Source: Pseudomonadales bacterium
GTDB taxonomy: Bacteria > Pseudomonadota > Gammaproteobacteria > Pseudomonadales > Azotimanducaceae
Assembly (NCBI GenBank): GCA_022827905.1
Contig: JAJEIQ010000033.1
Location: 1 to 42,408, forward strand
Reading direction: 5' to 3'
Length of the DNA: 42,408 bases
The position numbers were made by a program, and so were the translations under genes. This document shows positions 1 to 42,408 of the stretch, in pieces. The notes below the pieces were generated by a model that did not search any database, had not been told where the DNA came from, and saw nothing but the letters and a program-made list of their open reading frames with translations. The stretch's first letter is position 1. Each line of letters begins with the position of its first letter.

Positions 1-150
1 GCGTCCTCGAACACCGCCATCCTCCTGTCCTGGTTGACCTGAACAATGCCCATCGCCGCTCCCAAACCGATGAAGTTCGGGGCAGTCTGCAACCGGACAG
101 TTCATGTGTTACAAGACCGGACAATTTATTTGTTCTCAACAAGGCTGTAC
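1..150 (-). mobile_element. Possible insertion-sequence end with the first codons of an off-window gene
   Basis: On the minus strand an ATG at 20-18 directly follows an AGGAGG-like stretch and opens a frame (M-A-V-F-E-D-A) that runs off the window. Upstream of it lie two imperfect direct repeats, 92-115 and 116-143, each starting ACCGGACA and ending ACAAG, with similar T/G-rich middles. Repeated terminal motifs ahead of a transposase gene reading inward are typical of IS21-like elements, so this could be the end of such an element lying mostly outside the window. The IS assignment is inference; only the repeats and the start context are seen. Confidence 0.25.
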
Positions 151-234
151 CTGTTCCCTGGGCCTGTTCCGCAGAACCTTGCAAGCACGTCCCGGCTGTC
201 GCACCATGCTGCGGAACAAGAGAGAGGAATTGGG

Positions 235-1833
235 GTGCCCAAAATGAAATCACTGGCTCACTTCACTGTCGCCCTGGTGCTGGTGGTCTCGCCATGGGTG
301 CATTCGGCGGAACTGACGGGGCTTGGGACCGTCACCTTTCCCACCTCCGCCAGCGGCCCCGCTCAGGATCACTTCCTGCGCGGCGTCACCATAATGCACA
401 GCTTTGGCTGGAAGGAGGCCCGCGCCGAATTCCAGGCAGCGCAGCGGCTGGACCCCGATTTCGCCATGGCTTACTGGGGCGAATCGCTCTGCTACAACCA
501 TCCGCTGATTGGCGAGTGGGACCGGGAGACGCCGAAGGCTGTGCTGATGCGATTGGGCGACACCCTTGAAGAACGTCTCGCCAAGGCGCCCACGCACCGG
601 GAGAAGGGCTTCGTGCGGGCTGTGGATGCGCTGTTCCTCGGTGACGGCGACACCTTGACGCGACGGCGCGCCTACATGGCGGTGATGCGCGATCACTACG
701 AGGCCTATCCGGAGGATCAGGAAGTTGCGGCCTTCTACGCGCTGTCGCTGCTGATGTCCGCAGGCCGTGGGGAAGATGCCATGCGCTCCAATGTGCTGGC
801 GGGTGCGGTCGCGCTGCAATTGCTCGATGCGAACCCCAATCACCCAGGTGCGGCCCACTACACCATCCATGCCTTTGATGATCCGATCCATGCGCCGCTG
901 GCCCTGCCTGCCGCGCGCGTCTTCGCCCGCATCGCCGAAAAGGTGTCCCACGCCCGGCACATGCCCTCCCACATCTTCATTCAACGGGGCATGTGGGATC
1001 AGGTCGCTGCATCCAATCAGTCCGCCTACGAGGCGGCGGTCGATGGGTATGAACCGGGCGACCGGCTGAACGACATGGTGCATGCCCTTGACTGGGGCCA
1101 GTACGGCGACCTGCAGCGCGGCGACTATGAGCGGGCGCTGCACTGGGTTGAGCTTATGGAAGGCATCGTCGAACGGGCCGGGGACAGCCACTTTGCGGCC
1201 ACGATGGCGGCCGGGGTCAAGGCCCGCTACACCATCGAGCGGGAAGCCTGGCAGCCGGAACCAATCACGGACCAGACCAAGGCGACACAATTGCTGGCCT
1301 CTGGCTTGGGCGCCGTCCACACCGGCGACTACGACCTGGCCGAACAAATCGCCAATCGGCTTGCGGAAAAAGCGGAGGAGGCCGCATCCTCGGATGACTT
1401 CCGCTTTTACTACTCGCTCACCGACAAACCCTTGAGGATCATGAGCAAGGAAGTGGCTGGGCTGCTCGAAATCGCCCGCGGAAACGCCGAGGCGGGCTTG
1501 GCGCTCTTGAGCGAGGGCGTTGACATCGCCGAATCCATGCGCCCGCCCAACGGCGCGCCGAACCCCCTAAAACCCCCTCACGAACTCTACGGGGAAGCCC
1601 TGCTCGCCACCGGCCGCCCCGAAGAGGCGCTGGCCGTGTTCGAGCGCTCCCTCCAGCGCATGCCCAACCGCCCCCTGTCCCTGCGTGGACTGGCCCGCGC
1701 CCATGCGGCGCTCGGCAATGCCGACGAGGCCCGCAAGGCCTACGCCCAGCTTGAGTCAGGCTGGCAGGGCCGGGAAGTTGCCTGGGGGCAGGAAGCGGCT
1801 GGCTACGTTGCTGGAGTGGGTGCGTCGGAGTAG
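235..1833 (+). CDS. Exported TPR-repeat protein
   Basis: About 530 residues. From the GTG at 235 the protein starts with a short charged region and a hydrophobic stretch ending V-H-S-A, a probable Sec signal peptide, so it likely acts in the periplasm or envelope. AGAGAGGAA at 221-229 is well spaced for this GTG; the ATG at 244 is the alternative, and the frame is open back to 46 without sensible coding content. The body is alpha-helical with TPR-like units: an early one around 'EARAEFQAAQRLDPDFAMAY' and clear C-terminal ones around 'PEEALAVFERSL' and 'ADEARKAYAQL'. A central segment with YTIHAFDDP and HARHMPSHIF is characteristic of a widespread family of uncharacterised bacterial TPR proteins. 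No enzymatic motif is evident and the partner is unknown. It stands alone, convergent with the small lipoprotein frame. Confidence 0.85.
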   Translation: MPKMKSLAHFTVALVLVVSPWVHSAELTGLGTVTFPTSASGPAQDHFLRGVTIMHSFGWKEARAEFQAAQRLDPDFAMAYWGESLCYNHPLIGEWDRETPKAVLMRLGDTLEERLAKAPTHREKGFVRAVDALFLGDGDTLTRRRAYMAVMRDHYEAYPEDQEVAAFYALSLLMSAGRGEDAMRSNVLAGAVALQLLDANPNHPGAAHYTIHAFDDPIHAPLALPAARVFARIAEKVSHARHMPSHIFIQRGMWDQVAASNQSAYEAAVDGYEPGDRLNDMVHALDWGQYGDLQRGDYERALHWVELMEGIVERAGDSHFAATMAAGVKARYTIEREAWQPEPITDQTKATQLLASGLGAVHTGDYDLAEQIANRLAEKAEEAASSDDFRFYYSLTDKPLRIMSKEVAGLLEIARGNAEAGLALLSEGVDIAESMRPPNGAPNPLKPPHELYGEALLATGRPEEALAVFERSLQRMPNRPLSLRGLARAHAALGNADEARKAYAQLESGWQGREVAWGQEAAGYVAGVGASE

Positions 1834-1855
1834 CGGCGTGGCCGGGTTCCAGCCC

Positions 1856-2176
1856 TCACCAGTCGCCCCGCCCCCGCGGCCGACGCCCCGCCTTGGCGCG
1901 TGTCCGCCGTTCGTGGTCACGCTGCCCCTTCATGCGATAGGTCAGGTCAATCCAGGCCTGCCAGTCGGCGCGCTGGCTTGCCGGCCAGTCCGCCATGCGC
2001 GTTTCGGTCGGGGCCAGCCGTAGCGCCTCGTCGTAGTCGCCCCGGCGAAGCGCGCGGATGAACCCGTATTTGATGCGCTCGTCGGTTTCCTGCCAGCCCC
2101 GCTGCACATGCCCCGGCCGATTCTGCATTGTCTGCGTACCGCACCCAACCAGCAGAAGAGTGTACTGTATGAACAA
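1856..2176 (-). CDS. Possible small lipoprotein of unknown function
   Basis: A 106-residue frame that opens at TTG (2176), just inside a stop codon, so no earlier start is possible. The N-terminus is a short hydrophobic run ending L-L-V-G-C, which fits a lipobox, although the usual positive charges before it are missing. The remainder is charged and contains 'RALRRGDYDEALRLAP', which resembles one TPR-like helix pair, and an Arg-rich tail. The start codon lies inside the LexA-like site of the divergent yedK. Nothing else supports it, so it could be a non-coding frame or have another start. Confidence 0.4.
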   Translation of the reverse strand: MFIQYTLLLVGCGTQTMQNRPGHVQRGWQETDERIKYGFIRALRRGDYDEALRLAPTETRMADWPASQRADWQAWIDLTYRMKGQRDHERRTRAKAGRRPRGRGDW

Positions 2177-2182
2177 ACAGTT
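2163..2182 (+). promoter_or_regulatory. LexA (SOS) box upstream of yedK
   Basis: The site reads TACTGT, eight bases, then ACAGTT, and contains the exact CTG-N10-CAG core (CTG at 2165-2167, CAG at 2178-2180) of the gammaproteobacterial LexA operator. I count 16 matches to the 20-bp consensus. It lies 78 bp before the yedK start. YedK-family SRAP proteins are known as SOS-associated, so site and gene support each other. Confidence 0.65.
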
Positions 2183-2259
2183 TCAAACCTGTGAACAAAT
2201 GCCGCAGGCACCGGCCGGTCCGGCGTGGACGACATCCTGAAATCCAGTACCCTGTGCGC

Positions 2260-2946
2260 ATGTGCGGCCGGTTCACCCAGAAGCTGACTTGGCGGGAGCT
2301 GTGTGAGCTCTACGACCTGCTCACCGCTGCGCCCCCGGACAACATGCGCCCGCGCTGGAACGGCGCGCCGACCCAGGACTTCGCCGCCTGCCGGCTGGAC
2401 CGCGACGGCCGCCGCAACGCCGCCCGCCTGCGCTGGGGCCTGATCCCCTTCTGGGCCAAGGACGCGAAAATCGGCGCCCGCCTGATCAACGCCCGCGCCG
2501 AAACGGTGGACTCAAAGCCTGCGTTCCGAAGCGCGTTCCGGTCGCGGCGCTGCCTGGTCCCCGCGGACGGGTGGTTCGAATGGGCCGGCAAGGGCGGTGA
2601 CCGATCGCCCCGGTTCCTGGCCTTGGCGGACGGCCAAATCGCTTCCTTCGCCGCGCTCTGGGAGCGGTGGAATGGCCCGGACGGCCCGCTCGAGTCGTTC
2701 ACCATCATCACCACCGAGGCGTCCCCGGCGCTGGCCCACGTCCATGCGCGCCAGCCCGCCATCGTCGACTCGGGGCGCTTCCACGACTGGCTGGCGCCGG
2801 ACGCCCCGAAGGATGCGCTGCTGGACATCGTGCGCAACCCGCATCCCGGCCCCTACCGGGTCCGGCCGGTCAGCCGATTGGTCAACAATGTCCGCAACGA
2901 CGGGCCGGATGTGCTGGACGAGGCGATGCCCGGCCAAATCGACTAA
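2260..2946 (+). CDS. yedK: SRAP-family DNA-protein crosslink protein (HMCES/YedK-like)
   Basis: 228 residues, the usual SRAP length. Family members bind covalently to abasic sites in single-stranded DNA through Cys2, which becomes N-terminal after Met removal, and thereby shield the lesion. The ATG at 2260 was chosen because it yields Met-Cys-Gly-Arg-Phe-Thr, the invariant SRAP N-terminus; the frame is open further upstream but the extension would bury the Cys. Other hallmarks are GLIPFWAKD, NARAET (Asn and Glu of the active site), GWFEW, the histidine in HARQP, and VNNVRND near the C-terminus. A LexA-like operator sits upstream, implying damage induction. Its stop overlaps that of convergent fbpB by four bases. 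Confidence 0.93.
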   Translation: MCGRFTQKLTWRELCELYDLLTAAPPDNMRPRWNGAPTQDFAACRLDRDGRRNAARLRWGLIPFWAKDAKIGARLINARAETVDSKPAFRSAFRSRRCLVPADGWFEWAGKGGDRSPRFLALADGQIASFAALWERWNGPDGPLESFTIITTEASPALAHVHARQPAIVDSGRFHDWLAPDAPKDALLDIVRNPHPGPYRVRPVSRLVNNVRNDGPDVLDEAMPGQID

Positions 2947-4610
2947 CCGCTTCGACGCCCCGCGAAGTTCCGCCAGGCGAGTACCAGTGTGGGCACGAGG
3001 CCGACGGCGAGGATCATGAGCGAGGCCGTCGAGGCCTCGGCCAAGCGTTCGTCGGAAGCGAGGCGGTAGGCGCGGGTTGCCAGGGTTTCAAAGTTGAACG
3101 GCCGCAGGATGAGCGTTGCGGGCAGTTCCTTGATCACGTCCACGAACACCAGCAGCATGGCGGTCGCCAGCGCGGGCGTGAGCAGGGGCAGGTGAACGTG
3201 CGCCAGGAGCCCGCCGGGGCTTGAGCCGAGGCTGCGCGCCGCGTTGTCGTAGTTGGGGTGAATGCGCGCCATGCCGCCCTCCAGGCTGTTGAAGGCCACG
3301 GTCAGGAAGCGCGCGAGATAGACAAACACCAATGCGGCCATGCTCCCCGTGAGCAGAAGCCCGGTGCGCACGCCAAAGGCGCTGTCCAGCCAGCCCGCCA
3401 GCTGCTTGTCCAGTGCGGTCAAGGGTCCGATGAGCCCGACCGCGAGCACCATGCCGGGAATGGCGTAGCCGAGCGTGGCCGTGCGCACACCCAGCTTCAG
3501 CAGCCGCGCGCCGCCTTCGAGGCGCAGCGCGTAGTTGAGCCAGAGCGCGCAGAGCCCGGCGAGCAGCGCCGTGATCGCCGCCACTGTGACGCTGTTGGTC
3601 ACATAGCCGATGAAGGCGGTGCCGAAGCTCGGGTCGCCACTGGCGAGGGCATGCCGCAACAGCGCGGCAGCGGGCAGCAACAGGCCGAGAAACAGTGGAA
3701 CCGCGCAAGCCAGCGTGGCGAGGGCGCCGCGCCACCCCGTCAGCCGCGCGCGGGTCGGCGGCATGTTCCTCGACACCGGGTTGGCGCGCAGCCCGCGCCG
3801 CGCCAGTTGCTCCAGCACGACCAGCACCACGACAACCAAGAACAGCCAGCCAGCGAGTTGCATGGCGGCCTGATGCTCCCCCTGGGCGTACCAGGTGCGG
3901 AAGATGCCGTTGGTGAGGGTGGGCACGCCGAAGAACTCGACCACGCCGAAGTCTGCTGCGGCCTCCATGAGCGCCAACGCCAGCCCACCGGCAATCGCCG
4001 GGCGCGCCTGGGGCAGGGCGATGGTGAAAAACGCCCGGCGCGGCTTGGCGCCCAGCGTCCTTGCCGCCTCGGTGAGCGGCCCGGCGCGGTCGGCGAAGGC
4101 GACGTAGGCGAGTAGGTAAACGTAGGGGTAGAGCGTGAAACCCAATATCAGGCCGGCGCCGGGCAGGGAACGGATCGCCGGCAGCCCCTCGCGCAGCAGG
4201 TCCAAGTCGCGCAACCAGGTCTGCAAGGGGCTGGCGTAGGCGAGGATGTCCGCGTAGGCGTAGGCCACCACGTAGGCCGGCGCTGCAAAGGGTAGAATCA
4301 GCGCCCAAACGAACATCCGGCGCCCTGGAAAGTCCTTGGTTGCGGTCAGCCAGGCGCATCCTGCGCCAAGGAGCAGGGCCAGGATGGCCACCATCAGCAG
4401 CAACGCCGCGGTGTTGAGCAGGTACTCCAGGAGCACGGTTTCGCGCAGATGTGCCCATACGGTGGACTCCGGCGCGACGAAGGTGAGCAGAATGGCAGCG
4501 ATCGGCACAGCGATGGGCAAGGCAATCGCCAAGGCGCCCAAGGTCCATGCCGAGGGCGCGCGGGGCAACCGCAGCCCGGCACGAGCCGACGTTGGCGCCT
4601 GATCGAACAT
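2943..4610 (-). CDS. fbpB: Ferric iron ABC transporter permease (FbpB type)
   Basis: About 555 residues, the length of a fused two-module iron(III)/thiamine-type permease. Two repeats of roughly six membrane helices each are visible, and each half carries the binding-protein-dependent transport loop that meets the ATPase: 'EAARTLGAKPRRAFFTIALP' in the first half and 'NAARSLGSSPGGLLAHVHLP' in the second. ATG at 4610 gives M-F-D-Q-A-P followed by the first helix; an upstream in-frame ATG at 4661 would add 17 residues and run into the divergent gene. It is transcribed away from fbpC and fbpA, whereas the usual layout is one fbpABC operon. The partner ATPase and binding protein are adjacent, so the substrate is most likely Fe3+. 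Confidence 0.9.
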   Translation of the reverse strand: MFDQAPTSARAGLRLPRAPSAWTLGALAIALPIAVPIAAILLTFVAPESTVWAHLRETVLLEYLLNTAALLLMVAILALLLGAGCAWLTATKDFPGRRMFVWALILPFAAPAYVVAYAYADILAYASPLQTWLRDLDLLREGLPAIRSLPGAGLILGFTLYPYVYLLAYVAFADRAGPLTEAARTLGAKPRRAFFTIALPQARPAIAGGLALALMEAAADFGVVEFFGVPTLTNGIFRTWYAQGEHQAAMQLAGWLFLVVVVLVVLEQLARRGLRANPVSRNMPPTRARLTGWRGALATLACAVPLFLGLLLPAAALLRHALASGDPSFGTAFIGYVTNSVTVAAITALLAGLCALWLNYALRLEGGARLLKLGVRTATLGYAIPGMVLAVGLIGPLTALDKQLAGWLDSAFGVRTGLLLTGSMAALVFVYLARFLTVAFNSLEGGMARIHPNYDNAARSLGSSPGGLLAHVHLPLLTPALATAMLLVFVDVIKELPATLILRPFNFETLATRAYRLASDERLAEASTASLMILAVGLVPTLVLAWRNFAGRRSG

Positions 4611-4668
4611 GGGTGAGGATTGTAACGAAAAGCGGGAGCGCACCGATGAGGCGGCGGCCACGCCAAGG

Positions 4669-5721
4669 GTGACGCTCAGGCTCGACCAAGTCAGCCATGG
4701 CTATGGCGGCGCCCCCGTGCTCCAAGGCGTGAACCTGTCCGTCAGCGCTGGCGAGATCGTTTGCCTGCTCGGCGCATCGGGCAGCGGCAAGAGCACCTTG
4801 CTGCGCATCGTCGCCGGGCTCGAACCGCTGCAAGCGGGGGTCATCTCCTTTGCCGGCGCCGAACTGGCCACGCCGGGGCGCGAGCCGCCGCCGGAAGCGC
4901 GTCGATTTGGCCTGGTCTTTCAAGACCATGTGCTGTTTCCGCACCTGACCGTTGCGGGCAACGTGGCGTTCGGGTTGCGTGGGCTCGACGCACGCGAACG
5001 CGATGCTCGAGTGGTCCGGCACCTGGGGCAGGTGGGGCTTGAGGGCTACGGCGACCGCTACCCGCACACCCTGTCCGGTGGTGAGCAGCAACGCGTGGCG
5101 CTGGCCCGGGCCTTGGCCCCGGAGCCGGTTGTGATGCTCCTCGACGAACCTTTTGCCAGCGTGGATGCGACCCTGCGTCGCCGCTTGGGCGAAGACACCC
5201 GTAGCGCCCTGCGCACCAGTGGCGTGCCCAGCATCATTGTGACGCACGATGCCGGGGAGGCGATGGAAGTCGCCGATCGCATCGCCGTGCTCCACCAAGG
5301 CCGGATCCTGCAGGACGATACCCCCGCGGCCGTTTGGCGCACCCCCGCGGTGCGCTTCATCCCGGAACTGCTCGGCGATTCGAACGCCATTGAGGGCGTG
5401 GGCGCGGCGGATGGCGTTGAAACCGGCTTCGGGCGGATTGGCCTGCATGGCGTGGGGGCGCGGGACGGTGAGCCTTACCTGGTGATTGTGCGGGCCGGGT
5501 CCGTGCAACTCACGCCCGGCACCGCCGGCGATCCCCGGGTCGTGGACAGCCGGTTCCTCGGCGACCGCCATCTCGTCATCCTTGAGGCAGGCGGCGAGCG
5601 CCTGCGCACACTGCACGGGAGGGATCCCGAAGTTGCGCTGGGCGCGAGGGTTAAGCTGGCCTTTGATCCGGGCGGAGTGCTCGTTTACCATAAACATGGT
5701 AATGATTCTCATTTGTCCTGA
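4669..5721 (+). CDS. fbpC: Ferric iron ABC transporter ATP-binding protein (FbpC type)
   Basis: Cytoplasmic ATPase of the iron importer. All nucleotide-binding motifs are present in order: Walker A GASGSGKST, Q-loop VFQDHVLFP, signature LSGGEQQRVALARAL, Walker B VVMLLDEP with catalytic Glu, and H-loop VTHDAGEAME. A C-terminal regulatory domain of the TOBE kind follows. The GTG at 4669 was chosen because family members begin close to 'LRLDQVSHGYGG' and because it leaves 58 bp between the divergent starts. The frame is open to an ATG at 4609, which would overlap the fbpB start. The last codons contain the Fur-like site that precedes fbpA. Confidence 0.92.
   Translation: MTLRLDQVSHGYGGAPVLQGVNLSVSAGEIVCLLGASGSGKSTLLRIVAGLEPLQAGVISFAGAELATPGREPPPEARRFGLVFQDHVLFPHLTVAGNVAFGLRGLDARERDARVVRHLGQVGLEGYGDRYPHTLSGGEQQRVALARALAPEPVVMLLDEPFASVDATLRRRLGEDTRSALRTSGVPSIIVTHDAGEAMEVADRIAVLHQGRILQDDTPAAVWRTPAVRFIPELLGDSNAIEGVGAADGVETGFGRIGLHGVGARDGEPYLVIVRAGSVQLTPGTAGDPRVVDSRFLGDRHLVILEAGGERLRTLHGRDPEVALGARVKLAFDPGGVLVYHKHGNDSHLS
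5698..5716 (+). promoter_or_regulatory. Fur box upstream of fbpA
   Basis: The inverted repeat AATGA-TTC-TCATT (5701-5713) is centred in a 19-bp stretch matching the Fur consensus at 13 positions by my count; on the minus strand it reads GAGAATCATT, the familiar Fur core. It lies within the 3' end of fbpC, about 50 bp before fbpA, placing an iron-repressed promoter for fbpA and the lipoprotein gene here. No -35/-10 pair was assigned. Confidence 0.6.
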
Positions 5722-5764
5722 AGCTCACCTATCCATTCCAACCGCTAAGGAGTAAATTCGAAGC

Positions 5765-6796
5765 ATGATCCAGAGATTTTCGCGCGCGGCCGCCAAGCTG
5801 GCTGTCCTGGCGTTCGCCGGCCTTGTGGCCTCGGCCCCGGCCCTCTCCGCTGAACAGGTCAACCTGTACTCAGCGAGGCATTACGACACGGACTTCGCGC
5901 TCTACGACACCTTTACCGAACGCACAGGCATCGAGGTCAACCTCATTGAAGGCGGCAGCGACGCATTGATCGAGCGGATTGCAAACGAAGGCGAGTACAC
6001 GCCAGCCGACATTTTGATCACCGTGGATGCCGGGCGACTATGGCGGGCCCAGGAGCGCGGGATATTCCAGCCGGTTGCCTCCGAAGTGCTCGAACAGCGC
6101 ATCCCCGCCCATCTTCGCGAACCGGAAGGCCATTGGTTTGGGCTGTCCAAACGCGCCCGGGTCATTGTCCATGCCAAGGACAGCCAGCTGGCGGGTGGCG
6201 TCGCGCGCTATGCGGACCTCGCCAACCCCGAACTGCGCGGCACGGTCTGCATGCGTTCGTCATCGAACATCTACAATTTGTCGCTCATGTCGTCGTTGAT
6301 CGATGCCCTCGGCGCAACCGCCGCGGAGCAATGGGCGCAGGGTGTTGTGGCGAACTTCGCGCGCCCGCCCCAAAGCAACGACACCGGCAATCTCACTGCG
6401 GTGGCATCGGGCGAGTGCGGGCTGACCCTGGCCAACACCTACTACCTCGGGCGCTGGCTGGCGAACCCGGATGAAGAAAATCAGCGCATGGTGGACCGGC
6501 TCACCGTGGTGTTCCCCAATCAGGACGATCGTGGCGCCCATGTCAACGTCAGCGGCGCGGGCGTCACGCTGCATGCCCCGAATCGCGACAATGCCGTGCG
6601 ATTCCTGGAGTACCTCACCAGCGACTTCGCGCAGCGGGTCTTCGCGGAAGGCAACAATGAGTATCCCGTGGTCGGTGAAGCGTCCGGCCCCATCACGGCG
6701 CTCGGCGGCTTCAAGGAAGACGGTATTAGCGCCGGGTTGCTCGGCAAGAACCAAGCCGAGGCAGTGCGCATCTATGACCGCGCTGGTTGGCGGTAA
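5765..6796 (+). CDS. fbpA: Periplasmic ferric iron-binding protein (FbpA/FutA type)
   Basis: 343 residues. A Sec signal peptide (residues 1-29, cleavage after A-L-S-A) precedes a two-lobed substrate-binding fold starting V-N-L-Y-S-A-R-H-Y. The tandem tyrosines at residues 226-227 (NTYYLGRW) match the Tyr-Tyr pair that coordinates Fe3+ in this family, with further tyrosines at 35 and 40 as candidate ligands. The ATG at 5765 has an AAGGAG about 12 bases upstream. The Fur-like site just before it indicates iron-responsive expression separate from fbpC. It delivers Fe3+ to FbpB/FbpC, and the lipoprotein gene starts two bases after its stop. Confidence 0.93.
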   Translation: MIQRFSRAAAKLAVLAFAGLVASAPALSAEQVNLYSARHYDTDFALYDTFTERTGIEVNLIEGGSDALIERIANEGEYTPADILITVDAGRLWRAQERGIFQPVASEVLEQRIPAHLREPEGHWFGLSKRARVIVHAKDSQLAGGVARYADLANPELRGTVCMRSSSNIYNLSLMSSLIDALGATAAEQWAQGVVANFARPPQSNDTGNLTAVASGECGLTLANTYYLGRWLANPDEENQRMVDRLTVVFPNQDDRGAHVNVSGAGVTLHAPNRDNAVRFLEYLTSDFAQRVFAEGNNEYPVVGEASGPITALGGFKEDGISAGLLGKNQAEAVRIYDRAGWR

Positions 6797-6798
6797 GC

Positions 6799-7620
6799 GT
6801 GAACCGGCTCCGTTGGAAGACCGTCAGCGCGCTGGGCGCCGCGACCTGGCTGGTGACCAGCGCCCTGGCTGGATGCAGCGGCGAAGAGGGTGCCTCGACC
6901 CAACCGGCCGACGGTGAGGATGCGGCCGCGCTCACCCAGCCGCTTATGGAAGGCGAGGGCGCCGCAACCGCCGGGGCTGAACTGGCCACCGACGACGTGG
7001 GCTATCTCACCCAACTCGGGTTGATCCGCGGTCATCTCGCGGTGGGCTACGCGCTCTATCAGCGCGAATTGCCACTGCTGTCCGAAACCCACATGAAGCA
7101 CCCTCAGGATGAGATATACGCATCCGTGGTCCCGGCCTTCAAGGCGCGCGGCTGCGAAGGCTTCGCGAACGACCTGACGGCGCTCACCGAGGCGGTTACG
7201 GCGCGCGCCGCCCAAGAAGAAGTAGCCGCAATCTACGAGGGACTGACGGCGAACATCGCCCGCTGCGAGCAGTCCGCCAACACGACTGACCCGGCGGTGC
7301 TCGCCAAGGTGATCGAAAACCTCCTGCGAACCGCAGGGGTCGAGTATCAGATCGGCGTCATCGACGGCGCCATCGACAATCTGCACGAGTACCAGGACGC
7401 TTGGGGGTTCACGCAGGTCGCGGACGCCTGGGCGCGTTCGGCAGCGTTTGCGGACAGCGCGAGTGCGGCAGCAGTGGCGGCGCAGTTGCAGGACATCATC
7501 GCCGGGCTCGAAGGACTCTGGCCGTCCCTGAACCCCGAAGCTGGTGTCGATGAAGAGGCGGCGCGGCTGTTTGGCGCTGCCGCCCGGATCCAGATCGCTG
7601 CGCTGCCGTTGCAACGCTGA
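6799..7620 (+). CDS. Lipoprotein of unknown function linked to the iron transporter
   Basis: 273 residues from GTG at 6799, two bases after the fbpA stop, so almost certainly cotranscribed and translationally coupled. The N-terminus is a lipoprotein signal: M-N-R-L-R-W-K, a hydrophobic run, then A-L-A-G-C with Cys26 as the lipidation site, followed by an acidic linker. The folded part is probably all-helical. A region near residue 95 contains 'ETHMKHP', with His, Met and acidic residues that could bind metal, and two further cysteines occur in K-A-R-G-C-E-G and A-R-C-E-Q. I recognise no named family. Position suggests an accessory role in periplasmic iron capture, which is inference. Confidence 0.8.
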   Translation: MNRLRWKTVSALGAATWLVTSALAGCSGEEGASTQPADGEDAAALTQPLMEGEGAATAGAELATDDVGYLTQLGLIRGHLAVGYALYQRELPLLSETHMKHPQDEIYASVVPAFKARGCEGFANDLTALTEAVTARAAQEEVAAIYEGLTANIARCEQSANTTDPAVLAKVIENLLRTAGVEYQIGVIDGAIDNLHEYQDAWGFTQVADAWARSAAFADSASAAAVAAQLQDIIAGLEGLWPSLNPEAGVDEEAARLFGAAARIQIAALPLQR

Positions 7621-7720
7621 ACACGCCGACCAGCTGCCCAGCCCAGAGCGTTTCCCGCTTATGCGGAGAACCGGAGCTTTTTGCCGGTCCGGGACCGAAT
7701 TAACTGCGGCCTGATCGTCC

Positions 7721-7760
7721 TACTACTAATTTTGACTAGATTAGTAGTAAATTAGTAGTA
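7721..7760 (+). promoter_or_regulatory. Three half-site operator-like repeats before the Fic gene
   Basis: TACTACTAAT at 7721-7730 is the perfect reverse complement of ATTAGTAGTA at 7740-7749, and ATTAGTAGTA occurs again at 7751-7760. The two direct copies are 11 bp apart, about one helical turn, so a protein would meet them on the same DNA face. The stretch is AT-rich in a GC-rich setting and lies 37 bp before the Fic start. An autoregulatory operator bound by the Fic protein's C-terminal winged helix is the natural reading (inference). Confidence 0.6.
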
Positions 7761-7796
7761 GATTAGCGTTACGTACCGGCCGCGGGTCGATCGACC

Positions 7797-9146
7797 ATGA
7801 AAATGCCCAGAAAACCGAAGCCCCTCCACGAGCTGGTGCAGGCCTACACGCCGGAACGTCTCATGACCGTCGTCGCGTCGGACATCGGCAGTGTTCCGAA
7901 AGGAAAGTACCCGCACTGGGACAAACTGCGGCACCTTGCGCCACCGGAAGGCTTCACCAGCGAGGACTGGTGGCTGGCCATCAAGCTTAGGCGCAACGGC
8001 TCGCGCCATGTTCTGCCCTTGCGGAATGCCAATGGGGAACAATTCTCGTTCAGCGACACCGGCGATCTCTACCGCCGCCTCCACCAGGTCGACCGGGACG
8101 CGAGCGGACGGATCGAGGTTCCCCACGTCGACGCCGTGAACAGCAGCAACCGCGAGCGCTACCTCATGAGTTCGTTGATCGAAGAGGCGATCACTTCCAG
8201 CCAGTTGGAAGGCGCTGTGACGACCCGCCGCGTCGCCAAGCAAATGCTGAGGTCGGGGCGCCCGCCCCGCGACAACAGCGAGCAGATGATCGTCAACAAC
8301 TACCTAGGCATGGAGTTCGTACGCGAAAACGCGAACGAAAACCTCAGCATGGCCATGATGCTTGAACTTCAGCGCATTCTGACCGAAGACACGATCGAAC
8401 CCACTGCGGTTGGCCGATTCAGGACACCGACCGACGCCGTCGCGGTCGTCGACCAAAGGGACGGCCAAGTCGTGCACACGCCGCCGGATGCGGGCAGTCT
8501 CCAAGAACGCATGGAGTCCCTCTTGACCTTCGCCAACGCGAAAACCAAGGAGGACGAGTTCCTGCATCCGGTAGTGAAAGCCATACTCCTGCACTTCATG
8601 ATCGGCTACGAGCACCCTTTCGTCGACGGCAACGGTCGGACCGCGAGAGCACTGTTCTACTGGGCGATGGCGCGGTCAGGTTACTGGCTGATGGAGTTCC
8701 TCTCGATCTCGACGATCATCAGAAAGTCGCCCGCCCAGTACGTGCGGGCTTACGTGTTCTCCGAGATCGATGACTGCGATGTGACGTATTTCCTCGACTA
8801 CAATCTGCGCGTAATCCTCGACTCCATCAGGCTGCTGCATGTGTACTTGGCACGCAAGGTCAGGGAAACAAGCAGGCTGGAGACCCTGCTGCGGGGCTCC
8901 AGGGCCGCGGCGGTTCTCAACCACCGCCAGATCGCACTGATCGGCCACATGTTGAAGCACCCCGAGGCGAGGTACGACATCAAGGGGCACCGCCGCTCGC
9001 ACAACGTCACCTACGAGACAGCCCGGACGGACCTCGCCACCCTAGACAAACAGGGCTTCTTGGAAAGTTACACGCAGGGCCGGAAGCTCATGTACCGCAC
9101 ACGGAGCAACTTCGAGAAGCGGCTGAAGCAGATCGCCGACTCGTAG
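7797..9146 (+). CDS. Fic-domain protein adenylyltransferase with C-terminal winged helix
   Basis: 449 residues. Fic enzymes transfer AMP from ATP to a hydroxyl on target proteins. The canonical motif HPFVDGNGRTAR lies at about residues 273-284, with catalytic His and the phosphate-binding Gly-Asn-Gly-Arg all intact. An inhibitory helix with S-S-Q-L-E-G near residues 133-138 precedes it, the arrangement of self-inhibited (class II) Fic proteins. The N-terminal ~110 residues fit a Fic_N-type domain. The last ~75 residues (from 'HRQIALIGHML' to 'RKLMYRTR') look like a winged helix-turn-helix, consistent with self-regulation through the upstream repeats. No antitoxin gene is adjacent, as expected for a class II protein. 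The target is unknown. Confidence 0.92.
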   Translation: MKMPRKPKPLHELVQAYTPERLMTVVASDIGSVPKGKYPHWDKLRHLAPPEGFTSEDWWLAIKLRRNGSRHVLPLRNANGEQFSFSDTGDLYRRLHQVDRDASGRIEVPHVDAVNSSNRERYLMSSLIEEAITSSQLEGAVTTRRVAKQMLRSGRPPRDNSEQMIVNNYLGMEFVRENANENLSMAMMLELQRILTEDTIEPTAVGRFRTPTDAVAVVDQRDGQVVHTPPDAGSLQERMESLLTFANAKTKEDEFLHPVVKAILLHFMIGYEHPFVDGNGRTARALFYWAMARSGYWLMEFLSISTIIRKSPAQYVRAYVFSEIDDCDVTYFLDYNLRVILDSIRLLHVYLARKVRETSRLETLLRGSRAAAVLNHRQIALIGHMLKHPEARYDIKGHRRSHNVTYETARTDLATLDKQGFLESYTQGRKLMYRTRSNFEKRLKQIADS

Positions 9147-9175
9147 CGCCAGACGGGGTTTGGCGGGCAGGGAAT

Positions 9176-9262
9176 TGGTGCCTGGGGAGAGACTCGAACT
9201 CTCACTTGGTTGCCCAAACCAGATTTTGAGTCTGGCGCGTCTACCGATTTCGCCACCCAGGC
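9176..9262 (-). tRNA. tRNA-Leu (anticodon CAA)
   Basis: On the minus strand an 87-nt type II tRNA: acceptor GCCTGGG pairs with CCCAGGC, followed by discriminator A and an encoded CCA (9178-9176). The anticodon stem CCAGA/TCTGG closes the loop CTCAAAA, giving anticodon CAA for UUG. A long variable arm (TTGGGCAACCAA region) and the T arm GAGAG-TTCGAGT-CTCTC are present. It lies 29 bp past the fic stop on the opposite strand. I saw no second copy of its 3' end, so nothing shows it used as an attachment site. Confidence 0.96.
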
Positions 9263-9411
9263 ACGGGGGGGCGCGAATCTTAGCAACCTCAAGCCAGTGC
9301 GCCAACTCGAAGTGGTTCGTTGTGTCGTCAGTCTCCTTGGGGGCGGCGGTCAGCGGGCGTAAGATGGGCGCCGGTTTGTCGTCGCTTAAGATTGTCCGCA
9401 GGAGGATTGCC

Positions 9412-10023
9412 ATGCACGCCATCAAGTCCGAAGCTGAATTGCGCGCCGTCATCGGTGCGGAGCCGCCGGGGTTGGCGGAGAAGAACCAGCCGCGGCTCAA
9501 TGGGTTTGCGGTGGACTTCATCGCCAAGTCGCCCTTTCTCGTGCTGTCCACGGCGGATGCGGAGGGCCGCATCGACGCTTCGCCGAAGGGCGATGCGCCG
9601 GGTTTTGTCGAGGTCGAGGACGAAGGCCATCTGCTCATCCCGGACCGTCCCGGCAACCGCCTCGCCTACGGGCACCAGAACATGCTGGTCAACCCCCGGG
9701 TGGGCGTGCTGTTCATGATCCCCGGCACGCCGGAGACCTTGCGGGTCAATGGCCGGGCGTCGCTCTGTGCCGATCATGAATTGCTCGATCGGATGGCCGC
9801 GCGCGGCAAGCCCGCCGTGCTGGTGATTCGGGTGGCGGTCGAGGAGGTGTTCTTCCACTGCGCCAAGGCCTTCATCCGCTCTGAGCTGTGGCGCCCCGAC
9901 ACTTGGGGAGCGCGTCACGAGGTGTCCTTCGGCAAGATGTTCGCCGCCGCCAAGAACGCGCCGCCAGAGGCTGCCGCGGCCATTGACGAGGCGGTGAACG
10001 CCGACTATCGCGAGAATCTCTGA
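9412..10023 (+). CDS. PPOX-fold FMN-dependent flavoprotein
   Basis: 203 residues from ATG 9412, with AGGAGG eight bases upstream; the frame is open back through the tRNA, but that part is not coding. Pyridoxamine-5'-phosphate-oxidase-like split barrel: 'KSPFLVLSTADAEGRIDASPKGD' region is the first strands with the FMN phosphate-binding segment, followed by LIPDRPGNRLAYGHQN, N-P-R-V-G-V-L-F-M-I-P-G, and a C-terminal segment with H-C-A-K-A-F-I-R-S-E-L-W. That pattern fits the ~200-residue PPOX class of flavoproteins of unknown substrate rather than PdxH itself. It precedes queA by 48 bp on the same strand. Confidence 0.88.
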   Translation: MHAIKSEAELRAVIGAEPPGLAEKNQPRLNGFAVDFIAKSPFLVLSTADAEGRIDASPKGDAPGFVEVEDEGHLLIPDRPGNRLAYGHQNMLVNPRVGVLFMIPGTPETLRVNGRASLCADHELLDRMAARGKPAVLVIRVAVEEVFFHCAKAFIRSELWRPDTWGARHEVSFGKMFAAAKNAPPEAAAAIDEAVNADYRENL

Positions 10024-10071
10024 TTGATGGAGGACCGCCGGGACGGTGCGCCTTACCCATTGGTTCCACCT

Positions 10072-12527
<2,456 letters not shown>

Positions 12528-12537
12528 TGCCCTTCGT

Positions 12538-12561
12538 TCGAGGGCGGGACGCCCTCGCTCC
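12538..12561 (-). repeat. Single REP element between yajC and secD
   Basis: One 24-nt copy in inverted orientation (foot GGAG on the minus strand, arms CGAGGGCG and CGCCCTCG, loop TCC). It fills most of the 50-bp gap between yajC and secD and ends 16 bases before the secD ATG, so its hairpin would form in the shared mRNA near the secD ribosome-binding region. No T-run follows, so it is not a typical terminator. Confidence 0.85.
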
Positions 12562-12577
12562 GACGAGGTGATGGTTG

Positions 12578-14473
12578 ATGGTTGGCGAGAGCCTACTCGG
12601 ATTGTCCCCGGCGAAGCAGCGGGCGACCAACACTTACTCCTTGGGCCGCTACCTGTTTGTGCTGGTGGTGGTCACGCTCGGTGCGCTGTACGCCGCGCCC
12701 AACGTCTTTGCGCCGGACCCGGCGCTGCAGGTCAAGCCGGAGGACCCTGATCGCGGCTTAAGCGCCGCCTCCCTGGAGCGGGCCCGCACGGCCTTGGCGG
12801 AGGCCGGCATCACGTTAAAGTCCGCTGAGATTGAGGGCAGTTCCGGGTTTCTGCGCCTAGTGGATGACGGGGACCAACTGCGCGCTCGGGAAGTGGTCAT
12901 GCAGGCGCTTGCCGGCGGCGAGGACCACCACATCGTTGCCCTGACCCGGGCTTCCACCACGCCCCAGTGGCTGGCTGATCTCGGCGCTGTGCCGATGTCC
13001 TTGGGGCTTGACCTGTCCGGCGGCGTCCACCTGCTGCTGCAGGTCGATATGAACAAGTTCGTCGGCGACCGCATGGAAAGCATGGAGGAGACCGCCCGCG
13101 ACGCGCTGGTTGCGGAGCGCATCCGCTATGTCGGGCGCGACTGGGTGGATGGCACTAGGCTGCGCATCCCGTTTCAGAATGCCAACTTGCGCGATGAGGC
13201 GGCGACCCTGCTGGCGGAGCAGTTCGAAGGCTTTGACATTTCCGAAACCGACGTCGACGGCCGTCCGGCGCTGGAATTCACGATGGTCGATGAGTACCTG
13301 CGCCAGTTGGAGGACGCGGCCATCTCGCAAAACCTGCAAAGCCTGCGCAACCGGGTCAACGAGCTGGGCGTTTCCGAGCCGTTGGTGCAGCGCTTGGGCC
13401 GGGAGCGCATCGTGCTCGACCTGCCCGGCATCCAGGACAGCGCCGAAGCCAAGCGGATCATCAACAAATTCGCCAACCTGGACTTCCGCCTAGTGGCGCT
13501 GCCCGGCGACCGCGCCTCGCAGACCGAGACCCTGGACTACCGGGGCACCCCGACCACCCTGCTGCGGCGCAACATCGTCACCGGCGACCAAGTCACCTCG
13601 GCGAGCCAAGACTACGATCCGGAGACCGGCCTGCCGCAGGTCAGCATCGGCCTCGACAGCGATGGCGGCCAGCGCATGAACGATGCCACCAAGGACAACG
13701 TGGGACGCTCCATGGCCATCATCTTCATCGAGCAGAAGCCGCGCACCCGCACCGTCACGGTGGATGGCGAAGAGGTGGTGGAGCGCTACACCGTGGAGGA
13801 GCGCCGCCTGATCAGCGTGGCCACCATTCAATCGGCGCTCGGCTACAACTTCCGAATCACCGGCCTGGAACTTGGCGAGGCCCGTGATCTGGCCCTGCTG
13901 CTGCGTTCCGGGGCGCTCGCTGCGCCCATGTACATCGTTGAGGAGCGCACCGTCGGCGCCAGCTTGGGCGAAGAGAACATAGAACGCGGCCAGCAATCGG
14001 TGGTGGTTGGCTTCATCCTGGTGATGATCTTCATGGTCATTTACTACCGTGGCTTCGGGCTGGCCGCCAACCTGGCGCTGATCGCCAACCTGACGCTGCT
14101 GGTGGCCGTGATGTCGGTCCTTGGCGCCACCCTCACCCTGCCCGGCATCGCCGGCATCGTGCTCACGGTGGGCATGGCGGTGGACGCCAACGTGCTGATC
14201 TTCTCGCGCATCCGGGAGGAATTGAAGGAGCGGGCGCCGCAGCAGGCCATCGCCGCCGGCTTCGACCGCGCCCTGCTGACCATTCTCGACGCCAACATCA
14301 CCACCTTCTTCGTGGCGATCATCCTCTTTTCCATCGGCAGCGGGCCGGTCAAGGGCTTTGCCGTGACCTTGGCGGTAGGCATTGTCACCTCGGTGTTCAC
14401 CGCCATCATGGGCACCCGGGCGCTGGTCAATCTGATGTACGGCGGCCGCAACCTGAAGGTTTTGAGGATATGA
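12578..14473 (+). CDS. secD: Protein translocase subunit SecD
   Basis: 631 residues, typical for SecD, which with SecF uses the proton gradient to pull exported chains out of SecYEG on the periplasmic side. A first membrane helix (about residues 25-43) is followed by the large periplasmic P1 region with GLDLSGGVHLLLQVD, then a cluster of five membrane helices with 'ANVLIFSRIREEL' and 'FAVTLAVGIVTSVFTA', the conserved RND-type segments. ATG 12578 is the plausible start; GAGGTG lies 9-14 bases before it. Stop and secF start overlap as ATGA. Confidence 0.97.
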   Translation: MVGESLLGLSPAKQRATNTYSLGRYLFVLVVVTLGALYAAPNVFAPDPALQVKPEDPDRGLSAASLERARTALAEAGITLKSAEIEGSSGFLRLVDDGDQLRAREVVMQALAGGEDHHIVALTRASTTPQWLADLGAVPMSLGLDLSGGVHLLLQVDMNKFVGDRMESMEETARDALVAERIRYVGRDWVDGTRLRIPFQNANLRDEAATLLAEQFEGFDISETDVDGRPALEFTMVDEYLRQLEDAAISQNLQSLRNRVNELGVSEPLVQRLGRERIVLDLPGIQDSAEAKRIINKFANLDFRLVALPGDRASQTETLDYRGTPTTLLRRNIVTGDQVTSASQDYDPETGLPQVSIGLDSDGGQRMNDATKDNVGRSMAIIFIEQKPRTRTVTVDGEEVVERYTVEERRLISVATIQSALGYNFRITGLELGEARDLALLLRSGALAAPMYIVEERTVGASLGEENIERGQQSVVVGFILVMIFMVIYYRGFGLAANLALIANLTLLVAVMSVLGATLTLPGIAGIVLTVGMAVDANVLIFSRIREELKERAPQQAIAAGFDRALLTILDANITTFFVAIILFSIGSGPVKGFAVTLAVGIVTSVFTAIMGTRALVNLMYGGRNLKVLRI

Positions 14474-15396
14474 AGTTTCCGGATTTCAATTTCGACTTCA
14501 TGGGCCGCCGCAAGCTGGCGGGGAGCGTGTCGATCGGCTTGGTCCTGCTGTCGCTGGCCTCCTTGACCGTCAACGGCCTGAACTTCGGCCTCGACTTCAC
14601 CGGCGGCACCCTGGTGGAGGTGGGCTTTCCCGAGAGCGCCGACCCCGAAGCGCTGCGCAGCCAACTCGACGACGCCGGCTTCGTCAACGGCGTGGTGCAG
14701 CACTTCGGCTCCGACAAGGAAGTGCTGATCCGCATGCCGCCCCAAGCGAGCGGTGATCCGGCGGGCCTTGGCGACCGCATTCTGGCCACCATTCGCCAGC
14801 AGGCGCCGGCGGCCGAGATGCGCCAATCCAACTTCGTCGGCCCGGTGGTGGGGGAGGAACTGGCCGAGAGCGCGGGGCTCGCCATTCTCACCGCCTTGGC
14901 GGTGGTGATGCTCTACATCCTGTTCCGCTTCACCAAGCAGTTCTCGGTTGGCGCGGTGGTGGCCCTGGCCCATGACGTCACCTTGGTGCTGGGCCTGTTC
15001 TCCGTCTTGCAGTGGACCTTCGACCTCGCCGTGGTGGCGGCGGTGCTGGCGGTGGTGGGCTACTCGCTCAACGACACCATCGTGGTCTCGGACCGCATCC
15101 GGGAGAACTTCCGCACCCTGCGCAAGGGGGCCCCCGTCGATGTCATCAACCGCTCCCTCAACCAGACCCTGGGCCGCACCCTGGTGACCTCCATGACCAC
15201 CTTGTTCGTGCTGCTGGCCCTGCTCATCGCCGGCGGCGAGGGCATTCGCGGATTCGCTGCGGCGCTCACCGTCGGCGTGGTGATCGGCACCTACTCATCG
15301 ATCTACATCGCCGCCAACATGCTGATGGTGATGAACATCTCCCGCGAGGACCTGGTCGTGCCGGAGAAGGAGAGCGCCAAGGAGTCCTATCCTTAA
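14470..15396 (+). CDS. secF: Protein translocase subunit SecF
   Basis: 308 residues, normal SecF length. Membrane helix 1, then NFGLDFTGGTLVEVG at the start of the periplasmic domain, then five helices with GYSLNDTIVVSDRIRENFR and TTLFVLLALL, all standard SecF features. The ATG overlaps the secD stop by four bases. Its 3' end overlaps the end of convergent suhB by four bases, leaving no room for a separate terminator. Confidence 0.97.
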   Translation: MKFPDFNFDFMGRRKLAGSVSIGLVLLSLASLTVNGLNFGLDFTGGTLVEVGFPESADPEALRSQLDDAGFVNGVVQHFGSDKEVLIRMPPQASGDPAGLGDRILATIRQQAPAAEMRQSNFVGPVVGEELAESAGLAILTALAVVMLYILFRFTKQFSVGAVVALAHDVTLVLGLFSVLQWTFDLAVVAAVLAVVGYSLNDTIVVSDRIRENFRTLRKGAPVDVINRSLNQTLGRTLVTSMTTLFVLLALLIAGGEGIRGFAAALTVGVVIGTYSSIYIAANMLMVMNISREDLVVPEKESAKESYP

Positions 15397-16184
15397 CCCG
15401 TGAGATGTCTCCGGAGGCAGGCCACCATCAGCTTGAAGCATCGGGGGTTGGCCACCACGATGTCGCCGCTCTCGAAGTGTCGTTCCCCGCCTTCAAGATC
15501 GGAAACGAATCCGCCCGCTTCCTTGACGAGCAGCGATCCGGCGGCGATGTCCCAGGGCGCCAGGCCCATTTCCCAGAAGCCGTCGAGCCGACCGCTGGCC
15601 ACATAGGCCAAGTCGAGGGCGGCTGAGCCCTGGCGGCGGATGTTGCGGCAACTGTCCGTGAATTCCGCCACTGCGGCGTTGAAGACGTCCACTCGGCCGC
15701 GGGCGCCGGGTGGCAGTCCGGTGGCGATCACGGCATCGCTCAAATGGCGCGTCTGGCTGACCCGGATGCGCTTGCCGTTCAGTTGCGCACCCATGCCCCG
15801 GCTCGCCACCCACTCCTCGTTGCGCACCGGATCGACGATCACGGCGTGCTCAACTTGCCGGCCGCGCCGCGCCGCGATGGAGATGGCGAAGTGGGGAATC
15901 CCCTGCAGGTAGTTGAGGGTGCCGTCCAGCGGATCGATGAGCCAGGTGAACTCGGCGTCGGCGCGGTCCTCGCCGCTGCCTTCCTCGGCCAAAATCCCAT
16001 GGTCCGGATAGGCATCGAGCAGCATATCGACGATGACCCGCTCCGCCTGCCGGTCAATGCTGGAGACGAAATCGTTGGGGGCCTTTTCCTCCACCTTGAG
16101 CTCATCGAGCCGGTCCATGGCCTGCAGGAGGATTGGTGAGGCGCGGCGGGCGGCCCGCAACGCCATGTTGGCCATCGGCTGCAT
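15393..16184 (-). CDS. suhB: Inositol-1-monophosphatase / Nus accessory factor SuhB
   Basis: 263 residues. Metal-dependent phosphatase of the IMPase superfamily: ILAEEGSGED (metal-binding Glu), WLIDPLDGTLNY (motif A with the Asp pair) and APWDIAAGSLLVKEAGG (motif B) are all intact. In enterobacteria SuhB also takes part in rRNA transcription antitermination with NusA/NusG. Position back-to-back with trmJ (21 bp between starts) is the classical gammaproteobacterial arrangement, so the suhB identity rather than a generic IMPase is favoured. Confidence 0.93.
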   Translation of the reverse strand: MQPMANMALRAARRASPILLQAMDRLDELKVEEKAPNDFVSSIDRQAERVIVDMLLDAYPDHGILAEEGSGEDRADAEFTWLIDPLDGTLNYLQGIPHFAISIAARRGRQVEHAVIVDPVRNEEWVASRGMGAQLNGKRIRVSQTRHLSDAVIATGLPPGARGRVDVFNAAVAEFTDSCRNIRRQGSAALDLAYVASGRLDGFWEMGLAPWDIAAGSLLVKEAGGFVSDLEGGERHFESGDIVVANPRCFKLMVACLRRHLTG

Positions 16185-16205
16185 GGGCGGTTAGCCTACC
16201 GCAAC

Positions 16206-16925
16206 ATGAGTCTCGACAACATCAGAATTGTGCTCGTGGCGACCAGCCACCCGGGCAACGTCGGCGCCGCCGCCCGGGCCATGAAGACCATGGGCCTGTC
16301 ACAACTGGTGTTGGTCAATCCCCTGCGCTACCCCGACCCCCAGGCCGAGTGGCGGGCGGCCGCCGCCACCGACGTGCTGGACGCGTGCCGGGTTTGCGCG
16401 AGCCTCGATGAGGCCATCGCGGATTGCCATTGGGTGGTTGGCGCCAGCGCCCGGTCGAGACGCATCCCCTGGCCGGTGGCGGATGTCCGCGCTTCGGCGC
16501 AGAAGCTGCTCGCTGAGTCTGCCGCCGGTCAGGTGGCGGTGTTGTTCGGGCGCGAGGCGGATGGTCTCAGCAATGAGGAGCTGCAGCGCTGCAATGCGCA
16601 TCTGCGCATTCCCGCCTCACCGGCGTATCCCTCTTTGAACCTGGCTATGGCCGTGCAGGTGGTCGCCTACGAGCTATTCGCTGCCCAAGCGGTGCCGCTT
16701 GAACCCGAATGGGACCGCCCCCCAGCCACCGCCGCCGAAGTGGAAGCCATGCTGGCCCACTTGGAACGCCTGCTGGTGGCCGCCGACTTCCTCGACCCGG
16801 AAAACCCGGGCCAAACCTTGACTCGCCTGCGCCGCCTTGCCGCCCGCGCCGGCTTGGACCAAACCGAAGTGCGCATGCTGCGCGGCATCGCCACCCAGTT
16901 GGAAAAACAAGCAGGCATCAGCTGA
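16206..16925 (+). CDS. trmJ: tRNA (cytidine/uridine-2'-O-)-methyltransferase TrmJ
   Basis: 239 residues, a SPOUT-class methyltransferase that 2'-O-methylates position 32 of several tRNAs. N-terminal 'IVLVATSHPGNVGAAARAMKTMGL' region, L-F-G-R-E-A-D-G-L-S-N-E-E-L and L-N-L-A-M-A-V-Q-V form the knotted SAM-binding site; a helical C-terminal extension follows. Starts divergently from suhB. In E. coli the iscR operon follows trmJ; here isc is about 6 kb away on the other strand, and a REP cluster occupies the region just after the stop. Confidence 0.95.
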   Translation: MSLDNIRIVLVATSHPGNVGAAARAMKTMGLSQLVLVNPLRYPDPQAEWRAAAATDVLDACRVCASLDEAIADCHWVVGASARSRRIPWPVADVRASAQKLLAESAAGQVAVLFGREADGLSNEELQRCNAHLRIPASPAYPSLNLAMAVQVVAYELFAAQAVPLEPEWDRPPATAAEVEAMLAHLERLLVAADFLDPENPGQTLTRLRRLAARAGLDQTEVRMLRGIATQLEKQAGIS

Positions 16926-16930
16926 AAAAA

Positions 16931-17125
16931 TCGAGGGCGGGACGCCCTCGCTCCAAGGGACTCTCCCGGAGCGAGGGCATCCTGCCCTCGATTCTTAAGC
17001 CCGGAGCGAGGGCGTCCCGCCCTCGACTCCTAGGCCCGGAGCGAGGGCGTCCCGCCCTCGATTTTCCTCGTGCTGAAAATCCAATTGGAGCGAGGGCATC
17101 CTGCCCTCGCACCGGTGCTCCAATT
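16931..17125. repeat. Cluster of five REP elements between trmJ and the SRPBCC gene
   Basis: Copies at 16931-16954 (inverted) and 16968-16991, 17003-17026, 17038-17061 and 17087-17110 (direct). All have a GGAG foot. Copies 2 and 5 carry GGGCA/TGCCC arms in place of GGGCG/CGCCC, so the pairing is preserved. The last copy is nested in a further inverted repeat, AATTGGAGC at 17083-17091 against GCTCCAATT at 17117-17125. The cluster lies between two convergent genes. Confidence 0.9.
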
Positions 17126-17126
17126 C

Positions 17127-17573
17127 CTAGCCAGCCAGCGCTTCGGCCCGTTTCTTCAATCCTTGGGCGACGCTGTTGAACCCCCGTTCAACGGTGCGGC
17201 CAGCCACCAGGATCACCAACGGCGTCAGCAGGCCCGTGAAAGCATCCGTCGTGACGTAGCGGCACTGGCCCTCGCCCAAGGCTTCAAGCCGCTGCTCGCG
17301 CACGGCGTGCAGCAGGAAGCGGGCGCCCATGGTGGTGTACCACGCCAACAGGCGAGGTGGCTCCACGGCGCAGACGACTTCCGTCTGCTTTATGCGAATG
17401 GGCCCCATCTGCACCCGCATATCCACCCGGGAACCCATCTTGAGGTCGGTTTTGACCGAGGGCGTGAACGGATTCCACGCACCGTAGTCCTCCACCGCGG
17501 CGAGCACGCGCCACGCGGTGTCGATGGGCGCGTCTATGGTGACTTGGTCGGAACGCAGCACGTGGTTGAACAT
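17127..17573 (-). CDS. SRPBCC-fold (START-like) ligand-binding protein
   Basis: 148 residues with the polyketide cyclase/START-like pattern: an opening strand 'QVTIDAPIDTAWRVLAAVEDY', N-P-F-T-P-S-V soon after, the strands of the hydrophobic cavity, and a long C-terminal amphipathic helix (GFNSVAQGLKKRAEAL). Such proteins bind or modify lipids and polyketide-like molecules; the ligand is not predictable here. It is the last gene of the minus-strand run beginning at iscR, 11 bp after the upstream SDR gene, and lies next to the REP cluster. Confidence 0.85.
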   Translation of the reverse strand: MFNHVLRSDQVTIDAPIDTAWRVLAAVEDYGAWNPFTPSVKTDLKMGSRVDMRVQMGPIRIKQTEVVCAVEPPRLLAWYTTMGARFLLHAVREQRLEALGEGQCRYVTTDAFTGLLTPLVILVAGRTVERGFNSVAQGLKKRAEALAG

Positions 17574-17584
17574 GGATCAAGCTC

Positions 17585-18565
17585 CTATGGTTGGGCCAGC
17601 CACTCCTCCGACAGCGTCCAGAGCCGCTCGGCGGCTGAGGCATCCCGCGCATCGGCGGAGGGCTGGCTGAGGGCGCAGCGATCATAATAGCGCCCGCCTT
17701 GCACATTGGCATCCGTGGCGCAGAAGAGGGTGGTCTGGGCGCCTTGCAGCGGCGACAGCAGCGCCACTTTCACCGGCGCTGCCAGCAACCATTGAATTGG
17801 CCGAACTGGGGTGTAGGACTCAAGCCCCCCGGTCACCAGGTTGGTGTACACCGAGCCGGGATGCAGGGACAGGGCGCGAAATCGGCCCGTCCCGCCATGT
17901 CGGCGATGCAGCGCCTGCGCCATGTGGATCAGCGCCAGCTTGGATTGGCCATAGGCGTCCCAAGGGTTGTGCTTTGCCAGTTCCGCAAACAGGCGTTCGT
18001 TGCGGCCCCGCACGTGTTGGTGCGAGGTCACGTTCAGCACCCGGGCATCGCCGTCCGCCTCCGCGCTGTCGAGCAGCAGGGGCAGCAACAGGCTGGTGAG
18101 CTGAAAGGTGCCGAGGTAGTTGATGCGCCAGTGGACCTCGAAGCCGTCCGCCGAGCGCTCCACTTGGCGTCGCAGCGCCAGCAGGTCGTGCAGGATGCCG
18201 GCGTTGTTGACCAGCACGTGCAGTGCGCTTGAGCGCTCGCGATACCAATCGGCGAAGGCGCTGACGCTGTCGCGGTCGGCGAGGTCCAGCGCCCGCGCCG
18301 TCACGCTCCCGCCGTCGGTGCCGAGTTCGGCCCGCAGCGCCTGCTGCAGCGCGTCGGGGTCGCGTCGCCGGGTCGCCACGACATCGGCGCCCCAGCGGGC
18401 CAACTGCAGGGCGGCTGCGTAGCCCATGGAACCGGGTGAGGCGCCGGTGACGATGACCTGCCGGCCGGTCATGTCACGAGGCTTGGCCTTGGGCTTCGGA
18501 CCCAGGAGGCGGGCCAAGTGCACCACGCCGTCGCGGATCATGGTGGGGATGTGGGTTTGAGCCAT
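17585..18565 (-). CDS. Short-chain dehydrogenase/reductase
   Basis: 326 residues, an extended-length classical-type SDR. NAD(P)-binding motif TGASPGSMG near residue 40, NNAG, catalytic Ser in N-V-T-S-H and Tyr/Lys in Y-G-Q-S-K are all present, so it should be an active oxidoreductase. An N-terminal extension of about 35 residues precedes the Rossmann fold and may be amphipathic. Resembles retinol-dehydrogenase/WW-oxidoreductase-like SDRs that act on lipophilic alcohols and ketones. Nine bases separate it from the preceding SDR gene. Confidence 0.9.
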   Translation of the reverse strand: MAQTHIPTMIRDGVVHLARLLGPKPKAKPRDMTGRQVIVTGASPGSMGYAAALQLARWGADVVATRRRDPDALQQALRAELGTDGGSVTARALDLADRDSVSAFADWYRERSSALHVLVNNAGILHDLLALRRQVERSADGFEVHWRINYLGTFQLTSLLLPLLLDSAEADGDARVLNVTSHQHVRGRNERLFAELAKHNPWDAYGQSKLALIHMAQALHRRHGGTGRFRALSLHPGSVYTNLVTGGLESYTPVRPIQWLLAAPVKVALLSPLQGAQTTLFCATDANVQGGRYYDRCALSQPSADARDASAAERLWTLSEEWLAQP

Positions 18566-18574
18566 CTTGGGTCC

Positions 18575-19555
18575 TTAACTGGTGCCGGGTGCGTGCGGGC
18601 GCAGCAGCGCCTCGCTGGCCGACCAGAGCTTGGCCCCGTTCTGCGGATCGCTGGCCTCCGGCGCCGGGGACTTCTCGCGCATCATGTGGAGGTACAGGCC
18701 AGTGCGCTCCCCGGCGGCATCGGAACAGCAGAGGTAGGTCACCGGCAACGCAGCTTTGGCGGGGCTTAAGAAAAAGGCCTTCATGATCGGGGCGAGCACT
18801 GGCCTCAGCAGCAGCGGCGCTTCGCGGGCAATGTTGGAATTGATCGGCCCGGGGCACAGCGCATGCACTGCAACGCGGGTCTCCCCGGTCGGGTTCAATC
18901 GCCGGGAGAGCTCCTGGGCGAAGGTGCATTGGGTCAGCTTGCTCTGTCCGTAGTGCTTGAGGCCATCCTTGAACGAGTAGTTGACAAACGCGCCGAGACG
19001 GTCGAAGTCGATCGGCTCGGCGCCGCGATGGGTTTCGGAAGACACCAGAACGATGCGCGGCGCCTCGCTGCCGGCATCCGCCGGCTGGAGCAGGCCGTCC
19101 TCGAGCAGGCGCGCCACCAAGACCCGGTTAGCCAGGAAATGGACCGCGAACATCAGTTCGAAGCCCTGTCTCGACTGGCTGGCCTGGCGTGGCATCAGCC
19201 CGGCGTTCAAGACCGCGATGTCGATGCGGGGCGTAGCGGCGCGCAGTTCGTCGCCCAGCCGATGGACGCTCGCCAGATCGGCCAGATCCACCTTGAGCAT
19301 CTGAACCGCGCTGGAACCGGAGCGGTGCTTCACCTCCTCGCCCGCTTCGGGATGGCCGCCGCGGCAGGCCATCAGCACGCGGCCGCCGCGCGCCGCCAGA
19401 TCGATGGCGACTGCCTTTCCGAGCCCGCTGTTGGCGCCGGTCACCAAGCAGACCTTGCCGTCGATGCGCTGGCTCTTGGGCACCGGCTCGATGGCAGGCC
19501 GTTCCTTGGCCCGTTGGCCGATGGCTGCGCGAAGGGCACCGGTGATGCTCTTCAT
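18575..19555 (-). CDS. Short-chain dehydrogenase/reductase
   Basis: 326 residues from ATG 19555, which overlaps the sulfotransferase stop (TTCATG context), so the genes are translationally coupled. TGANSGLG cofactor motif, catalytic S-S-E-T and Y-G-Q-S-K are intact; the usual NNAG reads L-N-A-G. Like its neighbour it carries an N-terminal ~30-residue extension and a retinol-dehydrogenase-like body, including 'PGPINSNIAREAPLLLRP' before a hydrophobic helix. The two SDRs are related but clearly diverged, so they probably catalyse different steps on related substrates (inference). Confidence 0.9.
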   Translation of the reverse strand: MKSITGALRAAIGQRAKERPAIEPVPKSQRIDGKVCLVTGANSGLGKAVAIDLAARGGRVLMACRGGHPEAGEEVKHRSGSSAVQMLKVDLADLASVHRLGDELRAATPRIDIAVLNAGLMPRQASQSRQGFELMFAVHFLANRVLVARLLEDGLLQPADAGSEAPRIVLVSSETHRGAEPIDFDRLGAFVNYSFKDGLKHYGQSKLTQCTFAQELSRRLNPTGETRVAVHALCPGPINSNIAREAPLLLRPVLAPIMKAFFLSPAKAALPVTYLCCSDAAGERTGLYLHMMREKSPAPEASDPQNGAKLWSASEALLRPHAPGTS

Positions 19556-20817
19556 GGGGACGACTCGCTGGGAATGCGGTAGCGCGCCCGATAGGCGGCG
19601 AAGCCATCCGCTGTTTCGGTGCCGTTGAGGCCGAAGTGGGCGGCACTGTAGACGTGCTTCCCATGGCGGTGCTGCGGATTGCGCTGCATGGTGCGGGCCG
19701 CAGCCTCCTGCGCCGCAGTGCAAAAGGGGATGCCGGCTTGACGGTAGATCCGCTCGAGTTGTGCCTGCGGGTCGCGCATCAGGTCGTGGTACAGCACATC
19801 CACGAAGCGGTCTGGGTCCACTTGGCGGCGCGCCGCCTCGGCGCGCTCGATCATCCTGCAAGCCTTCGCCGTCCAATGGCGGGCGATTGCCTCGGCATCG
19901 ATCCGGTCGCTGAACACCCCCCGTCCGTGGGCTACCATGCTGAGGAACGAGGCCAGGGCCACTTGGGGGTCGCGGTGGGTCTGCACCACGGTCACATCGG
20001 CAAAGGTCGCCAGCACCGCATCCAGATGCTCCAGGTGATGGGGCGTCTTCAGCACCCAATGGTTGGCGGGCCGCTGCCAGTGCAGAATCCGCAGCAGGGT
20101 CTTAAGCTCCCGGTAGGCGGGGACGTGATCCTGCCCTTCCAACCACTTCGCGTAGCTCGGGACGTGCATCGTGGCTTCCGGGGTCTGGCTCATGAACGAT
20201 AGGTCGAGCAGCAGGATGTCCTCCTCTGGCGCATCGTGGGCGATGGGATGCACGGCGAAGAAGGCAGGCGCCAGATAGGCGATGGTCCGTTCCGCCAATC
20301 GGGCGTGCCGCAGCCGCCGGTCGAACCCCCGTTCGCCCTCGCCGGGCAGGGGCGCGGGATTGAGGGCCTCCCAGGACATCAGCGCCCGCATGTGGGGATG
20401 GGAGGCCAGCAGTCGGTGCAGCGCGGTGGTGCCGGTGCGCTGCAAGCCGGCGATCAGCACCACCTTGCCCAGTTCCAAGTCATGGATTTCAGGGTGGCGC
20501 TTGAGCATCTGCTGCGCTCTGAGCCGATTCGCCAAGGCGCCCTCGATGCGCTGCCTTTGCAGCAGCACGCCGGTGGGGGTGAGTTCCGCCTCATCGTTGA
20601 TGGCGCGCACCAGCACCCGCAATGCCGTCAGGCAGCGCTCATCGCCCAAATCCTGAAGCTTGGTGCGCTTGCGGGCATTGGCGAGCATCCGGTCGGCATC
20701 GAGCCGCCGCAGTGGGCCGGCGCGCGGCGTTCGGCGTGCCAGGGCGTTGAAGGCGGCCACGGGCCAAGGCCGGTAGGGGCGGGCGTAGTCGGTCGGCGTT
20801 TCCGCGATGCGCTTCAC
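19552..20817 (-). CDS. PAPS-dependent sulfotransferase family protein
   Basis: 421 residues. The 5'-phosphosulfate loop is LIAGLQRTGTTALHRLL, and the 3'-phosphate-binding segment is VVQTHRDPQVALASF; together these define the Sulfotransfer_3-like fold. A likely catalytic-region motif is 'VLKTPHHLEHLDAV'. The GTG at 20817 was chosen because it forms a GTGA overlap with the upstream DUF1214 stop; the frame is open for 33 more codons inside that gene. No signal peptide, hence cytoplasmic. Neighbouring SDR and SRPBCC genes suggest a lipid or sterol-like acceptor (inference). Confidence 0.88.
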   Translation of the reverse strand: MKRIAETPTDYARPYRPWPVAAFNALARRTPRAGPLRRLDADRMLANARKRTKLQDLGDERCLTALRVLVRAINDEAELTPTGVLLQRQRIEGALANRLRAQQMLKRHPEIHDLELGKVVLIAGLQRTGTTALHRLLASHPHMRALMSWEALNPAPLPGEGERGFDRRLRHARLAERTIAYLAPAFFAVHPIAHDAPEEDILLLDLSFMSQTPEATMHVPSYAKWLEGQDHVPAYRELKTLLRILHWQRPANHWVLKTPHHLEHLDAVLATFADVTVVQTHRDPQVALASFLSMVAHGRGVFSDRIDAEAIARHWTAKACRMIERAEAARRQVDPDRFVDVLYHDLMRDPQAQLERIYRQAGIPFCTAAQEAAARTMQRNPQHRHGKHVYSAAHFGLNGTETADGFAAYRARYRIPSESSP

Positions 20818-22022
20818 GACGCGGCCGGCGGTTGCCGCAGCGCCGCGAGTTCGCCGAGCTTGACCACCCGGGTGGCGGGTTCGGGATTGGCCACTGCTCG
20901 CACCCAGCGAAAGCACATGGTGCCCGATTCATGGCCGGCGGTTTCGATCCAGTTCGGCAAACCGGGGTCTTGGTGGGCCACCACCAGCCGAATGCTGCCG
21001 TCGTCCTCGATGTGCGCCAAGTGTTGGTTGGTATGAATCCGGTGGTGGCGGTAGTCCAGCGACTCCATCCAGTAGTTGTTGAGCTGGAAGTTCCAGTACT
21101 CGCAATCCGGCGGCAGCACTTCGATCAGCAGCGCCTCGTCCTCGGCCAGCGCCCAATGGCTGTGGTAGTAGGCGATGTTGGGGTCGCCGCCGGCGGTGTT
21201 GGACACGTCCTGGTCGAAGCGGGGCAGGGCGTTGCTGTGGCGCTGAAAGTCACGCGCCCACTTGGCGAACATCAGGGATGCGCCGGCCACCAGCAGGCTC
21301 ACGGACTTCAAGCCCTCGTCCAACTGCTGCGGCGTCAACGGCGAGGGGCGCTTATCCACCGCTCGGCAGTTGATCCGCTCAATGGTCAATTCGGCCGGCA
21401 CTTCCCGGTCGCGGTCGGCAAAGGTCTGGCGCACGATCAAGGTGCCGGTCTCGGAGGTCATCGGCAGCCAGTTGCTGGGCTGGGGGCGTTGGCTCAGGAT
21501 CAGTTCGAAGCGCCCGTCGGCGTCGAGCTCGATCTCGGTGGCGTCGATGTGGCCGGTGGGCGGCAGGCCGCCGCCCTGTCCATAGTGGCCGACATGGGTG
21601 CCGAAGACGAGGTAGGTCACGGTGTTGCGCCGTCCGCTGATCCGGTATTCATAATCCCCGTTGATCGCCGCAGTCAGGTAGTGATTGTCTGGGTTGTCGG
21701 CCCCCAGCTTGACGGTTTCGTGAGCCACCCGATGCAGCACCGGCGCCTTCGGGTCGGCGTGTTCCACGAAGGCCATCAACCCCCCGCGCGCCAAGCGGCT
21801 GAGATAGCGATAGCCCTCGGCCTGGTTGAAGGCGTCCTGGGGTGTGCCGGGGAAGCTCAACGACGCGCCGGCAGCCTTCAGGGTGTCGCAGAACTCATCC
21901 CACGCCCGCCCACTGACCACCCGCTCGGCAGCGAGGTCGTCGGGCGTCTTGCCGGTAAGCCGTCGGATGAAAAGCAGGAGCCTGCGAAACCCGGCCAACA
22001 GTTTGACTGCGAGTTTCCTCAT
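20814..22022 (-). CDS. DUF1214-domain protein
   Basis: 402 residues. The C-terminal third has the DUF1214 pattern ([15 protein letters not shown], '[20 protein letters not shown]' with following P-G-L-P-N-W), and the N-terminal half carries the associated beta-rich region. The function of DUF1214 is unknown; members often occur in pairs with DUF1254 proteins and beside lipid or steroid genes in actinobacteria and proteobacteria. The basic, hydrophobic N-terminus could be membrane-associated. Its ATG overlaps the iscS stop (ATGA), and its own stop overlaps the sulfotransferase start, coupling it to both. Confidence 0.85.
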
Positions 22023-23170
22023 GGTGTGCGGGCTTGAAGCCCTGTCACGACGTCAACCACCCGCTGGGCGGCGTAGTCCACTTCCTCCTCGGTGGTGAAG
22101 CGGCCGATGGTGAAGCGCAGGCTGGCGTGGGCGATCTCGTCGGGGACGCCGAGGGCGCTTAAGACATAGGACGGCTCGATGCTCGCTGAAGTGCAGGCGG
22201 AGCCGCTGGAGACGGCGACGTCGTCGAGGGCCATTAGCAGGGTTTCGCCATCGATGCCGGCGAAGCCAACGTTGAGGTTGCCAGGCAGCCGCCGTTCCTC
22301 GTCGCCGTTCAGCACCGCGCCGGGGGCTTGCTTCAAGTGCGACCACAGGCGCTTGCGCAGGGCCAGAATGCGGGCGTTTTCGGTCTCCATGACGCTTCTT
22401 AAGATGGCGCAGGCCTCGCCCATGCCCACCACTTGCTGGGTGGCCAAGGTGCCCGAGCGCATGCCGCGTTCGTGGCCGCCGCCGTGCATCTGCGGGCGCA
22501 GGCGCATGGGCGGCTCCCGGCGCACGTAGAGGGCGCCGACGCCCTTGGGGCCGTACATCTTGTGCGCCGACAGGCTGATGAGGTCGATGGCCATGGCCTG
22601 CACGTCCAAGGGGAGCTTGCCGGCGCTCTGGGCGGCGTCAACGTGGAAGCGAACCCCGGCGGCGCGGCAGATTTGGCCGATGGCGGCGACGTCGTTGACG
22701 ACGCCGATTTCGTTGTTCACGTGCATCAGGGAGACGAGCAAGGTGTCCACGCGCAGCGCCTCGGCCACCTGCTCGGGGCGGATGATGCCGTCCGCCGGGG
22801 GCACCAGCCAAGTGACCTCGAAGCCTTGGGCCTCCAAGTGGGCGCAGGTGTCGAGCACCGCCTTGTGCTCGATGGCGCTGGTGATGATGTGGCGGCGGGA
22901 TGCGCCTTCGGCAAGGCCCTTGATGGCCAGGTTGTCCGATTCGGTGGCGCCGGAGGTCCAAACGATTTCCCGGGGGTCGGCGTTGAGCAATCGGGCCACG
23001 TCGGCGCGGGCCGCCTCCACCGCCTCTTCGGCCTGCCAGCCGAAGGTGTGGCTGCGCGAGGCTGGGTTGCCGAAGTTGCCCTCGGCGAGCAGGCAGGCGC
23101 TCATCTTGGCCGCCACCTGGGGGTCCACCGGGGTGGTGGCCGAGTAGTCGAGATAAACCGCTTTGCGCAC
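22019..23170 (-). CDS. iscS: Cysteine desulfurase, IscS type with shortened C-terminus
   Basis: 383 residues. PLP-dependent enzyme that removes sulfur from cysteine and passes it on as persulfide. [27 protein letters not shown], the PLP lysine in [10 protein letters not shown] and the catalytic Cys in [10 protein letters not shown], all in normal order. E. coli IscS is 404 residues; this protein ends about 20 residues earlier, just after FTTEEEVDY...GLQARTP, and so lacks the C-terminal tail that contacts IscU. The next gene overlaps it by ATGA and is DUF1214, not iscU. It follows iscR by 53 bp. Confidence 0.93.
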
Positions 23171-23223
23171 TCAGGTTCCCCTAGGCTCCGCCATTCAGTC
23201 GAGTCCGTCCCGCCGCCGGGGCG

Positions 23224-23691
23224 CTAGGCCAGTTGGCTGAGGATCACCTCTTCGGCGCGGCGGTCCTGCCGAAGGGCAATGGACTGCACCTCCCGGCGCT
23301 GCACCAAGCTGGCCAAGGTGACCCGCTTGAGAAAGCCGTCGATTTCCATGGACAGGTCGTTCCACAGATCGTGGGTCAGGCAGATGGTGCCGTCCTGGCA
23401 ATCGGCGCTGCCGTGGCAGCGGGTGGCGTCCACGCCTTCGCCCACTGCGGCGATGATCTCGGAAATGCTGATCGACTCCGCAGCCGGTCCGAGCCGGTAG
23501 CCGCCGCCCGGCCCGCGCAGGCTCTTCAGCAGCCCAGCGCGCTTCAGGCGGCCAAAAAGCTGTTCCAGGTAGGACGGCGAAATGCCTTGCCGCTGCGCGA
23601 TGTCCGTCACGCTCACCGGCCCCGATTGACGGTGCAGCGCAATGTCGAGCATGGCGGTGACCGCATAGCGGCCCTTGGTGGTCAGGCGCAT
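23224..23691 (-). CDS. iscR: Rrf2-family Fe-S regulator IscR
   Basis: 155 residues from ATG 23691 ([16 protein letters not shown]), although the frame is open far upstream. Winged helix-turn-helix in the first ~65 residues with [16 protein letters not shown] as recognition region and 'GPGGGYRL' in the wing. The cluster ligands Cys92, Cys98, Cys104 and His107 fall at the E. coli numbering, so it should bind a [2Fe-2S] cluster and sense Fe-S status. It probably represses its own operon, but I could not find a convincing IscR box upstream. Confidence 0.94.
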
Positions 23692-23763
23692 GGCCTCATG
23701 CCCCGTTGCCCGTTGTGCGATGATTGCGGTTGAGTATGCAATAGCTGGCGGGGTGCGTCCACT

Positions 23764-23857
23764 TTGCGCACCCGGACCTGTTGCGCACCCGGACCGAGGG
23801 CGTCCCGCCCTCGATGGGATTTCACGGTTCAATGCCGGGGGCAGGATGCCCGTTCCG
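23764..23857. repeat. Direct repeat plus REP copies between iscR and the crotonase gene
   Basis: The 15-mer TTGCGCACCCGGACC occurs at 23764-23778 and again at 23781-23795, the second copy running straight into a REP element with GGAC foot (23791-23814). A degenerate, inverted REP-like hairpin with GGGCA/TGCCC arms lies at about 23835-23857. They occupy much of the 192-bp divergent gap. The GGAC foot is otherwise seen only next to the RAYT gene. Confidence 0.75.
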
Positions 23858-23883
23858 GCAAGATGAACTTGGAGGGTACGAAA

Positions 23884-24657
23884 ATGAAAGTGGAATCGAC
23901 AGTCCATGGCCGGGTGGCCCTGGTCACCATCAATCGCCCGGAAGTCCGCAACGCCGTCGATGGGGAAACGGCGGCGGGGCTGGCCGATGCATTTGCCGCC
24001 TTCGATGGCGACAGCGATCTTGACGTTGCCGTGCTGACCGGCGCGGATGGCGTCTTTTGCGCGGGTGCCGACCTCAAGGCCGTCTCGGAAGGGCGCGGCG
24101 CGCCGAAGCTCAAGCCCGAAGGCCGGGGACCGTTGGGCTGCACGCGCATGCTGCTGTCGAAGCCGGTGATCGCCGCCGTGGAGGGCTTTGCCGTGGCGGG
24201 CGGCCTGGAGTTGGCGCTCTGGTGCGACATGCGGGTGGCTGCCGAGGATGCGGTGTTCGGCGTGTACTGCCGTCGTTGGGGCGTGCCCCTGGTCGATGGC
24301 GGCACCATCCGCCTGACTCGCTTGGTCGGCCACAGCCACGCGCTGGACCTGATCCTCACTGGCCGCGGCGTGGCGGGGGCGGAAGCGAAGGCCATGGGCC
24401 TGGCCAATCGATTGGCGCCGCCGGGTCAGGCCTTGGAGAATGCCTTGGCGTTGGCGGAAAGCCTCACCGCCTTTCCCCAGCTTTGCCTGCGCAATGACCG
24501 GCTGTCCTCCTACAAGCAGTGGACGCTGCCGCTTGATGAAGCGCTGAAGGAGGAGACCCGCCTCGGCCTGGAAGTGCTCGCCTCCGGCGAAACCCGGCGC
24601 GGTGCGGCGCGCTTCGCCGCAGGCAAGGGACGCCACGGGGACTTTGAGCGAATCTAA
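23884..24657 (+). CDS. Enoyl-CoA hydratase/isomerase (crotonase) family protein
   Basis: 257 residues from ATG 23884, with GGAGGG seven bases upstream. Crotonase fold: [13 protein letters not shown] at the start, first oxyanion-hole strand with FCAGADLKA, second with [12 protein letters not shown], then A-E-D-A-V-F-G-V and [17 protein letters not shown], a segment typical of EchA-like hydratases of broad function. It would act on an acyl-CoA double bond in fatty-acid or side-chain degradation; no other beta-oxidation gene is adjacent, so the substrate is open. Divergent from iscR. Confidence 0.9.
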
Positions 24658-24792
24658 GGGCAACGCCTCGTGTTGTTCAGGGACTGCAGTCTTAATCAGG
24701 TGCATACTGTTCGGCGCTGAGCTAAGGTGCAGGTCTACAAGTGTCGGATGTCAAAGCTTGGCGTAAACTCACAACAACAAGGAACTCATACT

Positions 24793-26322
24793 ATGGAAAT
24801 ACGAGTGACTTTGATCGTGGCTGTAGTCGTCTTGACGATGGGCGTGGCGTACGCCAACGAGCGTGCCGCCCTTGAGGCATTTTACGAGGCGCTGGACGGC
24901 GATCAGTGGACTCAGTCGGGTGGTTGGCTGACCGATGCCCCGCTGGACGCTTGGTACGGGGTCGAAGTGGTCGGTGGCCACATCGTTGGTCTTGAACTGC
25001 CTGATAATGGATTGCGTGGCGAACTTCCGGATGCACTCGCCACACTCGACCGGCTCAACTCCCTAGACCTGCGCTGGAATCGGATCACAGGGCTCATTCC
25101 AGCAAGCCTAGGAGGGTTGGCGTCACTGGAAACGCTCCTACTCTCCGGCAACCAACTGACTGGATCCATACCTCCTTCGTTGGGTTTGCTGTCCGGACTC
25201 AAGCGCATGGACCTGTCTTACAACGCCCTCACGGGCGAGATACCGGAAGTGTTCGGCGAACTGTCCTCTCTACAGTCGATAGGCCTGCAGCACAACCGAT
25301 TGAGTGGCAGCATCCCGCAGGAGATGGGCAGTGTCAGTACGCTCCAGCGTGTTATTGTCAACAACAACGATCTGTACGGACTGATCCCATTTGGATTCAG
25401 AGAGATCGACGGCCTGCATTTGAACGTCGCAAGCAATCTGATTGATCGCCTAGACACGGATTCCATGCATGGCGAAGTCGTGGCCATCGTCAGAAAGAGC
25501 GCCGAGACTCCATCGGGCGTCGACATGCTCAACGAAACGACGCATGTATTCGATGACGACAATGCAATCGAATTCGTCACTGATGTAATGCGTGCCATCG
25601 AAGTGCGTGATGGGCTCCTTCACCTGCACGATAAGATACTGCCGTCGTCCGTTGATGTGGGGCTCGTCCGGGACCTCATAGATGGCATGAATGACCGGCT
25701 CGTGGAGGAAGGTGAGACCATTCAGTCTGTCAATGACTTGGAACGCGTGTTCGAGTTGTACAGCCCAGGCACGATCGAGGTTCCGACTCCGTTCGGCACT
25801 GAGTATCTCTATTCGGAAGGCAAAGGGAGCGAGGCAACTTTCAGGTTCAAGAGTTCATCGGCCTCAAGTAGCAGTTCCCGGAACGTTGTGGTCTTGTCGA
25901 ATTCTCAAGGCTCCCATAGCTCAGGTAACGTCACTTGGAACATCGTGACCTGTGCGCCGTTGATTGCGAACCATGTTCATGTGTCCCACACGGAACCGGA
26001 CTATCTTCACGGCAAAATCCACGGCTCCTGCCATGTGCTGCAAGGGGTGCACGATATCCACTACGACTTGTATTCAACCATCGCTAGGAAGACAGCGTGG
26101 TGGATCTTCACCCGATGGGTCATTGAGGCGATGGCAGGCGGGTTTTACGAATATGGTAGTAGAGGTAGTTGGTCCCAGAGCGAAACACTGGTCCGCCTGT
26201 ACTGCCACAAGGATGACGACTATCGCACCCAAGCGTTGGTTTACATTCGTAGCGGTACCGCAGGTCTGTACTTTCCATATCCTGCCCTAGTGGCGGGAAC
26301 GTCCCAAAGGATTGACTGCTGA
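24793..26322 (+). CDS. Secreted plant-type leucine-rich repeat protein
   Basis: 509 residues from ATG 24793. Signal peptide (residues 1-21, ending A-Y-A) then a short cap with E-R-A-A-L-E-A-F-Y and W-T-Q-S-G-G-W-L, as found at the N-terminus of plant-like LRR proteins. About five to six repeats of the plant form L-x-x-N-x-L-T-G-x-I-P follow to about residue 215 (for example LSGNQLTGSIPPSLG, LSYNALTGEIPEVFG). The C-terminal ~290 residues match nothing I know and contain a serine-rich patch, several His and at least four Cys (T-C-A-P, G-S-C-H, Y-C-H-K, terminal D-C) that could form disulfides. Base composition is visibly richer in A/T than neighbours, suggesting acquisition. Confidence 0.85.
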   Translation: MEIRVTLIVAVVVLTMGVAYANERAALEAFYEALDGDQWTQSGGWLTDAPLDAWYGVEVVGGHIVGLELPDNGLRGELPDALATLDRLNSLDLRWNRITGLIPASLGGLASLETLLLSGNQLTGSIPPSLGLLSGLKRMDLSYNALTGEIPEVFGELSSLQSIGLQHNRLSGSIPQEMGSVSTLQRVIVNNNDLYGLIPFGFREIDGLHLNVASNLIDRLDTDSMHGEVVAIVRKSAETPSGVDMLNETTHVFDDDNAIEFVTDVMRAIEVRDGLLHLHDKILPSSVDVGLVRDLIDGMNDRLVEEGETIQSVNDLERVFELYSPGTIEVPTPFGTEYLYSEGKGSEATFRFKSSSASSSSSRNVVVLSNSQGSHSSGNVTWNIVTCAPLIANHVHVSHTEPDYLHGKIHGSCHVLQGVHDIHYDLYSTIARKTAWWIFTRWVIEAMAGGFYEYGSRGSWSQSETLVRLYCHKDDDYRTQALVYIRSGTAGLYFPYPALVAGTSQRIDC

Positions 26323-26341
26323 GACCGAAGGCGTCAACCCC

Positions 26342-26551
26342 GTGAGTAAGTTCCTGACCTGCAACTCTTGTGCGCATTGGTTTCCACACCATGGTCCAGA
26401 CCGGGGGGAATGCCGGTTCAATGCCCCGATGGGAATGTGCGTGCAGAGTCTTGACTTGGATCAACCTCGGCCGATCTTCCTATGGCCGTTGACCGACGCC
26501 CTTGCCGGATGCGGCCAGCACAAGCCGCTTGAGGAACCGGATGTGAAGTAG
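26342..26551 (+). CDS. Small Cys-rich, probably zinc-binding protein
   Basis: 69 residues from GTG 26342 (a TTG at 26312, overlapping the LRR stop, is the alternative). Pattern C-N-S-C-A-H-W-F, then G-E-C-R-F-N-A-P, then W-P-L-T-D and C-G-Q-H near the end: four to five conserved-looking cysteines in a tiny protein. Short proteins with C-x2-C-x(n)-G-x-C-R-x-x-A-P-...-W-P-x-T-x-...-C-G are common, uncharacterised putative zinc-binding proteins. It lies 19 bp after the LRR gene on the same strand and may be cotranscribed. Confidence 0.65.
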   Translation: MSKFLTCNSCAHWFPHHGPDRGECRFNAPMGMCVQSLDLDQPRPIFLWPLTDALAGCGQHKPLEEPDVK

Positions 26552-26647
26552 CGGCTCCCTCAGCGAGGGATATCAAAAGGCCTGCTGCGACGGATTTTCT
26601 CGGGTAAGAATGGAGGAAGCTTGCCTCATTGCGGCGCGCCGCTGCTG

Positions 26648-26702
26648 CCAGACTCGCGACAGAGTAACCACCAACCGGCGATCGGTTGGCCAGTCAGTCT
26701 GG
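26648..26702. repeat. Nested inverted repeats upstream of the ndk promoter
   Basis: Inner hairpin CCAACCG (26671-26677), five bases, CGGTTGG (26683-26689), enclosed by CCAGACT (26648-26654) against AGTCTGG (26696-26702). No T-run follows, so it is not a standard terminator. The rest of the 281-bp gap between 26551 and 26833 holds the ndk promoter and nothing else I recognise. Confidence 0.5.
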
Positions 26703-26721
26703 ACAATAGACAACACTTCGT

Positions 26722-26751
26722 TTCTGGTTGTTTCATGAAAGCGCGTATAAT
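26722..26751 (+). promoter_or_regulatory. Sigma70-type promoter of ndk
   Basis: A perfect -10 hexamer TATAAT at 26746-26751 within GCGCG-TATAAT-GCGCG. The -35 is weak (TTCTGG or CTGGTT around 26722-26729). It lies about 80 bp before the ndk ATG and should drive ndk and the genes after it. Confidence 0.6.
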
Positions 26752-26832
26752 GCGCGCCCCGAAGGCAGGGCCAAAGGTCCTGCGCCGGAACACACCCTTC
26801 CTGAATTGTTGAACGGAATTGCGGAGACCTCT

Positions 26833-27261
26833 ATGGCCGTGGAGCGCACTCTATCCATCGTCAAGCCCGATGCGGTGGCCCGCAACCTCATTGGCGAGAT
26901 TTACTCGCGCCTTGAACGCGGCGGCTTGAAGATCGTCGCCGCCAAGATGCTGCGCCTGGACAAGCCCCGGGCCGCCGGCTTCTACGCCGAACATGAGGGC
27001 AAGCCGTTTTACGAGGGGTTGTGTGCCTACATGACCTCAGGGCCCATCATGGTGCAGGTCTTGGAAGGCGAGGACGCCATCGCCGTGAACCGCCGGCTGA
27101 TGGGCGCCACCAACCCGGCGGAGGCGGCGCCGGGCACCATCCGCGCGGACTTCGCCGAGTCCATGGACGCCAATTCGGTGCACGGCTCGGACGCCCCGGC
27201 GTCGGCGCAGCGCGAGATCGCCTACTTCTTCGAACCATCGGAGATTCTCTCCGGCCCTTGA
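26833..27261 (+). CDS. ndk: Nucleoside diphosphate kinase
   Basis: 142 residues, standard length. Balances (d)NTP pools by phosphate transfer through a phosphohistidine, here the His in [22 protein letters not shown] at the N-terminus and [17 protein letters not shown] are family signatures. The ATG at 26833 has GGAGA six bases upstream. First gene of the ndk-rlmN-rodZ-hisS-yfgM-bamB-der run, 10 bp before rlmN. Confidence 0.97.
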
Positions 27262-27271
27262 GGCCGTTCGG

Positions 27272-28360
27272 ATGAACAACCTATTCGACTACGACCGCAA
27301 GGGGCTCGAAGCGGCTTTTCAAGCGGCGGGACACAAGGCGTTTCGCGCCCGCCAGATCATGAAATGGGTCTATCACCGCGGCGTTCGGGACTTCGCCGCC
27401 ATGACCGATCTCGCCAAGAGCCTGCGCGCCTGGCTCGGGGAAACGGCCACCCTCGCGGTGCCCGACGTGCGCTCCCGGCGCGACTCGGCGGACGGCACCA
27501 TCAAGTGGGCCATGGGCCTGGCCAGCGGCGATGCCGTGGAGACCGTGCTGATACCGGAACCGGGCCGCAACACCCTGTGCGTCTCCTCGCAGGCGGGCTG
27601 TGCGCTCGACTGCAGCTTTTGCGCCACCGGCAAGCAGGGCTTCAACGGCAACCTGACCACGGCGGAGATCATCGGCCAGGTTTGGCTGGCCAACGAGGCG
27701 CTTAAGCCCGAGGGGCGCAACGTCAGCAACGTGGTGCTCATGGGCATGGGCGAGCCGCTGCTCAACTTCGATGCGGTGATTCGCGCGGTCAACCTGATGA
27801 TGGACGACCTCGCCTTCGGCATCTCCAAGCGCCGGGTGACGATTTCCACCGCCGGCGTCGTGCCCGCCATCTACGACTTGGCCGAGGTGAGCGACGTGTC
27901 CTTGGCGGTGTCCCTGCACGCGCCGGATGACGCGCTGCGCGATGAGCTCGTGCCCATCAATCGCAAGTATCCCCTAAGCGAACTGCTCGCCGCCTGCCGC
28001 CACTACGTTGCCGGCCTAGGCGAGCGCCGCGCCCTGACTGTGGAATACACCCTGATCAAGGGCGTCAACGACAGCCTCGCCCAGGCACGGGCGCTGGCGC
28101 GGCTGCTGCGCGGCCTGCGCTGCAAGATCAACCTCATCCCCTTCAACCCCTTCCCGGCGTCGGGTTTTGAGCGCCCGGGCGCCGGCACGGTGCGGGCCTT
28201 TCAAACCGCGCTGCTCGACGCCGGCTATGCGGCCATGCTGCGCACCACGCGGGGGGACGACATCGGCGCCGCCTGTGGCCAGTTGACCGGCGCGGTCAGC
28301 GACCGGACCAAGCGCCAGGCCCGCTATCTTGCCCGCGTGCAAGTGGCGGCTGGGCATTAG
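27272..28360 (+). CDS. rlmN: Dual-specificity 23S rRNA/tRNA adenine-C2 methyltransferase
   Basis: 362 residues. Radical-SAM enzyme methylating A2503 of 23S rRNA and A37 of some tRNAs. The cluster-binding CALDCSFC (C-x3-C-x2-C) is intact, G-M-G-E-P-L is the SAM-binding GGE-like motif, and the two cysteines of the methyl-shuttle mechanism are present: the C-terminal one in DIGAACGQL and the partner within the cluster-proximal region. N-terminal accessory domain with F-R-A-R-Q-I-M-K-W as in the family. Followed two bases later by the RodZ-like gene. Confidence 0.97.
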
Positions 28361-28362
28361 TC

Positions 28363-28740
28363 GTGGCTGAGGCAAATGAAGGCCCGGGCGCGGCGCTGCA
28401 GGCGGCGCGCGAGGCGCGCGAGCTCAGCGTCCCGCAAGTGGCTGATCAGCTCAAGCTCTCTTCAGCGGCAGTGGCCGCCTTGGAGGCCAACGATTGGGAC
28501 CGGCTGCCCGCGCCGGTGTTCGTGCGCGGCTACATCCGTGCCTATGCCCGGTTGATGGCCTTGGATGACGAGGAACTGCTGGAAGGCGGGCAAGGCGCCA
28601 CCGGCGGCGAATCCGGGGGTGATTTTTCGGTGGCCCACACCCTGGAAGGACGGCGTGGCTTGGTTTGGTGGGTCGCCGGTGCGGTTGCCGCGCTGGTCGC
28701 CGCCATCGGCGGCGCCATAGCCATGTTCTCGGATCGATAG
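28363..28740 (+). CDS. rodZ: Short RodZ-like membrane protein with helix-turn-helix
   Basis: 125 residues from GTG 28363. Residues 8-70 form the RodZ cytoplasmic helix-turn-helix (LQAAREARELSVPQVADQLK...FVRGYIRAYARLM), the part that binds MreB in RodZ; one membrane helix follows at about 100-120. The protein then ends, lacking the periplasmic domain that brings E. coli RodZ to about 337 residues. The frame closes normally and hisS starts two bases on, so it is a short form rather than an obvious break. ispG and pilF/pilW, usual neighbours between rlmN and hisS, are absent. Confidence 0.8.
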   Translation: MAEANEGPGAALQAAREARELSVPQVADQLKLSSAAVAALEANDWDRLPAPVFVRGYIRAYARLMALDDEELLEGGQGATGGESGGDFSVAHTLEGRRGLVWWVAGAVAALVAAIGGAIAMFSDR

Positions 28741-28742
28741 CC

Positions 28743-30008
28743 GTGGCGAACTTGGTGCGAGGCATGCGCGACGTGCTGCCGGAGGAAGCCCGGCAATGGC
28801 GCGCGGTGGAGGAACGGATCGTCGAAGTCCTCGACGGCTTTGCCTACGAGGAGCTGCGCCTGCCCTTGCTTGAGATGACCGAGCTCTTCGCCCGCAGCGT
28901 CGGCGCGGCGACCGACATCGTTGAGAAGGAGATGTACAGCCTCACCGACCGGGACGGCAGCAGCATCTCGCTGCGCCCGGAGGGCACCGCCTCCTGCGCC
29001 CGGGCGATGCTGGAGAGCGGCCTGTTGCGCAACCAGGCGCAGCGCGTGTTCTACCGCGGCCCCATGTTTCGCCATGAGCGGCCGCAGATGGGCCGCTTCC
29101 GCCAGTTTCACCAGATCGGCGCGGAGGCGTTCGGACCGCCGGGGCCGGACGTGGATGCGGAGTTGATCCAGATCGGCGCGGAGATTTGGCGGGCCTTGGA
29201 TCTCACCGGCGACATTCAATTGGAACTCAACACCCTTGGCGCACCAGCGGCACGGGCCGCTTGGCGCGATGCCTTGGCCGCCTATCTCAGGCCGCACCGC
29301 GCGGCGCTCGATGCCGACAGCGCCCGCCGCCTGGACCGCAATCCGTTGCGCATTCTCGACAGCAAGTCGTCGGACACCCAAGCGCTGCTGGCCGATGCCC
29401 CCCGTTTCGACGACTACATCGACGACGAAAGTGCGGCGCACTTTGAGGCGCTCAAGGGACTGCTCGATGAGTTGGGCATCGCCTACGTGGTGAATCCGCG
29501 CATGGTGCGCGGCCTGGACTACTACGGCAGGACGGTGTTCGAGTGGATCACCGAGCGCTTGGGCGCCCAAGGCACAGTGTGCGCCGGCGGACGTTACGAC
29601 GGCCTCGTTGAGATCATCGGCGGCAAGCCGACGGCGGCGGCCGGTTTTGCGTTGGGGCTGGAGCGCGTGCTGTTGCTGCGGCAAGCGGTTCAAGAGGCGG
29701 ACCCGGAGCCGCCGGTCGATGTCTATTGCTGCGTTCTGGAACCGCAGTGGCAGGGCGCAGTACTCGCCACCGTGCAGCGGCTGCGGGACGGATTGCCGGG
29801 GCTGCGCTTTCGGGTGCACGTCGGCGGTGGCCGCCTGAAGAGCCAGCTCAAGCGCGCCGATCAGTGCGGTGCCCGTTGGGCGCTGTTGTTTGGGGAAGAT
29901 GAATTGAGGGACAATCGCATGGCCCTGAAGGATCTGCGCTCCGGCGCCCCCCAAGAGGCGCTGACCGCCGAGGCCGTGATCGAGCGTTTGCTCGGCGGGA
30001 CGGCTTGA
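28743..30008 (+). CDS. hisS: Histidyl-tRNA synthetase
   Basis: 421 residues from GTG 28743, the normal length of class II HisRS. G-M-R-D-V-L-P near the start, motif 2 region with LRPEGTASCARA and MFRHERPQMGRFRQFHQ, the histidine-specific RGLDYYGRTVFE, GGRYDGL, motif 3 with GFALGLERVLLL, and a C-terminal anticodon-binding domain. Two bases after the RodZ-like stop and 47 bp before yfgM. Confidence 0.97.
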   Translation: MANLVRGMRDVLPEEARQWRAVEERIVEVLDGFAYEELRLPLLEMTELFARSVGAATDIVEKEMYSLTDRDGSSISLRPEGTASCARAMLESGLLRNQAQRVFYRGPMFRHERPQMGRFRQFHQIGAEAFGPPGPDVDAELIQIGAEIWRALDLTGDIQLELNTLGAPAARAAWRDALAAYLRPHRAALDADSARRLDRNPLRILDSKSSDTQALLADAPRFDDYIDDESAAHFEALKGLLDELGIAYVVNPRMVRGLDYYGRTVFEWITERLGAQGTVCAGGRYDGLVEIIGGKPTAAAGFALGLERVLLLRQAVQEADPEPPVDVYCCVLEPQWQGAVLATVQRLRDGLPGLRFRVHVGGGRLKSQLKRADQCGARWALLFGEDELRDNRMALKDLRSGAPQEALTAEAVIERLLGGTA

Positions 30009-30055
30009 GCGGCGTGGAGACGGTCCGGTTTTGGGCGCAATCAGGAGTGCGGTGA

Positions 30056-30751
30056 GTGTCCGACTATCTCAGTGATGAAGAGCAGCTTGATAGGCTGAAG
30101 ACTTGGTGGAGCCAGAACGGGACCGGCCTGCTGGCGGGTCTCGCCTTGGCCGTCGCCGGGTTGGTCGGGTGGCGCTGGTACGACCATTCGACGACCGAAG
30201 CGCAGCACGCCGCGTCGGACCTCTATGAGTCCTTCCTGGCGGCCGAAGGCGAAGGGCGCATGGCCTTGGCCGAACAGCTTGACGAGAACATCGAAGGCAG
30301 CGCCTACCAAGCGTTCGCGCTGCTGCACAGGGCGCGGGAAGCCGTGGAGACCGACAATGTCGAGGCGGCCTCGGCCTACCTGCAAAGCGTCATTGACGCC
30401 GGCACCCCGGATTCGCTCAAGGACCTAGCCCGCCTTCGCCTCGCCCGCCTGCATCAGCAGGGCGGCGACAGCGCCGCGGCGCTGGCCGTTCTGGCGGGTG
30501 TGCGGGGCAGCGGCTACCGGGGGCTTGCCCAGGAGCTTAAGGGCGACATTCACGCGGAGCAGGGCGAAAAGTCCCTGGCCCACGAGGCCTACCGCTCGGC
30601 GCGCCAAGAGATGGGCGAGGGCAGCAACCGGCCCATTCTCGACATAAAAATCAACGACACCGCGCCGCCGGACACCCCGGCACCGGAGGCTACGGGGCCG
30701 GAGCCAGAACCAGAGCCAGAACCGGAGAGTTCGGAGGCGTTGCAGGAATGA
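30056..30751 (+). CDS. yfgM: YfgM-type inner-membrane TPR protein
   Basis: 231 residues from GTG 30056, CAGGAG about nine bases upstream. Cytoplasmic N-terminus with D-E-E-Q-L-D-R-L-K-T-W-W, one membrane helix (about 23-41), then a periplasmic TPR-like region. YfgM is an ancillary SecYEG/PpiD partner that hands on exported proteins; the motif and the hisS-yfgM-bamB order fit well. The C-terminus is an unusual low-complexity tail, repeated Pro-Glu from the GAGCCA-type repeats at 30705-30728. Its stop overlaps a possible bamB ATG (30748) as ATGA. Confidence 0.92.
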   Translation: MSDYLSDEEQLDRLKTWWSQNGTGLLAGLALAVAGLVGWRWYDHSTTEAQHAASDLYESFLAAEGEGRMALAEQLDENIEGSAYQAFALLHRAREAVETDNVEAASAYLQSVIDAGTPDSLKDLARLRLARLHQQGGDSAAALAVLAGVRGSGYRGLAQELKGDIHAEQGEKSLAHEAYRSARQEMGEGSNRPILDIKINDTAPPDTPAPEATGPEPEPEPEPESSEALQE

Positions 30752-30787
30752 GCCACTTGCTCGGCAAACATCCGTCGCATCGGAGAA

Positions 30788-30847
30788 TCGAGGGCAAGAC
30801 GCCCTCGCTCCAGGCTGACTCCCGGAGCGAGGGCGTCCCGCCCTCGA
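30788..30847. repeat. Pair of REP elements between yfgM and bamB
   Basis: Two copies in opposite orientations: 30788-30811 (inverted, with a TCT loop and a G-T pair in the stem) and 30824-30847 (direct, standard arms). Both have a GGAG foot. They are read through in frame by the longest bamB reading frame. Confidence 0.9.
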
Positions 30848-30864
30848 ACGAACTGTCGCAGGCA

Positions 30865-32157
30865 ATGCGGCATGGTTCTAGGCCGAGATTCGCCCGCATC
30901 CTGCCCTTGCTCGTCGCCGCTCTATTGGCGGGCGGCTGCAGTTGGTTTTCCTGGATCCCCGGCATCGGCGGCAAGGACGACAAGGAGGATGTGCTCAAGC
31001 CCGCCGAACTGGTGGACTTTGAGCCCGAGTCGCGCATCAGGCAACTGTGGCGGTCCAAGATCGGCAAGGGACTCGGACGCAAGTACCTGCGCCTGGATCC
31101 AGCGCCCTTGGCGGACCGGATCGTCGCCGCCGACGGCTACGGCGTGGTGGAGGCCCGGGATCGCTTTTCCGGCAAGCGCGTCTGGCGCGCCAACATCGGC
31201 CAAGACGGGCGAGCGGACCGCTCGCCGAGGTCCGGCGTGGGGCGCTTCGTGCCGAGAATCCGGCTCGGGCTCTTTGATCGCCGGGACCCGAGCTTCGTCA
31301 GCGGCGGTGTCGGCGTCGGCGACGGTTTCGTGCTGATCGGCACCACCGGCGGGGCGCTGGTGGCCCTTTCGGCAGCCGACGGCAGCGAGGTTTGGCGAAT
31401 CCATGTCGGCGCGGAGATTCTCAGCCGGCCCGCCACCGGCGACGGGGCCATCTTCATCCAAACCATCGACGGGCGGCTGCTGGCTCTTGAGCAGACCGAC
31501 GGCACGGTGCGCTGGAGCTTCGACAACCAGGTGCCGGTGCTCACCCTGCGCGGCAGCGCCTCGCCGGTGTTCAGCGGCGACATCGTCTATGCCGGCTTTG
31601 CCAACGGCATGGTCGGCGCCATCCGCACCGGCAATGGCGAGCCCCTCTGGGAGCATCGGGTGATGCTGCCGGAAGGCCGCTCGGAACTCGATCGCATGGT
31701 GGACGTGGACGGCTCGCCGCTCATCAACGGGCCGCTGCTGTACGCGGTGTCCTACCAAGGGCGCCTGAAGGCGCTGCGGGCGGCCGACGGGGCTGCGGTG
31801 TGGCAGCGGGAAGCCTCAAGCTACCTGGACCTCGCCGCCGGATACGGCCAAATCTACGTGGTCGATGAGACCGATGCAGTGATCGCGATCGACGAGCAGA
31901 CCGCCGAGGAGGTCTGGCGTCAGGAGGCGCTGTACCGCCGCAAGCTGTCCAGCCCCGTGGCCTTCAGCAATTACTTGGTGGTCGGCGACGACGACGGCTA
32001 CCTGCACGTGCTGGCGCAAAGCGACGGCCGCTTCCTCGCCCGCCGCAAGCTCGATGGCGACGGCCTGCGCTCCGGCATGGCGGTGGTCGATGGGCGCACC
32101 CTCTACGTCCTTGGCAATTCCGGCGCCCTGTACGCCATCGAGATCGAGGCTCGGTGA
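30865..32157 (+). CDS. bamB: Outer-membrane protein assembly factor BamB
   Basis: 430 residues from ATG 30865. Lipoprotein signal (M-R-H-G-S-R-P-R-F-A-R, hydrophobic run, L-A-G-G-C) anchors it in the outer membrane as the beta-propeller subunit of the BAM complex. PQQ-like propeller blades recur with G-x-x-x-A-L-x-x-x-D-G-x-x-x-W, for example 'GGALVALSAADGSEVWRI', GRLLALEQTDGTVRW and GRLKALRAADGAAVW. The frame stays open to ATG 30748, but that start would add 39 residues, most of them encoded by the two REP copies, ahead of the signal peptide; the later start is preferred. Its stop overlaps der. Confidence 0.94.
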   Translation: MRHGSRPRFARILPLLVAALLAGGCSWFSWIPGIGGKDDKEDVLKPAELVDFEPESRIRQLWRSKIGKGLGRKYLRLDPAPLADRIVAADGYGVVEARDRFSGKRVWRANIGQDGRADRSPRSGVGRFVPRIRLGLFDRRDPSFVSGGVGVGDGFVLIGTTGGALVALSAADGSEVWRIHVGAEILSRPATGDGAIFIQTIDGRLLALEQTDGTVRWSFDNQVPVLTLRGSASPVFSGDIVYAGFANGMVGAIRTGNGEPLWEHRVMLPEGRSELDRMVDVDGSPLINGPLLYAVSYQGRLKALRAADGAAVWQREASSYLDLAAGYGQIYVVDETDAVIAIDEQTAEEVWRQEALYRRKLSSPVAFSNYLVVGDDDGYLHVLAQSDGRFLARRKLDGDGLRSGMAVVDGRTLYVLGNSGALYAIEIEAR

Positions 32158-33542
32158 TACCCCAAATCGTGCTGGCTGGCCGCCCTAACGTCGGCAAATC
32201 CACTCTGTTCAATCGGCTCACCGGCAGCCGGGATGCCTTGGTCGCCGACGTGCCCGGCCTGACCCGGGACCGGCGCTACGGTCGCGCCCTGCTGCGCGGC
32301 AAGCCCTGCGTGCTGATCGACACCGGCGGACTCGGTGCGGACGGCGAGTTCGCCGAGCTCATCGGCGAGCAGGCCGAGATGGCCATGGCCGATGCCCATT
32401 GCGTGCTCCTCCTGGTCGATGCCCGGGCCGGGCTGACTGCTGGCGATGAAGCCATTGCCGAGCACTTGCGGCGCAGTGGCAGGCGGGTGGTGCTGGTCAT
32501 CAACAAGATCGATGGCCTCGATGCCGAAGCCGCCGCATCGGACTTTGCCCGTCTCGGCTTTGCTGACACCCATCTCGTCGCCGCCAGCCAAGGCCGGGGC
32601 GTTGCCGGCCTGACCGCCGTTCTGGCGGGCCTGTTGCCGGATGCGCAAGCCCCGGCGGAGCCGGACCCGGAGGTCATCCGCACGGCTGTCGTCGGCCGTC
32701 CCAACGTGGGCAAGTCCACCTTGGTCAACCGGCTGCTCGGCGAGCAGCGCCAGATCGTCTTTGACCGCCCCGGCACCACCCGCGACGCCATCGAGATCCC
32801 CTACGAACGGCGGGGCGAGCGGTTCTTGCTGATCGACACCGCCGGGGTGCGGCGCAAGGGCCGGGTCGAGGGCGTTGTTGAGAAATTCTCGGTGGTCAAG
32901 GCGCTTGATGCCATGGAACGGGCCCATGTCGTGGTGCTGATGCTCGATGGCGAGGAGGGCGTGGTGGACCAGGACCTGCACGTTCTCAAACTCGCCGCCG
33001 ATGCGGGCGCCGGGCTGGTGGTGGCCGTCAACAAGTGGGATGCGCTAAGCGGCGATGACAAGCGCCGCCGGCAAGTGGCCCTCGACCGCCGCCTCGACTT
33101 CATTCCTTGGGCGCCCCTGCGCTTCATATCCGCCCTGGGCGGCCACGGGGTTGGACGCTTGATGGAGGAGGTCGTGGCCGTCTTTCGCCGGGGCCGGTTC
33201 GCCGTCAACACCGCCGCCCTCAACCGGGCCCTCAACGGCTTGGTTCGCGGGCACCCGCCGCCGTCGAACCGCGGTCGGCCCATCAAACTGCGCTACGCGC
33301 ATAAGCTCGGCGAGCATCCGCCGCGGATCGGCATTCACGGCAACCAGGCCGAGGCGCTGCCCGCCAGTTACGTGCGCTACTTGGAGAACGGCTTTCGGGA
33401 GGCCTTCGATCTGGTTGGCAACCCCGTCCGCCTAACGTTGCGCAGCGGCGGCAACCCCTATGCAGGCCGAGTCAACGCCCTAACCCCGCGTCAGCAGCGC
33501 AAGCGCACCCGCATGGTGCGCCGCCGCAAGCTGAAAAAGTAG
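32154..33542 (+). CDS. der: Ribosome biogenesis GTPase Der (EngA)
   Basis: 462 residues from GTG 32154, overlapping the bamB stop. Two consecutive GTPase domains, each with its own G1 GRPNVGKST, DTGG and DTAGVRRKG as G3 of domains 1 and 2, and NKID and NKWD as G4; a C-terminal KH-like domain ends in a run of basic residues. Needed for 50S subunit assembly. bamB-der adjacency is typical of gammaproteobacteria. A REP cluster follows immediately. Confidence 0.97.
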   Translation: MIPQIVLAGRPNVGKSTLFNRLTGSRDALVADVPGLTRDRRYGRALLRGKPCVLIDTGGLGADGEFAELIGEQAEMAMADAHCVLLLVDARAGLTAGDEAIAEHLRRSGRRVVLVINKIDGLDAEAAASDFARLGFADTHLVAASQGRGVAGLTAVLAGLLPDAQAPAEPDPEVIRTAVVGRPNVGKSTLVNRLLGEQRQIVFDRPGTTRDAIEIPYERRGERFLLIDTAGVRRKGRVEGVVEKFSVVKALDAMERAHVVVLMLDGEEGVVDQDLHVLKLAADAGAGLVVAVNKWDALSGDDKRRRQVALDRRLDFIPWAPLRFISALGGHGVGRLMEEVVAVFRRGRFAVNTAALNRALNGLVRGHPPPSNRGRPIKLRYAHKLGEHPPRIGIHGNQAEALPASYVRYLENGFREAFDLVGNPVRLTLRSGGNPYAGRVNALTPRQQRKRTRMVRRRKLKK

Positions 33543-33551
33543 CGGGCTCCC

Positions 33552-33770
33552 GGAGCGAGGGCGTCCCGCCCTCGATGGGATCCCCCTCCGGAGCGAGGGC
33601 GTCCCGCCCTCGATGGGTTCCCCCTCCGGAGCGAGGGCGTCCCGCCCTCGATGGGTTCCCCCGAATCAGTTCGAGGGCAAGATGCCCTCGCTCCGGGATC
33701 CCCCTCCGGATCGAGGGCGTCCCGCCCTCGAATAGGCCGCTTGTGGTGGAATTCGAGCGAGGGCAAGATG
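33552..33770. repeat. Cluster of five REP elements after der
   Basis: Copies at 33552-33575, 33590-33613 and 33628-33651 (direct, 38 bp apart), 33671-33694 (inverted, A/T variant arms and TCT loop) and 33708-33732 (foot GGAT). A truncated copy, CGAGCGAGGGCAAGATG, is at 33754-33770. The region fills the der-tannase gap of 259 bp. The spacers GATCCCCCTCC or GTTCCCCCTCC between the direct copies are also repeated. Confidence 0.9.
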
Positions 33771-33801
33771 GTGCGTTGCGCTATTGATCAGTGAGGATGA
33801 C

Positions 33802-35349
33802 GTGAGGACATTGGATTTAAGAATTGTGCGAAACATCAGCCAGTTAACCGTTGCTGCGTTGCTTATGGCGTTTGGCTTCGTCAGCGCGCAGGCGGACATG
33901 GAGACCGAGTGCCAAAAGCTGTACCGGCTGACGGACATTTCGCACGCCATCGAGCCCGGCATCCTAGTCGCGGCAGGCGACGGGATGCCGGCCCATTGCC
34001 GGGTGCGCGGGGTGGTCAATCGGGCCATTCGCTTTGAAGTCCGCTTGCCGATGGCGGATTGGAACGGGCGCCTGATGTTCACCGCCGTGGGCGGCGGGGC
34101 CGGGGTGATCGGCGACACCACCTCCCTGCTCGCCGACGGCTTCGCCATGGCCTCCACGGACACCGGGCATGAGATCAGCGAGGGATTGGACTACTACCAC
34201 CAGCCGGAGGCCTTGATCGACTACGCCTACCGGGGCGTTCACTTGGCCACCCTGGCGTCGAAAAGGGTCATCGCCCAATTCTATGGCCGCGATGTCGAAC
34301 ACGCCTACTTGACGGGTTGTTCGAACGGCGGCCGGGCGGCGCTGATGGAAGCGATCCGCTTCCCGGCTGACTACGACGGCATCATCGCCGGCGCGCCGGC
34401 CTTCCGGTTCCAGGAGTTCGCCTCCTGGATGATCGCCATGCACCGCCTGCAAAGCGCCCATCCGCTGACCGACGAATCCCTGCTGCTGCTCGACAACGCA
34501 TCAAGGCAGGCCTGCGATGGCCTCGACGGCTTGGAGGATGGAGTGATCGACGACCCCCGCCTGTGCACCGCCGATGTGCTCGACCTCGACGTCTTGGCAT
34601 GCGCGGAGGGACAGACCGAGGGCTGCCTGACCGAAGGCCAGATCGCCACCGCCCGTGCCCACTACGAGGACTTGACCAATGCCGCTGGCGAAGTGGTCTC
34701 CTACGGCGTGCCGCCCGGCGCGGAAGCGGCTGGCGACTGGGCGTTTTGGATGAAACCCAACGAACAGATGGACGGCGTTTCGCCGATCGGCTTGATGGAG
34801 GACATCCTGACCGCGTTGATGCGTTTCGAAGCCGATTTCAACGTCGATGAGTACGACCCGGCGGAAGATCGGGATCAGATCGCCGATGTCACGTCTCCGC
34901 TGGACGTGCGCTCCGGGGACCTGTCCGAGTTCCGCGACCGCGGCGGCAAGCTCTTGATGTACCAAGGCTGGAACGACTATCCGCTGCGCCCGCAGCGGGC
35001 CATCGACTACCTGGCCAAGGTCGAGCGGAGCATGGGCGGCGCGGAGGCCACTCGCGACTTCCTGCGCCTGTTCATGGTGCCTAGCATGACCCACTGCGCC
35101 GGCGGGCCGGGGCCTTGGCAGGCCGACTACGTGAAGCCCTTGGTGGCGTGGCGGGAGGAGGGCAAGGCCCCGGAGCGGATCATCGGCGAACAGCCCGGCC
35201 CGGTTGATTTCGACCACTTGGCGCCGGACGCCAGGGCCGTCCAGCCGAACCGCTTCACCCGACCCCTATGTCCCTATCCCGAATACGCCAAGTACCGGGG
35301 CGAGGGCGATCAGAACGACGAGCGCAACTTCGACTGCGTCAGCCCCTAA
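33802..35349 (+). CDS. Secreted tannase/feruloyl-esterase family hydrolase
   Basis: 515 residues from GTG 33802, with TGAGGA four bases upstream. Signal peptide ends about residue 31 (S-A-Q-A). Alpha/beta hydrolase of the tannase family: nucleophile in G-C-S-N-G-G-R near residue 175, catalytic Asp expected in 'YQGWNDYPLRPQ' and His in 'SMTHCAGGPGPW', all intact. Several Cys in a lid region (C-D-G-L-D-G-L-E-D-G-V-I-D-D-P-R-L-C) are typical and include the calcium-binding-like acidic loop of tannase-type lids. It would release phenolic acids or cleave ester bonds of aromatic compounds in the periplasm. Seventeen bp separate it from the GST gene. Confidence 0.9.
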   Translation: MRTLDLRIVRNISQLTVAALLMAFGFVSAQADMETECQKLYRLTDISHAIEPGILVAAGDGMPAHCRVRGVVNRAIRFEVRLPMADWNGRLMFTAVGGGAGVIGDTTSLLADGFAMASTDTGHEISEGLDYYHQPEALIDYAYRGVHLATLASKRVIAQFYGRDVEHAYLTGCSNGGRAALMEAIRFPADYDGIIAGAPAFRFQEFASWMIAMHRLQSAHPLTDESLLLLDNASRQACDGLDGLEDGVIDDPRLCTADVLDLDVLACAEGQTEGCLTEGQIATARAHYEDLTNAAGEVVSYGVPPGAEAAGDWAFWMKPNEQMDGVSPIGLMEDILTALMRFEADFNVDEYDPAEDRDQIADVTSPLDVRSGDLSEFRDRGGKLLMYQGWNDYPLRPQRAIDYLAKVERSMGGAEATRDFLRLFMVPSMTHCAGGPGPWQADYVKPLVAWREEGKAPERIIGEQPGPVDFDHLAPDARAVQPNRFTRPLCPYPEYAKYRGEGDQNDERNFDCVSP

Positions 35350-35366
35350 TCGCGGAGGAGAGTCTT

Positions 35367-35999
35367 ATGGCAGATGAACTGGTATTCCACACCCACCCCC
35401 AATCCCGGGGCCGCATCGCGCGCTGGATGCTTGAGGAGGTGGGTGTCCCGTACCGGGTGGAGACTTGGCAGTACGGCGACGAAATGAAGTCGGAGCGCTA
35501 TCGACGGATCAACCCGATGGGCAAGGTGCCCGCCATTTGCCACGGCGAGCAGGTGGTCATCGAGACGGCGGCCATCTGCGCCTACTTGGCCGACGCCTTC
35601 CCGGAAGCGGGCCTCGCCCCGCCCGTCGGTCAGCGGGGGGCGTACTACCGATGGCTCTTCTTCGGCGCCGGTCCCCTTGAGGCGGCGGTCACCAACCGCT
35701 CCATCGGCGTGGAGGTAAGCGCCGATCACGAGTTGATGCTGGGCTACGGCAACCTCGGGACAGTGATGGACGTGCTAGAGGCTGAATTGACGGCCCGGGA
35801 CTACATCGCGGGCGACCGTTTCACCGCTGCGGACGTGTACGTGGGGGCGCACATCACTTGGGGCCTCAACATGATGGAGACCTTGGAGAAGCGGCCGGCC
35901 TTCATCGACTACTCCGAGCGGGTAAGTGCCCGGCCAGCCCAGCAGCGGGCCACCGCGCTCGACGATCAGTTGAGCGCGGACATGGATAGTCCCGGCTAA
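35367..35999 (+). CDS. Glutathione S-transferase family protein
   Basis: 210 residues from ATG 35367 with GGAGGAG six bases upstream. N-terminal thioredoxin-like domain with 'HPQSRGRIARWMLEEVG' (catalytic Ser or nearby residue), N-P-M-G-K-V-P (cis-Pro) and E-T-A-A-I-C-A-Y-L-A-D (glutathione gamma-glutamyl contact), then an all-helical C-terminal domain with F-T-A-A-D-V-Y-V-G. Role in conjugating or dehalogenating aromatic substrates is plausible given the esterase next to it. Its stop overlaps that of the convergent peptidase gene. Confidence 0.9.
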   Translation: MADELVFHTHPQSRGRIARWMLEEVGVPYRVETWQYGDEMKSERYRRINPMGKVPAICHGEQVVIETAAICAYLADAFPEAGLAPPVGQRGAYYRWLFFGAGPLEAAVTNRSIGVEVSADHELMLGYGNLGTVMDVLEAELTARDYIAGDRFTAADVYVGAHITWGLNMMETLEKRPAFIDYSERVSARPAQQRATALDDQLSADMDSPG

Positions 36000-36796
36000 C
36001 CGCCGTTCAGGATTGCCATCACGCGCACCGGGTCCACCCGGTTGCCGTTCAGGCTGACCGACCAGTGCAGGTGGGCGCCGGTGACCCGTCCGGTGGCGCC
36101 CACCTCGCCGATCATCTGGCCGCGCGCCACCTCATCGCCCTCCGCCACCGAGATGGCGTTCATGTGGCAGTACATGGTCACCAAGCCTTGGCCGTGGTCG
36201 AGGAAGACGGTCTTGCCGTTGAAGAAGAGTTCCCCGGTCAACACCACCGCGCCCGGTGCCGGGGCGTGGATGGGCGTGCCGGTGTGGGCGGCGAGGTCGA
36301 GGCCGGAGTGCGGATTGCGCGGCTGGCCGTTCAGCACCCGCCGATGGCCGAAGACGCTTGACACCCGGCCGGCAACCGGCTGCACGAAAGGAGAGAGGTC
36401 GAGCGGGCGCGCCGTGAAGCGCCGGTACTGGGCCAACTGCCGGGCAGTCTCCTCGCGAATGCGCGCCAGATCGCTCTCCGGAGGATTCACCAAGCGCTCG
36501 TTGGCAATGGTCAGATGCTCTTCGGGATACTGCTTCGCAATGACTTGAAAGCGATGGCTTTGGCTGCCGGCGGTGCCCATAAGCTGCAGTTCGTACTCCC
36601 CAGGCTCAGTGCTTATGTGCAGGCCCACAAAGGCTTGGCCCCGGTGGATCATCACCGGACGCTCCTGGAACAGCGCCGTGTCGTAGCCAGTCGGCATCGG
36701 GAATAGATAAACCCCGCCGGGGACCGCTTCGGCAACCGCCCAACAAGAGGCTGCGGTGCAGAACAAGGCCGCTACGGCGGCAATGAGCCGGCCCAT
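35996..36796 (-). CDS. Periplasmic M23-family peptidoglycan endopeptidase
   Basis: 266 residues from ATG 36796. Signal peptide about residues 1-24. The C-terminal M23 (lytic endopeptidase) fold is complete: H-S-G-L-D-L with H-x3-D zinc ligands, H-G-Q-G-L-V-T-M-Y-C-H-M, and the catalytic H-L-H-W near the end. An N-terminal ~100-residue beta domain (GVYLFPMPTGYD onward) resembles the NlpD/LppM-like prefix of stand-alone M23 enzymes. Would cleave peptidoglycan cross-links or activate amidases. An upstream in-frame ATG at 36820 is less suitable for signal cleavage. Confidence 0.9.
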   Translation of the reverse strand: MGRLIAAVAALFCTAASCWAVAEAVPGGVYLFPMPTGYDTALFQERPVMIHRGQAFVGLHISTEPGEYELQLMGTAGSQSHRFQVIAKQYPEEHLTIANERLVNPPESDLARIREETARQLAQYRRFTARPLDLSPFVQPVAGRVSSVFGHRRVLNGQPRNPHSGLDLAAHTGTPIHAPAPGAVVLTGELFFNGKTVFLDHGQGLVTMYCHMNAISVAEGDEVARGQMIGEVGATGRVTGAHLHWSVSLNGNRVDPVRVMAILNGG

Positions 36797-36882
36797 GGAA
36801 CTCCCCTCTAGTCTGGCCACTGCCGCGATATAGACGACAGGTGCAAAGAATGCAAGACGCTCTCGCTTCGACCGGGCTCCCC

Positions 36883-37083
36883 GGACCGAGGGCGTCCCGC
36901 CCTCGATTGGAGTTGGGGGAATCCGTTCGAGCGGGCTCCCCGGACCGAGGGCGTCCCGCCCTCGATTGGAGTTGAGGGAATCCGTTCGAGCGGGCTCCCC
37001 GGACCGAGGGCGTCCCGCCCTCGATTGGGGTTGGGGGAATCCGTTCGAGCGGGCTCCCCGGACCGAGGGCGTCCCGCCCTCGA
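36883..37083 (+). repeat. Four-copy tandem REP array, 59-bp period, upstream of the RAYT gene
   Basis: Four REP copies with GGAC foot start at 36883, 36942, 37001 and 37060, exactly 59 bp apart, all in the same orientation and with identical hairpins. The 35-bp spacers are near identical and share ATTGG, a G-rich run, GAATCCGTTCGAGCGGGCTCCCC. The 393-bp stretch between 36797 and 37189 contains this array and no gene. Together with the copies after the RAYT gene it forms the flank of a REP-transposase unit. Confidence 0.92.
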
Positions 37084-37114
37084 TTGGAGTTGAGAGAATC
37101 CGTTTCGCAAAGCG

Positions 37115-37136
37115 ATGCTTCAGGATTCCTGAGCAT
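37115..37136. other. Imperfect hairpin before the RAYT start
   Basis: ATGCTTCAGGA and TTCCTGAGCAT form arms of about ten base pairs with one unpaired T, 53-75 bp before the RAYT ATG, between the tandem array and the gene. It may be the 5' leader structure or a diverged element end; its role is not clear. Confidence 0.35.
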
Positions 37137-37189
37137 GACTGGAGTAGACTGCCGCACCGCGAAGTAGCCGAACCGGCGCGTCACCGATC

Positions 37190-37798
37190 ATGAAGCAAGC
37201 CAGCCAAGTTCGGGAGGTCACTCCCGCCAGCCAATACCATCGAACCCACCTGCCTCACTTTGAGGCGGGCGAAGTACCCCAGCACATCTGCTTCCGGCTG
37301 GCCGACAGCCTTCCCCAAGTGGTCCTTAAGCGTTTGATTTCGGAGTTGACCGGTCTGCCCGAAGCAGAGCGCGCTGCTGAAATGCGCGAACGGATGGAAG
37401 CGGTGCTTGATCGAGGTTACGGCGCCTGCTGGCTGCGCCGCCCTCAGATCACCGCGCTGGTCCGGGAGGCGCTTCTGTATTTTGACCACGCTAGGTACAT
37501 CCTGCACGCATGGGTAATCATGCCCAATCACGTCCATGCGCTAATGACGGCACTGAGCGGGAGACACTTGTCAGCCATCCTGCACTCTTGGAAGTCCTTT
37601 ACCGCGAATTCGGCAAACCGACACTTGGGGCGCGAAGGCAAGTTTTGGCAGGTGGACTACTTTGATCGGGTCATGCGCGACGAAGCGCATTTTGCGGCAA
37701 CGGTGGATTACATTCATTGGAACCCGGTTAAGGCTGGATTGTGCGCTAAGCCGGAGGACTGGCCTTGGAGCAGTTTCAGTAGGACACAACAGGGTTAG
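37190..37798 (+). CDS. REP-associated tyrosine transposase (RAYT, TnpA-REP family)
   Basis: 202 residues, complete. Y1-transposase fold of the HUH kind: the metal-binding H-x-H is H114-V-H116 in MPNHVHALM, preceded by 'RYILHAWVI'; the candidate catalytic tyrosine is Tyr157 in VDYFDRVMRDE, with D-Y-I-H-W-N-P-V-K-A-G-L near the C-terminus as family signature. RAYTs bind and nick the foot of REP hairpins and are thought to disperse them. Seven GGAC-type REP copies flank the gene, four upstream and three downstream. No terminal repeats of a classical IS surround it, as usual for domesticated RAYTs. The gene shows no frameshift, so it may be active. Confidence 0.92.
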   Translation: MKQASQVREVTPASQYHRTHLPHFEAGEVPQHICFRLADSLPQVVLKRLISELTGLPEAERAAEMRERMEAVLDRGYGACWLRRPQITALVREALLYFDHARYILHAWVIMPNHVHALMTALSGRHLSAILHSWKSFTANSANRHLGREGKFWQVDYFDRVMRDEAHFAATVDYIHWNPVKAGLCAKPEDWPWSSFSRTQQG

Positions 37799-37818
37799 AG
37801 GGCATTCCCCGATTCGTT

Positions 37819-37941
37819 TCGAGGGCGGGACGCCCTCGGTCCGGAGAAAGGCCCCGAACAAAGCTTGGACCGAGGGCGTCCCGCCCTCGATTCGGGGAGT
37901 GGCCCCGAACAAAGCTCGGACCGAGGGCGTCCCGCCCTCGA
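37819..37941. repeat. Three REP elements downstream of the RAYT gene
   Basis: Copies at 37819-37842 (inverted), 37867-37890 and 37918-37941 (direct), all with GGAC foot. The last two are 51 bp apart and share the spacer GGCCCCGAACAAAGC. They lie between the RAYT stop and the end of the convergent hydrolase gene. Confidence 0.92.
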
Positions 37942-37947
37942 TTGAGG

Positions 37948-38901
37948 TTATGAGCGTTGCGGGTTGGCCATTAGGGTTGTCCAGAAGCGCATCATGTCTT
38001 CGTGGAAGTGCTTGGCTTGGTCGTCGGTGGTGCCGATGTGGGCGCCGCGGCGGCCGTAGCCTGCTCGGAAGCTGCGGATCATTAGGTCGCGTTCGCTGAG
38101 TGCCGGGTCGGCCTGGCCGGTCCAGGGATCGATTAGGGCGCCGTTCTCGGCGATGTAGGTGGTTGGCGCGTCCGGGGCCACCGAGGCGTCGGCGACCATC
38201 TCTATGGGCGTGTCGCGGTCGAAGCTGTGGTGGGCGCCGGCGAAGATGCGGCAACTGGCCTCGCCGCCGCACAGGCGAATGGCCTGCATGTGGCCCTGCA
38301 CCTGCTGCGGCAGGCACCATTCGTCGCGGTCGCCGATCACCGAGCGCACGATGGCGCGGCCCACTTCCGGGCGCTTGAACTGCTGGCCGCACCAAGGGTA
38401 GGCGGCGTACACGCCCGCGAAGGGTTGGGCGCCGTCCTTGACCAGCCTTGCCATGCAGGCGGCGGACAGGATGGCGGAGCCGCCCCGGCTGTGGCCCTGT
38501 GCGCCGATGCGCATGCCGTCGATGTCGGCGCGGGCCGCCAACAGCTCAGCGGTCGCCAAGACGTCCCAGGCGCTGGCGGCGAACGAGTACTGGGCTTGGT
38601 TGGCCACGGTGGAGGTGACGCCCCGAGTACCAAACGGGTCGATGACGCAGGCGGCGATCTGCGCTTCGGTTAGATGCACGGCCTTGGCGACGTGGGATGG
38701 GGCGACGCCCAAGCTGCCCGGCACCACGATCACCACGGGCCAAGGCCCGTCGCCTTGGGGCAGAAACAGATTGCCGAAGATCTCCGTCGCGGGCATGTCT
38801 TCGGGTTCCGAAATCGCTTGGTGGAAGCCGGTCGGATTGGCGGTGGGAATGCGCAGCACCTCGCCGCGAATGCCGTTATCTAGGGTTTTGGGTGTGTCCA
38901 T
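37948..38901 (-). CDS. Dienelactone-hydrolase-like alpha/beta hydrolase
   Basis: 317 residues, no signal peptide. Alpha/beta-hydrolase elements: 'VVIVVPGSLG' oxyanion region, nucleophile in G-H-S-R-G-G at about residue 140, an acidic residue in I-G-D-R-D-E-W, and His in A-H-H-S-F-D-R, in the order of the dienelactone hydrolase family. Those enzymes open lactones formed in aromatic ring cleavage, but this family is broad. Third gene of the minus run after the transporter and the monooxygenase, with a REP cluster between it and the monooxygenase. Confidence 0.85.
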   Translation of the reverse strand: MDTPKTLDNGIRGEVLRIPTANPTGFHQAISEPEDMPATEIFGNLFLPQGDGPWPVVIVVPGSLGVAPSHVAKAVHLTEAQIAACVIDPFGTRGVTSTVANQAQYSFAASAWDVLATAELLAARADIDGMRIGAQGHSRGGSAILSAACMARLVKDGAQPFAGVYAAYPWCGQQFKRPEVGRAIVRSVIGDRDEWCLPQQVQGHMQAIRLCGGEASCRIFAGAHHSFDRDTPIEMVADASVAPDAPTTYIAENGALIDPWTGQADPALSERDLMIRSFRAGYGRRGAHIGTTDDQAKHFHEDMMRFWTTLMANPQRS

Positions 38902-38920
38902 GGCGTCTCAGTGGGTTCAG

Positions 38921-39104
38921 CAGTTCTCATTTTGGCCGGAGCGAGGGCGTCCCGCCTTCGACAGCATCCCGTGATACAGTTTCGAGGGCAAGACGCCCTC
39001 GCTCCAAGATCACACCCGGAGCGAGGGCGTCCCGCCCTCGATTGGATCCCCGGCTTTAGTTCGAGGGCAAGATGCCCTCGCTCCGGCCAGAATGAGAATT
39101 GCTG
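38921..39104. repeat. Alternating REP cluster bounded by long inverted repeats
   Basis: Four copies in strict alternation: 38938-38961 (direct, one arm mismatch), 38982-39005 (inverted, TCT loop, G-T pair), 39018-39041 (direct), 39061-39084 (inverted, A/T variant). Outside them, 38921-38950 and 39075-39104 form an imperfect inverted repeat of about 26 bp that includes TTCTCATT, TGGCCGGAGCGAGGG on both sides. Arrangement as in BIMEs. The last copy is translated as the C-terminus of the FAD monooxygenase. Confidence 0.9.
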
Positions 39105-40687
39105 TAGTGGGTTAAGTGTAGAAGGTTGGCGAGTTGGGCGATCAGATCATCGAGGCCGTGACTCTCGTCGGTGTGCCCGAACACGTAGCGATCGGGGCGC
39201 ACGATGGCGGCGGCGGCATCGTCGAACAGCCGGTCGAACTTGCCCTGGGTGGCATCCAGGCCATCCAACGTGACGCGGCGGGCACCCAATCGGTCGAGTG
39301 CGGCCTCTGACGCGGGGCTGACCTTGAGGGCGTCCGCGTCCCGGGCCACCACCGCGAAGCCCGGACCCAAGCCCTCGTCAAGGCGAAACTCGTGGCCGTT
39401 GCCGTCACGCACCATGGGCTGGCTGAACAGGTAGCCGGTGGAGCCGTGGTCGCTGAGTTGGCCGAGCACGATCACCCCGTCACGCAGCGGCGGCATCTCC
39501 CGGCCTTGGCCGTATCCGGAGGATTGCTGCTTGTCGGGCACTTGCGGGCGCGGTTCGCCCTTGCGCTCGGCGTCTTCCACGGCAGCCAGGTGCTCCATCA
39601 ACTGGCCGATGGCCACCGCCCAGTCCACCAGGTCGGTGGCGTGGGCCAGCCGTTCCGCTTGGTAGCTTTCGAGCAGCGCGGAACTGGCTTCGCCAGACAT
39701 CACCAGCGGCAGCTTCCAGGCCAGGTTGATGGCGTCGCGCATGCCGGCGTTCATGCCTTGGCCTAAGAAAGGCGGCGTCTGGTGGGCGGCATCGCCGGCG
39801 ATGAAGATGTTGCCGCTGCGCCACCGGTCCGCCACCGCGGCATGGAACTGGTACACCGCCGCCCGCCGAATGTCGTAGGTGCCGCGCGCCGCCCAGGGAT
39901 CGATGAGGCTCTGGATGCGCTCCGGTTCGAGCATCTCCTCCCAGGTCTCGCCGGGATTGAGCTTGAACTCCCAGCGCCGGTAGGGGTCCTTGGTGCGCAC
40001 GTAGGTGGACAGCCGGTCCGGGTCGCAAACCTGCATGGTGTTGCGGTCCAGCGGGTGGTCGGGGTGGGTGACGATGTCCACCACCAGCCAGTCGTGGTCG
40101 TAGCCGAGATCATGCCAGCCGCTGCCGATGCTGCGGCGCACGAAGCTCGATGCGCCGTCGCAGCCGATCAGGTAGCGGGCGGAAAGCTGGAAGGCTTCGC
40201 CGGAACCCAACTGCCGTCCATCGATGACCACCCGGCCGTCGGCATCGCTGATGGCAGTGGCCTCGGCGCCGATGTGGGCGGTGACGTTCGGTTCGGCCAG
40301 CGCGGTTTCGCGCAGAAAGCCCTCCAGTTCGGGCTGGTCGAACATGTTGAAGCTCTGCCAGCCGTTGCTGTTGAATGGCGTGGGCACTTGCTTGAAGAGC
40401 CACTCCCGCTTGGAATTGCCGAAGCCGACGTGTTCGCCGGGGCGCAAGGGCTGCAGCAGGCTGGCGACCTGCTCGCCCAAGCCAAGCCGCTGGAAGCCGC
40501 GGATGATCTCGCCATCCAAGGCCACCGCCCGGGGCAGCTTGTACACCGCTTCATCCCGTTCGATGACCACCACCGTCAACCCGGCACGGGCCAGAAACAG
40601 GGCGGCGGTGGCGCCGACCGGCCCCATGCCGATGATGGCGATGTCGAAGTCAGCGGATGCCGTTGCCGTCTGGTGCTGGCTTGTCAT
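39056..40687 (-). CDS. FAD-dependent aromatic monooxygenase (MhpA-like)
   Basis: 543 residues from ATG 40687 with AGGAGA seven bases upstream. Flavoprotein hydroxylase of the phenol/3-hydroxyphenylpropionate class: GMGPVGATAALFLARAGL (dinucleotide-binding), D-G fingerprint in Y-L-I-G-C-D-G-A-S-S-F-V-R-R, and G-D-A-A-H-Q-T-P-P-F-L-G-Q-G (FAD ribityl motif). It would hydroxylate a phenolic ring, in keeping with the hydrolase and esterase nearby. The final nine residues R-S-E-G-I-L-P-S-N are encoded by a REP copy, so the original C-terminus has been replaced or extended. The exact substrate is not predictable. Confidence 0.88.
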   Translation of the reverse strand: MTSQHQTATASADFDIAIIGMGPVGATAALFLARAGLTVVVIERDEAVYKLPRAVALDGEIIRGFQRLGLGEQVASLLQPLRPGEHVGFGNSKREWLFKQVPTPFNSNGWQSFNMFDQPELEGFLRETALAEPNVTAHIGAEATAISDADGRVVIDGRQLGSGEAFQLSARYLIGCDGASSFVRRSIGSGWHDLGYDHDWLVVDIVTHPDHPLDRNTMQVCDPDRLSTYVRTKDPYRRWEFKLNPGETWEEMLEPERIQSLIDPWAARGTYDIRRAAVYQFHAAVADRWRSGNIFIAGDAAHQTPPFLGQGMNAGMRDAINLAWKLPLVMSGEASSALLESYQAERLAHATDLVDWAVAIGQLMEHLAAVEDAERKGEPRPQVPDKQQSSGYGQGREMPPLRDGVIVLGQLSDHGSTGYLFSQPMVRDGNGHEFRLDEGLGPGFAVVARDADALKVSPASEAALDRLGARRVTLDGLDATQGKFDRLFDDAAAAIVRPDRYVFGHTDESHGLDDLIAQLANLLHLTHYSNSHSGRSEGILPSN

Positions 40688-40714
40688 GGATTTCTCCTGC
40701 GCTGCCGTCCCAAG

Positions 40715-42129
<1,415 letters not shown>

Positions 42130-42207
42130 GGCGGTGGAACTGCGGTGTTTGGAGGCGGGCTATTGTTTCCTAGCGGCGGGAGCGCGTCAAAGGCACCGCA
42201 GTGGAGG

Positions 42208-42408
42208 TCAAGAGCCCGCAGTGGCCTCCGCACGGGCCAGCAGCTCTGCTCCGTCGCGGCACTGAACCACCCAGTCGCCCACCTTGGTCAGTGTCGTGGG
42301 GTCCGTGATGTGGCCTAGGATCGGCGATAGCCGCTTCGAGATCGCGTCGCCAAACCTAAGCCGCGCCTGCCGCACCGCCATGTCCCGCTGGTGCTCCAGC
42401 CCCCGCTC
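42208..42408 (-). CDS. C-terminal fragment of a protein cut by the window edge
   Basis: Open reading frame of 66 residues reading in from the right edge to a TGA at 42208. It starts E-R-G-L-E-H-Q-R-D-M and continues with R-F-G-D-A-I-S-K-R-L-S-P-I-L and a final segment with W-V-V-Q-C-R-D-G-A-E-L-L-A-R-A. A basic Gln/Arg helix followed by R-x-F-G-x...L...I and a short helical end resembles the tails of the PD-(D/E)XK 'Rpn/transposase-like' (DUF4351-type) proteins. With the N-terminus missing this is a weak assignment. Confidence 0.4.
   Translation of the reverse strand, partial: ERGLEHQRDMAVRQARLRFGDAISKRLSPILGHITDPTTLTKVGDWVVQCRDGAELLARAEATAGS

What the first reader, a model, noticed from the sequence alone, without database searches (positions are those of the whole stretch)
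36883..37941. A complete REP/RAYT unit: transposase gene bracketed by seven GGAC-foot hairpins
The RAYT gene (37190-37798) with intact H-x-H and candidate Tyr157 has four REP copies upstream and three downstream, and all seven share the foot GGAC. Copies elsewhere in the window have GGAG (one GGAT, and one GGAC at 23791). RAYTs are known to recognise a short foot tetranucleotide of their REP hairpins, so the foot switch may mark two element subfamilies, with the local transposase matched to GGAC and the GGAG copies mobilised by a second RAYT or an earlier form.
Basis: partly seen in the sequence, partly recalled or inferred. Interest (0 to 1): 0.8.

Follow-up and report, generated by a model that had tools for sequence, protein, structure and literature searches.

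The report
Hairpin repeats switched beside their transposase
A bacterial repeat-spreading gene is surrounded by copies of its repeat that differ by one base from most other copies in the genome, and two related species keep the usual base at the same place, so this looks like the first step by which such gene-and-repeat pairs change their recognition tag.

Summary
A RAYT gene (37190-37798) is flanked by four upstream and three downstream hairpins, all with foot GGAC. In the whole genome the same exact hairpin carries GGAG 265 times, GGAC 16 times (seven at the RAYT), GGAA 14 and GGAT 12: 7 of 7 against 9 of 300. No second RAYT was found in the assembly, and GGAC copies elsewhere are no commoner than GGAA or GGAT, so no GGAC subfamily has spread. 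Two same-genus species carry the orthologous RAYT at the same place, with GGAG at all four readable feet; the tree makes GGAC most simply the derived state. The best reading is one REP/RAYT system early in what Nunvar et al. 2013 call an orthoswitch: copies next to the RAYT have changed while the genome-wide population keeps the old foot. Across 45 related RAYTs base 4 of the foot needs at least 10 changes, base 2 only 4. The published guide model predicts that GGAC would redirect cleavage from CT to GT; nothing here proves that.

The parts
37190..37798 (+). RAYT gene (TnpAREP-type Y1 HUH transposase, 202 aa; His114, His116, Tyr174; foot-contact segment W153-R163)
   Evidence: NF047646 E 3.6e-30, Y1_Tnp, alignment with 4er8, positions; dN/dS against the two orthologues 0.165 and 0.187
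36883..36905 (+). REP-like hairpin, foot GGAC, upstream copy 1
36942..36964 (+). REP-like hairpin, foot GGAC, upstream copy 2
37001..37023 (+). REP-like hairpin, foot GGAC, upstream copy 3
37060..37082 (+). REP-like hairpin, foot GGAC, upstream copy 4; corresponding copy in G002 has GGAG
36867..37102 (+). tandem array of four 59-bp units that carry upstream copies 1-4
37820..37842 (-). REP-like hairpin, foot GGAC, inverted; left half of a feet-inward doublet; corresponding copy in G008 has GGAG
37867..37889 (+). REP-like hairpin, foot GGAC; right half of the doublet (24-nt spacer)
37918..37940 (+). REP-like hairpin, foot GGAC; corresponding copy in G008 has GGAG
23791..23813 (+). single REP-like hairpin with foot GGAC, 13 kb from the RAYT
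33552..33730 (.). cluster of five REP-like hairpins, four with foot GGAG and one with GGAT (33708)
38983..39084 (.). three REP-like hairpins with foot GGAG between the hydrolase-like gene (37948-38901) and the FAD-monooxygenase-like gene (39056-40687), the last inside the end of the latter

Best explanation
This is one REP/RAYT system at an early stage of an orthoswitch. The ancestor of this species and two sister species had a RAYT between an M23 peptidase gene and a dienelactone-hydrolase-like gene, flanked by hairpins with foot GGAG, and the same hairpins were scattered through the genome. In this lineage the fourth foot base became C in every copy linked to the RAYT, by mutation followed by tandem duplication and copy-to-copy replacement around the gene, while most dispersed copies kept GGAG. 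The enzyme is under purifying selection and probably tolerates both feet, because base 4 appears to act as a DNA guide for choosing the cleavage site rather than as a fixed protein contact. Shown: one RAYT found, foot counts, GGAG at the orthologous locus, the tree, low dN/dS. Inferred: the replacement process, tolerance of both feet, and that the RAYT itself drove it.
For: 7 of 7 RAYT-linked feet are GGAC against 9 of 300 elsewhere. Orthologous RAYTs at the same locus have GGAG at all 4 readable feet: 2 upstream in G002, 2 downstream in G008. The window RAYT is sister to those two (support 99/75) and the next row, L110, is GGAG (89/81). One RAYT found. Pairwise dN/dS of the three RAYTs 0.139-0.187. 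Base 4 needs at least 10 changes among 45 RAYTs, and GGAC needs 5 changes, at least 4 forced by well-supported branches. Of the 16 exact GGAC copies, four lie in feet-inward doublets, and these are two doublets with GGAC at both feet, at the RAYT and on C77, with related spacers. At the C77 site G004 and G007 have no hairpin of this family and G008 and G002 have GGAG doublets. Published concept: orthoswitch, PMC3686654 section 8.
Against: The second half of an orthoswitch, spread of the new form, is not seen: GGAC elsewhere (9) is no commoner than GGAA (14) or GGAT (12). In vitro work on two of three enzymes goes against tolerance: E. coli TnpAREP accepts no GTAG change, and S. maltophilia TnpAREP binds but does not cleave GTAC (PMC8266576, passages). 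A tandem array of four GGAC copies also exists at C81, with no Y1 transposase found in the assembly outside the window, so local duplication alone can make GGAC clusters. G007 has 11 GGAC of 21 copies and no RAYT match, and G008 has 8 GGAC of 43, none of them at its RAYT. Only one flank is readable in each orthologue: the G002 downstream flank is poor sequence and the G008 upstream flank is cut by the contig end. The branch that makes G002 and G008 sisters has an SH-aLRT of only 75.
Confidence: 0.6

Rival explanations
1. Neutral local history only: one flanking copy mutated to GGAC and was multiplied by ordinary tandem duplication and gene conversion between neighbouring copies; the RAYT had no part in it and the foot has no functional meaning.
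For: 59-bp and 51-bp repeats at the RAYT; a separate GGAC tandem array with its own spacers at C81; GGAC elsewhere at the same level as GGAA and GGAT.
Against: Upstream and downstream copies have different spacers and one is inverted, so simple tandem duplication does not join them; three orthologous positions changed to the same base (3 of 3 against 9 of 300, p 4.8e-5); both feet of the distant C77 doublet are GGAC too. Conversion could still explain all of this.
Confidence: 0.3
2. The RAYT has changed specificity and now prefers GGAC; the flanking feet follow the enzyme (protein-led co-evolution).
For: The window RAYT has 21 residues that differ from both orthologues where those agree, against 4 in G002 and 11 in G008 (a 22nd entry there is a gap at the end); one, Ala155Val, lies inside the segment aligned with the GTAG-contacting residues of E. 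coli TnpAREP.
Against: The residues named in PMC6006769 for this segment (W94, Q95, E100, H101, R104 in E. coli; passages) have the same equivalents in all three orthologues; the other five GGAC RAYTs have K or R at the place of Val155, as do 17 of 25 GGAG ones; L126 (GGAC) and L134 (GGAG) share the segment exactly; 17 of the 21 changes lie in residues 1-101.
Confidence: 0.15
3. Two REP subfamilies served by two RAYTs, GGAC by the local one and GGAG by a second.
For: Two foot forms exist in one genome. The assembly is 81 contigs and 96.8% complete.
Against: One RAYT by NF047646 and one Y1 transposase by PF01797 at E up to 10; syntenic orthologues of this same RAYT have GGAG; GGAC has not spread.
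Confidence: 0.04
4. Assembly artefact: collapsed or chimeric repeats at the RAYT made GGAC look uniform.
For: The genome is a draft; G002 shows corrupted sequence at the corresponding downstream flank.
Against: The seven copies lie on one contig in four kinds of spacer context, spacers differ at several bases between tandem units, and GGAC also occurs at five other places in the genome.
Confidence: 0.04

Closest known systems
Orthoswitch of REP/RAYT orthogroups in Pseudomonas and Stenotrophomonas (Nunvar et al. 2013, PMC3686654; passages, section 8 read)
   Same: Syntenic orthologous RAYTs flanked by different REP variants; one RAYT of the orthogroup, two REP forms in the same genome.
   Different: Here only the fourth foot base changed, the hairpin body is identical, the feet are GGAG/GGAC rather than GTAG/GTGG, and the new form has not multiplied.
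REPtrons with TnpAREP (E. coli, S. maltophilia, Marinomonas; PMC8266576, passages)
   Same: RAYT gene bordered by hairpins with a 5' tetranucleotide next to the stem; short perfect stem with a 3-nt loop, as described there for the S. maltophilia REP.
   Different: Foot GGAN instead of GTAG; no biochemistry was seen for this enzyme; the residue equivalent to E. coli H101 is Arg160.
REPINs (Bertels and Rainey 2011, PMC3116915; only search listings were seen)
   Same: Many copies form inverted doublets.
   Different: Several spacer lengths and families occur here; orientation and ends of published REPINs were not compared.

Membership tests
RAYT / TnpAREP protein family | Match to the curated REP-associated tyrosine transposase model above its cut-off | tested here: met
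   NF047646, 104.8 bits against cut-off 80
RAYT / TnpAREP protein family | HUH histidines and a single catalytic tyrosine in Y-I-x-x-N-P | tested here: met
   H114, H116, Y174 by alignment and position; activity not tested
RAYT / TnpAREP protein family | Gene flanked on both sides by the repeat that is dispersed in the genome | tested here: met
RAYT / TnpAREP protein family | Cleavage of single-stranded REP by the protein | not testable with these tools
   needs purified protein
Canonical REP (GTRG-tagged) | 5' tetranucleotide GTAG or GTGG | tested here: not met
   feet are GGAG, GGAC, GGAA, GGAT; so these are REP-like hairpins, not GTRG REPs by the definition quoted
Canonical REP (GTRG-tagged) | Short palindrome in high copy number | tested here: met
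   307 exact-pattern matches with a GGAN foot in 4.44 Mb (265 + 16 + 26)
Orthoswitch | Syntenic orthologous RAYT flanked by a different REP variant in a relative | tested here: met
   G002, G008
Orthoswitch | New variant then multiplies through the genome | tested here: not met
   9 GGAC of 300 elsewhere, no more than GGAA or GGAT; so it is put forward only as a possible first step, not filed as a completed orthoswitch
IS200/IS605 insertion sequence | Several copies of the transposase gene in the genome | tested here: not met
   one Y1 transposase found in the genome; TnpB was not searched for

The most novel reading that the evidence does not exclude
The foot has two separately evolving halves. 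Base 2 (G or T) is read by the protein through the residues equivalent to E. coli 98 and 101 and changes rarely, while base 4 is read by DNA as a cleavage guide and is free to change; a switch such as GGAG to GGAC then redirects cutting from CT to GT without a change of enzyme, and this locus is that switch caught before the new form spreads.
Probability: 0.25. Interest if true: 0.65.

Novelty: new variant of a known kind. Interest (0 to 1): 0.45.

Why it matters
How RAYTs and their repeats change partners is open: Nunvar et al. 2013 wrote that they could only speculate about the molecular mechanism of the orthoswitch. Here the body of the repeat is unchanged, one foot base differs, and sister species keep the other base at the same locus, so the question reduces to comparing two single-base substrates with two closely related enzymes. 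The wider set (feet GGAG, GGAC, GGAA, GTAA, GTAC, GTAG, GTGG, GTGA in related RAYTs) is a natural series for working out which foot base is read by protein and which by DNA.

Tried and rejected
Second RAYT: looked for with NF047646 and PF01797 in the own genome, one match each, the same gene. GGAC as a genome-wide subfamily: rejected by the GGAA and GGAT control. Cleavage-site compensation: the guide model of PMC8266576 predicts GT sites beside GGAC feet. Among 118 distinct copies read in this genome (91 GGAG, 16 GGAC, 7 GGAA, 4 GGAT; not all copies, and partly chosen for doublets), CT within 12 nt 3' of the hairpin occurs in 55% of GGAG and 6% of GGAC copies, and GT in 30% and 50%. But the 16 are not independent, and the three GGAG copies in G002 and G008 that correspond to GGAC positions lack the CT too, so I draw nothing from it. 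Protein-led switch: Val155 is not shared by the five other GGAC RAYTs. Base-2 code: in the table of 45, GT feet have H101 in 9 and R101 in 3, GG feet R101 in 24 and T101 in 9, never H. Independent contrasts: residue 98 goes the same way in 3 of 3 and residue 101 in 2 of 3, the third a tie; sign tests p 0.25 and 0.5. It is a lead only.

The foot table used 45 of 80 loci (window plus the 79); 35 were dropped because no foot or an unclear foot was read, the protein was partial, or only one copy was seen. The choice was mine, made by eye. Many of the dropped rows look like GGAG; two dropped single-copy readings would not fit the base-2 code (L186, GTGG with F at 101; L177, GGAT with H at 101). Some kept loci have mixed feet (for instance L125 with GGAA, L119, L121 and L122 with GTAC, L184 with GGAG). 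In one search the motif of L166 was picked wrongly by my pattern; one search uses the right one, and the contrasts are not altered, since the wrong letters fall in the same classes. Pattern counts are of exact bodies; one hairpin at C18:50676-50702 is counted on both strands.

A wrong name mended: I had taken the C77 site for a trpE-trpG spacer (so called in my notes); the scan shows an ion-channel gene and a class-I glutamine amidotransferase gene.

Full report
WHAT IS THERE. The gene at 37190-37798 encodes a 202-residue RAYT: NCBIfam NF047646 at E 3.6e-30 and 104.8 bits against a cut-off of 80, Pfam Y1_Tnp at E 1.6e-6. The one solved relative found at E up to 1 is E. coli TnpAREP, 4er8 (E 1.5e-10). 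Neighbours are an M23 peptidase (35996-36820, -) and a dienelactone-hydrolase-like gene (37948-38901, -).

HAIRPINS AND FEET. Seven copies of GGAC-CGAGGGCGTCCCGCCCTCG flank the gene, four upstream and three downstream, one of them inverted. The upstream four are a 59-bp tandem repeat; the downstream ones show a 51-bp repeat. In the own genome (4.44 Mb, 81 contigs, 96.8% complete) exact-pattern counts are GGAG 265, GGAC 16, GGAA 14, GGAT 12. Seven of the 16 GGAC lie at the RAYT; the other nine are at 23791 in the window, four in a tandem array on C81, two on C77, and one each on C44 and C48. So 7 of 7 against 9 of 300, p 2.4e-10; if the RAYT copies count as three units, p 4.8e-5. Away from the RAYT, GGAC is no commoner than the other two variants.

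NO SECOND RAYT FOUND. NF047646 gave one match in the own genome (3 candidates scored) and PF01797 one match at E up to 10. Both are this gene. The assembly is incomplete, so a missing second copy is not excluded.

SISTER SPECIES. Among 97 genomes searched with the RAYT protein (the own one included), 54 have a match, but only two beyond the own genome are close: G002 (86%) and G008 (83%), both of the same genus; the next best is 44%. In both the RAYT sits in the same place: after the M23 gene in G002 and before the hydrolase gene in both. All four readable feet there are GGAG: two upstream in G002 and two downstream in G008. The G002 downstream flank is poor sequence and the G008 upstream flank is cut by the contig end. 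Two further species of the genus, G004 and G007, have a TonB-dependent-receptor gene (Pfam PF00593) between the M23 and hydrolase genes and no RAYT match. Counts of the hairpin with foot GGAN in the eight other genus members searched: G002 237, G004 87, G008 43 (32 GGAG, 8 GGAC, 3 GGAT), G007 21 (11 GGAC, 6 GGAT, 4 GGAG), and 0 in four. In a sample of 61 genomes of the family, GGAG and GGAC forms occur only in the own genome and G008 (G002, G004 and G007 were not in that sample). G007, rich in GGAC without a RAYT match, does not fit a simple story.

POLARITY AND SELECTION. In a tree of 45 RAYTs built with the foot-contact motif masked, the window RAYT is sister to the two orthologues (99/75), and the next row, a Phycisphaerae RAYT at 58% identity, has foot GGAG (89/81). 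GGAC is therefore most simply derived in this lineage. Pairwise dN/dS among the three RAYTs is 0.139 to 0.187, so the gene looks maintained.

FEET ACROSS THE CLADE. Related RAYTs from Planctomycetota, Verrucomicrobiota, Acidobacteriota, Pseudomonadota and others have flanking hairpins with feet GGAG, GGAC, GGAA, GTAA, GTAC, GTAG, GTGG and GTGA. On the tree base 4 needs at least 10 changes, base 2 four and base 3 four; the GGAC state needs 5 changes, at least 4 forced by well-supported branches. In the table of 45, RAYTs with feet GTAG, GTGG, GTAC and GTGA carry His at the position of E. coli H101 (9 of 9), GTAA ones carry Arg there with Thr or Cys at 98 (3 of 3), and GG-footed ones carry Arg (24) or Thr (9) at 101 (33 of 33). 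Independent contrasts are too few for significance, and two rows dropped as single-copy readings would not fit (Tried and rejected). Base 4 shows no such tie: L126 (GGAC) and L134 (GGAG) have the same eleven residues.

DOUBLETS AND MOVEMENT. Many copies form feet-inward doublets (part of the genome read). Of the 16 exact GGAC copies four lie in such doublets, and in both doublets both feet are GGAC: 37820/37867 at the RAYT and C77:38461/38507. Their 23-24 nt spacers are related, but GGAG doublets with related spacers exist as well, so descent of one from the other is not shown. The C77 doublet lies, with one more GGAG hairpin, between an ion-transport channel gene and a class-I glutamine amidotransferase gene. 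There G004 has 20 nt between the anchors and no hairpin, G007 none of this family, G008 a GGAG doublet and G002 GGAG doublets, one with a broken hairpin: the site has gained, lost or exchanged hairpins within the genus.

MECHANISM. In the single-stranded model of TnpAREP the foot is a guide that selects the cleavage dinucleotide by base complementarity; in the Marinomonas enzyme GTAC substrates were cut at GA or GT instead of CT or CA, while E. coli TnpAREP tolerates no change and the S. maltophilia enzyme binds but does not cut GTAC (PMC8266576, passages). If the window enzyme is of the flexible kind, base 4 can drift, and the copies beside the gene could be homogenised by tandem duplication, conversion or RAYT action favoured by closeness to the gene, as in the model of Nunvar et al. 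(PMC3686654 section 8). These last steps are inference. A search for a GT signal beside the GGAC copies gave nothing usable.

COMPARISON WITH THE LITERATURE. 'Orthoswitch' was found in one paper of the library; its tables show orthologous RAYTs whose REPs differ in the stem and in some groups in GTAG against GTGG. GGAG and GGAC at the start of a word were not found in the text of four REP/RAYT papers, nor GGAG in a whole-word search together with RAYT or REPIN; figures and supplements were not seen. So the event is a new instance of a known process, in a RAYT clade with GGAN feet that I did not find described in these searches.

VERDICT. The two-transposase reading is not supported. An early, local, foot-only orthoswitch is the best reading; a purely neutral local history is the main rival.

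Noticed in passing
L110:3507-6953, L111:3-3443, L112:4048-7779, L130:4383-8480: In four RAYT relatives of three phyla the RAYT and its hairpins lie in frame inside one open frame of 1147-1366 aa (L111 begins at the contig end) that also matches the anti-phage-associated DUF1156 family: Pfam DUF1156 in 3 of 4, NF042963 in 4 of 4 but far below its cut-off; the RAYT part of L130 is also just under the NF047646 cut-off. The length upstream of the RAYT differs, and hairpins read as short peptide repeats. A paper search for DUF1156 or the full RAYT name listed 15 of 17 papers, none with both terms.
   Followed up: partly
RAYT segment W153-R163 and its equivalents in L108-L186: Foot base 2 goes with the residues at E. 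coli positions 98 and 101: GG feet with R or T at 101 (33 of 33), GTAG/GTGG/GTAC/GTGA with H (9 of 9), GTAA with R and T or C at 98 (3 of 3), in the 45 loci kept.
   Followed up: partly
L104 and L105 (G004, G007), corresponding to window 36800-37950: Where this genome has the RAYT unit, two same-genus species have a TonB-dependent receptor gene; REP-like hairpins stand beside the M23 gene in both.
   Followed up: partly
L093:4706-4910 (G000 C81): A head-to-tail array of one GGAG and four GGAC hairpins with its own spacers, away from the RAYT.
   Followed up: no
G007: A same-genus genome with 21 exact hairpins, 11 of them GGAC and 6 GGAT, and no RAYT match: possibly a decaying population after RAYT loss.
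   Followed up: no
L187-L202 (G004): Sixteen feet-inward GGAG doublets, chosen for their even spacing, with spacers of 31-33 nt in a few spacer families, in a genome without a RAYT match.
   Followed up: partly
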